Source: Betaproteobacteria bacterium
Lineage (GTDB): Bacteria > Pseudomonadota > Gammaproteobacteria > Burkholderiales > Thiobacillaceae
Assembly (NCBI GenBank): GCA_016219425.1
Contig: JACRNB010000001.1
Coordinates: 310,001 to 374,000, forward strand
Length of the DNA: 64,000 nucleotides
Direction of reading: 5' to 3'
Under the pieces are notes generated by a model, which worked only from the letters and a program-made list of their open reading frames with translations, made no database searches and had not been told where the DNA came from. The translations under genes were made by a program, and so were the position numbers. Below, in pieces: positions 1 to 64,000 of this stretch. Within the stretch, counting starts at the first letter, position 1, and each line of letters starts with the position of its first letter.

Positions 1-1
1 G

Positions 2-103
2 CTCGACGCGCGCCAGCATCCCGGCAAGCACCCCAACATCGACCGCCTGCTTGGCGTGCTCGCCTCCGGGCGCGTCTGGCAGGTCCGGCTGGAAGAAGCT
101 TGA
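2..103 (+). CDS. 3' end of a gene cut by the window edge (possibly DUF2322 family)
   Basis: Only the last 33 codons are visible, ending in TGA at 101-103. The tail contains the stretch HPGKHPNIDRLL, which resembles from memory the C-terminus of DUF2322 proteins of betaproteobacteria. That is a weak assignment and no function can be given. A palindromic REP-like element begins 3 bases after the stop. Confidence 0.45.
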   Translation, partial: LDARQHPGKHPNIDRLLGVLASGRVWQVRLEEA

Positions 104-106
104 CCT

Positions 107-154
107 TGTAGGGCGGGATGCATCCCGCCAGGGCCGATTGAAGCCGGCCCTACA
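107..154. repeat. GTAG-type REP palindrome
   Basis: Nested inverted repeat between the partial first gene and the FccB-like gene. The outer arms are TGTAGGGC (107-114) and GCCCTACA (147-154). The inner arms GGCGGGATG (112-120) and CATCCCGCC (121-129) form a perfect 18-bp palindrome. The GTAG start matches REP elements mobilised by RAYT transposases. Confidence 0.7.
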
Positions 155-195
155 TGAAAACCTGTCCAACCGTAGCAAACGAGGAGCAGACGAAC

Positions 196-1500
196 ATGGG
201 CATCGGGCGGCGGGAATTCCTGTTGGCGGGGACGCTGGGCGCGCTGGGGATGGGTACGGCGCCCGTGATCGCCGGGGCGCGACCGCGCATCGTCGTGGTG
301 GGCGCGGGGTATGGCGGCGCCACCTTCGCGCGCTACATGAAGTTGTGGTCGCCCCAGGTCGAGGTGACCCTGATCGAACCCAACACGCGTTTCACCTCCT
401 GCCCCATGTCCAACACCGTGATCGGCGGGCTCAACCGGCTGGAGGACATCACCTTCCCCTACCGCTACGTCCAGGCCGGCGTGGACCGCTTCGTGCAGGA
501 CCGGGTCACCGGCATCGACGCCGCGCGGCGCAGCGTCACCACGGCCACGGGCCGCACCTTTCCGTATGACCGTCTGGTGCTCGCCGCAGGCATCGAACTG
601 ATGCACGAGCGCATCCAGGGGTACGACCGCGTCGCGCAGGAACGCATCAAACACGCCTGGCAGGCCGGCCCCGAGCAGACCGGCGTGCTGCGCCGGCAAC
701 TGGAGGCCATGCCGGACGGCGGCGTCTTCGTCCTGGCCATCCCCACGGCCCCCCTGCGCTGCCCGCCCGCGCCCTACGAGCGCGTGTGCCTGGTGGCCAA
801 CTACCTCAAGCGCGCCAAGCCGCGCAGCAAGATCATCGTGCTCGACGGCAACCCCGACATCCTTTCCAAAAAAGAGCTGTTCCTCGCCGCCTGGAAAAAA
901 CACTACGGCTACGGCACGGACAACAGCCTGATCGACTACCGCCCCAACAACGCGGCCAGCGCCGTGGACGCCAAGGCGATGCGGGTCAGCACCGAGTTTG
1001 AAGACGTAACGGGGGCTGTGATCAACCTGGTGCCGCCCATGCGCGCCGCCGCCATCACCGGCCTGACCGGCGCGCGCACCGGCGACAACGGCATGTGGTG
1101 CCCGGTGGACTACCCCAGCCTGGAATCCACGGTCGTCCCCAACGTGCACATCCTGGGCGACTCCATCCTCTCCAACCTGTCGAAGGCGGCGGCGCTCGCC
1201 AACAACAGCGGCAAGTTGTGCGCCTACGCCCTGGGCGAGATCTTCGCGGGGCGTCCGCCCGACCCCCTGCCGGTGATCGCCAGCACCTGCTACTCCGCCA
1301 GCACCGAACGCACCGCATTCCACGTCGCCACCGTGTTCCGCTACGACCCGGCCAGCAAGGGGATGGAGGTGCAGCCCGGCAGCGGCGTATCGGCGCAGGA
1401 AAACGAAGCGGATTTCCGTTACATGCGCGGCTGGGCGCACAACATCTGGGCCGATACCCTGGGTCTGCCGCCCGGATACCGCTTCACCAACCGGGTGTGA
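196..1500 (+). CDS. fccB: Flavocytochrome c sulfide dehydrogenase flavoprotein subunit (FccB/SoxF-like)
   Basis: Protein of 434 aa. It is predicted to oxidise sulfide to sulfur in the periplasm through FAD and pass electrons to a c-type cytochrome. A twin-arginine signal (RR at residues 5-6 followed by a hydrophobic stretch) precedes the dinucleotide-binding motif GAGYGG (36-41). The cysteine in TSCPMSN (about residue 69) matches the covalent FAD site of the family. Cysteines in LRCPPAPYERV and MWCPVDYPS match the pair forming the redox disulfide. The C-terminal part fits the FCSD flavoprotein-binding domain. ATG at 196 is preferred over an in-frame ATG at 154 because GAGGAG lies just upstream at 181-186 and it places RR near the N-terminus. 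No cytochrome subunit gene is adjacent, so it may act as SoxF or with a distant FccA. Confidence 0.9.
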   Translation: MGIGRREFLLAGTLGALGMGTAPVIAGARPRIVVVGAGYGGATFARYMKLWSPQVEVTLIEPNTRFTSCPMSNTVIGGLNRLEDITFPYRYVQAGVDRFVQDRVTGIDAARRSVTTATGRTFPYDRLVLAAGIELMHERIQGYDRVAQERIKHAWQAGPEQTGVLRRQLEAMPDGGVFVLAIPTAPLRCPPAPYERVCLVANYLKRAKPRSKIIVLDGNPDILSKKELFLAAWKKHYGYGTDNSLIDYRPNNAASAVDAKAMRVSTEFEDVTGAVINLVPPMRAAAITGLTGARTGDNGMWCPVDYPSLESTVVPNVHILGDSILSNLSKAAALANNSGKLCAYALGEIFAGRPPDPLPVIASTCYSASTERTAFHVATVFRYDPASKGMEVQPGSGVSAQENEADFRYMRGWAHNIWADTLGLPPGYRFTNRV

Positions 1501-1503
1501 ACT

Positions 1504-2451
1504 TCACCCGGCAGCGCCGAACCAGAACGGCGTGCTCTTGCCCAGAAACTCGTCAAAACGCATGTAATGCGTACCGTCGCACGAGAAGGTCAGGCTGATC
1601 ATGCCGTTGAACAGATTGATCGACGACATGCGCAGGTAGATGTTCTCGTCCGCCATGCGTAGCGCGCGCAGGGTGTCGAGGATGCGCACCACCTCCTCCT
1701 GCGGAACCAGGGCGTCCGCCGGATAAGGGCGCGCCGGGTACACCAGGCAGATGTCCGGGTCGCCCAGGGCGTCCTGGTCGAGGATGCGGTAACGGTAGGG
1801 GTCGTCCAGCGTCCAGATCGTGGCCTGGCTGCTGGAGAAGTGGATCACGCACTGGAACACGCCGCGGTGCGTCAGCAGCTCCTCCAGGATCGAGAGGGAC
1901 TGCTCCAGGCTGCGGTCCATCGGGCTTTCGACGCGGCACTGGTCGAACACCGTGCCGCGAATCGCCGGATCCCCCTTCACCTGACGCCAGTGCCCCGGCT
2001 CCTCGTACAACTCCGCAGTCACGGGCAGGTTGCGCAGGTCGAAATCCGCCCCCAGGTAACCGACCGGTTTGCCCCCCCGGCGCACGATCTGCAAGGCCGT
2101 GAGCGAGGGCCGGTTCTTCATCAGGCTGATGTACGCGTCCGAGAGCAGAAACCCCCATGCCGGCACCGCCTCCATCATGTACGGACGCTGCGAGCGGTCA
2201 CGCCCGTAATGCTCCGGCATCAGCCCGTCCACATTGACGTTGTCGCAGAGCTGGATGCCATCGGTATCCACGCAATACAGGAAGGAGCAATGGGGAATGC
2301 CGGAGAAGCCCTCCAGCAGCACCGCATCCATCCGCTCACGATCCCCCCATGCCGGCGCACAACGCTCGGCCAGACGTGCCAGGGGGTCGTGCAACAACTG
2401 CGCGAGCTGCTCACGTTGAAGGTAGATGCTGTCTTTCCAGGCGGGCTTCAT
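1504..2451 (-). CDS. PDC/Cache-like sensory domain protein, function unknown
   Basis: Soluble protein of 315 aa with no signal peptide or membrane segment from the chosen start MKPAWKDSIYL at 2451. The central part (GFSGIPHCSFLYCVDTDG, then GRDRSQRPYMMEA, then GYLGADFDLRNLP) resembles a PDC/Cache ligand-binding fold like those in chemoreceptors and sensor kinases, but without an attached output domain. The frame stays open upstream to 2625, but that stretch is arginine/serine-rich and looks non-coding. It converges with the FccB gene with 3 bp between stops. A free-standing cytoplasmic Cache-like protein is uncommon, and its partner is unknown. Confidence 0.65.
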   Translation of the reverse strand: MKPAWKDSIYLQREQLAQLLHDPLARLAERCAPAWGDRERMDAVLLEGFSGIPHCSFLYCVDTDGIQLCDNVNVDGLMPEHYGRDRSQRPYMMEAVPAWGFLLSDAYISLMKNRPSLTALQIVRRGGKPVGYLGADFDLRNLPVTAELYEEPGHWRQVKGDPAIRGTVFDQCRVESPMDRSLEQSLSILEELLTHRGVFQCVIHFSSSQATIWTLDDPYRYRILDQDALGDPDICLVYPARPYPADALVPQEEVVRILDTLRALRMADENIYLRMSSINLFNGMISLTFSCDGTHYMRFDEFLGKSTPFWFGAAG

Positions 2452-2521
2452 GCGGGTCTGACGAAAGGGTCTGACAAAAAAGCCGCGCAGGGCGCGGCTC
2501 TCTCGTGATGCTCGAAGAGGG

Positions 2522-3028
2522 TTACTTGGCCGGGCAGGTATCGTCGCCGGGAACCTTGCCGGGCATGAGCAGGAACTGCTCAAACGGGCCCATGACGCGC
2601 ATGGCCTCGCCCTTGGGGCCTTCAAACTTGAGACGTCCGAACATCATGGCGCGCATGGGGCCGTACTCGCCCGCACCCATCTCGCGCCAGCGCTTGGTCT
2701 CGGCGTGCATCACATAGTCCACCGCATCATCCAGGTTGGCGTGGGCGACCTTGCCGCCGTAGGAACACAGAGCCTTGCCATCCTTGGCGGAGATGGTCAG
2801 TTCGATCCGGGTGTCCGCGCCGCAGTCGGTGCGGTACATGTGCACCACCTTGTAGCCGCGGCCAGCGTCGTTCTTGATCCACTTTTCGGCCAGTTCGTTG
2901 GTCAGGATGGGGTTGTTGTTCCATCCGGTGCAGGCCTGGGCCGCCCATTCGGTAGACATCAGGGGGGTGGCTTGGGCGGTGGCGGCAAAACCGGCGCACA
3001 GGGCCAGCGAAATCAGGGTCTTACGCAT
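2522..3028 (-). CDS. Secreted SCP2 sterol-carrier-like domain protein
   Basis: 168 aa. A clear Sec signal peptide (MRKTLISLALCAGFAATAQA) is followed by a domain resembling bacterial SCP2-type lipid-binding proteins, including VDYVMHAETKRWREM and a late segment MMFGRLKFEGPKGEAMRVMGPFE typical of SCP2 proteins. Four cysteines (CTGW, DCGA, LCSY, DTCPAK) could form periplasmic disulfides. It lies downstream of the YeeE pair on the same strand with a 115-bp gap and may be co-transcribed. The ligand is unknown. Confidence 0.7.
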   Translation of the reverse strand: MRKTLISLALCAGFAATAQATPLMSTEWAAQACTGWNNNPILTNELAEKWIKNDAGRGYKVVHMYRTDCGADTRIELTISAKDGKALCSYGGKVAHANLDDAVDYVMHAETKRWREMGAGEYGPMRAMMFGRLKFEGPKGEAMRVMGPFEQFLLMPGKVPGDDTCPAK

Positions 3029-3143
3029 GGGTGTCTCCTCGAAGTGATGATCGCGTGGGCGCAGGGCCCGAAAGCGGAGCCGAAGGGTAGCCCTAGCTTC
3101 TTCGGGCTGTCAAAAAAACCCTTTGATGGGAGTCTGGACAAAA

Positions 3144-3572
3144 CTAATGGGGAAGGTGTTGCTTCAATGCACCATAGAGCCAAGTGCCGTGCATGGCCCC
3201 GGCCAGGACGATCATGGCGCCCAGGGAGCCGGTTCCGGCCAGGGCGAATACGGGGCCGGGACACAGGCCGATCAGCCCCCAGCCGAAGCCGAAGATGAGC
3301 CCGCCGTAGAGGTAGCTCTTGCGTCCGGGCGGCTTTGCCGGGATGTCGATGACCTGACCGTCCAGGGCCTGCCTTCGGTGCAGGCGTCGGATGATCTGGA
3401 TGCTCGCCATGGCGGTGGCGATGGCCGAAAACAGGATGCCGAACATGTGGAAGCTCTGGAAATGGAACATCTCCTGGATGCGATACCAGGACGCCGCTTC
3501 CGACTTGATCATGACAAAGCCGAACAGGATGCCGACGAAGAGATAGGGCAGGTAGCGGAACATGGCGTTCAC
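3144..3572 (-). CDS. YeeE/YedE (DUF6691) half-transporter, second gene
   Basis: 142-aa membrane protein with about four hydrophobic segments and the family motif GLCPGP (in [18 protein letters not shown]), whose cysteine is thought to relay thiosulfate or other sulfur compounds in YeeE/TsuA-type transporters. Its start overlaps the stop of the upstream partner by 4 bp (3569-3572), indicating translational coupling. The two proteins correspond to the two halves of single-chain YeeE. Substrate is inferred as thiosulfate or a related sulfur species, given the FccB and rhodanese neighbours. Confidence 0.85.
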
Positions 3573-4129
3573 CCGTACAGCATGTAGGGCACGAGAAACC
3601 AGGAGGCCAGCAGTCCGCCCCCGAAGATGCCCAGCACCGCAATCAGGGAAGGCAGTTGCAGCGAGGCCAGCCCGGTGATGGCGTGGCCCGAGGTGCAGCC
3701 GCCGGCATAACGCGTGCCGAATCCCACCAGCACACCGCAGGCGAACAGAAAGGTGAAGTTGCGCACGCCGGGGTGGAACAGTTCATCCGGGGCCAGACTT
3801 TGCGCGACGGGCAGGGCAAAGCCCCAGGCTTGCAACATCCCCTGCGCCGCGGCGGAAAGCTGCACCGGCTCCGGGTTGGCGAACGTCACCCCCGCAAGAT
3901 ATCCGCCCAGCGCGGTGCCGATGACGAACACCAGGCTCCAGGTGTGCTCCTTCCAGTCGTAGCGGAAGAAATCCACGTCCACCTGGGGCGGCTGGGTGAT
4001 GGCGCACAGATGGCGCAGGTTGCTGGAGATGCCAAAGGAGCGGTTGCCGATGAACAGCATGAGCGGAACCATGAGCCCGATCAGCGGGCCGGCCACATAC
4101 CAGGGCCAGGGGTGCAGCAGCCAGTCCAT
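3569..4129 (-). CDS. YeeE/YedE family half-transporter, first gene
   Basis: 186-aa inner-membrane protein with about five hydrophobic segments. The motif [18 protein letters not shown] carries the conserved GGCTSGH cysteine signature of YeeE/YedE/TsuA transporters. It starts [10 protein letters not shown] at 4129 and overlaps the downstream half-transporter gene by 4 bp. Paired short YeeE genes are common in sulfur-oxidising proteobacteria and are thought to move thiosulfate or other sulfane sulfur. Confidence 0.87.
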
Positions 4130-4249
4130 CGTCGTCTCCTCGTAGATGCTCAGCCGGCGCGGATTGTATAAGCGTTTGCTAATTTACTTGCCGATCCAGC
4201 CTGACGCATTCGTACCAGTCGATATTGGATGCGGCCCGAACAACCCGTC

Positions 4250-4269
4250 ATTCCCGCGAAATCGGGAAT
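4250..4269. repeat. Short palindrome of the GTCATTCCCGCG repeat class
   Basis: Inverted repeat ATTCCCG (4250-4256) and CGGGAAT (4263-4269) with a 6-base loop, inside the 264-bp gap between the divergent YeeE and rhodanese genes. The sequence (gtcattcccgcgaa...gggaatccag) belongs to a palindrome class widespread in proteobacterial genomes. No other gene is seen in the gap, which should also hold both promoters. Confidence 0.6.
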
Positions 4270-4393
4270 CCAGGTCGTTGGACTAACGGGAACTTCAGGG
4301 TTTGCTGGATGACTGATGTGCATACCCGCATACCCGGCCCTTGGGGCCGGGAAACTCCGGCGAAGACCTCACTCCGTGACAGGTGACCTATCC

Positions 4394-4816
4394 ATGCAAC
4401 GCAGATTCTTTGGGTGGCTTCCGTGGCTGGTCTTGGCGCTTCCCGTTCAGGCTGACCCGAATCTCTCGGCGCCGGAGGCGCTGGCGGCCAGTTTGGCGGG
4501 CAAGACCCTGTTGATCGACATCCGCACCCCGGCGGAATGGCGCGAGACCGGCGTCGCCCCCGGCGCCGGGCGGGTGGATTTTTATCGTGGGCCGGAGGTG
4601 CTGGTTCCCTACCTCCTGCAACAGACGAAGGGCGACAGGAACGCCCCCATCGCCCTCATCTGCCGCACCGGAAACCGCACCACCCATGCCCAGAAATACC
4701 TGCAAGGCATCGGTTTCACCCAGGTCTACAACGTCAAGGAAGGCATGAAGGGCAGCGCCGCCGGGCCGGGTTGGCTCAAGCGCGGCCTGCCGGTGGAAGC
4801 CTGCACGGCCTGCTGA
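4394..4816 (+). CDS. Periplasmic rhodanese-domain sulfurtransferase
   Basis: 140 aa. An N-terminal signal peptide (ends near LPVQA, residue 20) is followed by one rhodanese domain. It has the conserved IDIRTPAEWRETG start and the active-site loop CRTGNRT (Cys about 90), which carries the persulfide. It would transfer sulfane sulfur in the periplasm. ATG at 4394 is chosen because it begins the signal peptide; the frame is open upstream to 4316 without a good start. It lies 37 bp upstream of the truncated FGE gene and diverges from the YeeE pair. Confidence 0.88.
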   Translation: MQRRFFGWLPWLVLALPVQADPNLSAPEALAASLAGKTLLIDIRTPAEWRETGVAPGAGRVDFYRGPEVLVPYLLQQTKGDRNAPIALICRTGNRTTHAQKYLQGIGFTQVYNVKEGMKGSAAGPGWLKRGLPVEACTAC

Positions 4817-4853
4817 TGCCCCCCGACCTTTCCCAACGCCAAGAGGAGTCCGC

Positions 4854-5150
4854 ATGAACCGCCTGATCGCACTTTCCCTGTTGTTGTGGCTGCAAACCGC
4901 CTGGGCTGGCCAGGTTGCCGTTCCGGCGGGGCCGTTTCTGATGGGCTGTTCCAAAGGCGATAACGCCTGTGAGCAGGACGAGGGGCGGCCCGGCGGCGTT
5001 GCCGTGACGGTTCCCGCCTTTGTTCTCGACCGCCACGAGGTCACGGTGGCGGACTTCCGCGCCTGCATCGAGGCCGGACGCTGCACCCCGCCGCTGACGC
5101 ATCAGCGCAGCGCGTACTGCAATTTCGGCGCGGCGGATGCGCGTCCGTGA
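4854..5150 (+). pseudogene. Truncated formylglycine-generating enzyme (SUMF1/FGE-sulfatase) family gene
   Basis: 98 aa. A signal peptide (MNRLIALSLLLWLQTAWAG) is followed by the start of an FGE-sulfatase domain: VPAGPFLMGC near the N-terminus, then [13 protein letters not shown] and [16 protein letters not shown]. Complete domains of this family run to roughly 230-260 residues and contain later conserved tryptophan, cysteine and metal-binding segments; all of these are missing. The stop overlaps the GTG start of the next gene by 4 bp. The truncation most likely reflects a deletion whose right end fused the gene to its neighbour, so the product should lack activity. RBS GAGGAG lies upstream of ATG 4854. 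Confidence 0.75.
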
Positions 5151-7492
5151 AACCGGCATGGTTCCTCCTCGCCGCCTGGCTGCCCCTCGCCACGGCCACG
5201 GCGGCCATGGCGGCTACGGAAACCCGCCCGCCCGCGCTGCAACAACGGCTTGACGCCGCCCTGGCGGCCAAGGGGCACGCATACCGGCCCCGCACCGCCC
5301 ACCTCCTGCCCGGCGGCAAACCGCGCCACACCAACCGCCTGATCCTGGAAGACTCGCCCTACCTGCTCCAGCACGCCCACAACCCGGTGGACTGGTTCCC
5401 CTGGGGCGAAGAGGCGTTTGCCAAGGCGCGCCGCGAGGGCAAGCCCGTTTTTCTATCCATCGGCTACTCCACCTGCCACTGGTGCCACGTCATGGAGGTG
5501 GAGAGCTTCGAAAACCCGGACATCGCCCGCCTGCTCAACGATCACTTCGTGGCCATCAAGGTGGACCGCGAGACCCGGCCCGACCTCGACCACCTCTACA
5601 TGACCGCCGTGCAGCTTCTCACCGGCCACGGCGGCTGGCCCATGACCACGCTGCTCACGCCGGAAGGCCAGGTCTTTCACGGCGGTGCGTATTACCCCCC
5701 CGACGACCTCGCCCGCCTGCTGGATCGCGCCCAACGCGCCTGGCGCGAGCATCGTCAGGAGGTCCAGGCCACGGCGGCGCACGTCACCCGAGCGGTGGAG
5801 AAGGCCATGGCCGTGGAAGCCGGCGCGGCGGAACTCAAGTCGGAACAGGCGGCGACCACGGCGCGGGGCCTGCTGCGAAACCATGACGACATGCAGGGCG
5901 GCTTCGGCCCCGCCCCCAAGTTTCCCAACGAGCCGCTGCTGGCCCTGTGGCTGGACCAGATCCGGCGCGGCGGCGACCCGGCGCTGCTGGCCGCGCTTCA
6001 GACCGATCTGGCCGCCATGGCCGACGGCGGCATCCACGACCAGGTCGGCGGCGGTTTTTATCGCTATGCCACCGACAACGACTGGCTGGTCCCCCACTTC
6101 GAAAAGATGCTCTACAACCAGGCCCAGCTGGCCCGGCTGTACGTCGGCGCCCATCGCGCCACCGGCAACGCCGACCACGCACGGGTGGCCCGGCGCGCCC
6201 TGGACTTTGTGCTGAGAGAGATGAGCGCGCCGTCCGGCGGCTTTTACGCCGCTCTGGATGCCGACAGCGGCGGCGGCGAAGGCCGCTACTACCTGTGGAC
6301 GCCCGCCGAAATCCGCGCCGCGCTGAAGCCCGAAGATGCCGCCTTCGCCCTGCGGACCTATGGCGTCACGGCAACGGGCAATTTTGAAGGCGCGAACATC
6401 CTCCACCTGCCCCGCCCCGTGACCGGCCTGGAACGCAACCCCGTGCGCACCCGGCTCGACCGCATCGACGCGCAACTGCTCAAGGCGCGAGCGAAGCGCC
6501 CCGCCCCGCACCGCGACGACAAGGTGCTCACCGGTTGGAACGGCCTGATGATCACCGCCCTGGCCGAGGCCGCCGACGCACTGGACGAGCCGCGCTATCT
6601 CGACGCCGCCCGGCGTGCGGCGGCCTTCCTCTGGCAGACGCACCGCCGCTCGGAGGGCGGGCTGTGGCGAACCTCGCTGGCGGGCCGCGCCAGCGCCCCC
6701 GGCATGTTGGAGGACTACGCCTATCTCGCCGAAGGGCTCATCGCCCTGTATGACGTCACCCAGGACGCCACCTGGCTGACCCGCGCCCAGACCCTGGCCG
6801 ATGACATGGCGGCGCGCTTCGGCGCCCAGGGGGCGGTGGCCTGGGCCCTGGCCGAGACAGACCCGCTGGCCCCCATCGCCCGGCCCCTGGACACAGCGGA
6901 TGGCGCGCTGCCCTCCGCCAACGGCGTTGCGGTGCATGTCCTGGCGGCCCTGGCGCGGCGTAGCGGCGAAACCCGCTTTGCAGAAGCGGCCCAGGCCCAG
7001 CTCGCCGTCCTGGCCGGCAACATCGTCAGAAACCCCGCCGGCCACGCCACCCTGCTCACCGCCGCCGACCGTCTCCACCAAGGCGAAACCGGCCCGCGCC
7101 ACTACGCCGCCCACGGCGCGGTGACGGTGAACGCCCAGGCCGTCCGGCGGGGAGCGAACCGGGCCGGTCTGGAACTGACCCTGGCGATCCGCCCCGGCTG
7201 GCACATCAACGCCCACCAACCGCTCCAGGCCTATCTCAAGCCCACGACCCTGACGGTTTCCGGCCCGAACTGGAAATTGAAGGCCATCGACTACCCCCCG
7301 GCGGAGGTGATTCGTCTCGGTTTCCAGGACGAAGCCCTGGCGCTCTACCAGGGCAAGACCGTCCTCCGCGCCGAACTCGAACGGCTCGCCCCCGGCGTCG
7401 GCGGGATTCCCCTGGAACTGCGCTTGCAGGCCTGTAGCGACCGCGTCTGCCTGCCGCCGGAGACGTTACGGGTGGAGGCGGTCTGGCGCTGA
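5147..7492 (+). CDS. DUF255 (YyaL/SPATA20-like) thioredoxin-fold protein with C-terminal DsbD-N-like domain
   Basis: 781 aa with a signal peptide ([11 protein letters not shown]..., cleavage near AMAA). Residues about 60-225 form the DUF255 thioredoxin-like domain with signature STCHWCHVM (Cys 110 and 113) and GGWPMTT. The middle is the (alpha/alpha)6-type region of YyaL/SPATA20 proteins ([34 protein letters not shown]). The last ~110 residues (from AVTVNAQAV, including [11 protein letters not shown] and [15 protein letters not shown]) resemble the N-terminal immunoglobulin-like domain of DsbD with a C-x4-C pair. It starts at GTG 5147, overlapping the truncated upstream gene. The composition suggests a periplasmic thiol-redox role; the substrate is unknown. 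Confidence 0.85.
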
Positions 7493-7567
7493 GAGGCTGG
7501 GAAAAATGCCAGTGACGGGGGGGGTCCGCCGGTTTCAATTGATCCTAGAAAGCGCAGTTGAAATGCT

Positions 7568-7595
7568 TGTAGGTGCGAATTCATTCGCACCTACA
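7568..7595. repeat. GTAG-type REP palindrome, 13-bp arms
   Basis: Perfect inverted repeat: TGTAGGTGCGAAT at 7568-7580 and its complement at 7583-7595 with a 2-base loop. It sits 76 bp after the DUF255 gene and just upstream of the intron remnant. It has no T-run, so it is a REP element rather than a terminator. Confidence 0.75.
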
Positions 7596-7674
7596 GACAA
7601 CTCGTGACGCATTGAATCGTCATGAATTTATCCGTCAACTGTGTTTTCCAGGTTGATTCACAGCCTATGAGTGC

Positions 7675-8290
7675 TTGTGGTTGGGGATCCGGGCGTACCT
7701 GGCCCAAGACGTGATGAAAGGCCTGGAGCGCTGGACGTCGACGGCGGGCACGCAGCAAGGCGCGGTGATCAGCCCGCTGCTGGCGAATATCTACCTGCAC
7801 CCGCTGGATGAACGGATGGCGGCCAAAGGCTATCGGATGGTGCGGTACGCGGACGACTTTGTAGTCCTGTGCCGGACGACCGACGAAGCGGCCCAAGCCC
7901 TGGCGGAAGTACGCGCCTGGGTAGAAGGCAACGGCCTCACGCTGCATCCAGACAAGACCCGGCTGGGGGACTGTCGGGAAGCCGGGCAAGGGTTCGACTT
8001 CCTGGGCTACCGGTTTGAAGCGGGGAAGCGCTGGGTGCGCAAGAAGAGCCTGAAAGCCCTGAAGGACAAACTGCGGAGCAAGACTGGCCGCACGAACGGG
8101 ACGAGCCTCAGCCGCATCATTGAGGAGATCAACCCGATCCTGAAAGGCTGGTTTGGCTACTTCAAGCACGCCAGCCGGCTGGATGGCTTCATCCGTCGCC
8201 GTCTGCGCGCGCTGCTTGGAGAGCCGTGTGCGGGAGAACCGCACGCACGGTTCGGAGGGAGGAGAGGGCTGGCGTCCTTCTCTATCCCTA
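7675..8290 (+). mobile_element. Deleted group II intron (reverse transcriptase fragment plus domain V)
   Basis: Residues from IRAYLAQDVMKG to about FIRRRLRALL (7690-8215) are the central part of a group II intron reverse transcriptase/maturase: GTQQGAVISPLLANIYL, the catalytic box RYADDFVVL and FDFLGYRFEAG. The N-terminal third of the RT is missing. The maturase ends abruptly after the first X-domain helices. The next bases, about 8218-8255, fold as the intron's domain V hairpin (GAGCCGTGTGCGGG...ACGGTTCG). A possible domain VI stem and the 3' end follow by about 8290. No 5' intron domain is seen upstream. The element is a dead remnant; the open frame through domain V to 8460 is chance. Confidence 0.85.
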
Positions 8291-8422
8291 TCAAATCCGG
8301 GGTTTTTCGAGGCCACCCCGGAGTGTGTTGCAGCGCCTGCCTGCGCCGCGAAGCCTGGTCTATCGCGCTTCAGCCAAGGCGCATGCGGGTCAGCGCAACT
8401 GACCCTGCTTCCTTTTCGACCA

Positions 8423-9088
8423 TCAGCGCGTTGCCGTCGCCAGTTCGATGCGCCGACTGATGCGCGCCGCGGCGTCCTGATCCCCCGCCGCCTGCGCGCG
8501 CTGGCGGGAAACCTCCAGCCAGGCCAGCAGCGGGCGACGCCAGCCGCGTTCCGAGGCGGTGTCCACGGCGGCGGCGAGGCCTTCGGGCTGGATGCGGGCC
8601 TGCTTGAACAACAGGGCCAGGCCGATCAAACGGGCCAGCGGGTCTTTGATCTCCAGTGCGGCGCTGTTGGCGGCCTTGTCATCCTTGGCCGTGGCGAGGG
8701 GCTGGTAATGGGCGGGCAGCCGTTTGGCGTCCAGGCCGGTCCACGCGCCGGCAAGGAATTGGGCGTAGGCCTGATCTTCCTGGGCGGCGTCGCGGGTCAG
8801 GGCGTCATAGGCGGGGCAGGGGGCGAAGTCCAGCACGGCGGCGCGGGCGGCGCAGGCGGCCAGTTCGGCGCGGGCGAGCAGGTCGACGCGGCCCGATTTG
8901 GCGATCTCGACGCGCACCTTTTGCTGCGCCAGGTCGGCGGCCTTGGCGTCGCCCTCCATCCAGCGGGTCTGGGCGTGTTCCATCAGGCTGACGGCGTTCA
9001 TCTTCCAGTCGGCGGGGGGTGGGCCGCCGCTGCCGCAGGCGGCCAGGAGCAGGCTGAGGACGAGTACGGAGGCGGTCTTCATGGTCAT
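8423..9088 (-). CDS. Lipoprotein of an MCE/Mla-type transport operon
   Basis: 221 aa. Signal peptide with lipobox LLAAC (Cys 18). The mature part is alanine-rich and helical with no domain I recognise. The ATG at 9088 overlaps the stop of the upstream MCE gene (ATGA), so translation is coupled and it should belong to the same lipid-transport system. The position resembles accessory lipoproteins that accompany MCE proteins in betaproteobacteria. Function is inferred from context only. Confidence 0.7.
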   Translation of the reverse strand: MTMKTASVLVLSLLLAACGSGGPPPADWKMNAVSLMEHAQTRWMEGDAKAADLAQQKVRVEIAKSGRVDLLARAELAACAARAAVLDFAPCPAYDALTRDAAQEDQAYAQFLAGAWTGLDAKRLPAHYQPLATAKDDKAANSAALEIKDPLARLIGLALLFKQARIQPEGLAAAVDTASERGWRRPLLAWLEVSRQRAQAAGDQDAAARISRRIELATATR

Positions 9089-10083
9089 GGCGTCCTGATC
9101 TCCACGTCGCGGGCAAAGGGCCATTTCTTGTTGATCTCGTTGATGAGGTGATTCACCTTGCGCACCGAGTCGTCGATCTCCACGCGCAGGGCGGCCATGT
9201 CGGCGCTGGCGTCCTTGACGTTGCCGGTGATGACGGCGACGTTGGCGGTGGCGGTGTTGGCGCTGGCGAGCAGGCTGTCGGCCTTTTTCAGGCTTTCGCG
9301 CACCTCGCCCAGCATGCCGTTGATCTTGACCACGGATTCGCGCGCGTTGGGCAGTACGCCGCCGTCGCCGAACACCTGGGCGTCGGTCTTGCCCAACATG
9401 CCGTCCACCTTGAGGGAGATGCCGTTGACGTTGGCGAGCAGGCTGTTGGCCTTTTGCAGGGCGTCCACCACATGTTTCGCCTTGTCCGGGGTGCCCAGTA
9501 CGCCTTCCAGCACGCCGTATTCGCCCCCCATGCGCCCGGTGACGGTGGCAACGCTGCCCAGGGTGCGGTTGATGGGGGCTTCCTTGCCGGTCATGTCGGC
9601 CACGTTGGTGAGGATCTCCTTCACCCGCGCCAGGATCACCGGGATGTCCTGGGCGGCGTCGCCGGTGTAGATGTCGCGCACCGCGCCGGGCTCCAGCGCG
9701 GGCGCGCTCATGTCCTCGCTGTGGGCCTTGATCTTGGCTCCGCCGACGATGGATTTCTCCAGCGTGAATACGCTGGATTTACGCAGCCATTTGGCATCCT
9801 TTTTCAGGATGCTGATCTCGATCTTCACCTTGCCGTCCGGGGCCAGGTCCAGCCGCGTGACCTCGCCGATGGGGAAGCCGGAGAAGGTGATGGGCTGGCC
9901 GATGGTGACGCCTTCCGCCTCGGTGGCGTTGAGGATCAGCTTCTGCGTCGGCTCGAACACCCCCCGCGCGTAGAGGGCGTAGGCGAGAAAGGCGGCGGCC
10001 AGGATGACGGTCAGGGTCAGCAGCAGGCCGACCTTGAATTCCAGGTTCTTGATCAACGGGGCGCGTACAGGGGCTCGTTCCAT
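9085..10083 (-). CDS. MCE/MlaD family lipid-binding protein
   Basis: 332 aa from ATG 10083 (an upstream ATG at 10104 is possible). One N-terminal membrane anchor (VGLLLTLTVILAAAFLAYALYA) precedes an MCE domain (residues about 40-115, with GVTIGQPITFSGFPIGEVTRLDL). A long helical region follows in which asparagine/valine-rich repeats such as ANVNGISLKVDGMLG suggest an extended coiled structure across the periplasm. The family binds and shuttles phospholipids between membranes with an MlaE permease and MlaF ATPase. It overlaps the ATPase-like gene by 31 bp upstream and the lipoprotein gene by 4 bp downstream. Confidence 0.85.
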   Translation of the reverse strand: MERAPVRAPLIKNLEFKVGLLLTLTVILAAAFLAYALYARGVFEPTQKLILNATEAEGVTIGQPITFSGFPIGEVTRLDLAPDGKVKIEISILKKDAKWLRKSSVFTLEKSIVGGAKIKAHSEDMSAPALEPGAVRDIYTGDAAQDIPVILARVKEILTNVADMTGKEAPINRTLGSVATVTGRMGGEYGVLEGVLGTPDKAKHVVDALQKANSLLANVNGISLKVDGMLGKTDAQVFGDGGVLPNARESVVKINGMLGEVRESLKKADSLLASANTATANVAVITGNVKDASADMAALRVEIDDSVRKVNHLINEINKKWPFARDVEIRTP

Positions 10084-10511
10084 CGGTAGTCCACAATCCA
10101 GCATTCGTTGAGGTGGTTCTCCAGTCGCCGCAGCAGCGCGTCCAGGAGGGGCGGGTAAAGGCTGTCCGGCAATTGCAGGCCGGGACGGTCAATCAGGATG
10201 ATCTCGGGGCGGCTCACCGCTACCCGCAGCAGTTTGGCGACAAAGCGCTCTTCGTGGCTCAAGGCCGGGTCGCGCTTGTAGGCCGCGTCGGTGTGGCCCG
10301 CCTCCAGCAGCAGGTTCCAGGCCAGGTCCATGGCATCCAGGTAGTTCAGGTTGTCCCGGTATTGCGGCACCACGGCGATGTTTTCCAGCACGGCGAGGTT
10401 GGCGCGCAGGGGCAGATCCGCCGATACCAGGGCGGTGTGCGTGTTGGCATCCAGGAAGGCGCGGCGCTCGGCGTCATGCGCCATCCACTTCAGATGTGTT
10501 TGCAGGCTAAT
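10053..10511 (-). CDS. Degenerate ABC ATPase-like protein of the MCE operon, Walker A absent
   Basis: About 152 aa if read from an ATT codon at 10511, or 143 aa from ATG 10484. The visible part matches the second half of an ABC ATPase: a Q-loop-like region (LPLRANLAVLENIAVVPQYRDNL), a degraded signature (LSHEERFVAKLL in place of LSGGQ) and a Walker B-like IILIDRP. There is no Walker A motif in any frame upstream. AGGAG (complement of 10520-10524) lies 8 bases before the ATT, while ATG 10484 has no clear Shine-Dalgarno. It is either a non-hydrolysing partner or an ATPase whose 5' half was lost when the efflux operon entered. Confidence 0.6.
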   Translation of the reverse strand: MSLQTHLKWMAHDAERRAFLDANTHTALVSADLPLRANLAVLENIAVVPQYRDNLNYLDAMDLAWNLLLEAGHTDAAYKRDPALSHEERFVAKLLRVAVSRPEIILIDRPGLQLPDSLYPPLLDALLRRLENHLNECWIVDYRWNEPLYAPR

Positions 10512-10774
10512 GACATGCGCTCCTGTAAAACCCCGGTGGATATTGGCTTTGCGGGCATTGGCCAAAGTCCGGCCATTATGTTGCCAAAACGATTTTTGTC
10601 CATTCCGCGCGCCCTGACGCCGCTCCCGCTTTGCGGAAGGACGAGCCTGCGCAGAGGGGGCGTGCACCTGCATAAATGTGTAACGTCCCGCTCGCTTTGG
10701 CCGATATGGTAGGGGTCGGATGCGAGAGCCCAATAGCGGGACCGGGGCCGCAGTATCAGCACATGGAGATGGAT

Positions 10775-12043
10775 ATGCGAGGAATTACCGCCGCGCGGAT
10801 CGCCGCCCTATCGTTGCCCCTCGTGGTGATGACGCCCGTGTTGGCGCAGGAGGCCGCGCCGGGGAGAACGGTCAAAAGCCTGCTCGACTTCGCCCGTGGC
10901 GACAACCCGGAATTTGCCGCCATGCGTTCGGAGGCCGATGCGTCCGCCGAGCGGGTCACGCCAGCCGGCGCCCTGGCGGACCCGAAATTCCGGGTCGAAC
11001 TGCGCGACATTACCCGCCTTGGTTCCCAGTCGCCGACGCTGCTCCCGGGGCAGGTCGGCAGTACTCGTTATCTGTTGATGCAGGACGTGCCCTGGTCTGG
11101 CAAGCGCGATCTCCGGCGCGAAATCGCGGCTCTGGAGGCCGAAGGCGCCAAGGGCAGGGCCGCAGGGACATGGGTCGAGGTCGCGGCCAAGATCAAGGCC
11201 GCCCAGGTGCGGCGTCAAACCCTGTACGACGCCGAGAGGCTGGTGCAGGAAATTCTCGATCTGACGGCCCGCCTGGAGCAGATCGCGCAGGCCCGCTACG
11301 CGGGGGGGCTGGCCGCCCAGCAGGATGTGATTCGCGCCCAGATCGAGCAGACCGGAATGAGAGGCGAACTGGTGGCGCTGCAAGGCGAGAAACGTCAGGT
11401 CGATGCCCGGCTCAATGCCCTGCTGGCGCGTCCGGCCTCGGCGCCGCTGGCGGAGCCGGACGGGCCATTCCCGCCGCCGCCGGACCCGTTCGACCAGATG
11501 GCGCTGGCGGAGCGCCTGCGCGCCGCCAATCCTTCACTCTTCGCGGAAGAGTCCCGTATCAAGGCGGCGGAAAAGGGGCGCGATCTGGCGTACAGGAATC
11601 GCTATCCGGATTTCACCTTCGGCCTTTCGCCGATCCAATCCGGCGGTTCGGTGAAGGAATGGGAACTGATGGTCGAACTGAACATTCCCCTGCAGCAGGA
11701 CTCGCGCCGCGCGCAGGAGCGGGAATCCGGGGCGATGCTGGCTGCCGCCCGGTCACGCAGGGAGGCCCTCGCCAATCAATTGCTGGCCGATCTGGCCGAA
11801 AATCTCGCTGCCATCGAAGCGGCGCGGCGTTCGGAGTCGTTGATTGCGAACAGCCTGCTGCCCCAGGCCGAGTCGATGTTCCGCGCCGCACTCGCCGGTT
11901 ACGAGACCGGCAAGGCGGATTTCTCCAGCGTGCTTGACGCTCAGAGGCATATTCGCCAGGCCCGGCAGAGCCGGCTTCAGGCGCGCAGCGAAGCGCAAAT
12001 GCGCCTGACCGAGATTGAACGTCTGGTGGGAGAAGCGCCATGA
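10775..12043 (+). CDS. cusC: CusC-type outer membrane efflux protein (TolC family)
   Basis: 422 aa. The signal peptide MRGITAARIAALSLPLVVMTPVLA starts at ATG 10775, preceded by GGAG with a 6-base spacer; the open frame extends further upstream but is not coding-like. The mature protein shows two TolC-type helical repeats (AKIKAAQVRRQTLYDAERLVQEILDLTARLEQIAQ and ANQLLADLAENLAAIEAARRSE). It forms the outer-membrane channel of a tripartite heavy-metal efflux pump. Its stop overlaps the start of the next gene by 4 bp. Confidence 0.85.
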   Translation: MRGITAARIAALSLPLVVMTPVLAQEAAPGRTVKSLLDFARGDNPEFAAMRSEADASAERVTPAGALADPKFRVELRDITRLGSQSPTLLPGQVGSTRYLLMQDVPWSGKRDLRREIAALEAEGAKGRAAGTWVEVAAKIKAAQVRRQTLYDAERLVQEILDLTARLEQIAQARYAGGLAAQQDVIRAQIEQTGMRGELVALQGEKRQVDARLNALLARPASAPLAEPDGPFPPPPDPFDQMALAERLRAANPSLFAEESRIKAAEKGRDLAYRNRYPDFTFGLSPIQSGGSVKEWELMVELNIPLQQDSRRAQERESGAMLAAARSRREALANQLLADLAENLAAIEAARRSESLIANSLLPQAESMFRAALAGYETGKADFSSVLDAQRHIRQARQSRLQARSEAQMRLTEIERLVGEAP

Positions 12044-13380
12044 AACGGGGAATTGGAATGGGCATTGCCATCACCGTCGTGATCGCGGTCGTGGCCGCTG
12101 GCGGGGGGTATTGGCTGGGCGAGCGGGGAATGCGCGTGCGCGGCGATGGCGGCGCGGCGGCAGTCGCTTCTGGCGATGCCGGCAAGAAGGAACGCAAGCT
12201 CTTGTATTACCGCAACCCGATGGGGTTGCCCGATACCTCGCCGACGCCCAAGAAAGACCCGATGGGCATGGACTACATCGCGGTGTACCAGGGCGGGCAG
12301 GAGGAGGAGGCGACCGCCGCCAATCAGGTCTCGATCAGCCCCGAGAAGGTGCAGAAGCTGGGGGTGCGGACCGAGGCGGCGCAATTGCGCTCGCTGGAGA
12401 GGGTGGTTCGCGCGGCGGGACGGATCGAGTTCGACGAGCGGCGCGTCTATGCCATCTCCCCCAAGTTCGAGGGGTATGTGGAACGCCTGTTGGTCAACGC
12501 CACCGGGCAGCAGGTGGACCGGGGACAGCCGCTGTTCGAGGTCTACAGCCCGGAACTCGTCTCCGCCCAGCGGGAATACGCGATTGCCGCGCAAGGGCTG
12601 GACGCCCTCGGCAGCGCCGATGAAGCGGCGCGGGCCGGCATGCGCCAGCTCGCCGAAGCGAGTCTGCTGCGCCTGAAGAATTGGGATGTTTCCGAGGAAC
12701 AGGTCAAGGCCCTGGTCAAATCGGGCGAGGCCAGGCGAACCTTGACCTTCCGTTCTCCGGTCGCCGGCGTCGTCACCGAGAAGAAGGCCTTGCAGGGCAT
12801 GCGTTTCATGCCCGGCGAGACGCTCTATCAGGTGGCCGACGCGTCCACGGTCTGGGTGATCGCCGATGTCTTCGAGCAGGACATCGGCCTCGTCAAGGCC
12901 GGGGTGCAGGCACGGGTCACGATCAACGCCTATCCCGGCAGGACGTTCGCGGGGGCCATCGCTTACGTCTATCCGACCCTGAATGCGGAGACCCGCACCG
13001 TGCCGGTGCGCGTCGAACTGCCCAATCCGGGCGGCCTGCTCAAGCCCGGCATGTTCGCGCAGGTCGAATTGCCGATCGCGGCGATGGGCAAGGTCGTCAC
13101 GGCGCCCGTGTCCGCCGTCATCGACAGCGGCGTGCGCCAGATCATCCTGGTTCAGGTGCGCGAGGGGCGTTTCGAGCCGCGTGAGGTGCGGCTCGGCGCT
13201 CGCAGCGATCACTTTGTGACCGTGCTGGAGGGGGTGCGGGAAGGTGAGCGGGTCGTCGTCGCCGCCAACTTCCTGATCGACGCCGAAAGCAACCTCAAGG
13301 CCGCCCTCGACGGCTTCGGTTCCGCCGGGTCCGCCGCCGCCCGCGCGGACAAGCCGGCCAGCGCCCACGCCGGCCACTGA
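12040..13380 (+). CDS. cusB: CusB-type membrane fusion protein with heavy-metal-binding domain
   Basis: 446 aa. An N-terminal membrane anchor (GIAITVVIAVVAAGGGYWLG) is followed by a heavy-metal-binding domain, YYRNPMGLPDTSPTPKKDPMGMDY (residues about 52-77), typical of copper/silver CusB proteins. Then comes a lipoyl/hairpin region (GRIEFDERRVYAISPKFEGYVERLLV) and beta-barrel segments. It bridges the inner-membrane pump to the TolC-type channel. The methionines of the metal-binding domain fit Cu(I)/Ag(I). Confidence 0.9.
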   Translation: MKRGIGMGIAITVVIAVVAAGGGYWLGERGMRVRGDGGAAAVASGDAGKKERKLLYYRNPMGLPDTSPTPKKDPMGMDYIAVYQGGQEEEATAANQVSISPEKVQKLGVRTEAAQLRSLERVVRAAGRIEFDERRVYAISPKFEGYVERLLVNATGQQVDRGQPLFEVYSPELVSAQREYAIAAQGLDALGSADEAARAGMRQLAEASLLRLKNWDVSEEQVKALVKSGEARRTLTFRSPVAGVVTEKKALQGMRFMPGETLYQVADASTVWVIADVFEQDIGLVKAGVQARVTINAYPGRTFAGAIAYVYPTLNAETRTVPVRVELPNPGGLLKPGMFAQVELPIAAMGKVVTAPVSAVIDSGVRQIILVQVREGRFEPREVRLGARSDHFVTVLEGVREGERVVVAANFLIDAESNLKAALDGFGSAGSAAARADKPASAHAGH

Positions 13381-13392
13381 CAGGGAGAGATC

Positions 13393-16300
13393 ATGCTTGC
13401 CGGGATCATCGACTGGTCGGGCAGAAACCGTTTCCTGGTCCTGCTCGCCACCCTGTTCGTCATCCTCGGCGGCGTTTACGCCGTGATGAAGACGCCCATT
13501 GACGCGCTGCCCGACCTCTCGGACGTGCAGGTCATCGTCTACACCGAGTACCCCGGCCAGGCGCCGCAGGTGGTGGAGGATCAGGTCACCTACCCGCTCA
13601 CCACCGCCATGCTGTCTGCGCCCAAGTCGAAGGTGGTGCGCGGCTTCTCATTCTTCGGCGCGTCCTTCGTCTACATCATCTTCGAGGACGGTGTGGACAT
13701 CTACTGGGCGCGTTCGCGGGTGTTGGAGTACCTCAATTTCGCCTCCGGTCGCATGCCGCGCGGGGTCACCCCCCAGATCGGCCCGGATGCCTCCGGCGTC
13801 GGCTGGGTCTACCAGTACGCTGTGCTGGCCAAGAACAGGACGCTGGCCGAGTTGCGCACCCTGCAGGACTGGTATCTGCGCTACCAGCTCGCCAAGGCCC
13901 ACGGCGTCGCTGAGGTGGCCTCCATCGGCGGTTTCGTGCAGACCTATCAGGTCACCGTCGATCCGGTGAAGTTGCGCGCCTACGGCATTCCCCTCGCCAG
14001 GGTTTCCCAGGCAATCCGCGATTCGAACCGCGATGTCGGGGGGCGCGTCGTGGAAATGGCCGAGACCGAGTACATGGTGCGCGGCAGGGGCTATCTGCGC
14101 GGCGTGGGCGATATCGAGAAACTGGCGGTCAAGAGCGACCGGGGTACGCCGGTGCTGATCCGCGACCTCGCGCGGGTGGAGCTGGCCCCGGACGAGCGCC
14201 GCGGGCTCACCGAACTCGATGGCGAGGGCGAAGTGGTTTCCGGCATCGCCATGGCCCGCTACGGGGCGAACGCCCTGGAGGTCATCCACAACCTCAAGGA
14301 AAAGATCGCCGAGATCTCCGCCGGTCTGCCCGAAGGCGTCGAAATCCGCGCGGTCTACGACCGCTCCGAACTGATCCACCGCGCCATCGACACGCTCAAG
14401 AGCACGCTGATCGAGGAATCGCTGATCGTCGCCCTGGTCTGCATCGTTTTCCTTCTGCACGTCCGTTCGGCGCTGGTCGCCATCCTGATGTTGCCGGTGG
14501 GGGTTCTCATCGCCTTCATCGCCATGCGGCTTCTGGGCATGAACTCCAACCTGATGAGCCTGGGCGGTATTGCCATCGCCATCGGCGCCATGATCGACGC
14601 GGCCATTGTCATGATCGAGAACGCCCACAAGCACCTGGAACGCCTGCCCGAAGGGCACGATCAAGCCGCGCGGGCGGAGGCCATGATCGCGGCGTGCAGG
14701 GAGGTTGGTCCCGCCCTGTTCTTCTCTCTGCTGATCATCACCGTCTCCTTCCTGCCGGTCTTCACGCTGGAGGCCCAGGAGGGACGGCTGTTTTCGCCGC
14801 TCGCCTACACCAAGACCTTCGCCATGGCCGGCGCGGCGCTGCTGTCGGTGACGTTTGTGCCGGTGCTGATGCTGCTGTTCATTCGCGGCAAGATCATTCC
14901 GGAGGCGAAGAATCCGGTGAACCGTTTCCTGATCTGGGCCTATCGACCGATCATCGCCGGGGTCATGCGCTGGAAAAAGACCACCATCGTCGCGGCCTTG
15001 CTGGTGTTGGCTGTTTCGATCTACCCGGCATCAAGGCTCGGTTCCGAATTCATGCCGACCCTCAACGAGGGAACGCTGTTCTACATGCCGGCCTCGCTGC
15101 CGGGGATGTCCATCACTAAGGCGGCGGAGCTGCTCCAGACCCAGAACAGGATCATCAAGAGTTTTCCCGAAGTGGCCTCGGTCTACGGCAAGGCCGGTCG
15201 CGCCAACACCGCGACCGATCCGGCGCCGACCGAGATGTTCGAGACGGTGATCAACCTCAAGCCGGAACAGGAATGGCGACCGGGCATGAACCTCGACAAG
15301 CTCGTCGCCGAGATGGACAAGGCGCTCCAGTTCCCCGGCGTCGCCAATGCCTGGACCATGCCGATCAAAGCGCGCATCGACATGCTCTCCACCGGCATTC
15401 GCACCCCCATCGGCATCAAGGTGTTCGGCAAGGATCTGGCCGGGATGGAAAGGCTCGCCAAGGAGATCGAAACCGTGGTGAAAGGGGTGCCGGGCACGAC
15501 CTCAGCCTTCGCCGAGCGCATCACCGGCGGCTATTACCTCAACATCGAGCCGGATCGCGAGCAACTCGCGCGCCTCGGCCTGGCGGTGGGCGATCTGCAG
15601 GATGTGATCGCCAGCGCCCTGGGCGGGGAAATGGTGACCACCACCGTCGAAGGGCGCGAGCGTTTCGGCGTGAACGTGCGCTACCCGCGCGAGTTGCGGG
15701 CCGATCCGCAAGGGATCGCGCGCGCGGTGCTGGTCCCGACCATGACGGGTGCGATGGTTCCCCTGGGGCAGGTTGCACGCGTCGAAGCGGCCAAGGGCGC
15801 GCCCGGCATCCGCACCGAAAACGCGCTGCTCTCCGCCTACATCTACGTCGATATTCGGGACCGGGACATCGGCGGCTACGTCGCCGACGCAAAGCGGGCG
15901 GTGGCCAGGCAGGTGAAGTTCCCGCCCGGCTATTACGTGACCTGGAGCGGCCAGTTCGAATACATGGAGCGCGCCACCGCGAAGATGAAGATCGTCATTC
16001 CGGTGACGCTGCTGATCATCTTCCTGTTGCTGTATCTCAATTTCAGACGCTTGACCGAGACCTTCATCGTCATGTTGTCGGTGCCCTTCGCGCTGGTCGG
16101 CGGCGTCTGGTTCATGTGGCTGCTGGGCTACAACCTGTCCGTGGCCGTCGCCGTCGGCTTCATCGCCCTTGCGGGCATAGCAGCGGAAACCGGCGTGGTC
16201 ATGCTGATCTACCTGGACCACGCCTGGGAAGCGAGCAAAAAGCGTCTGGCCGAACAGGGGCGGGCGCCGACCGTGGCTGACCTCTATGGCGCGATCATGG

Positions 16301-16527
16301 AAGGCGCCGTCGAGCGGGTGCGACCGAAGATGATGACGGTGGTCGCCATCATGGCCGGCCTTCTGCCCATCATGTGGAGCACGGGCGCCGGCTCGGAAGT
16401 CATGAGCCGCATCGCGGCGCCGATGATCGGCGGCATGATCTCCTCGACCGTGCTGACCCTGGCGGTGATCCCGGCCCTGTACGGGCTGGTCAAACAGTGG
16501 CGGCTGGGCCAGGCCATGGAGCGTTAG
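13393..16527 (+). CDS. cusA: CusA-type heavy-metal efflux RND pump
   Basis: 1044 aa, the usual length for HME-RND transporters. It has the expected 12 membrane segments, the TM4 motif GAMIDAAIVMIENAHKH with proton-relay acidic residues, and the porter segment PTLNEGTLFYMPASLPGMS. ARIDMLSTGIRTPIGIKVFG and the nearby methionines match the Cu(I)/Ag(I) methionine relay of CusA. It starts 12 bp after cusB with GGGAGA as Shine-Dalgarno. It drives proton-coupled export of Cu(I)/Ag(I) from the periplasm and cytoplasm. No cusF, cusRS or other metal regulator is present nearby. It ends 25 bp from the convergent MlaE gene. Confidence 0.92.
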   Translation: MLAGIIDWSGRNRFLVLLATLFVILGGVYAVMKTPIDALPDLSDVQVIVYTEYPGQAPQVVEDQVTYPLTTAMLSAPKSKVVRGFSFFGASFVYIIFEDGVDIYWARSRVLEYLNFASGRMPRGVTPQIGPDASGVGWVYQYAVLAKNRTLAELRTLQDWYLRYQLAKAHGVAEVASIGGFVQTYQVTVDPVKLRAYGIPLARVSQAIRDSNRDVGGRVVEMAETEYMVRGRGYLRGVGDIEKLAVKSDRGTPVLIRDLARVELAPDERRGLTELDGEGEVVSGIAMARYGANALEVIHNLKEKIAEISAGLPEGVEIRAVYDRSELIHRAIDTLKSTLIEESLIVALVCIVFLLHVRSALVAILMLPVGVLIAFIAMRLLGMNSNLMSLGGIAIAIGAMIDAAIVMIENAHKHLERLPEGHDQAARAEAMIAACREVGPALFFSLLIITVSFLPVFTLEAQEGRLFSPLAYTKTFAMAGAALLSVTFVPVLMLLFIRGKIIPEAKNPVNRFLIWAYRPIIAGVMRWKKTTIVAALLVLAVSIYPASRLGSEFMPTLNEGTLFYMPASLPGMSITKAAELLQTQNRIIKSFPEVASVYGKAGRANTATDPAPTEMFETVINLKPEQEWRPGMNLDKLVAEMDKALQFPGVANAWTMPIKARIDMLSTGIRTPIGIKVFGKDLAGMERLAKEIETVVKGVPGTTSAFAERITGGYYLNIEPDREQLARLGLAVGDLQDVIASALGGEMVTTTVEGRERFGVNVRYPRELRADPQGIARAVLVPTMTGAMVPLGQVARVEAAKGAPGIRTENALLSAYIYVDIRDRDIGGYVADAKRAVARQVKFPPGYYVTWSGQFEYMERATAKMKIVIPVTLLIIFLLLYLNFRRLTETFIVMLSVPFALVGGVWFMWLLGYNLSVAVAVGFIALAGIAAETGVVMLIYLDHAWEASKKRLAEQGRAPTVADLYGAIMEGAVERVRPKMMTVVAIMAGLLPIMWSTGAGSEVMSRIAAPMIGGMISSTVLTLAVIPALYGLVKQWRLGQAMER

Positions 16528-16552
16528 CGGCAGATGCCGGAGCCCGGCGCGC

Positions 16553-17347
16553 CTACATGTACTTGAAGGCCAGCGACAGCACCTCGATCACCATGAGGAC
16601 AAAAAACAGCCGCACCATGCCGCGCAGCACGGAGATGGGGGCCATGAACAGCATCCTGGGCGTGGCCATGCCTTCGGCCACCGGGATGACGGTGACGGCC
16701 AGACCGAAGGCGACCGATTTGGCCCAGATGCTCGCCATCACCGCGGTATCGAACACCTTGCCCATGACGCGGTTGAAGTCGGGGATGCTCCAGGTCTGAA
16801 AGCCGTACACGGCGATGTAGGCCAGCACCAGGGCGAGCACGCTGGTGACGGCGGTGAGCGCCAGCACCGAGAGCAGGCCGCCGATCACGCGCGGCATGAA
16901 CTCCATGCGCAGGGTGTCCACGCCGGATTCCTCCAGCGCTTCGATCTCGCCATGCACCCGCATCAGCGCCACCTCGGTGTTGATGGCGGAGCCGGAACGC
17001 AGGGCCACGAACAGGGCGGTGAGCAGGGGCAGGATCTCCAGTACCAGGATGCGCATGGACATCTCCAGCGCCAGGTCGGACTGGCCGATCCTGGCCGCCG
17101 TGGACACCACGATCTGGATCAGCAGGTAGGAGAGGACGGCGGAGAACAGGGTGAAACCGGGGAGGATCTGCCAGGCGGTGAAGTAGATCTGCTTCATCAC
17201 CACCATGCGCGTGGCGCTGTTGTAGGTGCCGGGGGTGAGGGCGGCCGCCAGCGCATCGCCCGCAAAACGCAGCGTGGCGTGCCAGATGCGCCAGGTGGCG
17301 AGGAAGGACGCGCCGCGCCGGGTGATGAAGTCAGTCAGCCAAGTCAT
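16553..17347 (-). CDS. mlaE: MlaE family ABC permease
   Basis: 264-aa inner-membrane permease with the family's MlaE fold: QIYFTAWQILPGFTLFSAVLSYLL, then LEILPLLTALFVALRSGSAINTEVALMRVHGEIEALEESGVD, which contains the conserved loop contacting the ATPase. It should act with an MCE protein and ATPase to move phospholipids. The partner genes lie 6 kb downstream on the same strand (10511 to 8423), separated by the oppositely oriented CusCBA operon. The start MTWLTDF at 17347 is supported by its placement before the first hydrophobic segment. Confidence 0.87.
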   Translation of the reverse strand: MTWLTDFITRRGASFLATWRIWHATLRFAGDALAAALTPGTYNSATRMVVMKQIYFTAWQILPGFTLFSAVLSYLLIQIVVSTAARIGQSDLALEMSMRILVLEILPLLTALFVALRSGSAINTEVALMRVHGEIEALEESGVDTLRMEFMPRVIGGLLSVLALTAVTSVLALVLAYIAVYGFQTWSIPDFNRVMGKVFDTAVMASIWAKSVAFGLAVTVIPVAEGMATPRMLFMAPISVLRGMVRLFFVLMVIEVLSLAFKYM

Positions 17348-17421
17348 GGCCGCATCATAGCGAAACGAAATGGCCGTTGTCGGCGTTAATATCCCCGTCG
17401 AAACCACTAGGGACCACGGCC

Positions 17422-17952
17422 ATGACCCGCATCTGGATGTTCTTGCTTGCACTGTTTTCGCTCCCCGCCCTGGCTACGCCCGGGACCATGATCAAGGATG
17501 ACACCCTGCGCGCCCAGCCTGCCGCTGCGGCAGCCGGAGTGGGGCAGGCGGCCAAGGGTGCTGCGGTGGAGATCCTCGGGCGTCAGTCCGGCTGGACCCA
17601 GATCAAGGCGGGCGGCGTGACCGGTTGGGTGCGCGTCCTCTCGGTGCGCGGCGAAGCGCCCGCCGGCGGTTTGGCCGACGTGGGGGCGGCGCTCCAAAAG
17701 CGCGATTCCAGCAAGGTGGTGGCGGTGGCCGGCCTGCGCGGACTGTCTGAGGAGGAACTCAAGGGCGCTCGCTTCAACGGTCAGGAACTCGCCCGCATGG
17801 ACCACTATCGCGTGGATCGCGGCGGCGCCCAGCAGTTCGCCATGATGGCCAATCTGCGCACGCGGGATGTGCCCCACCTGCCCAAGCCCGAGAGCAAGCG
17901 CAGCCAGCCCGGCGGCGGCGCATCCTCCAACTCCATGCTGGATGGTTTCTGA
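17422..17952 (+). CDS. Periplasmic SH3-domain protein
   Basis: 176 aa. A signal peptide (MTRIWMFLLALFSLPALA) is followed by a bacterial SH3-type domain (residues about 25-78: DTLRAQPAAAAAG...AAVEILGRQSGWTQIKAGGVTGWVRVLSVRG). A helical tail and a low-complexity C-terminus complete it. It lies 2 bp upstream of the M48 peptidase gene and is probably co-transcribed. SH3b domains of this type often bind cell-wall peptides; the actual ligand is unknown. Confidence 0.75.
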   Translation: MTRIWMFLLALFSLPALATPGTMIKDDTLRAQPAAAAAGVGQAAKGAAVEILGRQSGWTQIKAGGVTGWVRVLSVRGEAPAGGLADVGAALQKRDSSKVVAVAGLRGLSEEELKGARFNGQELARMDHYRVDRGGAQQFAMMANLRTRDVPHLPKPESKRSQPGGGASSNSMLDGF

Positions 17953-17954
17953 TC

Positions 17955-18896
17955 ATGAAAACGCTCAGCCGCTTCCTGACCTGTCTGGTCCTGTCCCTTT
18001 CCGTCGGCGCGGGCAACGTCTACGCCGATGAAGTCAGCGATGCCCTCAAGGGTTTGTTCAAGGGGTTCCGCAAAAAGGAATCCGCGCCGGCGCCGCAGCC
18101 GGTAGCCCCCGTTGCGCCCAGTTCCCCCGCCGCGCCGACTCCGCCCTCGGGCCAGGAAAGTCCCACCGATTTGCTGTTGAAGTCGCTGATGTCCGGCAAG
18201 ACCTCGCCCGAAGAAGAGGCGCGCATCGGCCAGCAGATCGCCGGCAATCTGGTTGGCGTGGCCCCGCTGGTGCGCGACGACGCCCTGCAACGCTACGTCA
18301 ACCAGGTAGGCCGCTGGGTCGCCCTGCAAAGCGAACGGGCTGATCTGGACTGGCGTTTCGGCGTGATCGAAAGCGAAGACCTCAATGCCTTCGCCGCCCC
18401 CGGCGGTTACATCTTCCTGACCAAGGGGCTGTACCGCCGCCTCAACAGCGAATCTGAACTGGCCGGCGTGCTGGGCCATGAAATCGGCCATGTGGTGAAG
18501 AAACACCAGTTGAAACTGCTGCAAAAGTCCCAGGGCATTGCCGCTCTGGGCGGATTTCTGAGCCAGAAGGTCAAGAACAGCAATGAACTGGTGCAGAACC
18601 TGATCGGCAACGGCGCGGAGATGATGGCGCGCGGCCTCGACAAGGACGCGGAGTTCGAGGCTGACCGTCTCGGCCTGGTCTACGCCGCGCGTTCCGGCTA
18701 CGAGGCCTACGGCCTGCCCACGGTGCTGGCGGAGATCGGCCACAGCGCCAAGGGCGATGCCCGCGTGTCGCTGCTGTACAAGACCCACCCGCACCCGGAA
18801 GAGCGCCTGGGGCAACTGTCCGAGGCGGTGGGCAACCGCATGGACGGCGTCACCGACGGCCAGACCGGGGATAGTCGGTTCTATCGGCTGCGCTGA
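17955..18896 (+). CDS. M48-family periplasmic metalloprotease
   Basis: 313 aa. Signal peptide (ends near NVYA), then a proline-rich linker (residues 43-70), then an M48 peptidase domain with zinc motif HEIGH (175-179), the third ligand in DAEFEADRLG, and a conserved HPHPEERL. It has the single-domain, short form of the BepA/LoiP type, probably cleaving misfolded envelope proteins. The gene starts 2 bp after the SH3 gene's stop and precedes the CHASE2 cyclase by 27 bp. Confidence 0.87.
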   Translation: MKTLSRFLTCLVLSLSVGAGNVYADEVSDALKGLFKGFRKKESAPAPQPVAPVAPSSPAAPTPPSGQESPTDLLLKSLMSGKTSPEEEARIGQQIAGNLVGVAPLVRDDALQRYVNQVGRWVALQSERADLDWRFGVIESEDLNAFAAPGGYIFLTKGLYRRLNSESELAGVLGHEIGHVVKKHQLKLLQKSQGIAALGGFLSQKVKNSNELVQNLIGNGAEMMARGLDKDAEFEADRLGLVYAARSGYEAYGLPTVLAEIGHSAKGDARVSLLYKTHPHPEERLGQLSEAVGNRMDGVTDGQTGDSRFYRLR

Positions 18897-18923
18897 GCGG
18901 GCACTGCTTCTGCATACCGATAA

Positions 18924-21131
18924 GTGAACCTCCGCTCCCGCCGCTTCCTCGGCCAGATGGCCGCCAGCCTGGTTCTGCTCCTGGTTCTGTTGGGGCAGGC
19001 GGGCGGGCTGTACGGGCTGTACTTCATCGACAAGCTCGACGCCGCGCTCTACGACCTCAAGGTGCGCATGTTCCGCCCCATGACGGTGGACGACCGCATC
19101 GTCGTGGTGGATGTGGACGAGAAGAGCCTGAAGGAGATCGGACGCTGGCCCTGGCCGCGCTCGCAGGTGGCGAAGCTCACCAGCAACCTGTTCGAGCAGT
19201 ACGGCGTGGCGGCGGTGGGCTACGACGTGATTTTCGCCGAACCGGACCAAAGCTCCGGCCTGCCGGTGCTGGAAAAGCTGGCCAAGGGGCCGCTGGCGGG
19301 CGATGCCGGGTTCTCCGAACGCCTCGCGCGCCTGCGCCCGCAACTGGATTACGACAGCCAGTTGGCCGAAGCCTTCACCAAGGGACCGGCGGTGCTGGGC
19401 TACTACTTCGGCTTCCACGACGAGCAGGAGACCGTGGGCGCGCTGCCGCCGCCGGCGCTCGACTGCAAGGCCCTGTCCGGTCTGGGCATCACCCCCATGC
19501 AGGGTACGGGCTACAACGGCAACCTCGCCGCCATGCAGGCCAAGACCCCGTTCGGCGGCTTCTTCAACATGCAGCCGGACTTCGACGGCGTGGCGCGCCG
19601 CATGCCCGCCCTGGTGAGCCACAAGGGCCAGTGCTACGGCTCGCTTGCGCTCAACCTCACGCGCGCCGGCATGGGCGCGCAGTCGGTCAAGGTGAAGCCG
19701 CCCGCCGGCCTGGGCGACAGCGCCGCCGTGCTCGACCTGGACGGCCTCACCCTGCCGGTGGATGCCCAGGCCCTGGCCATGGTCCCCTACCGCGCCCAGG
19801 GCGCATTCGCCTACATCCCGGCGGCGGACGTGATTGCCGGGCGCGCCCCGGCGGCCAAGCTGGAAGGCCGTATCGTCCTCATCGGCTCCAGCGCTCCCGG
19901 CATCATGGATCTGCGCGTCACCCCCACCGCCAAGGCCTTCCCCGGCGTCGAGATCCACGCCAACCTGATCTCCGGCATCCTCGACGGCACGGTGAAGCGG
20001 GAGCCCGCGCGCCTGCGCGGCATGCTGGCGGGCGCCACCGCCGTGGTCGGCATCCTGCTCGCCGCCGCGTTGCCCTGGCTCACCCCGGTCTGGTCCGCCG
20101 CCCTGGCGCTGGGACTGATCGCCGTCCTGTTCGGGTTCGACCTGTTCGCCTGGTCCGCGCTCAACCTCAGCCTGCCCCTGGCCGCGCCGCTCTTGGCGGT
20201 GCTCAGTCTGTTCGTGCTCAACATGAGCTGGGGCTTCTTTGTCGAAGCCCGTTCCAAGGCGCAGATCACCAAGTTGTTCGGCCAGTATGTGCCGCCGGAA
20301 CTGGTGGACGAGATGGCGCAAGACCCGGAACGCTACAGCCTGCGCGGCGAATCCCGCGTGATGAGCGTGCTGTTCTCGGACATCGTCAGCTTCACCAGCT
20401 TTTCGGAGAAGTTGGAGGCGGCGCAACTGGCCGAGATGCTCAACGTCTACCTCTCGGCCATGACCCGCGTGGTGCAGGAAGGCCGGGGCACCATCGACAA
20501 GTACATCGGCGACGCCATCATGGCGTTCTGGGGCGCGCCCATGAGCGACGAGCGCCATGCGCACGACGCCGTGCTGGCCGCCCTGGCCATGCAGCGCGCG
20601 CTGACGGCGCTCAATCCGCGCCTGGAAGAACGCGGCTGGCCGCCGGTGCGCATCGGCGTGGGGGTGAACACCGGGCGCATGAGCGTGGGCAACATGGGCT
20701 CGGAATTCCGCATGGCCTACACCGTGATGGCCGACGCCGTGAACCTGGCCTCGCGCCTGGAAGCCCTCACGCGCCAATACGGCGTGGGCGTGCTGGTGGG
20801 CGAGGTGACGCGGGAACAGTGCCCGGAGATCGCCTTCCGCCCGGTGGACCGGGTGCGGGTCAAGGGCAAGGAATTGCCCGTATCCATCTACGAGCCGCTG
20901 GGGCTGATCGCCGAACTGACCCCGGAACAGCTCAAGCAGGGCGAGGGGTTCGAGGCCGCCTTCGCCGACTACCAAGCGCAACGCTGGGACGAGGCCGAGA
21001 TCAAGCTGATGGAACTCTCGCGCGCAAACCCGCTCAAGCTGTATCAGGTGTACCTCGATCGCGTCACCCACTTCCGTTTCAACCCCCCGCCCGCAGACTG
21101 GGACGGGGCGTTTACCTACACGACGAAATAG
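18924..21131 (+). CDS. CHASE2-domain adenylate/guanylate cyclase
   Basis: 735 aa, GTG start at 18924. An N-terminal membrane segment (LVLLLVLLGQAGGLYGLYF) is followed by an extracytoplasmic CHASE2 sensor domain (about 35-360: DDRIVVVDVDEKSLKEIGRWPWPRSQ and RIVLIGSSAPGIMDLRVTP). Three closely spaced membrane helices (about 360-430) lead to a class III cyclase catalytic domain (about 450-640). Metal-binding aspartates are in VLFSDIVSFTSF and DKYIGDAIMAFWGAP; the region VMADAVNLASRLE is typical of adenylate cyclases. Product is most likely cAMP. Six bases downstream begins a class II cyclic-nucleotide phosphodiesterase gene. Confidence 0.9.
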   Translation: MNLRSRRFLGQMAASLVLLLVLLGQAGGLYGLYFIDKLDAALYDLKVRMFRPMTVDDRIVVVDVDEKSLKEIGRWPWPRSQVAKLTSNLFEQYGVAAVGYDVIFAEPDQSSGLPVLEKLAKGPLAGDAGFSERLARLRPQLDYDSQLAEAFTKGPAVLGYYFGFHDEQETVGALPPPALDCKALSGLGITPMQGTGYNGNLAAMQAKTPFGGFFNMQPDFDGVARRMPALVSHKGQCYGSLALNLTRAGMGAQSVKVKPPAGLGDSAAVLDLDGLTLPVDAQALAMVPYRAQGAFAYIPAADVIAGRAPAAKLEGRIVLIGSSAPGIMDLRVTPTAKAFPGVEIHANLISGILDGTVKREPARLRGMLAGATAVVGILLAAALPWLTPVWSAALALGLIAVLFGFDLFAWSALNLSLPLAAPLLAVLSLFVLNMSWGFFVEARSKAQITKLFGQYVPPELVDEMAQDPERYSLRGESRVMSVLFSDIVSFTSFSEKLEAAQLAEMLNVYLSAMTRVVQEGRGTIDKYIGDAIMAFWGAPMSDERHAHDAVLAALAMQRALTALNPRLEERGWPPVRIGVGVNTGRMSVGNMGSEFRMAYTVMADAVNLASRLEALTRQYGVGVLVGEVTREQCPEIAFRPVDRVRVKGKELPVSIYEPLGLIAELTPEQLKQGEGFEAAFADYQAQRWDEAEIKLMELSRANPLKLYQVYLDRVTHFRFNPPPADWDGAFTYTTK

Positions 21132-21136
21132 GCCTT

Positions 21137-21898
21137 ATGAAAATCCGCATCCTCGGTTGTTCCGGCGGCATCGGCGACGGGCGGCACACCACCACCCTGC
21201 TGCTCGACCACGACATCCTGCTGGATGCCGGCACCGGGGCCATGAGCCTGTCGCGCGACGAACTGGCGCGGATTGATCACGTCTTTCTTACCCATAGCCA
21301 TCTCGACCACATCCTCTCCCTGCCCCTGTTGCTCGACAGCGTTGCGGGCGAGCGCGGCCACCCGCTCACGGTGCACGCCATCCCCGAGGTATTGCAGATC
21401 CTGCGCGACCACCTGTTCAACTGGCACATCTGGCCCGACTTCACGCGCATCCCCACGCCCGAGGCCCCGTTCCTGCATTTCCAGCCGATTCGCGTGGGTG
21501 AAACGGTGCGGCTGGGGACGCGCGAACTCACCCCCATCCCGGCCAACCATGTAGTCCCGGCGGTGGGTTACCTGATGCGCGACACCCGCGCCAGCCTCCT
21601 GTTCTCGGGCGACACCGCCAGCCACGACGCGCTCTGGGAGTGCGCCAACGCGCAGCCGGACCTGGAAAACCTGATCGTGGAATGTTCCTTCGCCGACGCC
21701 TTGGCCGACATCGCCCGCGCCTCCAAGCACTATTGCCCGCAGACCCTCGCCCCGGATATGGCCCGGCTCAAGCCCGGCCCGGCGGTGTGGATCACCCACC
21801 TCAAGCCCGGCGGCGAGGCCGAGATCATGGCGCAGTTGAGCGCCGCCTGCCGCGACCGCCCCCGCGCCCTGCAAGAGGGCATGGCATTCGAGGTTTGA
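21137..21898 (+). CDS. Class II cyclic-nucleotide phosphodiesterase (metallo-beta-lactamase fold)
   Basis: 253 aa. The metal-binding motif THSHLDHILSLPLLLDS (H53, H55, D57, H58) closely follows the PDEase_II signature of cAMP phosphodiesterases such as yeast PDE1 and Vibrio CpdP. Further ligands are in PANHVVPAVGY, FSGDTASHD and ITHLKPG. It should hydrolyse cAMP to AMP in the cytoplasm. It sits 6 bp downstream of the adenylate cyclase, so synthesis and breakdown are encoded together. A different metallo-hydrolase activity within the fold cannot be excluded. Confidence 0.8.
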   Translation: MKIRILGCSGGIGDGRHTTTLLLDHDILLDAGTGAMSLSRDELARIDHVFLTHSHLDHILSLPLLLDSVAGERGHPLTVHAIPEVLQILRDHLFNWHIWPDFTRIPTPEAPFLHFQPIRVGETVRLGTRELTPIPANHVVPAVGYLMRDTRASLLFSGDTASHDALWECANAQPDLENLIVECSFADALADIARASKHYCPQTLAPDMARLKPGPAVWITHLKPGGEAEIMAQLSAACRDRPRALQEGMAFEV

Positions 21899-21912
21899 AG
21901 GTTTTTCGTTCT

Positions 21913-21933
21913 GTAGCGCCAGCACGGCGCTAC
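21913..21933. repeat. GTAG-type REP palindrome (GTAGCGCC class)
   Basis: GTAGCGCC (21913-21920) and GGCGCTAC (21926-21933) around a 5-base loop, in the 68-bp gap after the phosphodiesterase gene. It shares the GTAGCGCC arm with the elements at 32516, 46608 and 56166. Confidence 0.7.
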
Positions 21934-21966
21934 CAACCGGCTTCGGCCAATTGAGGGTTCCCCCGC

Positions 21967-22254
21967 ATGAAACTCCCCCTGTTCCTGATCGCCGCAGCGC
22001 TTGCCTTACCGGCGCACGCCTTCCCCTGGCTCGCCTCCGGCGACAACATCCGCGGCGCCGATCTCATGACCCAGCCGGAACGTCAGGCCTATGTGGCCAA
22101 GCTTCAAAGCATGCAATCCATGGAGCAGTGCCAGGGTTTCATGCAGGCGCATTACCTGGATCTGGAGCGGCGGGCGAAGGAGAAGAACGTCACCCTGCCG
22201 CCCGTGAAGGGCGATCCGTGCAAGGTGATGCAGACCATGGGGCGGATCAAATAG
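21967..22254 (+). CDS. Small secreted protein of unknown function
   Basis: 95 aa with a signal peptide (MKLPLFLIAAALALPAHA) and a short helical mature part. It has two cysteines (MEQCQGF and GDPCKVM) that may form a disulfide. I do not recognise a family. The gene follows the cyclase/phosphodiesterase pair on the same strand with a REP element between, so co-transcription is uncertain. Confidence 0.65.
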   Translation: MKLPLFLIAAALALPAHAFPWLASGDNIRGADLMTQPERQAYVAKLQSMQSMEQCQGFMQAHYLDLERRAKEKNVTLPPVKGDPCKVMQTMGRIK

Positions 22255-22264
22255 ACCCGGTGCG

Positions 22265-22543
22265 TCAGGCGCTGGCGGTATCGGTCTCGGGGTCGAGTTC
22301 CGCCTTCACCGACTCCAGCGACTCGCGCAGGGTCTCTTCGGACAGACCGTTGAGGTGTTCCGCCAACACCTCGGCGGCGTCGATGGTGTCCTGTTCGTCC
22401 GGCAGGGTGTCTACATCCAGGTTGGCCACCAGCACGGCGGCGGCGCCGCACACTTGCAGCAGCTTCTGGCGCTCGGCCATGAGCAGCTCGATCTCTTCGC
22501 GCAGCAGGCGGACTTCTTGGTCATTCAGGGCATGGATGGTCAT
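22265..22543 (-). CDS. Small helical cytoplasmic protein, unknown
   Basis: 92 aa, very acidic, with a predicted helix at the N-terminus (LNDQEVRLLREEIELLMAERQKLLQVC) that could form a short coiled coil. The C-terminal half is acidic and helical. It converges with the small secreted protein gene (10 bp between stops) and diverges from the CnoX-like gene. No function is recognisable. Confidence 0.6.
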   Translation of the reverse strand: MTIHALNDQEVRLLREEIELLMAERQKLLQVCGAAAVLVANLDVDTLPDEQDTIDAAEVLAEHLNGLSEETLRESLESVKAELDPETDTASA

Positions 22544-22600
22544 GGCGGGCCTCGTTGCGTGGGGGCCGGAATACTACCGCGAACCCCACCCGGACAGCCC

Positions 22601-23464
22601 ATGAGCGAACCCCTTTCTCCCCATGTCTTCGATGCCTCGGCGGCCAACTTCGATGCCCTGATCCGGGGCAATTCCATGAAGGGACTGGTGTTGGCGCATT
22701 TCTGGTCGCCCAAGGCCGGGCCGTGCATGATCCTGATGCCGCGTCTGGCGGCGCTGGCGGCCCAGTACGGCGGGCGTTTCCTGCTGGTGATGGTGAACAC
22801 CGACGAACTGGGCCGGCAGGCGCGCGACCTGGGCGTGACCAGCGTGCCCACGGTGAAGTTCTTTCTGCGCGGCGAGGTGGTGCACACCATTCACGGCGCG
22901 GAGCCGGATTCCACCTTCCACGAGGCCCTGGCGCGTTTTCTCGCCACGCCGGGCGACCGCGCGCGCCTGGGGGCGCTGACCCTGCATCAGGCCGGACGCA
23001 CTGCGGAGGCCATCGAGGCGCTGGCGCGGCTGGCGGTGGACGACCCCGCAGACCTGGCGGTGGCGGTGGACCTGGCCAAGCTGCTCACCCTGGACGGGCG
23101 TGCGGACGAGGCTCTGCATCTGCTCGCCAGCCTGCCCGAAGCGGCGCGCCGTCAGGAGGCCGTCGCCCCCCTGCTGGCCCACCTGGAACTGCTGTCCGCC
23201 GCAAACGACGGCCCGGAGGACGCACAGGCCCGGCTCGCCGCCGATGCCGATGCGCACGAGGCGCGCCTGGCCCTGGCCGCCCGCGCCCTGTTCGAGGACG
23301 CGCCGGAGACGGCGCTGGAACAGCTTCTGGAACTGGCCCGCCGCGCCCCGGACTGGCGCGACGGCCTGGGTCGCCGCGCCCTGCTGGCCCTGTTCGCCCT
23401 GCCCGGCATGGACCCTGAACGGGTGCGTCGCTACCGCTCCGCCCTCGCGGGCCTGCGCGCCTGA
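22601..23464 (+). CDS. CnoX/YbbN-type thioredoxin-TPR protein with AGPC active site
   Basis: 287 aa: thioredoxin fold (about 1-110) followed by TPR-like helices. At the active-site position the motif is WSPKAGPC, so the first redox cysteine is alanine and dithiol chemistry is not possible. This resembles E. coli CnoX (YbbN), whose site also lacks the first cysteine and which acts as a chlorine-activated holdase handing substrates to GroEL and DnaK. ATG 22601 begins MSEPLSPHVFDAS. A second CnoX-type protein with intact CGPC is encoded at 31647-32504, so the two may divide holdase and redox roles. Confidence 0.82.
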   Translation: MSEPLSPHVFDASAANFDALIRGNSMKGLVLAHFWSPKAGPCMILMPRLAALAAQYGGRFLLVMVNTDELGRQARDLGVTSVPTVKFFLRGEVVHTIHGAEPDSTFHEALARFLATPGDRARLGALTLHQAGRTAEAIEALARLAVDDPADLAVAVDLAKLLTLDGRADEALHLLASLPEAARRQEAVAPLLAHLELLSAANDGPEDAQARLAADADAHEARLALAARALFEDAPETALEQLLELARRAPDWRDGLGRRALLALFALPGMDPERVRRYRSALAGLRA

Positions 23465-23484
23465 ACCACCTCCTGGAGCCCCGG

Positions 23485-24090
23485 ATGATCCGTTCTGCGC
23501 ACCCTCACCGTACCGATTCGGATGCGGTACGAGAAGAACTCGACGCCTGGCGGCAGGATCTGCTCACGCGGCGGCGCTTTCTGCTCGCCGGTGCGGGCGG
23601 TCTGGCCGCCCTGTTCGCACCGGCGGGGGCGGTCGCTGCGGGCGGCGCGGGGGCCAACCCCGCCAACCCCTGGCCGCTGCTGGCGGCGGTGCAGGATCAC
23701 CTGTTTCCCACCGAGCTTGTCGCCCCCGGCGCGCGCGAGATTCGCGCCCTGGCCTATCTGCAAGGCGTGATGGGCGACCCGCGCGGGGATCGCGACGAGC
23801 AGCGTTTCATCCTGCAAGGGGCGGGCTGGGTGGAAGACCTCAGCCGGCAGCGCTTCCAGACGGGCTTCGTCGAGCTCGACCCGATCCGGCGCGAGCAGTT
23901 GCTGCGCGAGGTGGCGAGCACCCCCAAGGGCGGTAACTGGGTCTCCACCCTGCTGCTGTATCTGTGCGAGGCCCTGCTTGCCGACCCGGCGTATGGCGGC
24001 AACCCGGACGGCATCGGCTGGGCCTGGCTCGCGCACGCGCCGGGGTTTCCGCGCCCGACCCCGGGCAAGCGTTTTGGAGAGCTGAAATGA
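23485..24090 (+). CDS. Gluconate 2-dehydrogenase subunit 3-like TAT protein
   Basis: 201 aa. A twin-arginine signal (LLTRRRFLLAGAGGLAALF, residues about 27-45) is followed by a domain like the small (gamma) subunit of FAD-dependent membrane dehydrogenases such as gluconate 2-dehydrogenase (LLAAVQDHLFPTE, then GFVELDPIRREQLLREV). The small subunit usually carries the flavoprotein through the TAT system as a hitch-hiker. Its stop overlaps the start of the GMC oxidoreductase gene by 4 bp (24087-24090). No cytochrome c subunit gene follows. Confidence 0.8.
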   Translation: MIRSAHPHRTDSDAVREELDAWRQDLLTRRRFLLAGAGGLAALFAPAGAVAAGGAGANPANPWPLLAAVQDHLFPTELVAPGAREIRALAYLQGVMGDPRGDRDEQRFILQGAGWVEDLSRQRFQTGFVELDPIRREQLLREVASTPKGGNWVSTLLLYLCEALLADPAYGGNPDGIGWAWLAHAPGFPRPTPGKRFGELK

Positions 24091-25757
24091 GCCATTACGA
24101 CGCCATCGTCATCGGCAGCGGGGCGGGCGGCGGCGCGGTGGCGTGGCGTCTGGCGATGGCGGGAAAACAGGTGCTGGTGCTGGAGAAGGGGCCGTGGTTC
24201 ACGGCTGCCGACTATTTCAAGGACGAGCTGGCCTGTTGCCGGCGCAACGTCTACACGCCGGACCTGCGCGATGAACGGCATGTGATCGAGGAACGCAGCG
24301 GGCGCGGCTGGTCGGCCACGCCCACGAGCGAGTCGGGCTGGAGTTTCTGGAACGGCAATGTCGTGGGCGGTTCCAGCACCTTCATGTCCGGCTTCTTTCA
24401 TCGCCTGAAGCCGGTGGATTTCCGCCTGCGCTCCGAATTCGGCCCGATACGAGGGGCGAACGTGGTCGATTGGCCGATCGGTTATGACGACCTGGAGCCG
24501 TATTACAGCGAGGTGGAAAGGGTGGTCGGGGTGTCCGGGCGGGTGGTGCGCCACGCCTTTCTGGAGCCGCGTTCCACCCCGGATTTTCCGTATCCGCCCA
24601 CCGCCGAGCACCCGGTCGCCGCCTGGGTGGACGCCGCCTGCGCCGGCTTGGGTTATCACGCCCTGCCGCTGCCGCGCGCCATCCTGTCGCAGCCCAAGGG
24701 CGCGCGCAGGAGTTGTGAATATTCCGGCTACTGCGGCAGTTACGGCTGCTCTTCCGGGGCCAAGGGCGGCGCCCGCGCTGCCTTGCTGGATGAGGCCGTG
24801 GCCACCGGGCGCTGCGAGGTGCGACCGCACAGCCAGGTGTTCCGTCTGCTGAGCGACGCCAAGGGGCGCGTCCAGGCGGTGGAATATTTCGACCGGGCCG
24901 GGCAGCGGCAACGGGAAAGCGCCAAAACCTATGTGGTCGCCTGCCAGGCCATCGAAACCTCGCGCCTGCTGCTATCCAGCGTCGGGCCGCGCCATCCGCA
25001 CGGCCTGGGCAACCGCTATGGCCAGGTGGGCCGCAACCTGGTCTTTTCCGCCGGCGGCGTCAGTCATGGTCGCCTGGAATACGCCGACCTCGATCCCGAG
25101 CGCGCCGCCCAGGCGCGTGTGACCGGCCCCTTCATCAACCGCACCCTGCATGACTGGTATGTGATCGACGACCCCCGGCTGGGACGCATCAAGGGCGGCG
25201 TGCTCGACTTTCTCATGGGGCATCCGAACGTCATCGCTCGCGCCCACGCCGCGAGCCGCGACGAGGACGACAACCTAGTCTGGGGCAGCGCCTTCAAGCG
25301 CCGTCTGGAGGCCGCCATCCGCGGCGGTCGGCGCATCGACTGCGAGAGCTTCGCCGACTGGCTGCCCAGCGATCACTGCTTCGTCGCCCTGGCCGGGCGG
25401 ACGCGGGACAAATGGGGGCGGCCCGTGGCGCGGGTGCGCGTCGGCGCGCATCCGCATGACCTGATCGTGGGTCGCTTTCTCGCCGACCGCGGGGCCAGGG
25501 TGCTGGAGGCCTTGGGGGCGAAGGAGGTGGTGGTGAGCGTTTCCGACGCGCCGCCGCCCAATCTGGTGGCGGGCGGTTGCCGCTTTGGCCGCGATCCGCG
25601 TTACGCGGTGCTGGACCCGGATTGCCGCATGCACGGCGTGGATAACCTGTTTGTGGCCGACGCCAGCTTCATGCCCACCGGCGGCAGCGTGCCCTACACC
25701 TGGACGATCTACGCCAACGCCCTGCGCGTGGGCGACAAGATACTGGCGCAGGGGTGA
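24087..25757 (+). CDS. GMC-family FAD oxidoreductase
   Basis: 556 aa. N-terminal FAD-binding Rossmann motif IVIGSGAGGGAVAWRLA (residues about 7-23), the GMC segment WNGNVVGGSSTFMSG, and a C-terminal GMC domain ending in the conserved FVADASFMPTGGSVPYTWTIYANALRVGDKIL. A cysteine-rich patch (SCEYSGYCGSYGCSSGAKGG) is typical of cytochrome-linked dehydrogenases. Together with the subunit 3-like protein it should form a periplasmic alcohol, sugar or aldose dehydrogenase; the substrate cannot be read from sequence. It lacks its own signal peptide, consistent with export with the TAT partner. Confidence 0.87.
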   Translation: MSHYDAIVIGSGAGGGAVAWRLAMAGKQVLVLEKGPWFTAADYFKDELACCRRNVYTPDLRDERHVIEERSGRGWSATPTSESGWSFWNGNVVGGSSTFMSGFFHRLKPVDFRLRSEFGPIRGANVVDWPIGYDDLEPYYSEVERVVGVSGRVVRHAFLEPRSTPDFPYPPTAEHPVAAWVDAACAGLGYHALPLPRAILSQPKGARRSCEYSGYCGSYGCSSGAKGGARAALLDEAVATGRCEVRPHSQVFRLLSDAKGRVQAVEYFDRAGQRQRESAKTYVVACQAIETSRLLLSSVGPRHPHGLGNRYGQVGRNLVFSAGGVSHGRLEYADLDPERAAQARVTGPFINRTLHDWYVIDDPRLGRIKGGVLDFLMGHPNVIARAHAASRDEDDNLVWGSAFKRRLEAAIRGGRRIDCESFADWLPSDHCFVALAGRTRDKWGRPVARVRVGAHPHDLIVGRFLADRGARVLEALGAKEVVVSVSDAPPPNLVAGGCRFGRDPRYAVLDPDCRMHGVDNLFVADASFMPTGGSVPYTWTIYANALRVGDKILAQG

Positions 25758-25779
25758 CGGGCGGCGGCCCGGTGCGGGG

Positions 25780-27039
<1,260 letters not shown>

Positions 27040-27154
27040 GTCGGGTATGGACTTCGGGTAGGGGAGGGGGGTGGCCGGATGGCCGGGCGGGTACTGCTGG
27101 AGGGGGGAGGGGGGCGTCCGGCAGGACGCCGGACGCGGGGGAAGCTACAGGGGC

Positions 27155-27481
27155 TTAGATGTTGCTGTCAACGAAGGCGGTGAGCTGCGACTTGGACAGC
27201 GCGCCGACCTTGGTGGCTTCCACATTGCCGTTCTTGAAGATCATCAGGGTGGGGATGCCGCGGATGCCGTACTTGGGCGGGGTGGCCTGGTTTTCGTCGA
27301 TGTTGAGCTTGCAGACCTTGAGGCGACCGGCATATTCCTTGGCCACCTCGTCGAGGATGGGGGAGATCATCTTGCAGGGACCGCACCAGTCGGCCCAGTA
27401 ATCCACCAGCACGGGCATCGGGGATTGCTGTACTTCCTGTTCAAACGTGTCGTCGGTGACGTAATGGATGTGTTCACTCAT
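27155..27481 (-). CDS. trxA: Thioredoxin 1
   Basis: 108 aa single-domain thioredoxin with active site WCGPCK (Cys 33 and 36), the conserved cis-proline GIRGIPTL, and [14 protein letters not shown]. Cytoplasmic disulfide reductant. ATG 27481 begins [13 protein letters not shown]; longer open frames upstream are not homologous. It is the classic partner upstream of rho. Confidence 0.95.
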
Positions 27482-27672
27482 GGGATGGAACCTCGTTGGA
27501 TCGTCTGGAGTCTGGGGTTTGAAGCCGGTCGCCCGTGCGGGCATGGCGCGATTGGCGGCAATCCTAACGAAAAACCCTGTTCGGGGAAAGCTGCAATGCA
27601 CGCAAGAAGGTCTGGGTCAGAGACGCTGGAAGCGCCTTGAGCGATGCCGTCGTTCAGGGGTTTTCGGGCGGC

Positions 27673-28230
27673 TCAGACGTCTTCGAACACCGCATCCGGG
27701 TCTGCCTTGAAATCCAGGCTCTTGAGGATCAGCCCCTGGGCGCTTTCGCTCGCCGCCAGCAGCCAGTCGCCCGAATCCATGCGGCGGAAGACCTCGATGC
27801 GGCGGGTGTCGGGGTCGATCAGGACGTACTCCTGGAGGCTTTCCAACTGGCGGTAGAGGGCGAACTTCTCGCCCCGGTCGTAGGCGGCGGTGCTCTCCGA
27901 CAGCACCTCGATGATGACCTTGGGGTGCGACATGGTCAGGTCCGCCTTGAGGTCGTCCGGGTGGCAGGTGACCAGCACGTCCGGGTAGAACACGGCGTCG
28001 GCGGTCTGCACCTGGAGCTTCATGTCCGCCATGAAGGCGCGGCAGGGGCCGCCGCGCAGGTGGTCTTTGAGCTTGGCTGCAATGTTCAGGGTAATCGCCA
28101 CATGAATCCGCCGCGCACCGACCATGGCGAAGACCTCTCCCGCCAGGAATTCATGCTTGTCCGGCTGCGCGTTTTCCCAGTCGATGAACTCCTGGGCGGT
28201 CATGATGTGTTTACGTTGCGGCAGGCCCAT
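27673..28230 (-). CDS. Uma2 family (DUF820) PD-(D/E)XK endonuclease-like protein
   Basis: 185 aa. It has the family core MTAQEFIDWENAQPDKHEFLAGEVFAMVGA (E/DKHEFLAGEV at the start of the nuclease fold), then FYPDVLVTC with the metal-binding aspartate, then PKVIIEVLSESTAAYDRGEKF and YVLIDPDTRRIEVFRR. Start at ATG 28230 with AGGAG 8 bases upstream. Uma2 proteins have a nuclease fold, but a biological role is not established. Confidence 0.88.
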   Translation of the reverse strand: MGLPQRKHIMTAQEFIDWENAQPDKHEFLAGEVFAMVGARRIHVAITLNIAAKLKDHLRGGPCRAFMADMKLQVQTADAVFYPDVLVTCHPDDLKADLTMSHPKVIIEVLSESTAAYDRGEKFALYRQLESLQEYVLIDPDTRRIEVFRRMDSGDWLLAASESAQGLILKSLDFKADPDAVFEDV

Positions 28231-28285
28231 GATGAATCTCCTGATTGGCGGCTGGCCGGATTGTAGGCCAGCCGCACGCGGCCCC

Positions 28286-30316
28286 TCACGCCATCCCGTT
28301 ATGCCGCAGCAGCGCGTCGATGGCCGGCTCCCGACCCCGGAAGGCCTTGAACGATTCCAGCGCCGGGCGGCTGCCGCCCTGGGCCAGGATCTCGCTCCAG
28401 AAGCGATGCCCCACCTCGGGGTTGAGCACGCCGCCCACATAGCCCGCCGCCTCTTCCTCGAACAGGCTGTAGGCGTCCGCCGAGAGCACTTCCGCCCACT
28501 TGTAGCTGTAGTAGCCCGCCGCGTAGCCGCCGGCGAAGATGTGGCTGAAGTTGTTGGGGAAGCGGTTGTAGGCGGGGGGGACGACCACCGCGTATTCGCT
28601 ACGCACCTGGTTCAGTAGCGCCAGGGCGTTCTGGCCCGGCGTCTGGTGCAGGCGCATGTCGAACAGCGAGAACTCGATCTGGCGCAGGGTCTGCATCCCG
28701 GCCTGGAAGTTCTTGGCCGCCAGGAGTTTGTCGAACAGCGCCTTGGGCATCTGCGCGCCGGTGTCCACGTGGGCGGTCATGTGCCTGACCACGTCCCACT
28801 CCCAGCAGAAGTTCTCCATGAACTGGCTGGGCAGTTCCACCGCGTCCCATTCCACGCCGCTGATGCCGGAGACGCCCAGGTCTTCCACTCTGGTGAGCAG
28901 GTGGTGCAACCCATGTCCAAACTCGTGGAACAGGGTGATGACATCGTCATGGGTGAGCAGGGCGGGCTTGCCGCCGACGCCCCGGCTGTTGTTGCAGTTG
29001 AGGTAGGCCACCGGGGTTTGCAGGCCCTCCGGCGTGCGCCGGCGGGTGATGGCGTCGTCCATCCAGGCCCCGCCGCGCTTGGTGTCGCGGGCGTGGAGGT
29101 CCAGGTAGAACTGGCCCACCAGATTGCCGGCCTTGTCGTGCAGGGCGTAGAAGCCCACGTCCTCATGCCACACCGGGGCGGCGTCGGGGCGGATCTCCAG
29201 GCCGTAGAGGGTCTCGATGACGCGGAACAGCCCCGCCAGCACCTTGGGTTCCTGGAAGTACTGTTTCACCTCGTTTTCTGAGTAGGCGTAGCGGACCTCG
29301 CGCAGCTTTTCGCTGGCGTAGGCCACGTCCCAGGCTTGCAGGTCGGGCAGGTTCAATTCCTTGGCGGCGAAGGCGCGCAACTCCGCCATGTCCCGCTCGC
29401 CGTAGGGCTTGGCGCGCTGGGCGAGTTGGGTGAGGAATGCCACCACCTGTTCCGGCGTCTCCGCCATCTTGGGCTCCAGGGAGACCTGGGCGTAGGAGTC
29501 GAAGCCCAGCAGCCGCGCCGCCTCGAAGCGCAGCGCCACGATGCGGGCGATGAGGTCGGTGTTGTCCAGGTTCTCCGGGCCGAACTCGGAGGCGCGGGTG
29601 GTGTAGGCGCGGTACATCTCCTCGCGCAGGGCGCGGTTCTCACAGAACTGCATCACGGGGAGGAAGGAGGGGGCTTGCAGATTGAGTTTCCAGCCGGTCT
29701 TTTCTTCGGCGGCGGCCATCTCGGCGAACATGGTCCGGGCGTCCTCTGGCAAACCTGCCAACTCCGCCTCGTTGTCGATGAACTTGCTCCAGGCGTTGGT
29801 GGCGTCCAGCAGGTTTTCCTCGAACTTGGCGGAGTGTTGGGCCAGTTCTTCCTGGATCGCCATGAAGCGCGGTTTTAGCGCCTCCGGCAGTTCCGCGCCG
29901 CCCAGGCGGAAGTCGCGCAGCTCGTTGTCCACGATCTTGCGCCGGGGGGCGGACAGGCCGGGGAATTCAGACGCGGCGGCCAGGGCCTGGTAACGGGCGA
30001 ACAGGCCCTCGTGCTGCCCCAGTTCGGCGTAGTACTGGGTGATCTTGGGCAGGTTGGCGTTGTAGACCTCGCGCAGTTCCGGGCTGTCCAGCACCGAATG
30101 CAGGTGCGAGACCTGGCCCCAGGCGCGGGAGAGGCGCTCACTGGCGTCCTCGAAGGGCTGCACGAAGCTGTCCCAGGTGGGGGCGGCGGTATCGGCTACC
30201 AGACGCGCCACCAGGGCGCGGTTTTCCTCCAGCAACTGGTCGATGGCGGGGGTGACGTATTCGGGGCGGAAATCGGCGTAACGGGGCAGACCGGAGAAGT
30301 CGAGCAGGGGGTTCAT
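28286..30316 (-). CDS. prlC: Oligopeptidase A (M3 family zinc peptidase)
   Basis: 676 aa from ATG 30316 (MNPLLDFSGLP), close to the 680 aa of E. coli PrlC/OpdA. Zinc-binding motif HEFGHGLHH at about residue 464, with downstream glutamate in GVEWDAVELPSQFMENF and the tyrosine/histidine-containing segment GYAAGYYSYKWAEVL. It degrades signal peptides and small peptides in the cytoplasm. An upstream ATG at 30358 exists, but the shorter start agrees better with family N-termini. Confidence 0.93.
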   Translation of the reverse strand: MNPLLDFSGLPRYADFRPEYVTPAIDQLLEENRALVARLVADTAAPTWDSFVQPFEDASERLSRAWGQVSHLHSVLDSPELREVYNANLPKITQYYAELGQHEGLFARYQALAAASEFPGLSAPRRKIVDNELRDFRLGGAELPEALKPRFMAIQEELAQHSAKFEENLLDATNAWSKFIDNEAELAGLPEDARTMFAEMAAAEEKTGWKLNLQAPSFLPVMQFCENRALREEMYRAYTTRASEFGPENLDNTDLIARIVALRFEAARLLGFDSYAQVSLEPKMAETPEQVVAFLTQLAQRAKPYGERDMAELRAFAAKELNLPDLQAWDVAYASEKLREVRYAYSENEVKQYFQEPKVLAGLFRVIETLYGLEIRPDAAPVWHEDVGFYALHDKAGNLVGQFYLDLHARDTKRGGAWMDDAITRRRTPEGLQTPVAYLNCNNSRGVGGKPALLTHDDVITLFHEFGHGLHHLLTRVEDLGVSGISGVEWDAVELPSQFMENFCWEWDVVRHMTAHVDTGAQMPKALFDKLLAAKNFQAGMQTLRQIEFSLFDMRLHQTPGQNALALLNQVRSEYAVVVPPAYNRFPNNFSHIFAGGYAAGYYSYKWAEVLSADAYSLFEEEAAGYVGGVLNPEVGHRFWSEILAQGGSRPALESFKAFRGREPAIDALLRHNGMA

Positions 30317-30409
30317 GGAGCGCCAGGAGGAGAGGAGGTCAGGGGAGTATTTGAGCATTGCGCGGGATTTCAAGGCATATTCCGCACCGCAATAATTTCC
30401 TTCCGCACC

Positions 30410-30940
30410 ATGCCCATCGAACCCTATCGCGGCATCCATCCCAAGCTGGGCCGCAATGTGTACATCCATCCCACCGCCACCATCATCGGCGACGTGATTC
30501 TTGGCGACGAGGTGTCCATCTGGCCCCATGTGGTGATCCGGGGCGACGTCAACAGCATCCGCATCGGGGCCAGGACCAACATCCAGGACAGCAGCATCCT
30601 GCACGTCACCCATCGCCGCGATGAGGCGCATGAAGGCGCGTCCCTGGTGATCGGCGAGCGCGTCACCGTGGGCCATGGCGTGATCCTGCACGGCTGCACG
30701 GTGGGGGATGAATGCCTCATCGGCATGGGGTCGCTGGTGATGGACAGGGCGGTGGTGGAACCTCGCGTCCTGCTCGGGGCCGGTAGTCTGGTTCCGGAGA
30801 AGCGGGTACTGCAAAGCGGCTGGCTCTACCTGGGGCGTCCGGTGCGCCAGGTGCGACGTCTGGATGAGGCGGAACTGGTCTCGTTCCACTATCAGGCGGA
30901 ACGGTATGTGCAGTTGGCTGCGGACTATGCGGCGGCTTGA
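30410..30940 (+). CDS. Gamma-carbonic anhydrase family (left-handed beta-helix) protein
   Basis: 176 aa. Hexapeptide repeats form a left-handed beta-helix (NVYIHPTATIIGDVILGDEVSIWPHVVIRGDVNSIRIGARTNIQDSSI). Zinc-ligand histidines at the family positions lie in HVTHRRD and GHGVILHGCTV. Proteins of this YrdA/CaiE-like group bind metal, but carbonic anhydrase activity is often not shown. ATG 30410 follows CCGCACC with only a weak RBS. It diverges from prlC. Confidence 0.88.
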   Translation: MPIEPYRGIHPKLGRNVYIHPTATIIGDVILGDEVSIWPHVVIRGDVNSIRIGARTNIQDSSILHVTHRRDEAHEGASLVIGERVTVGHGVILHGCTVGDECLIGMGSLVMDRAVVEPRVLLGAGSLVPEKRVLQSGWLYLGRPVRQVRRLDEAELVSFHYQAERYVQLAADYAAA

Positions 30941-31075
30941 TGCGGGGCGGAGCCGCGGCAATTATTACTTGACAGTACTGAAGGCCTATTGGAGTCTCGC
31001 CTCAGGGTGAATGCACCCACTTGGGGCGTCCGGGGTCTGTTCCGGGAAGCCCAAACCAATATAGGAGACGTACTC

Positions 31076-31582
31076 ATGGGAATGTTTGACTGGTTCAAGG
31101 CAATTGCAGGCGGCAAGGGGGAGTCTTCAGATCCCGCCGTCGCGCACGCTGTCGTTGCGGCGGCTGCCGCACCCGTACTGGAAGATGATCCGGACTCCGG
31201 CGTCGTCGCCGGCCTCAATTTCAAGACCGCCATTGATGCGCACATGTTGTGGAAGGCGCGCCTGGAAAAGGTCATCAACGGCACCACGACCGAGCAACTC
31301 AGCGTGGATACCGTGTCGCGCGACGATCAGTGCGTGCTGGGCAAGTGGGTCAACGGGCCCGGTAGCGCAAAGTTTGGTGCGCTGCGGGAGTTTCAGGAGT
31401 TGAAGATGGAACATTCCCGCTTCCATCTGAATGCCGGCGACATCCTGGCGTGCGCCTTGGCGGGGGATAAGAGCGGGGCGGAGTCCCGTTTGCACACCGG
31501 CGATTACGTGCGCGTGTCGGAACGGGTGAAACTGCATCTGGCGCGGTTGTATGTGCAGGTGAGCGGCCAGGGCATCCAGTAA
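31076..31582 (+). CDS. Free-standing CZB (chemoreceptor zinc-binding) domain protein
   Basis: 168 aa. The N-terminal 45 residues are alanine-rich with no domain. Residues about 55-165 match the CZB four-helix bundle: AIDAHMLWKARLEKVINGTT, then DDQCVLGKWVNGPG, then LKMEHSRFHLNAGDILACAL, supplying the 3His/1Cys zinc site. CZB domains usually sit at the C-terminus of chemoreceptors or diguanylate cyclases; here no output domain is attached. AGGAG precedes ATG 31076. A strong terminator follows at 31600-31634, so it appears to be a single-gene transcript. Confidence 0.8.
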   Translation: MGMFDWFKAIAGGKGESSDPAVAHAVVAAAAAPVLEDDPDSGVVAGLNFKTAIDAHMLWKARLEKVINGTTTEQLSVDTVSRDDQCVLGKWVNGPGSAKFGALREFQELKMEHSRFHLNAGDILACALAGDKSGAESRLHTGDYVRVSERVKLHLARLYVQVSGQGIQ

Positions 31583-31599
31583 AGCGACGCCTGAAATAC

Positions 31600-31638
31600 G
31601 AACGGGGCGCGGAGTTCAACTCCGCGCCCCGTTCCTTT
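31600..31638 (+). terminator. Rho-independent terminator after the CZB gene
   Basis: A 17-bp perfect stem (31600-31616 with 31618-31634, one-base core) is followed by CTTTT. It lies between the convergent CZB and CnoX genes and can serve both directions, although only the + strand has a T-run. Confidence 0.85.
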
Positions 31639-31646
31639 TCAGGGCG

Positions 31647-32504
31647 TCAATTCAGCGCGCTGGCCAGCTTGCGCCGGTAGGTGGAGACCACTTCCCCCTG
31701 GCCGCCCAGCAGGGTGAACACGGCGAGGATCTGTTTGCGTGCGGCATCCTCGTTCCAGGTCCGGTCGCGGTGCACGATCTCCAGCAGTTCATCCAGTCCG
31801 GCGGCAGGCTGGCCCTGGCCCACCAGCAGATTGGCCAGGTCGTAGCGGGCCTGGTGGTCGTTGGCGTCGGCGCCGATGCGGGCGCGCAGTGCGTCTGCTG
31901 CGCCGCTGTCGGCCCCGCTGCCGGCAAAGGCCAGTTTGGCCAGGAGTTGCTGCACCCGGCTGCTCGCCTTGTTGTCGGCGGAAAGGCTGTCCAGCAGGCG
32001 TCGGGCCTCGTCGGCCTCGTTCAGTTCCAGCAGAACCTCGGCGGCGTCGATGCGCACGTCTTCATTGCTGATGTCCAGGTTGGAGGCCGCCGCCAGGGTT
32101 TGCATGGCCCCGGCCAGATCGCCCGCCGCCTTCTGCTGGGCTGCCTGGGCGCGCAGTTCATCGGCGGGAGAGGGAATGAGACGGTCCAGAAATTCGCGCA
32201 CGGCGGATTCCGGCAGGGCGCCGGAGAACTCGTCCACGATGCGGCCCTGGTATACCGCCTTCACGTTGGGGATGCCGCGCACGCCGAACTGGGCCGCCAG
32301 CTCCTGGTTCTGGTCCGAGTTGACCTTGGCGAGGAGAAACTTGCCCTCGTACTCCGCTGCCAGCTTTTCCAGGATGGGTTTCAGCGCCTTGCAGGGGCCG
32401 CACCACTCGGCCCAGAAGTCCACCACCACGGGGGTGTGCTGGGAGGCTTCCATCACCTGTTGCTGGAAGTTGGCGGCGTCGACGTCGAAGGAATGGGGGC
32501 TCAT
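31647..32504 (-). CDS. cnoX: CnoX-type thioredoxin-TPR protein with CGPC active site
   Basis: 285 aa. Thioredoxin domain (1-110) with VVDFWAEWCGPCKALKPIL and the cis-proline FGVRGIPNVKAV. A tetratricopeptide-like C-terminal half follows (LAGAMQTLAAASNLDISNEDVRIDAAEVLLELNEADEARRLL). Matches the co-chaperone CnoX with a full dithiol site, as in Caulobacter. ATG 32504 begins MSPHSFDVDAANFQQ. A BIME-like repeat (32516-32571) separates it from purB upstream. Confidence 0.9.
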   Translation of the reverse strand: MSPHSFDVDAANFQQQVMEASQHTPVVVDFWAEWCGPCKALKPILEKLAAEYEGKFLLAKVNSDQNQELAAQFGVRGIPNVKAVYQGRIVDEFSGALPESAVREFLDRLIPSPADELRAQAAQQKAAGDLAGAMQTLAAASNLDISNEDVRIDAAEVLLELNEADEARRLLDSLSADNKASSRVQQLLAKLAFAGSGADSGAADALRARIGADANDHQARYDLANLLVGQGQPAAGLDELLEIVHRDRTWNEDAARKQILAVFTLLGGQGEVVSTYRRKLASALN

Positions 32505-32515
32505 GGCAGCTTCCT

Positions 32516-32571
32516 GTAGCGCCGGCATCCTTGCCGGCATGGGAAAGAGCCGGCAAGGATGCCGGCGCTAC
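32516..32571. repeat. BIME-like pair of GTAG REP units
   Basis: GTAGCGCCGGCATCCTTGCC (from 32516) faces its own reverse complement ending CTAC at 32571, with GGCATGGGAAAGAGCC between. It fills the gap between purB and cnoX. Same family as the elements at 46608-46677 and 56166-56197. Confidence 0.8.
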
Positions 32572-32573
32572 GT

Positions 32574-34097
<1,524 letters not shown>

Positions 34098-34694
34098 TCA
34101 CGCCGGCCTCCGATCCAGCAGCGCCTGGGCGATGGTCATGCCATCCACATGTTCCAGCTCGCCTCCGGCGGGCAGGCCGCGCGCGATGCGGGAGACCTGG
34201 AGGCCGCGCGCCTTGAGCAGTTCGCCGGCGTAGTGCGCGGTGGCCTCGCCCTCGGCGGTGAAGTTGGTGGCCAGGATCACCTCCTCGGTCACGCCGTCCT
34301 GGGCGCGCGCGATGAGGCGTTCCAGTCCGATCTCGCGCGGGCCGATGCCATCCAGCGGCGAGAGGCGGCCCATGAGCACGAAGTAGAGGCCCTTGTAGGC
34401 GTGGGTCTCTTCCAGCCGGTTGAGGTCGGCGGGCATCTCCACCACGCACAGTTGGCGTCCGTCGCGCCGGGGGCTGGCGCACACCTCGCACACCGGCGAT
34501 TCGGAGAAATTGTTGCAGCGCTGGCAGTGGTGCAGGCGGTCCAGCGCCAGGGTCAGGCTGCCTGCCAGCCGCGCCGCCCCGCCCCGGTCGCGTTGCAGCA
34601 GGTGATAAGCCATGCGCGCGGCGGACTTCGGCCCCACGCCGGGCAGGGCGCGCAGGGCGTCGATCAGGGTTTCGAGGGAGGAGGGGAGGGGCAT
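34098..34694 (-). CDS. recR: Recombination protein RecR
   Basis: 198 aa. Helix-hairpin-helix start ([19 protein letters not shown]), four-cysteine zinc finger ([17 protein letters not shown]), Toprim domain ([38 protein letters not shown]) and C-terminal ATP-like motif. Acts with RecO/RecF at gapped DNA. The order dnaX-ebfC-recR on one strand is the classical cluster. Confidence 0.96.
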
Positions 34695-34702
34695 GAAACT
34701 AA

Positions 34703-34776
34703 GTAGCCCGGATGCAGGCCGCAGGCTGGAATCCGGGGCCGTGGACCTGGATTCCGCTACGCTGCATCCAGGCTAC
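34703..34776. repeat. Head-to-head GTAG REP pair
   Basis: GTAGCCCGGATGCAG starts at 34703 and its near-complement CTGCATCCAGGCTAC ends at 34776, both followed inward by GGAATCC-type sequence. It fills most of the gap between recR and ebfC. Confidence 0.75.
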
Positions 34777-34780
34777 GGAA

Positions 34781-35107
34781 TCAGAACGGCAGTTTGAAGC
34801 CGGGCGGCAGGGGCAGGCCGGCGGTGGCGGCGGACATCTTTTCCGACACCATCGTCTCCACCTTGCGCACGGCGTCGTTGACGGCGGCGGCCACCAGGTC
34901 TTCCAGCATGTCCTTGTCGTCGGCGAGCAGGGAAGGGTCGATGCTGAGGCGGCGCACGACGTATTTGCCGGTCATCACCACGGTGACCAGACCGGCGCCG
35001 GCGGCGCCTTCCACTTCCATTTCCGCCATCTTGGCCTGGAGCTTCTGCATGTTGTCCTGCATCTGCTGGGCCTGTTTCATCAGGTTGCCGAGTCCGCCTT
35101 TGATCAT
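34781..35107 (-). CDS. ebfC: Nucleoid-associated protein EbfC/YbaB
   Basis: 108 aa with the family's glutamine/methionine-rich coiled coil ([43 protein letters not shown]) and terminal PPGFKLPF. Binds DNA as a dimer. Starts 9 bp after the dnaX stop; with dnaX and recR forms the conserved dnaX-ebfC-recR operon. Confidence 0.95.
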
Positions 35108-35116
35108 GTCGCTGTC

Positions 35117-36924
35117 CTAGTTGTCCGTGCCCGTGAGGGGGCGAATGTTGCTGAGGGTGGCTCCGCAGTCGCGCACCAGGGTCTGCACGAAGGGATCGTT
35201 GTGGATGGCTGTCTCCGTCTCCGCCTGGCGCTGCGCCGCCTCCCGCGCACGGGCGGCGGCGGGGGTGGCGGCGACCGTCTCGGCGGTGAGGTCGATCTCG
35301 ATCTTGACCGCCGCGCCCAGATGTTCCGTCAGGGCCGCCTTGAGCTTGTCGCCGAAACTGTTCAGCAGGGGCTTGTGGACCTCGGGCAGGCGCAGGCGCA
35401 GGGCGTGCGCGTCGCGGGCGACCAATTCGCAGTGCATGGCGAGCTGGCGCACCAGGCCGGGGAGGGATTCGGCGAGGGCGCGCCAATCCGTATCAAGCCC
35501 CTCCCCCCTAGAGGGGGAGGGGTTGGGGACCAGCCCGGAGGGCGCAGGACGCGACGTAGTCGCGGTCCCGAGCGGAGCGAGGGATGGGCCATCGGCCCAC
35601 AGAGGGGGAGGCGAGCGCAGCTCGCCGCAGGCTGCGCCTGCTCCACCCTCTCCCTGCCCTCCCCCCCCAAGGGGGAGGGTTCTGATTTGGGGTTCGTTGG
35701 CGGCTTGGGCGACGGGGCTGGGGCGGGGGCTGGGGCGCCGGGGCGGGGGGGGGGGGGGGGGGCGGGTTGCGGGCGCGCGGACGTGGCGGCGGCGGGATTC
35801 CCGCCTGCGCCGGATTGACGTGCGCCAGGCGGCAGCGGCTCGCCGGGCGCGAAGGCCAGCATGCGCAGCAGAGTCATGGAGAAACCGGCGTACTCGTCCG
35901 GCGCCCATTCCAGGTCGCGCCGGCCCAGGGTGGCGATCTGATAGAAGAGTTGCACCGTCTCCGGGTCCAGTCGTCGGCCCAGGTCGAACAGGCGCTCGCG
36001 TTCGGGGGCGTCTTCGCTCACCGCCTCGGGCACGGTCTGGGCCAGGGCGATCTGGTGCAGCAGGCCCGCCAGATCCTGCAAGGCGGCGTCGAACGAGAAA
36101 CCGCGCGCCGCCAGTTCGTCCGCCTCGCGCAGCACGCGCGCGCCGTCCTGGTCGGCCAGGGCCTCCAGCACCGGCAGCAGGTAGGCCTGGTCGATCACCC
36201 CCAGCATGGCGCGGGTGTCGTCTTCCTTGATCGCGCCGCTGCCGTAGGCGATGGCCTGGTCGGTGAGCGAGAGGGCGTCGCGCATGCTGCCGGCGGCGGC
36301 GCGGGCCAGCAGGCCGAGCGCGCCCGGCTCGAATGGCACGGCCTCCGCCTCCAGCACGTTCTTCAGATGGCCGGCGACATGGCCGGGCGGCATCTGCTTG
36401 AGATTGAACTGGAGACAGCGGGAGAGCACCGTCACCGGCACCTTCTGCGGGTCGGTGGTGGCGAGGATGAAGATGACGTGGCCGGGCGGCTCCTCCAGCG
36501 TCTTCAACATGGCGTTGAAGGCGTTCTTCGAGAGCATGTGCACTTCGTCGATGATGTAGACCTTGTAGCGCCCGGCGGTGGGGGCGTACATGGCGTTCTC
36601 CAGGATCTCGCGCATGTTGTCGACGCCAGTGTTGGAGGCGGCGTCGAGCTCGATCAGGTCCACGAAGCGTCCGCTGTCGATCTCGCGGCAGGCGGCGCAC
36701 TGGCCGCAGGGTTCGGCGGTGACGCCGGGTTCACAGTTGAGGCACTTGGCGAGGATGCGCGCCAGGGTGGTCTTGCCCACGCCGCGCGTGCCGGTGAACA
36801 GGTAAGCGTGATGCAGCCGCCCGGTGGACAGGGCGTTGGACAGCGCCCGCACCACATGTTCCTGCCCGACCAACTGGTCAAAGCGACGGGGACGCCACTT
36901 GCGGGCAAGGACTTGATGGCTCAT
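35117..36924 (-). CDS. dnaX: DNA polymerase III subunit tau/gamma, reading frame broken in the linker
   Basis: The N-terminal part (from ATG 36924) has the AAA+ clamp-loader domains: Walker A GTRGVGKTTL, zinc module CLNCEPGVTAEPCGQCAAC, Walker B VYIIDEVHML, SRC motif. This frame continues to a stop at 35362, where it ends in repeat-derived sequence (520 aa, gamma-like). The tau C-terminal domain (DTDWRALAESLPGLVRQLAMHCELV... to FVQTLVRDCGATLSNIRPL, stop 35117) is intact but in the -1 frame. The switch must occur in the shared open zone around a run of 18 G (35745-35762 on the + strand; C on the coding strand). A repeat-like insert (about 35495-35690) lies within the linker. It is either a true frameshift (slippage or programmed) or a homopolymer sequencing error. 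Confidence 0.85.
35490..35695. repeat. Repeat-rich insertion inside the dnaX linker
   Basis: A chain of palindromes: CCCTCCCCCTAGAGGGGGAGGG near 35497-35521, GCGACGTAGTCGC, GGGCCATCGGCCC, GGCGAGCGCAGCTCGCC and CCCTCCCCCCCCAAGGGGGAGGG near 35666-35690. Translated in the tau frame it gives the low-complexity segment RTLPLGGGGQGEGG...NPSPSRGEG, unlike family linkers. It resembles the intergenic element at 33988-34069. Boundaries are approximate and no clear target duplication is seen. Confidence 0.65.
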
Positions 36925-36959
36925 GGGGCGGCGGGCGTAGAGGTGTTGGGGTGGCGAGC

Positions 36960-37056
36960 CTGACCCCCGGCACTGGCATCGGCGGCTGTGGCTGCTTCCT
37001 TCCGGACCTGACCAGGTTCACTGCTTAGCCATGCGGGGAGGCCCGCCGGGGGCAAT
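36960..37056 (-). ncRNA. ffs: Small SRP RNA (4.5S RNA)
   Basis: On the minus strand the conserved domain IV core GGTCAGGTCCGGAAGGAAGC (about 37012 down to 36990) is flanked by complementary arms: GCCCCCGGC near 37053-37045 pairs with GCCGGGGGT near 36971-36963. It is the RNA of the signal recognition particle, partner of Ffh. It lies directly upstream of dnaX, as in many beta- and gammaproteobacteria. Exact ends are approximate. Confidence 0.92.
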
Positions 37057-37097
37057 GTTACCTCAGAAGGGAGGGCGCTACCTTTCCAGCGCCGGCG

Positions 37098-37133
37098 GGC
37101 GCCCGTCAGGCGGATGGCATTGCTCATGGTGAT
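37098..37133. repeat. 36-bp direct repeat, left copy (fic HTH fragment)
   Basis: GGCGCCCGTCAGGCGGATGG... matches 40313-40348 at 35 of 36 positions. On the minus strand it encodes ITMSNAIRLTGA, matching ITMSDAIRLTGA near the C-terminus of the Fic protein at 40214-41263. It is a leftover of a fic-like gene beside the SRP RNA. Confidence 0.85.
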
Positions 37134-38095
37134 CATTCCGTGTCGTTTGAGCGCATGCACATCAACGCATTGCGAGTGTTGTTGTGTTCAAGCTGGTCCA
37201 GCCACCACTGCAACGCCCGGCCACGTGAAGTTGTCGGTGTCTTGCGCCAGGCGTAGCTGGCATGCACCTGATGTTCCTGGCGTTCCACCCGTTTTGCCAC
37301 CAGGCGTCCCGTTTCGATATAGGGCTGGGCAAGTCCTTCCGGCAAAAAGCCACAGCCCAATCCACGCAGTTGGGCCTCCAGTTTTGCCTGCATCGTGGTG
37401 ACGGTAAAAACATCCTGCCCACCGAGCAAGCCGACCGTCAGACCACTGCCGCGTTGAACCGAGTCGGCCGCTGCAACGATGCGATGTTGACGGATGACCT
37501 GATCGGTCAAGGGCTCTGGCGCTTTTGCCAGTGAGTGGTGGGGCGCAACGGCAAACACAAAACGCTGGGCGCCCAATGGCTTCATTTGCAGTCCCGCATT
37601 GGCGGTCGCATCCACCACCACGCCAAGCGCCAGATCGGCCAGCCCCGAGGTCAGCGCATCCAGCGTTCCTGACAGGGTTTCCGCCCGTATCCGCAATCTG
37701 GTCGGCGGGTTGAGGGCAAAGAAAGCCTCGCACAGCTCCATCACCGTCGTGCGGTTGATGATGCTGTCGACCGCGACCGTGAATTGCGCCTCCCAACCGG
37801 TGGCGACCCGTTTGACGCGGTTGGCCACCGCGTCGATCTCCGCCAGCAGGCGTTGCCCTTCGCGGATCAGCTCCGAGCCGGCTTCCGTCAGGCGCGCCTG
37901 CCTTGAGCTGCGGTCGAACAACAGGACATCGAGGGCGTCCTCGATCTGCCTGACCCGATAAGTCAGGGCGCTGGGCGCCATACCGCGCGCTCTGGCTGCT
38001 GCTGCAAAGCTGCCGCTATCCGCAATCCGCTGCAACATGACCAAGGCTTCAGGGGTCAGGACGTCTCTGGGGGCGCCTTTTATTTCATTTTTCAT
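37133..38095 (-). CDS. LysR-family transcriptional regulator
   Basis: 320 aa. N-terminal winged helix-turn-helix (TPEALVMLQRIADSGSFAAAARARGMAPSALTYRVRQIEDAL) and an effector-binding domain (about 95-300). It diverges from the YceI/flavodoxin genes and probably regulates them. A dyad TCATT-N7-AATGA (38108-38124) lies 12 bp upstream of its start, a plausible LysR operator with autoregulation. Its stop codon falls at the edge of the 36-bp fic repeat, so its last residues may be altered by the recombination that placed it there. Confidence 0.9.
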   Translation of the reverse strand: MKNEIKGAPRDVLTPEALVMLQRIADSGSFAAAARARGMAPSALTYRVRQIEDALDVLLFDRSSRQARLTEAGSELIREGQRLLAEIDAVANRVKRVATGWEAQFTVAVDSIINRTTVMELCEAFFALNPPTRLRIRAETLSGTLDALTSGLADLALGVVVDATANAGLQMKPLGAQRFVFAVAPHHSLAKAPEPLTDQVIRQHRIVAAADSVQRGSGLTVGLLGGQDVFTVTTMQAKLEAQLRGLGCGFLPEGLAQPYIETGRLVAKRVERQEHQVHASYAWRKTPTTSRGRALQWWLDQLEHNNTRNALMCMRSNDTE

Positions 38096-38107
38096 GCCGA
38101 TAACCGT

Positions 38108-38124
38108 TCATTTTATTTGAATGA
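38108..38124. promoter_or_regulatory. Candidate LysR-type operator
   Basis: Dyad TCATT (38108-38112) and AATGA (38120-38124) with a 7-bp centre, between the LysR start at 38095 and the YceI-fragment gene at 38225. Position and T-N11-A-like geometry fit a LysR box. No clear -35/-10 pair was identified. Confidence 0.4.
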
Positions 38125-38224
38125 TGTCATCAAACCGGCTGGATCTCAAAGACCCTCCGGAGCCCTAAAGTTCAGCCATGCAATCGCTACACCCAAACAC
38201 GGACTCAACCGAGGAGCACTCAAC

Positions 38225-38530
38225 ATGCTGACCTTCGATGTCGAACTGGCGAGCATCGATGCTGGCTCTAGCGAGGCCGACGAAGAAGTCGCCGGCAAGC
38301 TCAGCACCAAGGCGTTTCCGTCCGCCCGTTTGGTCTCTGGCAACGTCAAAACACTCAGTGGAAACCGCTACGAAGTGGCCGGGCAATTGACCGTCAAGGG
38401 CAAGACGCAGGATGTGGTCGTACCCGCTACCTTCACCCCCCAGGGCAATAGTGGCGTGTTCGATGGCAGGTTCACGATTCGTCGCCAACAGCAAGTAACC
38501 CACCCCACCCATCAGGAGAAAGCGCCATGA
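38225..38530 (+). pseudogene. Truncated YceI-family gene
   Basis: 101 codons from ATG 38225, which has GAGGAG 9 bases upstream and so may still be translated. The peptide contains the middle of a YceI lipocalin-like domain (MLTFDVELASIDAG, GNRYEVAGQLTVKGKTQDVVVPATF, GVFDGRFTIRR). It lacks the N-terminal strands and the C-terminal strands that normally follow FTIRR. The tail QQQVTHPTHQEKAP is not family-like. It overlaps the start of the intact YceI gene by 4 bp. Probably a deletion remnant. Confidence 0.75.
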
Positions 38531-39105
38531 AAAAACACATCACCACCCTCGCCATCGCCCTCACTGCGGCAACCTTGGCCACGTCGTCTTTAGCCGCACC
38601 GGAAACCTATGTGCTGGATGGTTCGCACACCTTCCCGCGCTTCTCATACAGCCACTTTGGTTTTTCTACCCAGTTGAGCCACTTCGACAAGACGAGCGGC
38701 AAGGTGGTCTTCGATAAAGTCGCCAAGACAGGCTCGGTCGATATCGTGATCGACACCCAATCGGTGAATACCGGTTTCCCAACCTTCAACGAGCACATTC
38801 AAGGCGAAGATTTTCTCGATACGGTCAAATTCCCTACGGCCACCTTCAAGTCCACCAAGGTGGTGTTCAAAGGGGACAAGCCAAGCAGAATCGAGGGCCG
38901 CCTCACCCTCAAGGGCGTCACAAAACCGGTCACATTGACCGTGACCTCCTTCCTGTCCATGCCGCACCCAATGATGAAGAAGGACGCTATTGGCGCCAAT
39001 GCCTACACGGTGATCAAGCGTTCCGAATTCAATGCCGGCAAGTACGCCCCCCATGTTGGTGACGAGGTGCGTATCGACATCGCGGTTGAAGCCGTCAAGG
39101 AATGA
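38527..39105 (+). CDS. YceI-family periplasmic lipid/isoprenoid-binding protein
   Basis: 192 aa. Signal peptide (MKKHITTLAIALTAATLATSSLAA) followed by a complete YceI domain: YVLDGSHTFPRFSYSHFGFSTQLSHF, GEDFLDTVKFPTATFKST, TLKGVTKPVTLTVTSF and GDEVRIDIAVEAVKE. YceI proteins bind polyisoprenoids such as ubiquinone precursors in the periplasm. It sits between a truncated YceI gene and a flavodoxin gene on the same strand. Confidence 0.9.
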   Translation: MKKHITTLAIALTAATLATSSLAAPETYVLDGSHTFPRFSYSHFGFSTQLSHFDKTSGKVVFDKVAKTGSVDIVIDTQSVNTGFPTFNEHIQGEDFLDTVKFPTATFKSTKVVFKGDKPSRIEGRLTLKGVTKPVTLTVTSFLSMPHPMMKKDAIGANAYTVIKRSEFNAGKYAPHVGDEVRIDIAVEAVKE

Positions 39106-39131
39106 TTCACCACCACTTCAGGAGATCCACC

Positions 39132-39686
39132 ATGACAAAAATTGCTGTCGTCTTCCATTCCGGCTACGGCCACACCCTGCGCATGGCGCAAGCGGTTGCC
39201 GAAGGCGCGGGCGCCAAGTTGGTGCCTATCGACGCAGAAGGAAACTTGCCCGACAACGGCTGGGACACCCTCAACGCTGCCGACGCCATCATCATGGGCT
39301 CGCCGACCTACATGGGCACGGTGAGCTGGCAGTTCAAGAAATTCGCCGATGCCTCCAGCAAGCCTTGGTTCTCCCAGGCATGGAAGGACAAAGTCTTCGC
39401 GGGTTTCACCAACAGCGCAACCATGAACGGTGACAAGCTGTCGACGCTGCACTACCTGTTCACTCTGGCCATGCAACATAGTGGAATCTGGGTTGGTACA
39501 GGTCTGATGCCATCGAACAAGAAGGCCGCCCAGCGTAACGACATCAACTATGTCGGCTCGTTCAGTGGCGCCATGGCGCAGTCCCCGTCGGATAGCAGCC
39601 CGGATGAAATGCTGCCGGGGGATCTGGAAACCGCGAAACTCTTCGGCATGCGTGTTGCGGAAGTGGCTGCCAAGGTTCGAGCTTGA
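39132..39686 (+). CDS. Flavodoxin / NAD(P)H-quinone reductase family protein
   Basis: 184 aa from ATG 39132. FMN phosphate loop VVFHSGYGHTLRMAQAVAEGA, second loop MGSPTYMGTVSWQFKKF and AGFTNSATMNGDK. Closest to WrbA/flavodoxin-like quinone reductases that reduce quinones with two electrons. With the adjacent YceI (quinone/isoprenoid carrier) it suggests a small redox-stress module. After its TGA stop, 31 more codons stay open in the same frame to 39783. Confidence 0.85.
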   Translation: MTKIAVVFHSGYGHTLRMAQAVAEGAGAKLVPIDAEGNLPDNGWDTLNAADAIIMGSPTYMGTVSWQFKKFADASSKPWFSQAWKDKVFAGFTNSATMNGDKLSTLHYLFTLAMQHSGIWVGTGLMPSNKKAAQRNDINYVGSFSGAMAQSPSDSSPDEMLPGDLETAKLFGMRVAEVAAKVRA

Positions 39687-40213
39687 GTTGGATACACCCA
39701 GGCCGAACAGGAAGACCATTTCCTGATTTTCAAAAAGCCATTCCAGTTCACGCAAGACCTGCACGACTTTCTCGAACATTGATGAACCCGTACGGTCGCT
39801 GACCAATTCACTGCGGTCGTCGGCGGCGCAGAACGCCAATGCCCGCAGTGGCCGAGGTCCGGAAGCTCGCAAGGGCGATGTGTACGACCGCTGTGCTCCA
39901 GATCCAGAACGCGCCTCACACCGAACCGCGTAAACACTGGTGGTCGTGCGAAAGGCGCCTTTCGCAGAAACAGAGAACGGAGTGCGCAGAGAGCAGGAAA
40001 ACCGCCGAAACTGGGGTTTTCTGGCCGATGCCGCCTTTCGCACAAATCCCGGAACCCGCGCCAGGACTGGCGTTTCGGGCAGACGTGAAAAAGGCCAGAG
40101 CAACGTCTGGCCTTCGATTAGTGGTGGTGGAGTCGTCTCAACTATCGAACTGAATCTCGAAGGCACTGGGTGTAGCTGCCTGTTCGCTCGGAAGGGTTCG
40201 GAGGACTTGCGCG
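39687..40213. other. Gene-poor stretch, no confident gene
   Basis: About 530 bp between flavodoxin and fic. It has a 31-codon in-frame extension of the flavodoxin frame (39687-39783), a perfect 20-bp palindrome at 39947-39966 (TGCGAAAGGC arms) and the fic terminator at 40091-40114. Base use is lower in GC than the neighbours. It looks like decayed acquired DNA. Confidence 0.5.
40091..40114 (-). terminator. Rho-independent terminator downstream of fic
   Basis: On the minus strand AAGGCCAGA and TCTGGCCTT form a 9-bp stem with a 6-base loop (40091-40114), followed on that strand by TTTTTC. It lies about 100 bp after the fic stop at 40214. Confidence 0.8.
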
Positions 40214-41263
40214 TCAACGCAGCTCATACCAAACGCCCCGCCCACTCCCATGCTGGGTCAGAAGATCGCGCTCGACCAATGCGCGGAAATGCAACTTGAG
40301 CGTATTGCGGCTGGCGCCCGTCAGGCGGATGGCATCGCTCATGGTGATGCGCCCATGCTCCCGTGCGAACTCGACGATGGACAGCGAAAGTTCCGGCAAG
40401 GGTGCCAGCACTAATTTCTCGCGCTCGACCTTCTTCTCCAGTCGACGCACCTGTTCGGCCAGTGAGTGCAGGAAGAACTCCAGCCACGGCTGCCAGTTCG
40501 GCGCTTCTGTGCGGATCGTGCCCTGGGTCTGTCTCAGCGCCAGGTAATACGCCTCCTTGTTCAGTTCGACCACGCTCTCCAGTGAGCTGTATGGGACGTA
40601 GGCATACCCAGCCTGGAGCAGCAGCAAGGTCGTGAGTGCCCGGCTCAAGCGGCCATTGCCGTCCTGGAACGGGTGGATTTCCAGAAACACGACAACAAAC
40701 AGGGCGATGACCAGCAGAGGATGCAATTGCCCGGTTTCACGCTGCGTCTGCACCCAAGCCACCAGTTCCGTCATCAGGCGTGGGGTATCGAAGGGTGTGG
40801 CGGTCTGAAACACGATGCCGATCTGCGCGCCGTTTTCATCGAAGGCGGCGACGCTGTTCGAAGTCGTTTTGTAGCCGCCGTGATGCCAGGCATCCTTTGC
40901 GCTGTGACGCAGCAATATCTGGTGCAGCTGCTTGATGTGGTTTTCGGTAAAGGGGATGTCCTGCCAGGACGTGAACACCCGTTCCATCAACTCGGCGTAG
41001 CCAGCCACTTCCTGCTCGTCGCGGGTTTCGAAGGACTTGATTTCCAGGTTCGACAGCAGCCGTTCCACTTCGCGATCGGAAAGGTGACTACCCTCGATGC
41101 GAGTCGAGGAACCGATGCTCTCGATGGTAGCCACTCGCCGCAGGGCCGACAGCCGATCCGGCGCGAGCGTGCCCAGCGCACGCCAGGCGCCCTTGAATTC
41201 GTCGATCCTGGCGATGAGGCGCAGGATCTCGGGGGTGATCTGGAGGGTGTCAGTACGGAACAT
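40214..41263 (-). CDS. Fic-domain AMP-transferase with N-terminal inhibitory helix
   Basis: 349 aa. Active-site motif HPFQDGNGRLSR (complete HxFxDGNGRxxR) for AMP transfer from ATP to a target hydroxyl. An N-terminal segment SSTRIEGSHLS fits the (S/T)xxxE(G/N) autoinhibitory helix of class II Fic proteins. A C-terminal winged HTH-like region (GRITMSDAIRLTGASRNTLKLHF) is shared with the fragment at 37098. A class II Fic protein needs no separate antitoxin; targets are unknown. Terminator at 40091-40114. Confidence 0.92.
   Translation of the reverse strand: MFRTDTLQITPEILRLIARIDEFKGAWRALGTLAPDRLSALRRVATIESIGSSTRIEGSHLSDREVERLLSNLEIKSFETRDEQEVAGYAELMERVFTSWQDIPFTENHIKQLHQILLRHSAKDAWHHGGYKTTSNSVAAFDENGAQIGIVFQTATPFDTPRLMTELVAWVQTQRETGQLHPLLVIALFVVVFLEIHPFQDGNGRLSRALTTLLLLQAGYAYVPYSSLESVVELNKEAYYLALRQTQGTIRTEAPNWQPWLEFFLHSLAEQVRRLEKKVEREKLVLAPLPELSLSIVEFAREHGRITMSDAIRLTGASRNTLKLHFRALVERDLLTQHGSGRGVWYELR
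40313..40348. repeat. 36-bp direct repeat, right copy (within fic)
   Basis: Right partner of 37098-37133 with one mismatch in 36. Lies in the fic coding region for ITMSDAIRLTGA. The two copies enclose the LysR, YceI and flavodoxin genes. Confidence 0.85.
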
Positions 41264-41377
41264 GCGCCAATACTACACCCATTAACACCCATTTAAGAGA
41301 TGCCACCATTCACCTTGCGTCCCAGAGGGATCTGCACCTTCATGGACGCCTGCCAACTCATTCGGAAGGAGACCAAG

Positions 41378-41740
41378 ATGGAAGTTGTTCATTTCAACCA
41401 GAAGCAATTGGCCGCTCGCTGGAACATCAGCGAGGCCTCTTTGGAACGCTGGCGTAGCGAAGGCGTTGGGCCAATGTTCCTGAAAATTCGCGGCAGGGTG
41501 CTTTACCGCCACGTCGACATCGAGGCCTATGAGGAATCCTCTGGTGTAGAAGTCGAGCACGCCGCCCTTGTTCATGAAGCTGTCCGCGTAGATCGGGTAA
41601 TGCACGATCTGGTCATAGCGCTTGTCCCTGGCCAGGTTGGTAGCGGCAAACCGGTCATCGCGATCTTCGCGCAACGCATTGAAAAATCAGGCGGTCTGCG
41701 AAGGACTTTGACGGTATTTTTTGAGAAAAGAGGGCGGTAG
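41378..41740 (+). CDS. Small HTH DNA-binding protein, C-terminus replaced
   Basis: 120 codons from ATG 41378 with AGGAG upstream. Residues 1-55 (MEVVHFNQKQLAARWNISEASLERWRSEG... RVLYRHVDIEAYEES) are an excisionase/AlpA-like helix-turn-helix. From about residue 50 the sequence stops resembling the family and corresponds to the antisense of another coding-like fragment at 41535-41690. The gene has probably been joined to foreign DNA at its 3' end. Confidence 0.6.
   Translation: MEVVHFNQKQLAARWNISEASLERWRSEGVGPMFLKIRGRVLYRHVDIEAYEESSGVEVEHAALVHEAVRVDRVMHDLVIALVPGQVGSGKPVIAIFAQRIEKSGGLRRTLTVFFEKRGR
41535..41690 (-). pseudogene. Internal fragment of an unidentified gene (antisense to the HTH tail)
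   Basis: Read on the minus strand it gives NALREDRDDRFAATNLARDK followed by RYDQIVHYPIYADSFMNKGG and VLDFYTRG, with a protein-like composition, a stop just upstream, and no start codon. It joins the HTH gene at about 41530. I do not recognise the family; the setting suggests mobile-element debris. Confidence 0.45.
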
Positions 41741-41840
41741 AGAGCCAAATTCCGGCTGAAAACGTTGCAGTCGGTGAGCCGGGCAGTCGTCGCAGAATGG
41801 CGGCCAAGGGCGCTTGGCTGGGGGTTCCGCAGAAACGACA

Positions 41841-41864
41841 AGGCCAACCGAGAGTGGTTGGCCT
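41841..41864 (-). terminator. Terminator downstream of tRNA-Ala
   Basis: Stem AGGCCAACC (41841-41849) and GGTTGGCCT (41856-41864) with a 6-base loop, 8 bp beyond the 3' end of the tRNA in its direction of transcription. The T-run is weak. Confidence 0.6.
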
Positions 41865-41872
41865 AGAAGGAT

Positions 41873-41948
<76 letters not shown>

Positions 41949-41987
41949 ACGCGAGGCGCGGAGTATAGCGAAAGCAATTCGCCCCTT

Positions 41988-42770
41988 CTAGCCGCGCGCG
42001 CGGCGCATGAGCCAGGCGCCCAGCACGATCATCGGTGCGCACAGCCATTGCGCGCTGGAAAGGGCGGGGCTGATGAAGGTGAAGATGCCCGCATCCGGGT
42101 TGCGGAAGAACTCGGCCAGGAAGCGCAGCACGCCGTAGCCCAGCAGGAACAGGCCTGAAACCGCGCCCACCGGGCGCGGTTTGCGTGCATACAGCCAGAG
42201 CGCGAAGAACAAGAGCAGCCCCTCGCCCAGCATCTGGTAGAGCTGCGAAGGGTGACGCGGCAGCGCATCGACCAAGGGAAACTGCATGGCCCAGGGCAGG
42301 TCCGGACTGGCGGGGCGGCCCCAGAGTTCGCCGTTGATGAAGTTGCCCAGGCGACCAAAGGCCAGTCCGAGGGGGACCAGCGGCGCAACAAAATCGCCCA
42401 CCGGCAGAAAACCGCGCCCACTCGTGCGCCCGAACGCCCACAGCGCGACCAGTACGCCGAGGAGGCCGCCGTGGAACGACATGCCGCCCTTCCAGACCGC
42501 AAGAATCTCCGCCGGATGGCTGAAGTAATAGCCCGGTTGATAGAACAGCACCTCGCCCAGACGCCCGCCCAGAATCACCCCGAGCACGCCCCAGAACAGT
42601 AGGTCGTCCAGATCTGTTGGGGTCCAGCCGAATTCCGGACGCATGACCAGGCGGCGACGTCCGAGCAGAAGAAAGGCGAAGAAGGCCGCCACATACATCA
42701 ATCCATACCAATGCACGGCAAGCGGCCCAAGCTGAAGGGCGACGGGGTCGAACTGGGGATGGACGAGCAT
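41988..42770 (-). CDS. lgt: Prolipoprotein diacylglyceryl transferase
   Basis: 260-aa membrane enzyme with seven hydrophobic segments and the Lgt signature [15 protein letters not shown] plus HWYGLMY and SFHGGLLG, and [13 protein letters not shown]. Transfers diacylglycerol to the lipobox cysteine of lipoproteins. ATG 42770. Confidence 0.96.
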
Positions 42771-42826
42771 GGGGGAGAGACCGGCAGGTAAAATTGCGCC
42801 GATTATAGGAATCGAAAGTGACCGCC

Positions 42827-44683
42827 ATGCCCCAATACCGCTCCCGCACCACCACTCAGGGCCGCAACATGGCCGGCGCACGCGCCCTCTGGCGCGCCAC
42901 CGGGATGAAGGACGGGGATTTCGACAAACCCATCATCGCCATCGCCAACTCCTTCACCCAGTTCGTACCCGGCCATGTGCACCTGAAGGACATGGGCCAA
43001 CTGGTGGCGCGCGAGATCGAAGCGGCGGGCGGCGTGGCCAAGGAATTCAACACCATCGCCGTGGACGACGGCATCGCCATGGGCCACGGCGGCATGCTCT
43101 ACAGCCTGCCCAGCCGCGACCTCATCGCCGACAGCGTGGAATACATGTGCAACGCCCACTGCGCCGACGCCCTGGTGTGCATCTCCAACTGCGACAAGAT
43201 CACCCCCGGCATGCTCATGGCCGCCCTGCGCCTCAACATCCCCGCCGTGTTCGTCTCCGGCGGCCCCATGGAAGCGGGCAAGGTGATCTGGGACAGCAAG
43301 ACCATCAAGCTCGACCTGGTGGATGCCATGGTGCAGGCCGCCGACTCCCACTGTTCCGACGAGCAGGTGGACGCCACCGAGCGTTCCGCCTGCCCCACCT
43401 GCGGCTCCTGCTCCGGCATGTTCACCGCCAACTCCATGAACTGCCTGACCGAGGCGCTGGGCCTCTCCCTGCCCGGCAACGGCTCGCTGCTCGCCACCCA
43501 CGCCGACCGCCGGGAGCTGTTCCTGCGCGCCGGGCGCGTCGCCGTCGATCTGGCCCGCCGCTATTACGAGGGCGGCGACGAGTCCGTGCTGCCGCGCGCC
43601 ATCGCCGGCTTCCCGGCATTCGAAAACGCCATGTGTCTGGACATCGCCATGGGCGGCTCCACCAACACCGTGCTGCACCTGCTCGCCGCCGCGCGCGAGG
43701 CGGGCGTGGACTTCACCATGAAGGACATCGACCGCCTCTCGCGCAAAGTGCCCAACCTGGCCAAGGTCGCCCCCAGCACCCAGCTCTACCACATGGAAGA
43801 CGTACACCGCGCCGGCGGCGTCATGGGCATCCTGGGCGAACTGGACCGCGCCGGACTGATCCACCGCGACTGCCGCACCGTGCACAGCCACACCCTGGGC
43901 GGCGCGCTCCAGGTGTGGGACGTGATGCAGGCGCACGACGTGGCCGTGTTCGAGTTCTACAAGGCCGCGCCCGGCGGCGTACCCACGCAGACGGCCTTCA
44001 GCCAGGACCGCCGCTACCCGGAACTGGACCTGGACCGCGTCAACGGCTGCCTGCGCGACAAGGCGCACGCCTACTCGCAAGACGGCGGCCTGGCCGTGCT
44101 CTACGGCAACCTCGCGCTGGACGGCTGCATCGTCAAGACCGCCGGGGTGGACGCCAGCATCCTCAAGTTCACCGGCCCGGCGCGCATCTTTGAAAGTCAG
44201 GACGCCGCGGTGGAGGCCATCCTGGCCGACCAGATCCGGGAAGGCGACGTCCTCGTGATCCGCTACGAAGGCCCGCGCGGCGGCCCCGGCATGCAGGAGA
44301 TGCTCTACCCCACCTCGTATCTGAAATCCAAAGGTCTGGGCAAGGCCTGCGCCCTCATCACCGATGGCCGCTTCTCCGGCGGCACCTCGGGTTTGAGCAT
44401 CGGCCACGTCTCCCCGGAGGCGGCGGAAGGCGGCCTCATCGGCCTGGTGCAAGAGGGCGACGTCATCGAGATCGACATCCCCAACCGCAGCATCCAGGTC
44501 GCGCTGGACGAGGAAGAGCAGGCCCGCCGCCGTTCCGAAATGGTGGCCCGCGGCGCTGCCGCCTGGAAACCGGAAAACCGGGATCGTCCCGTCTCCGCCG
44601 CCCTGCGCGCCTACGCCGCCATGACCACCAGCGCCGCCTTCGGCGCGGTGCGGGATGTGAGTCAGGTGGAACGCAAAGATTGA
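42827..44683 (+). CDS. ilvD: Dihydroxy-acid dehydratase
   Basis: 618 aa, [22 protein letters not shown] matches E. coli IlvD (616 aa) from its first residue, so ATG 42827 is chosen over GTG 42818. Iron-sulfur ligands in [12 protein letters not shown] and [24 protein letters not shown]. Catalyses the third step of valine, isoleucine and pantothenate synthesis. Its stop overlaps the start of the next small membrane gene. Confidence 0.97.
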
Positions 44684-45006
44684 CCGACGTGGCTGAAATA
44701 CCCGAACAGGAGGCCGACCCGCTCGCCCGCTTCCGCGACTGGCGCGGTTTCCTGCTCGCCGCCATCGCCGTCAACGCCCTGTTCGCCTACGGCATGACTC
44801 TGGGCGCGGATCATCCCCAGGCGCGCATCTGGAATCTGGTGCTGGTCTGGCTGCCCTTCAACTTCATCGCCACCACGGTCTATTACGCCATGCTGGTGCG
44901 CCTCACCGGGCCGGAACGCACGCCCCTGGCGCGGGGCTTCTACCGGGTGCTGTGCGGCGGACTGATCGTCGCCAACTGGACCTTGATGCTGCGGGCGGGG
45001 GCTTGA
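44680..45006 (+). CDS. Small membrane protein, unknown function
   Basis: 108 aa from TTG 44680 (overlapping the ilvD stop) or GTG 44689. Three hydrophobic segments ([59 protein letters not shown]). No family recognised. Translational coupling with ilvD is likely. Confidence 0.65.
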
Positions 45007-45027
45007 GATGACGCGCCAACCCCTCCC

Positions 45028-45088
45028 CGTAGGAGCGGGCTTGCCCGCGATCCACCGGCGCACAATCGCGGGCAAGCCCGCTCCTACG
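45028..45088. repeat. GTAG REP pair forming a 23-bp stem, upstream of parA
   Basis: Arms 45028-45050 and 45066-45088 are perfect complements (CGTAGGAGCGGGCTTGCCCG... class, common in pseudomonads and betaproteobacteria) around a 15-base loop. It ends 2 bp before the ParA ATG, so it takes the place where a ribosome site would be. Confidence 0.85.
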
Positions 45089-45090
45089 CC

Positions 45091-45702
45091 ATGAAGACCC
45101 TGCTCATCGCCAACCCCAAGGGCGGCAGCGGCAAGACCACGCTGGCCACCAACCTGGCGGGCTATCTCGCCGCCAGCGGGCGCAGCGTCGCCCTGCTGGA
45201 CCTGGACCGGCAAAAGTCCGCCAGCGCCTGGCTGGAACTGCGCGACCCGGCCCTGCCCGCCATTGAACGGTTCGAGCCGGGCCGCAAACCGGACTGGCTG
45301 GTGATCGACTCCGCCGCCGGACTGCATGGCAAGAACCTGGAGCGCGCCCTCAAGCTGGCCAGCCGGGTGGTGGTGCCCATCGCCCCCTCCCTGTTCGACA
45401 TGGCCGCCAGCCGCGACTTTCTCGATGCCCTGCGGGAGGAGAAGGAGGTGCGCAAAGGCCGCACTTTCGTAGGCCTGGTGGGCATGCGCATCGACCCCCG
45501 CACCCGCGTCGGCGTCACCGTGCAGGAATACCTGGAAGGCCAGGGCCTGCCCGTGCTGGCCTACCTGCGCTACGCCCAGAGCTACGTCAACGCCGCCTTC
45601 GAAGGGCGCAGTCTGTTCGATCTGCCCCATCACCTCGCCGCGCGCGAGCTGGAGCAGTGGAGCTATCTCACCACCTGGATCAACCAAGAGGACCAAGCAT
45701 GA
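45091..45702 (+). CDS. Orphan ParA/MinD-type ATPase
   Basis: 203 aa with the deviant Walker [19 protein letters not shown] (ParA type), [11 protein letters not shown] and WLVIDSAAG. No ParB partner or parS site is seen; the following gene is a mutarotase overlapped by 4 bp. Small orphan ParA proteins often position non-DNA cargo such as chemoreceptor or secretion complexes. The start has no Shine-Dalgarno because a 23-bp hairpin ends 2 bp upstream. Confidence 0.87.
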
Positions 45703-46604
45703 CCCCCGCCCAACTCAACGCCCAATTCGGTATCGCCGGCCAACTCGTGTTCGAGGAAGGTCAAGGCGGCCTCACCTTCGCCCGCATCGACAACGCTCAG
45801 GGCGAAGCGGTGCTGTGCCTGCAAGGCGCGCATCTGGTGAGCTGGCGGCCCAAGGACCAGGCCGAGCCGGTGGTGTGGGTGTCCGACCTCGCCAAGTACG
45901 CGCCGGGCAAGTCCATTCGCGGTGGCGCGCCGGTGTGCTGGCCCTGGTTCGGCGCACACAAGACGGAATCCGGCTTCCCCGGCCACGGCTACGCCCGCAC
46001 CGTGCCCTGGGCCGTCACCGGCAGCGCTGTCCTGGCGGATGGCGCCACCGAGATCACGCTCACCCTGATCGAGAACGACCAGGCCCGCGCCCAGTGGCCC
46101 CACAACACCCGCGTGGAACTGCGCGCCGTGGTGGGCGCGAAGCTGACGCTGAGCCTCACCACCACCAACCAGGGCGACGCCCCGGTGGAGATCGGCGAGG
46201 CCTTGCACACCTACTTGCGCATCGGCGACATCGGCGAGATCGCAATCACCGGGCTGGAAGGCTGCACCTACCTCGACAAGGTGGATGGCGGCCAGCGCAA
46301 GACCCAGGCCGGCGCGGTCACCTGCACCGGCGAAGTGGACCGGGTCTATGTCAACACCACAGCCGCCTGCGTGATCGAGGACGCCCGCCTGAAACGGAAC
46401 GTGCTGATCGAGAAGACCGGCTCCGCCGCCACCGTGGTGTGGACGCCGTGGACCGAGAAGGCCGACAAGATGGGCGACTTCGGCCCGGACGGCTGGCGCA
46501 GGATGGTGTGCGTGGAATCCGCCAACGCGGCGGACAACGTGGTGACGGTGGCCCCCGGCCAGAGTCACACCCTGACGGCGGTGTACTCGGCGCAGACGCT
46601 GTAG
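45699..46604 (+). CDS. D-hexose-6-phosphate mutarotase (YeaD-like)
   Basis: 301 aa aldose-1-epimerase fold: [57 protein letters not shown] with catalytic histidines, and [12 protein letters not shown]. Interconverts alpha and beta glucose-6-phosphate. ATG 45699 overlaps the ParA stop. Confidence 0.9.
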
Positions 46605-46607
46605 CGC

Positions 46608-46677
46608 TGTAGCGCCGGCATCCCTGCCGGCTCTTTCAGCGCCGACAGCAAGAGCCGGCAAGGATGCCGGCGCTACA
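46608..46677. repeat. BIME of GTAGCGCCGGCAT units
   Basis: 28-bp arms 46608-46635 and 46650-46677, one mismatch, 14-base loop. Sits between the convergent mutarotase and TonB-receptor genes. Confidence 0.85.
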
Positions 46678-46701
46678 CAACGCGCAGGTCAAGGGCGCGC
46701 T

Positions 46702-48765
46702 TCAATCGAAGCGGTAACTCAACCCCACGCGCCAGGTGCGCCCATCCTGTTCGATGCGGGTTTGGGTGTGATCCAGGGAGGCGGGGTGGCTGTAGCGCTT
46801 GTCCATCAGGTTTTGCACCCCCGCCGTCACCTCCACCCCTTTGCCCAGGCGTGTGCTCACCAGATTCAGGTTAACCAGCGTGGTCCCGGCCAGACGCGTG
46901 GCGGCGGTGGTGCGGGCGCTGATGTGCTGAACCTCCAGGCCGGAACGCAGATCGCCGCGCCACGGTCGGCTCCAGTGCAGCTTGGCCATGGTCCGGGGTG
47001 AGTTGGTCAGGGTCTGGTCCGTGCTCTCGTTACGCGTGGTCTGGCTGGTCAGGCTGCCGCGCAGGCGTTCCCCGTCGGACCAGGCGTACTCCGCTTCCAG
47101 TTCCAACCCCTGCGCCTGCACCCGCTCCCCATTGCGGAACACCCACAGACCATCGTTCGCATCGAGCGCCTGGCTGATCAGATCCCGCACCTTGTACAGG
47201 TAGGCCGAGGCGGCAAGTCGCAGGCCGCTGGCGCGGTATTCCGCCACCGCCTCCAGGGTTCGAATGCGCTCCGGCTTCAGGTCCGGGTTGCCTTTGTTGA
47301 AACCGGCCACGGCGTAGTCGCGCTCATAGTGGTTGGGCGCGCGGAAGGCGGAGCCATAGAGCAGTTTCAAGGTGGTGTCAGGGCGGGCCTTGTGGATCAG
47401 GGCCAGGCGCGGGTTGACCACGGACTCCCCGGTATGGACCCGGTCCCAGCGCACCCCCAGGCTGGTCAGCCAGCGTTCATTCAGGGTGATCTCATCCTGC
47501 ACGAAGAGGGCATGGGAGGAGGTCTGACGCCGCTCATCGAGCAGCGCGCGATACGGGTCCACATCGAAATTCCGCTGCACGATCTCGCTATCCCGCAGGG
47601 CCTCCGCCCACAGGGACCAGAGGTGCCGATCCGCGCTGTGCTGGATCTTGCCTTCCATCCCCCAGCGATCACCCCGCCCCACGTCCCGGTTCAGGGTGCG
47701 GGGCGGAGAGTCGTAGACGTAGTCGCCCCGGAAGTCGTAGCGACCGTAGTGAAACTGGAGGCTGCCCTGGGTGCGTTCCGACCAGGTGAAATCGCGACGG
47801 GCCGAGAGGCGGGTGTAGGCGTCGCGGGTCTCGCTCGCCGAATCGCCGAAGATCGTGCCGAAGGAGGCGGTGGGGATGCCCTTCACGCGCTCGCCCCAGA
47901 GGGCCTGGAGGGTCCACTTGTTGCCCGCATATTTGGCGAACGCGCGCCGCGTCCGTTCATCATCCAGGCCCCGCGCCCAGCCGTCGTTGGGGGCGACGTT
48001 GAACTCCGGGTAATAGAGGTCGCCGCCGCCCTGATTCCAGGCGCTGACGGCGAGCAGCAGTTCGCCGCCGTTGTCCAGCGTCCTGGCCAGGCTGGCGCGG
48101 GCGCCGCGTCCGCCGTGGTCGCCCAACTGGAAGGCGGTCTGAGCCCCGTCCAGGGCGGCGGGACGCTTGGTGATGACATGCACCAGCCCCAGAAAGGCGT
48201 TGTTGCCGTACGCCGCGGAACCGGGGCCGGGCAGGAATTCCACCCGTTCCACCAGATCCAGGTCGATGGGGAATTCCTGGCCGATGGAGGCCTGGTTGTA
48301 GACCGGATCGTCGATGCGCACGCCGTCCACCATGAGCTGGATGCGGGTGTTGTAGTCGCCGGCGCGAGCGAATCCCCGCGTACCCAGATAGGTGTAGTTG
48401 CGGTCGTAGGTGAGATAGAGGCCGCGCATGGCCCCCAGCACGTCCGCCAGGGTGCGGTAGCCCTGGGTCTTGATCTCGTCGGCGGTGATGATGGTGACGC
48501 GGGAGGGGGCGTCGGTGATCTTTTGCGGGAATTTGCCTGCGCTCAGCACATAGTCCACCTGGAGCAACTGCTCCAGGTCCATGTCGAAATAGCCCGCGTC
48601 CGGGGTCGCGTCTTGAGCCGCCGCCGGGGACGCCAGCGCCAGGAGCGCAGTGATTAGCAGAGCCCCCGGCTCGGGAAAAGCGCCCGAGCCGCCCCCCGAG
48701 GGGGCCAAGTCGTTCTTGGGGCGGCCCGGCGAACGACTTGAGAGAAGCAGAGCGCGTGCGTTCAT
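46702..48765 (-). CDS. TonB-dependent outer membrane receptor with repeat-interrupted signal peptide
   Basis: 687 aa. Plug domain (about 75-185: DAPSRVTIITADEIKTQGYRTLADVLGAMRGLYLTYDR, VDGVRIDDP, GPGSAAYGNNAFLG) and a 22-strand barrel ending in GVQNLMDKRYSHP and the terminal phenylalanine-aspartate (SYRFD). The N-terminus reads MNARALLL, then about 27 odd residues rich in Ser, Pro and Gly, then LITALLALASPAAAQ, which is the rest of a signal peptide. The odd segment is a 90-bp insertion. Divides its operon with a hybrid kinase and YfiR protein upstream. The ligand is unknown. Confidence 0.88.
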   Translation of the reverse strand: MNARALLLSSRSPGRPKNDLAPSGGGSGAFPEPGALLITALLALASPAAAQDATPDAGYFDMDLEQLLQVDYVLSAGKFPQKITDAPSRVTIITADEIKTQGYRTLADVLGAMRGLYLTYDRNYTYLGTRGFARAGDYNTRIQLMVDGVRIDDPVYNQASIGQEFPIDLDLVERVEFLPGPGSAAYGNNAFLGLVHVITKRPAALDGAQTAFQLGDHGGRGARASLARTLDNGGELLLAVSAWNQGGGDLYYPEFNVAPNDGWARGLDDERTRRAFAKYAGNKWTLQALWGERVKGIPTASFGTIFGDSASETRDAYTRLSARRDFTWSERTQGSLQFHYGRYDFRGDYVYDSPPRTLNRDVGRGDRWGMEGKIQHSADRHLWSLWAEALRDSEIVQRNFDVDPYRALLDERRQTSSHALFVQDEITLNERWLTSLGVRWDRVHTGESVVNPRLALIHKARPDTTLKLLYGSAFRAPNHYERDYAVAGFNKGNPDLKPERIRTLEAVAEYRASGLRLAASAYLYKVRDLISQALDANDGLWVFRNGERVQAQGLELEAEYAWSDGERLRGSLTSQTTRNESTDQTLTNSPRTMAKLHWSRPWRGDLRSGLEVQHISARTTAATRLAGTTLVNLNLVSTRLGKGVEVTAGVQNLMDKRYSHPASLDHTQTRIEQDGRTWRVGLSYRFD
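48656..48753. mobile_element. 90-bp in-frame insertion with 8-bp target duplication
   Basis: AGCAGAGC occurs at 48656-48663 and again at 48746-48753. The 82 bases between contain inverted repeats CAAGTCGTTC (48706-48715) and GAACGACTTG (48731-48740), and CCCCCCGAGGGGG. Removing one copy plus the insert restores a normal signal peptide, MNARALLITALLALASPAAAQ. It looks like a short non-autonomous element. Confidence 0.75.
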
Positions 48766-48784
48766 GTCGCAGGAGTTCCCATGG

Positions 48785-51157
48785 TCACGCGCGATCCTCC
48801 TGCGCCAGCCAGCGCCGAAGCGCCTGGGCCGCTTGCTCCGCCTGGACCGTCACGGCGTCTGCCGGCGCATCCGTTTCCGCCCCGCCCTTGCAGGCAATCT
48901 CCAGTTCCTTGCAGCACTCCGCCAGGGTTTGTGCGCCGACATAGGCGCTGGCGGATTTGAAGGTGTGGGCGATACGGCCCAGGGTCTCCCTGTCTCCCGC
49001 CGCGCGGGCATCGCGCAGGGCATCCATCCGCTCCGGCATGTCGTTCAGCCAGAGGTTCACAACACGCACGGGCAGTTTCGGGTTCATGCGATGCAGTTTA
49101 GCCAGCGCTTCACGCTGTATGACTTCGAATTCCTGCGCCGGGGCGGGCGGTGGAACGGGAATGGAGGCCGTTGCATCCGGCCTCCCCAACCAGCGGGCGA
49201 GCATGCGCCCCAGGTCTTCCAGCAGGATGGGCTTGCTCATGTAATCGTCCATGCCCGCGGCCTGGCAACGCTCCCGGTCCCCCGCCATGACATTGGCCGT
49301 CACCGCGATGATGGGAACGCGGGAAACGCCTTGTTCCTGCTCCCGCGCCCGGATCGCCGCCGTGGCGGCGATGCCGTCCAGCACGGGCATCTGGCAGTCC
49401 ATCAGGATCAGGTCATACGGGTTCGCCTCCCAGGCGCGCAGGGCTGCCTCGCCATCCTCCGCCGCATCGGCCTCATAGCCCAGGTGGCGCAGCATGGTGA
49501 GGGCCACGTCCAGGTTTACCGGATTGTCCTCGGCGAGCAGGATGCGGCCAAAGGGGTGCGCGGTGCGCGCGCCGGCATGGAGCGGTTGCGCCGCCTCCGC
49601 AGACGCCGGTTCGACCGGGCGCTTGGCGTCGTCCTGTCGGGGCAGGCACAGGGTAAAGCGGACCTGGGCGCCCTGCTCCGGCGCGCTGTCGATGCTCATT
49701 TCCCCGCCCATCAGATCCACCAGACGCTTGGAGATGGCAAGCCCCAGGCCGGTGCCTCCATAGCGTCGGGACATGGAGCTGTCGGCCTGGAAGAAGGGGT
49801 CGAACAACTGCGCCCGCACCGCCTCGCTCATGCCGATGCCGGTATCGGCCACGGTGATGCGCACCCAAGCCCCCGTTTCGGTCTCCTCCAGCCGCTCCAC
49901 CTGGATGTGGACATGGCCCCATTTGGTGAACTTGAGGGCATTGCCCACCACATTGGACAGGATCTGACGCAGGCGTCCCGGGTCGCCGCGCAGGCGCGCA
50001 GGCAGGTCCGGGGCGATCTCGCAGCGCAGTTCCAGCCCCTTGTCCTGGGCCTGTTTCGTGAACAGCCAGGCCACATCCTCCACCAGATGCCCCAGGTTGA
50101 ACTCGATCTCCTCCAGCTCCATGCGTCGAGCCTCGATCTTCGAGAAGTCGAGGATGTCATTGATGATGCGCAGCAGGTGCCGGCCCGAGTCCTGCAAGGT
50201 GGTGGTGAAGCGGCGCTGCTCGGGGCCAAGGGGAGTGGTGAGGAGGAGGTCCGCCATGCCCAGCACCCCGTTCATGGGGGTGCGGATCTCGTGGCTCATG
50301 GTGGCCAGGAACTCGCTCTTGGCCTGGTTGGCCGCCTCCGCCGCCTCTTTCGCGTAACGCAGCTCCTGGGTGCGCTGCTCCACCTGTTCCTCCAGGGTGT
50401 GATTGGCCCGTTCCAACTCCGCATCCCGCAGCTCGATCTGGCGCAACATGCCGTTGAAGCCCTCGGTCAGGCGCCCCGTCTCGTCCGCCCCCTGGGGTTG
50501 CACCCGCACGCTGTAATCCTTGTGGGCGGCGATGCGGGTGGCCGCCTGCGACAGGCGCTCGATGGGGTCCACCACCCAGCGCACCAGACGGCGCGCCAGG
50601 CTTAGGGAAACCACGAAGGCCAGGGCGCTGGCCAGGGCCATCCAGCCCAGGTAGCGCAAGCCCGCCGACCACATATCCCCCAGGTCCGCCACCAGTTCCA
50701 GATAACCCAGGGCCTCGCCCTGGCGGTAGACCGGCTGGGTGACGTGGATGCGGCGCCCGACCGGCAGTCCGGCCAGCATGAAACCCTCCACCCGAAATTG
50801 GGGAGCGTCCCCCGAGATCCGGGCGGTGTCGAGCTGGAACGCGACGTGGTTGCGCTGGAAGCTGGCCAGAACCTGACGCTCCGGCAGCAGCAGGCGGGCC
50901 GCCAGGATCTCCGGCTTGGCGCGCAGGGAGGCCAGGGTGTCGTTGGCGGAACGGGGCTCGCGGAACACCAGGGCGGCCTGGGAGTTCGCTGCCGTCACCC
51001 GCGCCACCGCGGCAATGCTGGACAGGGTCTCGTCGCTGCGGGTGATGAGGTGATACAAGCCGATGCTGACGTAGGCCACCAGCAGCCCCACGCCGATGGC
51101 CGCCATGAGGATGAGATGGAGCTTGCGTCCGATGGGCAGATCCCGAGTGGACATCAT
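48785..51157 (-). CDS. Hybrid sensor histidine kinase (CHASE8-HAMP-HisKA-HATPase-REC-Hpt)
   Basis: 790 aa. First membrane segment at about residues 15-38, a periplasmic CHASE8-like sensor (about 40-150), second segment ([19 protein letters not shown]), HAMP, H-box [26 protein letters not shown]1 and G2 boxes ([37 protein letters not shown]), a receiver ([27 protein letters not shown]) and a C-terminal Hpt domain ([19 protein letters not shown]). BarA-type layout. Start overlaps the YfiR stop by 4 bp. The regulated target is not known. Confidence 0.92.
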
Positions 51158-51687
51158 GTCTTGGGCCTCCGCACGGAACGGGCCAGTTGCAGCAACTGGG
51201 CGTTGAGGTGGAGCCCGGCGCGCAGGGCGGTTTCCTGATCCACCTCAAACTGAAGACGGCCCTGGATGGAGACCAGGCCGATCATGCCGCCCAGGCGCAG
51301 GAAGGATTCATGGTCGCTCACGCTGAGAACCCCGGCGTTGCGCGCTGCCTGGGCGATCTCCGCCACCTGCCGGGCGTTCTGGTCGGGCACATACACCACA
51401 TGGCAGCCCGTCACCTCGGCGGCTTGTTCAATGGACCGCACCCGCAGGGGCGCGCCGCGCACGCTACGCCCCGCCAGGGCGCGCATGGCGGCCCCATGCT
51501 CCACATCGTCCGCCGCCACGCACAACTCCAGCGCGCCACGGGGAGCGGATCGCTCCGGCCAGTCGGTGAATTTGGCGAAGTTGTAGACAAAGGCCAGCTT
51601 GAGGGCCTGATCCGAGGCGACTGCCGACCCCGCCGCCAACCCGAGGGGCAGCAAAAGGAAGGCCAGACGGAGTCCCGCAGAATTCAT
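51154..51687 (-). CDS. YfiR-family periplasmic protein (DUF4154)
   Basis: 177 aa. Signal peptide ([24 protein letters not shown]), then the family start [18 protein letters not shown], and [46 protein letters not shown]. In Pseudomonas YfiR restrains a membrane diguanylate cyclase; here it precedes a hybrid kinase and TonB receptor, an arrangement seen in several proteobacteria. It probably modulates the kinase's periplasmic sensor. Confidence 0.87.
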
Positions 51688-51893
51688 CGGAAAACCGGCA
51701 TCCGCTCATGGAAGGCGGTCATGGGGCGAGGCGTCTGCTCATGCGCTGGGAAGATGGAGGGACTATCGGCAAGGCCGGAGTCCGGCTTGAAGTCGGTCAC
51801 GGCGGGGCCGCACGATAGCCCGGAACGGCAGGCGTCACCAGCAAGCCCGGCTTGGCGTTATCTTTAAGCGCCCCCCCGCACAGGATCGTTCCC

Positions 51894-53321
<1,428 letters not shown>

Positions 53322-53329
53322 AGGCCGCA

Positions 53330-53926
53330 ATGAAACAGCATCTGGAAGAACTGCTTGAACGCATCCGTACCCTGCAGGAGGAGGTCGAAGAGACCTACCT
53401 CCAGGCGCGGGAAGATCTGGAACGCCAGCGCGTCGAACTGGCCGAAGAGTTTCAGCGCCGGCAACGCCGCTACAAGATCGGGCTGCTGCGTTTCATCGCC
53501 CGCGCGCGCCCCCTGGTGGCGCTCACCGCACCGGTGATCTACCTGGGCTGGATACCTTTTCTGCTCATGGATCTGTTCGTCAGCCTGTTCCAGACCGTGT
53601 GCTTCCCGATCTACGGCATCCCCAGGGTGCGGCGCGCCGACTACCTGATCTTTGACCGTGAAGGGCTGCCCTATCTGAACCTGCTTGAGCGCTTCAACTG
53701 CTTCTACTGCACCTATGGCAACGGAGTGGCGGCCTACACCCGCGAAGTGGCGGCGCGCACCGAACAATACTGGTGCCCCATCAAGCATCAGCGCCGCATG
53801 GCCGCCGCCCATGACTACTACCCCAAGTTCTTCGATCACGGCGACGCCGAGGCCTATCGCCGGGAACTGGCCCGCTTGCGGCGGGACTATGAGGCGTTGC
53901 GCGCCACGACCGGCGATCCGGGTTGA
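53330..53926 (+). CDS. Membrane-anchored protein of unknown function with CxxC motif
   Basis: 198 aa from ATG 53330. An N-terminal coiled coil (EELLERIRTLQEEVEETYLQAREDLERQRVELAEEF) is followed by one or two hydrophobic segments (PLVALTAPVIYLGWIPFLLMDLFVSLFQTVC) and a conserved-looking tail with NCFYCTYGNGVAAYTREVAARTEQYWCPIKH. The FYCTYGNG and YWCPIKH cysteines suggest metal binding. No family name is recalled. A terminator follows at 53961-53994. Confidence 0.75.
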   Translation: MKQHLEELLERIRTLQEEVEETYLQAREDLERQRVELAEEFQRRQRRYKIGLLRFIARARPLVALTAPVIYLGWIPFLLMDLFVSLFQTVCFPIYGIPRVRRADYLIFDREGLPYLNLLERFNCFYCTYGNGVAAYTREVAARTEQYWCPIKHQRRMAAAHDYYPKFFDHGDAEAYRRELARLRRDYEALRATTGDPG

Positions 53927-53960
53927 GCCGCGTCCCCGCTTCCCGGTGCGGGGGGCGGAA

Positions 53961-53998
53961 ACGACAAGACCCCGCCGCAGCGGGGTCTTGTCGTATTC
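53961..53998 (+). terminator. Strong terminator, probably bidirectional
   Basis: 15-bp perfect stem ACGACAAGACCCCGC (53961-53975) and its complement (53980-53994) with a CGCA loop, between convergent genes. T-runs are short on both sides. Confidence 0.8.
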
Positions 53999-54010
53999 AG
54001 AAGACAGGGT

Positions 54011-54718
54011 TCAGCGCGACGACCGACGCTTGCCAAGGCCGAGTCCAAGCAGGCCGATCCCCAGCAGGGCCAGGCTGCCGGGCTCCGGTACGCTGGATGA
54101 ACCGGCGGTGCTCAGGGCATAGGCGTTCAGCACCATGCGGTCGGGTTCGCTGCCGGAGCCGTTGCCGAAGTTGATGACCTCCGTGCCGGACAACGCAGTG
54201 AACGAAATGCGCAGGTAATCCGCGCCGTTGCCGAAGTTCAGGAGGTTGTAGATCTGCCCCTGCACCGTGACGCGCGAGGTCTTGCCGGTGGCGTTGACCT
54301 GGTTTGCCAGGAACAACTGCAACATGTAGTCCGTGCCCGCGGACAGCCCGGTCAGAGAGAGGGAGGACGTGCCGCCATACTGAAAGGCAAGCCCGCTCAG
54401 CAGCAGGTCCAGCGGCCCGCCGCTGGTGAACTGAGTGGAGAAGTCGCCGCCGCCGTTGGCCATTCCGCCCAGGTTGGCGGCGCTGTTGCCGAAGGCGACC
54501 CCGTTCACCGTGGTCGACGGTGCGCCGCTGCCCAGATTGTTGGCGACCACCAGGGTTCCGCTATTGAGCACATCGGTTACGGTCGTGACGTGTCCCTGCG
54601 TGTAGATGACCGAAGCCGATGCAAACGGCGCGGACAGCGCCAGGGACAGGAACATCGCGCGCATCGAAACGCGGCGCAGAAAGCGCCAGGCGGAAAAAGA
54701 GGGGAAGGTCTGGCTCAT
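54011..54718 (-). CDS. PEP-CTERM-anchored secreted protein
   Basis: 235 aa. Signal peptide (ends near PFASA), low-complexity glycine/serine/asparagine-rich body, and a classic C-terminal PEP-CTERM signal VPEPGSLALLGIGLLGLGLGKRR: PEP box, hydrophobic helix, arginine cluster. It is processed by an exosortase, which is not encoded in this window. GGAG lies 10 bases before ATG 54718. Proteins of this type are usually surface or matrix components. Confidence 0.9.
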   Translation of the reverse strand: MSQTFPSFSAWRFLRRVSMRAMFLSLALSAPFASASVIYTQGHVTTVTDVLNSGTLVVANNLGSGAPSTTVNGVAFGNSAANLGGMANGGGDFSTQFTSGGPLDLLLSGLAFQYGGTSSLSLTGLSAGTDYMLQLFLANQVNATGKTSRVTVQGQIYNLLNFGNGADYLRISFTALSGTEVINFGNGSGSEPDRMVLNAYALSTAGSSSVPEPGSLALLGIGLLGLGLGKRRSSR

Positions 54719-55026
54719 GAATGGTCTCCATTGGTGGGCTTGCGGCTGGTGCGCGCCAGCGAAGCAAGCGCTACGCCACAAAATTATCCGAAGCCGAATC
54801 AGCGCCTTGCAATTTCCCGTAAAAAAAGTGTGGCTTTGCATGGCAAATTTGCCGACACCACGCGACAGCACGGCAAGCCACCCGTCCGGGCCGTCTTGCC
54901 GCACCGCACCATGCTTGTTAGCATCGGGCACATGAACCTGATCCACCCCGCCCCCACCCGATTTAGCCGCCCTCCGCACCCGGCGGCTGGGGACAGGTAA
55001 CGCGAGCAGGACACGACCCCCCGAGA
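54719..55026. other. Intergenic leader region upstream of aroG
   Basis: About 370 bp divergent gap before the DAHP synthase gene. It contains an inverted repeat CGGCAAG/CTTGCCG (near 54870-54900), a 22-codon open frame from ATG 54932 that is not rich in aromatic residues, and a hairpin AGCCGCC/GGCGGCT (54964-54987). No clear promoter is identified. Confidence 0.4.
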
Positions 55027-55057
55027 AACCGCCAGCCCGAAACTGGCGGTTTTTTGT
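55027..55057 (+). terminator. Terminator (possible attenuator) 30 bp upstream of aroG
   Basis: Stem AACCGCCAG (55027-55035) with CTGGCGGTT (55043-55051), 7-base loop, then TTTTTGTTT. No + strand gene ends before it, so it lies in the 5' leader of the DAHP synthase mRNA. Confidence 0.7.
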
Positions 55058-55088
55058 TTGGGCTGGCATCCCCCACCAGGAAACCGAC

Positions 55089-56162
55089 ATGACCACGATC
55101 CGCACCGACGACACCCGCATCAAGCACGGCGACGAGCTGCTGGCCCCCATGCAGATCATGCGCGAGCACCGCGCCAGCGACACCGCCCTGCGCACCACCT
55201 CGCTGGCGCGCGATCACATCCAGGATGTGCTGCGCGGCGACGACGACCGGCTCATCGCCATCGTCGGCCCCTGCTCCATCCACGACCCCAAGGCGGCGAT
55301 GGAATACGCGCATCGGCTCAAGGCCCTGGCGGCGGAACTGGAACAGGACATCGTCATGGTGATGCGCGTCTATTTCGAGAAGCCGCGCACCACGGTGGGC
55401 TGGAAGGGCCTGATCAACGACCCGCACATGAATGAGAGCTACGACATCAACGAAGGCCTGCGTCAGGCGCGTCGCATCCTGCTCGACATCAATGAACTGG
55501 GCCTGCCCTGCGGCACCGAGTTTCTGGACCTGATCTCGCCCCAGTACATCGCCGATCTGGTGGCCTGGGGCGCCATCGGCGCGCGCACCACCGAAAGCCA
55601 GTCGCACCGCCAACTCGCCTCCGGCCTGTCGTGCCCGGTGGGGTTCAAGAACGGCACCGACGGCAACCTCAACATCGCGCTCGACGCGATCAAGGCCGCG
55701 AGCGCGCCGCACCATTTCATCTCCATCACCAAGACCGGCCACGTCGCCGTGTTCGAGACCGAGGGCAACTCGTATTGCCACGTCATCCTGCGCGGCGGCA
55801 AAGCCCCCAACTACGATGCCGCGAGCGTCCAGGCCGCATGCGAAAAGCTGGACAAGGGCGAACTGCGCCAGCACGTCATGATCGACTTCTCGCACGCCAA
55901 CTCCAGCAAGCAGTGGCAGCGTCAGGCGGACGTGGGCCATGACGTGGCGGCCCAGATCGCAGCGGGCGACCGGCGCATCGTCGGCGTGATGATCGAAAGC
56001 CACCTCCACCCCGGTCGCCAGGATCTGGTCGCAGGCAAACCCCTGGTCTACGGCGTCTCCGTCACCGACGCCTGCATCGGCTGGGACGGCACCGAACCGA
56101 TCCTGCGCGAACTGGCGGCAGCAGTGCAGGCGCGGCGGGCGGCAAACCCGGCGCAGGAATAG
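55089..56162 (+). CDS. aroG: 3-deoxy-7-phosphoheptulonate (DAHP) synthase, type I
   Basis: 357 aa. Signatures IVGPCSIHDPKAAMEYA, MRVYFEKPRTTVGWKGLINDP, GIGARTTESQSHRQLASG and DFSHANSSKQWQ; metal-binding Cys, His and Glu are present. First step of aromatic amino acid synthesis. AroG, AroF and AroH cannot be told apart reliably from sequence alone. A terminator-like hairpin sits in its leader. Confidence 0.95.
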   Translation: MTTIRTDDTRIKHGDELLAPMQIMREHRASDTALRTTSLARDHIQDVLRGDDDRLIAIVGPCSIHDPKAAMEYAHRLKALAAELEQDIVMVMRVYFEKPRTTVGWKGLINDPHMNESYDINEGLRQARRILLDINELGLPCGTEFLDLISPQYIADLVAWGAIGARTTESQSHRQLASGLSCPVGFKNGTDGNLNIALDAIKAASAPHHFISITKTGHVAVFETEGNSYCHVILRGGKAPNYDAASVQAACEKLDKGELRQHVMIDFSHANSSKQWQRQADVGHDVAAQIAAGDRRIVGVMIESHLHPGRQDLVAGKPLVYGVSVTDACIGWDGTEPILRELAAAVQARRAANPAQE

Positions 56163-56165
56163 AGC

Positions 56166-56197
56166 GTGTAGCGCCGGCAGGGATGCCGGCGCTACAC
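56166..56197. repeat. GTAGCGCCGGCA REP palindrome
   Basis: 14-bp arms (56166-56179 and 56184-56197) with a GGGA loop, 4 bp after the aroG stop. Same family as 32516 and 46608. Confidence 0.8.
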
Positions 56198-56265
56198 GCC
56201 GGGCGCCCACCTCCCGTCTCAATGCGGTAATTGGCGTTTACGAACTGGCTACGGCGCGCCAGAAA

Positions 56266-56298
56266 TGAAAACGGCCTGCATCGCTGCAAGCCGTTTTT
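56266..56298. terminator. Terminator between tRNA-Phe and aroG
   Basis: AAAACGGC and GCCGTTTT form a stem with an inner GCA/TGC pairing; T-runs of 7 (+) and 4 (-) flank it, so it can serve both directions. Confidence 0.7.
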
Positions 56299-56302
56299 TT
56301 AC

Positions 56303-56378
56303 TGGTGGCCAGGGGCGGAATCGAACCGTCGACACGCGGATTTTCAATCCGCTGCTCTACCAACTGAGCTACCTGGCC
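56303..56378 (-). tRNA. tRNA-Phe (anticodon GAA)
   Basis: 76 nt with CCA encoded. Acceptor GGCCAGG/CCTGGCC, anticodon loop TTGAAAA (GAA), T-arm GACGG-TTCGATT-CCGCC. Confidence 0.95.
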
Positions 56379-56586
56379 ATGAGTGCGACGGGGAACCCCG
56401 GCGCGAAGAAGGCGCGCATTAGAGCCGATACGGATTGACGGCGTCAAGGCGAAGCGCAGGGTTCGGGCCGGGGCGGGCGGCGATGCCGGGTCGCGTTATA
56501 CCCGACAAAAAAACTCGGGCTTGTCGGGGGGGCTTCGCGCTGGCAAACTCGTCTGCATCATCAAACCCTAATAGAAGGAGCCCGTC

Positions 56587-56976
56587 ATGGGCGGACTGTC
56601 TGCTTCAACCCCGATCCCCACTGAAATCAAGTTGCATAAGCAATCTCGCCTGCTGGACCTGGCTTTTGATGATGGCAAGCGCTTCAGTCTGACTTGCGAA
56701 TATCTGCGGGTGTTTTCCCCCTCCGCCGAGGTGCGCGGGCATGGCCCCGGTCAGGAGGTGCTTCAGGTCGGCAAGAAGGAGGTCGAGATCACGGATGTCC
56801 AGCCTGTGGGGCATTACGCCGTGGTGCTGGTGTTCTCCGATGGGCATGATTCCGGCATCTATTCCTGGGATTACCTGTATGACCTGGGGATGATGCATGA
56901 GGTCTATTGGCCGGCATATCTGCGCCGGCTGGAAGAGGCGGGGGAGTCTCGCGAGTCGAAGGTGCTGATCAAGTAA
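56587..56976 (+). CDS. DUF971 (GBBH-like N-terminal domain) protein
   Basis: 129 aa: TPIPTEIKLHKQSRLLDLAFDDGKRFSLTCEYLRVFSPSAEVRGHG, VGHYAVVLVFSDGHDSGIYSWDYLYDLG. Matches the stand-alone N-terminal domain of gamma-butyrobetaine hydroxylase, DUF971. Exact role unknown. AGAAGGAGC lies before the ATG at 56587. The fructosamine kinase starts right after its TAA. Confidence 0.9.
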   Translation: MGGLSASTPIPTEIKLHKQSRLLDLAFDDGKRFSLTCEYLRVFSPSAEVRGHGPGQEVLQVGKKEVEITDVQPVGHYAVVLVFSDGHDSGIYSWDYLYDLGMMHEVYWPAYLRRLEEAGESRESKVLIK

Positions 56977-57858
56977 GTGGCGCTGGCGGTGCGGTCGCTT
57001 GCCGAGGCGATCACGCAGGCTACGGGCCGGACTTTCGTGCCGGCCTCCAGCGTGTCTGTGGCAGGCGGGTGTATTCACCGGGCGGCGGACCTGCGCGGCG
57101 TCGATGGCCGCAGGTATTTCGTTAAGCTGAATGACGCCGACAAGGGCTCCATGTTTGCGGCGGAAGCGGAGGGGCTGGCGGAGATCGCCGCTTCGCATAG
57201 CGTGCGGACGCCTCTGCCCGTTGCTCAGGGCGTTGCCGACGGTTCCGCTTTTCTGGCGCTGGAATGGCTGGACCTTGGCGGTCGCGGCAGTGCGGTCGAA
57301 TTGGGTAGGGCGCTGGCGCGCATGCATCGCACACGCGCCGGGGCGCACGGCTGGCATCGAGACAATTGGATCGGCGCCACCCCCCAGATAAATCCGATTA
57401 CGGAGGGTTGGGTGGCTTTCTGGGGCCGCGCCCGCCTTGGGGTTCAGTTGGAACTGGCGGCGGCCAAGGGATGTCCCCGCGGGCTTGTGCAGTCTGGCGA
57501 GCGTCTGTTGGCGAGTCTGGCCGCGTTTTTTCCGGGATATGCGCCTTTCCCCAGTCTTCTGCATGGCGATCTTTGGGGCGGCAATTACGGCTATGCCGGG
57601 GGACAGCCGGTGCTGTTCGATCCGGCGGTCTATTACGGCGACCGGGAAACCGATCTGGCGATGACGGAACTGTTCGGCGGGTTTCCTGCCGGGTTCCATG
57701 CGTCCTATCGGGAGTCGTTTCCCTTGGACCCGGGCTATCCCGTTCGCAAGGGTCTGTACAACCTTTATCACGTGCTCAATCACTTCAACCTGTTCGGCGG
57801 CGGCTATGCGCGGCAGGCGCAGGACATGGCGGCGCGTCTGCTGGCCGAGGCGGGTTGA
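56977..57858 (+). CDS. Fructosamine/ketosamine-3-kinase family protein
   Basis: 293 aa from GTG 56977, immediately after the upstream TAA. Catalytic loop LLHGDLWGGNYGY and DFG-equivalent LFDPAVYYGDRETDLAMTELFGG match the family that phosphorylates sugar-adducted amines, promoting deglycation. The nucleotide-binding lysine is in GRRYFVKLND. Confidence 0.9.
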   Translation: MALAVRSLAEAITQATGRTFVPASSVSVAGGCIHRAADLRGVDGRRYFVKLNDADKGSMFAAEAEGLAEIAASHSVRTPLPVAQGVADGSAFLALEWLDLGGRGSAVELGRALARMHRTRAGAHGWHRDNWIGATPQINPITEGWVAFWGRARLGVQLELAAAKGCPRGLVQSGERLLASLAAFFPGYAPFPSLLHGDLWGGNYGYAGGQPVLFDPAVYYGDRETDLAMTELFGGFPAGFHASYRESFPLDPGYPVRKGLYNLYHVLNHFNLFGGGYARQAQDMAARLLAEAG

Positions 57859-57946
57859 TCCGCATGGGGGCTTCCTTTGGATTGCCTGGCGGGGGCAATC
57901 TGTGGATAATCGCGCGCTTTCCAGGTTCTGACCGCGAGTGTTCATC

Positions 57947-58153
57947 ATGAAAGCCGGCATCCATCCCCAGTACAACGAGATTTCCGTGACGTGCGGTTGC
58001 GGCAATGTCTTCACCACCCGTTCCACCATGGGCAAGCCCCTGCATGTGGAAGTCTGCGCGTCCTGCCACCCGTTCTATACCGGCAAGCAGAAGATCGTGG
58101 ACACCGCTGGTCGCGTCGAGAAGTTCCGCCAGAAGTACGGCATCAAGAAGTGA
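57947..58153 (+). CDS. rpmE: Ribosomal protein bL31, zinc-binding form
   Basis: 68 aa. [22 protein letters not shown] with Cys 16 and 18 and the second pair CASC (C37, C40) of the zinc-containing C+ type. ATG 57947. A terminator follows at 58180-58206. Confidence 0.96.
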
Positions 58154-58179
58154 TCGCGCAGGGGCGCTGAATTGCGCTA

Positions 58180-58206
58180 AAGGCAGCCTCCCGGCTGCCT
58201 TTTTTG
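58180..58206 (+). terminator. Terminator after rpmE
   Basis: AGGCAGCC (58181-58188), TCCC loop, GGCTGCCT (58193-58200), followed by TTTTT. It overlaps the region just before the GT-C gene at 58222. Confidence 0.85.
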
Positions 58207-58221
58207 TTGGCCCTCCACGTT

Positions 58222-59775
58222 ATGACCGAAAACCGGATCGCTCCCCTCCTCTGGCTGGCGCTGCTGGCCGTTGCCTGGACCTTTTACGGGCTGACGGGGC
58301 GGGATGCCTGGCGTACGGAAGAGGCGCTGGCCCTTGGCGCCATTCTGGATTGGCTCCAGGGCGCTCAGGCAGTCTGGTCCGAGCCTGCACCGCTGTTTAC
58401 CTTTGCTGCGGGGGTATTGGCCGCCATGACTTTGGGCGGTCTGGATGTTCAGGATTCCGCCCGTCTGGCCAGCGCCCTGTTTTCCCTCGTTGCACTGGGG
58501 TGTACCGGGCTCGCTGCACGCGCCTATTTCGGGCCCGGTCAGGGTCGGAGCGCTGTGCTGGCGCTGATGGGGGCGATGGGGCTGATGCTGCGCGCTCATG
58601 CGCTGGTGCCGGAGACCGCGTTGCTGGCGACCTGGGCGTTGCTGATCTGGGGGGTGACGCTGGGGATGCGGAAAACCTGGCCCTCGGTCTGGTTGGCGGC
58701 TCTGGCCCTCGCCATTCTGGGGCTGGGGATGCGGGGGGCGCCGGATCTGGTGGCGGGTCTTCTGGTGCTGCTCCTTCCGCTGGCCTTGCCGGAATGGCGC
58801 ACCGCGCACTATCGCCGCATGGTTTTGCTCAGCATCGGCCTTGGCGCCGCCATGATCCTGCTGACCCTGGCGTGGATGGGGTGGACCGGCGATCTGGCCG
58901 GATGGATGGAGTGGAACCGCGAGCGGCTGGCGCTGCCGCTGCGTGAGCCATGGCCTGTGTTGGCGGACCTGGGTTGGTTTGCCTGGCCGCTCTGGCCGCT
59001 TGGGCTGGCCGCCGTCTGGCATCACCACCGGCGTTTGCGGCGCGCGCTGGAAGTGCTTTTCCCCCTCATGGCGCTGGCCGTGCTGCTGGCCGTATCCGTA
59101 TTTCCAGCCTGGTCGCGCGAGGGTGGTCTGTTGCCTGCATTGGTTCCTCTGGCGCTGTTGGCAGCGCATGCGCTGGAACATATGCGCCGGGGGGCGGCCC
59201 AGGCCTTTTATTGGTTTGGCGTACTTTGTTTCTCTTTTTTTGCCATTGTTTTCTGGCTGTACTTCTCGGCCTTGGAGTGGGGTGCGCCGGTTCGCATGGC
59301 TGCACATCTGCATCGGCTGCTGCCTGCTTATCAGGCGGGCTCGGTAGAAGGCTGGCGCATCGGCGTGGCCGCCGTGGTGACCTTGCTCTGGCTGGTGGCG
59401 ATTCCCCTGTTTCCGCGTGCGCGCATCCGTCCGATTCTGGTTTGGGCTACCGGCATGGGGTTGACCTGGGTGTGCGTCATCAGCCTGTTCCGCCCCTGGA
59501 TCGAGACCGGTTTTGCGTATCGCCCGCTGATCCTGGAGGTGGCGCGTCATCTGCCTGCCGGGGCCTGTCTGGCGACGGATACGGACCCGGCCATGGCGGT
59601 GATGGTGCGTTATCACCTGGACAATCCGGCGACTGCCGGCTGCTCCTGGACCTTGCGCCGAGTGGACCCCGATGCCCGGATGGAAGGGCAGGAGGGGGTC
59701 CAGGTGCTGTGGGAGGGGCGTCGTCCGCGGCTGAAGCGGGAGCGGTACAGGCTGGAGCATCGTGTCCAAGGCTGA
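58222..59775 (+). CDS. GT-C fold membrane glycosyltransferase-like protein
   Basis: 517 aa with about ten to twelve hydrophobic segments. It begins MTENRIAPLLWLALLAVAWTFYGL and has the DAWRTEE segment just after the first helix, the acidic region where ArnT/PMT-like GT-C transferases hold the catalytic aspartate. Sugar donor and acceptor are unknown, but a lipid-linked sugar transfer across the inner membrane fits. Ends 14 bp inside the start of mobA. Confidence 0.75.
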   Translation: MTENRIAPLLWLALLAVAWTFYGLTGRDAWRTEEALALGAILDWLQGAQAVWSEPAPLFTFAAGVLAAMTLGGLDVQDSARLASALFSLVALGCTGLAARAYFGPGQGRSAVLALMGAMGLMLRAHALVPETALLATWALLIWGVTLGMRKTWPSVWLAALALAILGLGMRGAPDLVAGLLVLLLPLALPEWRTAHYRRMVLLSIGLGAAMILLTLAWMGWTGDLAGWMEWNRERLALPLREPWPVLADLGWFAWPLWPLGLAAVWHHHRRLRRALEVLFPLMALAVLLAVSVFPAWSREGGLLPALVPLALLAAHALEHMRRGAAQAFYWFGVLCFSFFAIVFWLYFSALEWGAPVRMAAHLHRLLPAYQAGSVEGWRIGVAAVVTLLWLVAIPLFPRARIRPILVWATGMGLTWVCVISLFRPWIETGFAYRPLILEVARHLPAGACLATDTDPAMAVMVRYHLDNPATAGCSWTLRRVDPDARMEGQEGVQVLWEGRRPRLKRERYRLEHRVQG

Positions 59776-60373
59776 AATCTGTCCGGTCTCCGCGATCATC
59801 CTGGCGGGCGGGCTTGCGCGACGCCTGGGGGGGCGGGACAAGGGATTGATCCCCTTGGCCAACCAGCCGTTGGCGGCCTGGGTGGTGCGACGCATCTCCG
59901 GCCAGGTGTCGGAGGTGCTGCTCAGCGCGAATCGCAATCTGGCGGAATACGCCGCCCTCGGGCACACCGTCGTGCCGGATTACCTGCCCGGACGCCCCGG
60001 GCCTCTGGCCGGCGTTCTAGCGGCGGCGCGCACGGCCAGTCGGGAGTGGATGCTGGTGTTGCCGTGCGATGTTCCGTTCCTTCCCCTGGACTTGGCGCAA
60101 CGGCTGTATCGACATGCCATCGAGACGAACGCCCGCCTGCTCCGGGCGGCGGACGAGACCGGAGAGCACTACGCGATGATGTTGATGCACCGTGATCTGG
60201 TTCCCGATCTGGCCGGGTATGTGGAGGCGGGCGGTCGCCAGGTGCGGGCCTGGCAGGAGCAGAACCGGGCGGAGTCGGTCCTGTTCGGGGATGATCCTTA
60301 CGCCTTCCTCAATATCAATACGCCGGACGAGTTGCGCACGGCGGAACGCGTTGCCTCCCGTTATCCGTCATGA
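59762..60373 (+). CDS. mobA: Molybdenum cofactor guanylyltransferase
   Basis: 203 aa from GTG 59762. Nucleotide-binding motif [21 protein letters not shown], and [19 protein letters not shown] and [10 protein letters not shown]. Attaches GMP to molybdopterin for bis-MGD enzymes. Overlaps the gene before and after it. Confidence 0.95.
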
Positions 60374-60597
60374 ATATCGCCCAGCGCGCCCTCATCGCCC
60401 TGATCCGGTTTTATCGGTTCTTTCTTTCTCCGTTCATGGGCAACCAGTGTCGTTTTACCCCCACCTGCTCGCACTATGCGCGGGAGGCGGTGGAGACGCA
60501 TGGCGCCTTGAAGGGCTCCTGGCTGGCCGTGCGCAGGATCGGGCGTTGCCATCCCTGGCACGCCGGGGGGTGCGATCCGGTGCCGCCCAAGACATGA
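60370..60597 (+). CDS. yidD: YidD membrane protein insertion factor
   Basis: 75 aa, [34 protein letters not shown] and [17 protein letters not shown] with the three conserved cysteine clusters. Overlaps the mobA stop by 4 bp. YidD usually lies between rnpA and yidC near the origin; here it follows mobA. Confidence 0.93.
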
Positions 60598-60660
60598 TGC
60601 AGATCAAAATCTTGACCCCTTCTGCTATTCTCAAAACCCCACCCGTCAAGGCAAGTTGAA

Positions 60661-61782
60661 GTGTTCTCATTCTTCCGCAAGGAGAAACCCGAAGATCTGA
60701 TGGCTTTCCTCAAGGAGGGACAGCCTGAGACCGGTCGAGGGCCCGCCTACAAGGAGGCGAAGCCTCTTGCTGAGGTGTCCTCCGGCATCGAGGTGCAGGA
60801 ATCGGACCTGGGCCTGCCTCCGGAACTGGAGGAAGCCACCATCCTCTACGCCAATGGCCGTGCGGGCGATGCCGCCGCCGTTTTGAGCCGCTTTCTTCTG
60901 GATCACCCCAATAACCGCGATCCTCAGCCCTGGTACATGTTGTTCGATCTGTACGAGGCCACGGGGCAGGCTGGTCCGTTCGAGGATGCGGCGGTGGATT
61001 TTGCGGTGCGTTTCGAGCGTTCGCCCCCCACCTGGAGCGGTCGCGATAAGCAACGCGGCAAAAAGGCTCAGGCCGTGGCGACCATGATCTACGGCGAGAA
61101 ATACGGCAGCCTGGAGCGTGTGAAGCTGCAACGCTTCATCCAGGACGCGGAACTGGCCCCCTATGTGCGCCTGGATTTCTCCAAGACCCAGGTGCCGGAT
61201 GAGGATTGCGCCAAGGCCATCCTCAACGACATGGTGCGTCTGGGGGAGATGCACAAGCCCATTGAACTCATCGGCGGTCCGGCCTTCGGGGTGCGTCTGA
61301 ACGCGGCCCGGCAAGGCGAGCGGCTTACCGAATCCGGCTGGTTCCTGCTTCTGGCCGTGCTGCAATTGATGGGCAAGCAGGATGATTTCGAGAATGTGGC
61401 GATTGACTACGCCGTCGCCTTCGAGGTCTCGCCGCCCTCCTACATCCAGCCCCTGCCGATTCCAAAAGGGGCGGTCGCCAGTGGAGACGTTCCCGGCAAG
61501 GGACGCCAGTTCGCCCTGACCGGCGTTCTCGCCCCTGGTGCGGAAGACCAGTTCACCGCCCTCAAGGAATACTGCCACGGGCGCATCCAGGCCGAGATCG
61601 ACCTGTCCCAGGTGGTGCGCATCGACTTCGCCATGGTGGGCCTGATGCTGGATACGCTGCTGGAAATCACTCAGGGCGGTTGCAAGGTGCTGCTCAAGGA
61701 AGGCAGCGAGCTGGTCAACGCCCTGCTGCACATCGTCGGCGTCAATCAGGTCGCAACCGTACTGGGCCGCACCCGCGTCTGA
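60661..61782 (+). CDS. TPR-like plus STAS domain protein
   Basis: 373 aa from GTG 60661. An N-terminal variable region is followed by TPR-like repeats ([39 protein letters not shown] and a copy at about 238-268) and a STAS domain at the C-terminus ([62 protein letters not shown]). Probably a protein-protein scaffold acting through the STAS domain. The stop overlaps the hslV start by one base. Confidence 0.78.
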
Positions 61783-62315
61783 TGGAACAGTTCCACGGCA
61801 CCACCATCCTCTCGGTTCGGCGCGGTGAGTCCGTTGCCATGGGCGGGGATGGGCAGGTCACTCTCGGCAACCTCGTCATCAAGGCCGGTGCGCGCAAGGT
61901 GCGGCGGCTCTATCAGGACCGCATCCTGGCGGGTTTCGCGGGGGGTACGGCGGATGCCTTCACCCTGTTTGAACGCTTTGAATCCAAGCTGGAAAAGCAT
62001 CAGGGTCATCTGGTCCGCAGCGCCGTGGAACTGGCCAAGGACTGGCGCACCGACCGCATGTTGCGTCGCCTGGAGGCCATGCTGGCTGTGGCCGACGCCA
62101 GCGCCACCCTCATCATCACCGGCTCCGGCGATGTGTTGGAGCCGGAACACGGTATCGCCGCCATCGGCAGCGGCGGCGCTTTCGCCCAGTCCGCCGCGCG
62201 CGCCCTGCTGGAGCACACCGAGCTTTCCCCCGAGAACGTCGTGCGGGAATCCCTCGGCATCGCTGCGGACCTCTGCATCTACACCAACCGGAATTTCACC
62301 CTGGAAGTGTTGTAA
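61782..62315 (+). CDS. hslV: HslV protease subunit
   Basis: 177 aa. Mature N-terminus [24 protein letters not shown] with the catalytic Thr of the family after a 6-residue propeptide, and the conserved [17 protein letters not shown]. Forms the peptidase of HslUV. No hslU follows: the next gene is a convergent response regulator. Confidence 0.94.
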
Positions 62316-62323
62316 CGCCTGCT

Positions 62324-62854
62324 TCAGGCGCGAACGGGACGTTTCGCCAGTTTTCGTTGCAGGGTGCGCCGATGCATCTTCAGGGCGCGGGCCGTGGCGG
62401 AGAGGTTGCCGTCGTGTTCGCTCAGCACCTTCTGAATGTGTTCCCACTCCAGCCTGTCTACGGAGAGGGGGGTCTGTGCAGGTTCAGCGGCGGCATTGCC
62501 CGGGTTGGCGCCCAGGGCGTTGAGGATTTCGTCCACCGTGGCCGGTTTGGGGAGGTAGTGCGTCGCCCCCAGCTTGATGGCCTCCACGGCGGTGGCGATG
62601 CTGGCATATCCGGTCAGGAGCAGGAGTCGCAGGTTCGGGCGGGCGGCGCGCAACGGTGCGATGAGGCGCAGGCCGGACTCCGCGCCCAGGCGCAGATCCA
62701 ATACCACGGCATCCATGTCCTCGTCCTTCAGTCGCGTCAGCGCTTCGACGGGGTTTTGCAGCCAGACGGCCACATGACCGCGCCGGCTGAGCGCCGTCGC
62801 CAGGGTCTCGGCAAATACGGCGTCGTCATCCACTACCAGGATGCGCAGATTCAT
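62324..62854 (-). CDS. regA: RegA/ActR-type response regulator
   Basis: 176 aa. Receiver domain with DDD acidic patch, VLDLRLGAESG phosphoacceptor, LLTGYAS and KPATVDEIL lysine. C-terminal Fis-type HTH (RLEWEHIQKVLSEHDGNLSATARALKMHRRTLQRKL) is typical of RegA/PrrA. ATG 62854 overlaps the kinase stop by 4 bp. Globally controls redox and energy genes in other proteobacteria. Confidence 0.92.
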   Translation of the reverse strand: MNLRILVVDDDAVFAETLATALSRRGHVAVWLQNPVEALTRLKDEDMDAVVLDLRLGAESGLRLIAPLRAARPNLRLLLLTGYASIATAVEAIKLGATHYLPKPATVDEILNALGANPGNAAAEPAQTPLSVDRLEWEHIQKVLSEHDGNLSATARALKMHRRTLQRKLAKRPVRA

Positions 62855-64000
62855 GGCCTTCCCTCTAGCGGGAGCGTCAGTTCGGCGAGCGCGCCGCCAT
62901 CCTCCGCATCCCTCACCGTCAGGAGACCGCCCCTGCGGGCCACTGCCGCTTGCGCCAGTTCCAGCCCTACGCCCCATCCGGCGCTTTTGCCTGCACTCAG
63001 GCCGGCTCCCTGGTCCCGTACCCGCAGAAGCAAACGCGCTCCTTCTTGCCGTAGTGACAGCGTTATGGGTTTTGCGGAGGCGTCGGCGGCGTTGTTGAGC
63101 AGGGTCATCAGCACTGTCTCCAGGCCGACGTCTTCCGCCAAGTCCGGCAGGCCGGCGGGGAGATCCATGGTCACCCCCGCGTCGGGGTGCAACAGGCCCC
63201 AGCGCTCTACCGTGCGCGCCAGCCACTGGTCTGCGGGGAGGTGGCCGCCGTTACGCTCATTGCGGGAACGGGCGGCGTCCCCCAGGCGTTGCAGCACGGT
63301 TTCCACTCGCTCCAGTTGACCCGACATCCGCTCCAACGGCAGCTCCAGTTCGTCATCGCGCGCGTATTCCTCGCGCAGGCCGTCCAGGGTGAGGCGCACC
63401 GAGGCCAGGGGGGTGGCCAGATCATGGGCGGCGGCGGCGGCCTGCAGGCCGAGGGCGAACAATTGCTCGTCCCGCAGGCGTTGCTCCCGTTCCTGGGCCA
63501 GGGCCGCGTCTCGCCGCCGCAGGGCGGAGGCGAGACTGCCGACGAAGGCGGCCACCAGGGCGGCGGTGAGCAGGAAGTTGAGCCACATGCCGGCCAGATG
63601 CAGATCCACGGCAGTCTGGTCGCTCACGCTCAGGATCAGGGGTTGGTAGTGGCGCATCAGCAGGGTGTAGAGGCCGCCCACCCATGCGGCCAGAAGCCAG
63701 ACCTGGGGGCCGGGCAGAAGTACCGCCCCCAGGATCAGGGGCGCCAACAAGAGGGAGATGGAGGGGTTGGCGTAGCCGCCGGTGAAGTACACAAGACCCG
63801 CCAGCAAGGCGGCGTCGGCGGCCAGGTGCAGGGCCGCTTCTGCATGGGTCATGCCGACGCCGCGCACTGCCAGGGGGACGATCAGGGCCAGATGCGCCAG
63901 CCAGAGCGCGGCCACGGGCGTGAGCGGGAGCCGCGCCTCCAGCAGCCAGACCGCCAGCCAGAGCAGGCCCAGTTCCGCCGCCGCCATGGCGGCGCGGGCC
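62851..64000 (-). CDS. regB: RegB-type sensor kinase, N-terminus beyond the window
   Basis: At least 378 residues; an ATG lies at 63987 but the frame remains open to the window edge, so the start is uncertain. Six hydrophobic helices with a GGYANPS motif, which matches the RegB quinone-binding heptad GGxxNPF. H-box AAAAAHDLATPLASVRL, N-box TLLNNAADASAKP, G-boxes DQGAGLSAG and WGVGLELAQAAV. No cysteine occurs anywhere in the visible protein, so the redox-sensing thiol of classical RegB is missing. Confidence 0.9.
   Translation of the reverse strand, partial: ARAAMAAAELGLLWLAVWLLEARLPLTPVAALWLAHLALIVPLAVRGVGMTHAEAALHLAADAALLAGLVYFTGGYANPSISLLLAPLILGAVLLPGPQVWLLAAWVGGLYTLLMRHYQPLILSVSDQTAVDLHLAGMWLNFLLTAALVAAFVGSLASALRRRDAALAQEREQRLRDEQLFALGLQAAAAAHDLATPLASVRLTLDGLREEYARDDELELPLERMSGQLERVETVLQRLGDAARSRNERNGGHLPADQWLARTVERWGLLHPDAGVTMDLPAGLPDLAEDVGLETVLMTLLNNAADASAKPITLSLRQEGARLLLRVRDQGAGLSAGKSAGWGVGLELAQAAVARRGGLLTVRDAEDGGALAELTLPLEGRP

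Follow-up and report, generated by a model that had tools for sequence, protein, structure and literature searches.

The dnaX locus and its two reading frames

The window analysed here, a stretch of 64,000 nucleotides from a Thiobacillaceae genome, carries a row of minus-strand genes comprising recR, ybaB and dnaX, the last encoding the gamma and tau subunits of DNA polymerase III, with a gene for the small SRP RNA immediately upstream of dnaX (Rfam RF00169, 72.9 bits; Table 1). The dnaX start lies at 36924, and the DnaX N-terminal model TIGR02397 (dnaX_nterm, NCBIfam) is matched at 442.7 bits against a cut-off of 250. The model of tau domain V (PF12170) is matched only in the -1 frame, at 43 bits (cut-off 28.8) on the stretch 35117-35785; this frame is open from 36700 to 35117, with domain V at its end, and no stop was found in the domain V frame. 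The clamp-loader ATPase part and tau domain V thus lie in different frames, as had been proposed from the letters and open reading frames of the DNA alone (hereafter the sequence-only reading), and the further proposal that a -1 shift would join the two parts agrees with the frame geometry. The same reading expected the 0 frame to give a short gamma-like protein; its predicted product is instead 520 aa long and continues for 126 codons past the homopolymer tract to a TGA at 35364-35362.

Table 1. Features of the dnaX region, in positions of the window.
Feature	Position	Strand	Basis or description
dnaX (DNA polymerase III gamma/tau) gene region	35117-36924	-	TIGR02397 and Pfam domains
0-frame ORF	35362-36924	-	520 aa; ATPase, lid and domain III followed by 126 codons beyond the tract
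tau domain V region, -1 frame	35117-35491	-	PF12170; aligned with 22 relatives
Homopolymer, 18 G on the plus strand (18 C on the coding strand)	35745-35762	-	Count in the assembly sequence
Frame-change zone by homology, ends approximate	35726-35782	-	Some 57 bases, 18 of them the run
Composite dispersed repeat in the tau linker	35492-35686	-	Two REP-like palindromic units, inverted, enclosing the inner unit
Inner repeat unit	35526-35607	-	88% identical to the in-frame insert of the genome's own pgi
Third, decayed dispersed repeat, upstream of the tract	35784-35820	-	Two weak matches elsewhere in the genome
Small SRP RNA gene	36950-37047	-	Rfam RF00169

Both frames are open over about 1.3 kb (36700-35362). 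The sequence-only reading had used the zone around the run that is open in both frames to place the shift; the zone is indeed open in both, but its extent means that it does not locate the shift, and it was rejected as a locator. Homology places the change more narrowly: since frame 0 matches the protein of a relative (G015) down to 35782, while the -1 frame holds from 35725 the peptide RPSPVAQAANE in common with that relative, the shift was placed at about 35782-35726, and the G18 run itself is the likely site. When the ORFs of three relatives were matched to the genes of the window (about six matched), dnaX was the only one whose matches fell into different frames of its own strand. Within the otherwise variable tau linker, an AANE-type motif (window 35704-35693) is kept across the genus.

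The 18-G run predicted by the sequence-only reading has exactly that count and position in the assembly, and the whole window is free of ambiguous N bases. It is the longest G/C run of the 3.1-Mb assembly, the next longest being 13. Runs of at least 9 number 17 (nine of 9, four of 10, two of 11, one of 13 and one of 18), a count obtained by manual grouping of 38 overlapping matches. Two of the others, of 10 and 11 bases (L154 and L160), have frames that are open for more than 300 codons on either side, which suggests that the shorter homopolymers of this assembly were counted well. In the assemblies of relatives, G/C runs of very great length occur at the ends of contigs (e.g., G011:C93:1-28), and these look like sequencing artefacts.

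Comparison with relatives and with known dnaX recoding

A dnaX query matched in all 41 genomes, the window's own included, with only weak matches in G005 and G030 that were taken to be other clamp-loader genes. Loci were retrieved for 30 matches, again including our own; 27 of the resulting 29 relatives were testable, the two left out being a locus that runs into a contig end (L029) and one with no domain V match (L035). The sequence-only reading had suggested aligning the linker with close relatives, and in this comparison both dnaX parts lay in one unbroken frame in 27 of 27 (20 of 21 same-genus loci, 2 of 2 same-family and 5 of 6 same-order), with a longest linker run of 8. It had also pointed to relatives with the linker insert and an intact frame as informative. 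The linker of G015 contains a repeat of the same family, with the frame intact and no run above 8, and the idea that the linker repeat must break the frame was therefore rejected as unneeded.

A wider set of 109 dnaX loci (80 from a further search plus the 29 relatives, with L044 and L045 looking the same as L021 and L018, and four loci reaching a contig end) gave G/C runs never longer than 8 between the N domain and the stop, and A runs of up to 10. The dnaX ORF of one locus (L117) is short, at 420 aa, and contains no long run. Runs of A or T of at least 6 are absent from dnaX in the window and in all 22 relatives of the genus and family, and thus no ancestral A-run shift signal was seen in this group. 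A same-order relative (L038) has an A8 run in its dnaX linker with the frame intact, possibly a slippage site of the Thermus kind.

Recoding of dnaX in E. coli and Thermus is described at A-rich sites with nearby stops (PMC5009743; PMC1088944). Our locus resembles these systems in the gene concerned and in the two products that a shift would be expected to give. In those systems as described, however, all of tau can be read without a shift, and it is the shorter product that terminates at a stop close by (PMC5009743; PMC1088944), whereas here tau needs the shift, the other product extends 126 codons further, and there is no A-run. The slippery site A AAA AAG was not found in the dnaX region, nor was any A/T run of at least 6. 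An 86-nt stretch containing the tract folds at a z of -0.22, which is not unusual; the fold of 35480-35800, with the repeat, has a z of -3.24, and its strong stem starts some 60 nt downstream of the tract. The two frames that do not lead to tau stop 126 and 78 codons past the tract, so that neither provides a near stop for gamma. Programmed frameshifting of the E. coli type was rejected because a slippery A heptamer, an adjacent structure and a near stop were all lacking.

Interpretation of the frame break

The state of domain V bears on whether tau is still made. Between the window and 20 same-genus relatives, domain V has a pN of 0.21-0.29 and a pS of 0.39-0.68, and it looks to be under purifying selection. 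On the terminal branch of the window, the ratio of domain V to N-part length (C/N) was 3.20, compared with 3.28 for whole-tree lengths, the values coming from separate trees that differ in shape and in which single terminal ratios scatter widely. Pairwise values are less even. Identity in domain V is 0.61-0.66 between the window and its 12 closest relatives (N identity 0.87-0.91), against averages among pairs of relatives of 0.67 (N 0.87-0.90; 44 pairs) and 0.82 (N 0.90-0.93; nine pairs that are few and related to one another). The corresponding C/N ratio of pN, 2.74-3.75 for the window against its 12 closest relatives, lies mostly above the relative-pair values of 2.81 and 2.21. Domain V appears to be without clear decay on these comparisons; the pairwise values leave room for a slight relaxation, which the tree test does not show. 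A conserved domain V says little about a very recent break of the frame.

A real disabling mutation, after which the lineage would make only the 520-aa protein and lose domain V, would be consistent with the broken frame of the assembly and with a domain V divergence that is somewhat high for the closest relatives. We consider it very improbable, given a domain V that has no stop, scores above the PF12170 cut-off and shows no acceleration on the tree.

The unbroken frame in 27 of 27 relatives, the intact frame of G015 with its repeat and the absence of the E. coli-type hallmarks together lead us to favour a tract that is miscounted or of mixed length over recoding. The sequence-only reading had left two possibilities, tau and gamma produced by slippage or a count error in the assembly; the comparison favours the latter, extended to a tract of mixed length. 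It is probable, in our judgement, that the tract is hypermutable and slippage-grown, that its length was miscounted or is mixed, and that dnaX functions as a normal tau gene. In this account, slippage during replication would have lengthened a proline-rich stretch of the flexible dnaX linker into the hypermutable C18/G18 tract; the one length given by the assembly would be a counting error or would represent a single allele among several in the population, with the working copies in the tau frame and tau made without recoding.

A G tract in pilus genes of Bifidobacterium breve offers a parallel, since it also lies between two frames and its database length is not the commonest in culture: it is G11 in RefSeq, with about 37% G11 and 60% G12 in culture (PMC9187656). 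That report calls homopolymer counts of this kind challenging; the genes concerned there are pilus genes, whereas the tract here is in a replication gene (PMC9187656). Two observations count against a miscounted or mixed-length tract, namely the 10- and 11-base runs within long open frames, and the identity of the window's domain V, which is low for its closest relatives. If the count is wrong or mixed, dnaX would be another database gene seemingly broken only through a homopolymer.

If the genome truly contains 18 residues, RNA polymerase or the ribosome might slip on the C tract to yield tau along with the 520-aa product. By geometry only, the locus fits the class of split dnaX genes, in which two ORFs would be joined by a -1 shift at a homopolymer and tau needs recoding; 17 such genes are described, 12 with poly-A (PMC3711429). 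The runs named in that report (PMC3711429) are 7-10 A, whereas here the coding strand has 18 C, not seen in relatives. Blochmannia dnaX, with a frameshift in a poly-A tract that is thought to be corrected by slippage (PMC3017870), would be a precedent, and the apparent purifying selection on domain V is also compatible with such recoding. In E. coli and Buchnera, however, a survey of indels arising in transcription reports that the insertions within homopolymers were all in A/T runs, and its authors describe runs of G and C as not being prone to slippage, their E. coli runs reaching only 9 (PMC5574713); a Neisseria paper likewise mentions A/T repeats as allegedly having the higher propensity (PMC5084427). 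With a tract that has no unusual adjoining structure (z of -0.22) and no near stop, and that is not seen in relatives, we consider recoding unlikely. Still less probable is the proposal that this GC-rich bacterium obtains tau from the out-of-frame gene through C/G slippage, with any tract length giving some tau and the hypermutable tract being buffered in this way. A real count of 18 would provide a test of whether C/G tracts support recoding in a replication gene.

A run far longer than the others of the genome might also serve functional phase variation, the length of the tract turning tau on or off or altering the proportions of the products between cells. Tau is essential in E. coli, however, so the tau-off state should be lethal. 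The tract is furthermore not seen in relatives, and we hold functional phase variation to be highly unlikely, even with a putatively phase-variable dnaX in Neisseria (PMC1097732; PMC4085013) as another case of a C tract in a betaproteobacterial dnaX. A gonococcal phase-variation table lists that gene, as putative, with a tract of C7 as against 18 here (PMC1097732), and dnaX homopolymers differ among meningococcal strains (PMC4085013).

Dispersed repeats in the linker and in other genes

The palindromic repeat that the sequence-only reading described in the linker is real; it proved to be a dispersed repeat, and nothing was found that makes it a recoding signal. As that reading had stated, neither the 0 nor the -1 frame is stopped within it; the third frame does stop inside it (TAG 35510-35508). 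A 221-base query of the linker repeat gave 47 matches in its own genome, itself included, often several per place, and it matched 12 of 23 genomes of the genus, its own included, with one match inside the dnaX linker of G015. The tail of another dnaX linker, that of G006, had 40 matches in G006, itself included. Because of the repeats in the G015 and G006 linkers, we conclude that dnaX linkers of this genus took up dispersed repeats more than once. In the favoured account, this dispersed repeat DNA next to the tract would have entered the linker by insertion and would be tolerated at that place.

At an E-value of 0.001, the inner unit was found at two places in its own genome, the dnaX linker and the ORF of pgi (glucose-6-phosphate isomerase; PF00342, 723.9 bits; G000:C11:30008-31747, loci L186 and L215), which is open throughout. 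The net insert in pgi is about 35 residues including the inner unit, and it is absent in 16 relatives with both pgi halves (15 nearly whole and G021 in pieces; G009 gave one half only). In these 16, query residues of about 227-266 are unmatched and the halves are separated by 6-21 bases; the alignment with G003 gives 26 residues. The inner unit in G020 and G009 looks non-coding; the gene just downstream of it in G020 is one that we take to be aroA.

Twenty repeat loci were retrieved, and 10 ORFs from seven of them were scanned for protein families. An ORF of the AcrB transporter family (L205, G000:C9:189000-190994) has a REP-type unit in an unbroken frame of 1077 aa, with Pfam ACR_tran matched on both sides of the repeat (profile positions 169-495 before and 506-799 after). 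The repeat region comprises 51 residues, against 51 bases in G009, the closest complete relative, for a net insert of about 34 residues. Among the 10 scanned ORFs there were also ApbE, ABC transporter and DUF58 cases in which the repeat comes before the domain and may be non-coding, and five ORFs without a family match.

Three unrelated genes of a single genome, namely dnaX (in its linker), pgi and the AcrB-family transporter gene, contain dispersed palindromic repeats in frame, and these in-frame repeats are the part of our results that is most worth following. In arrangement they resemble the Rickettsia palindromic elements, which are likewise palindromic, dispersed and present in frame within protein genes that are unrelated to one another; dozens of insertions are reported there (PMC10969869), as against three coding cases among the copies examined here. 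The three cases could be traced across the genus. As small dispersed palindromic units, here often in inverted pairs, the repeats are also like REP elements (PMC3733652). Two Y1 transposase matches (Y1_Tnp) were found in the genome, neither of them close to the listed repeat copies.

Two other observations were made in the window. The region at about 33990-34080, which separates recR from purB, resembles this REP-type repeat when its translations are inspected by eye, and outside the dnaX locus, at 8219-8291, there is a group II intron match (RF00029, 56.7 bits).
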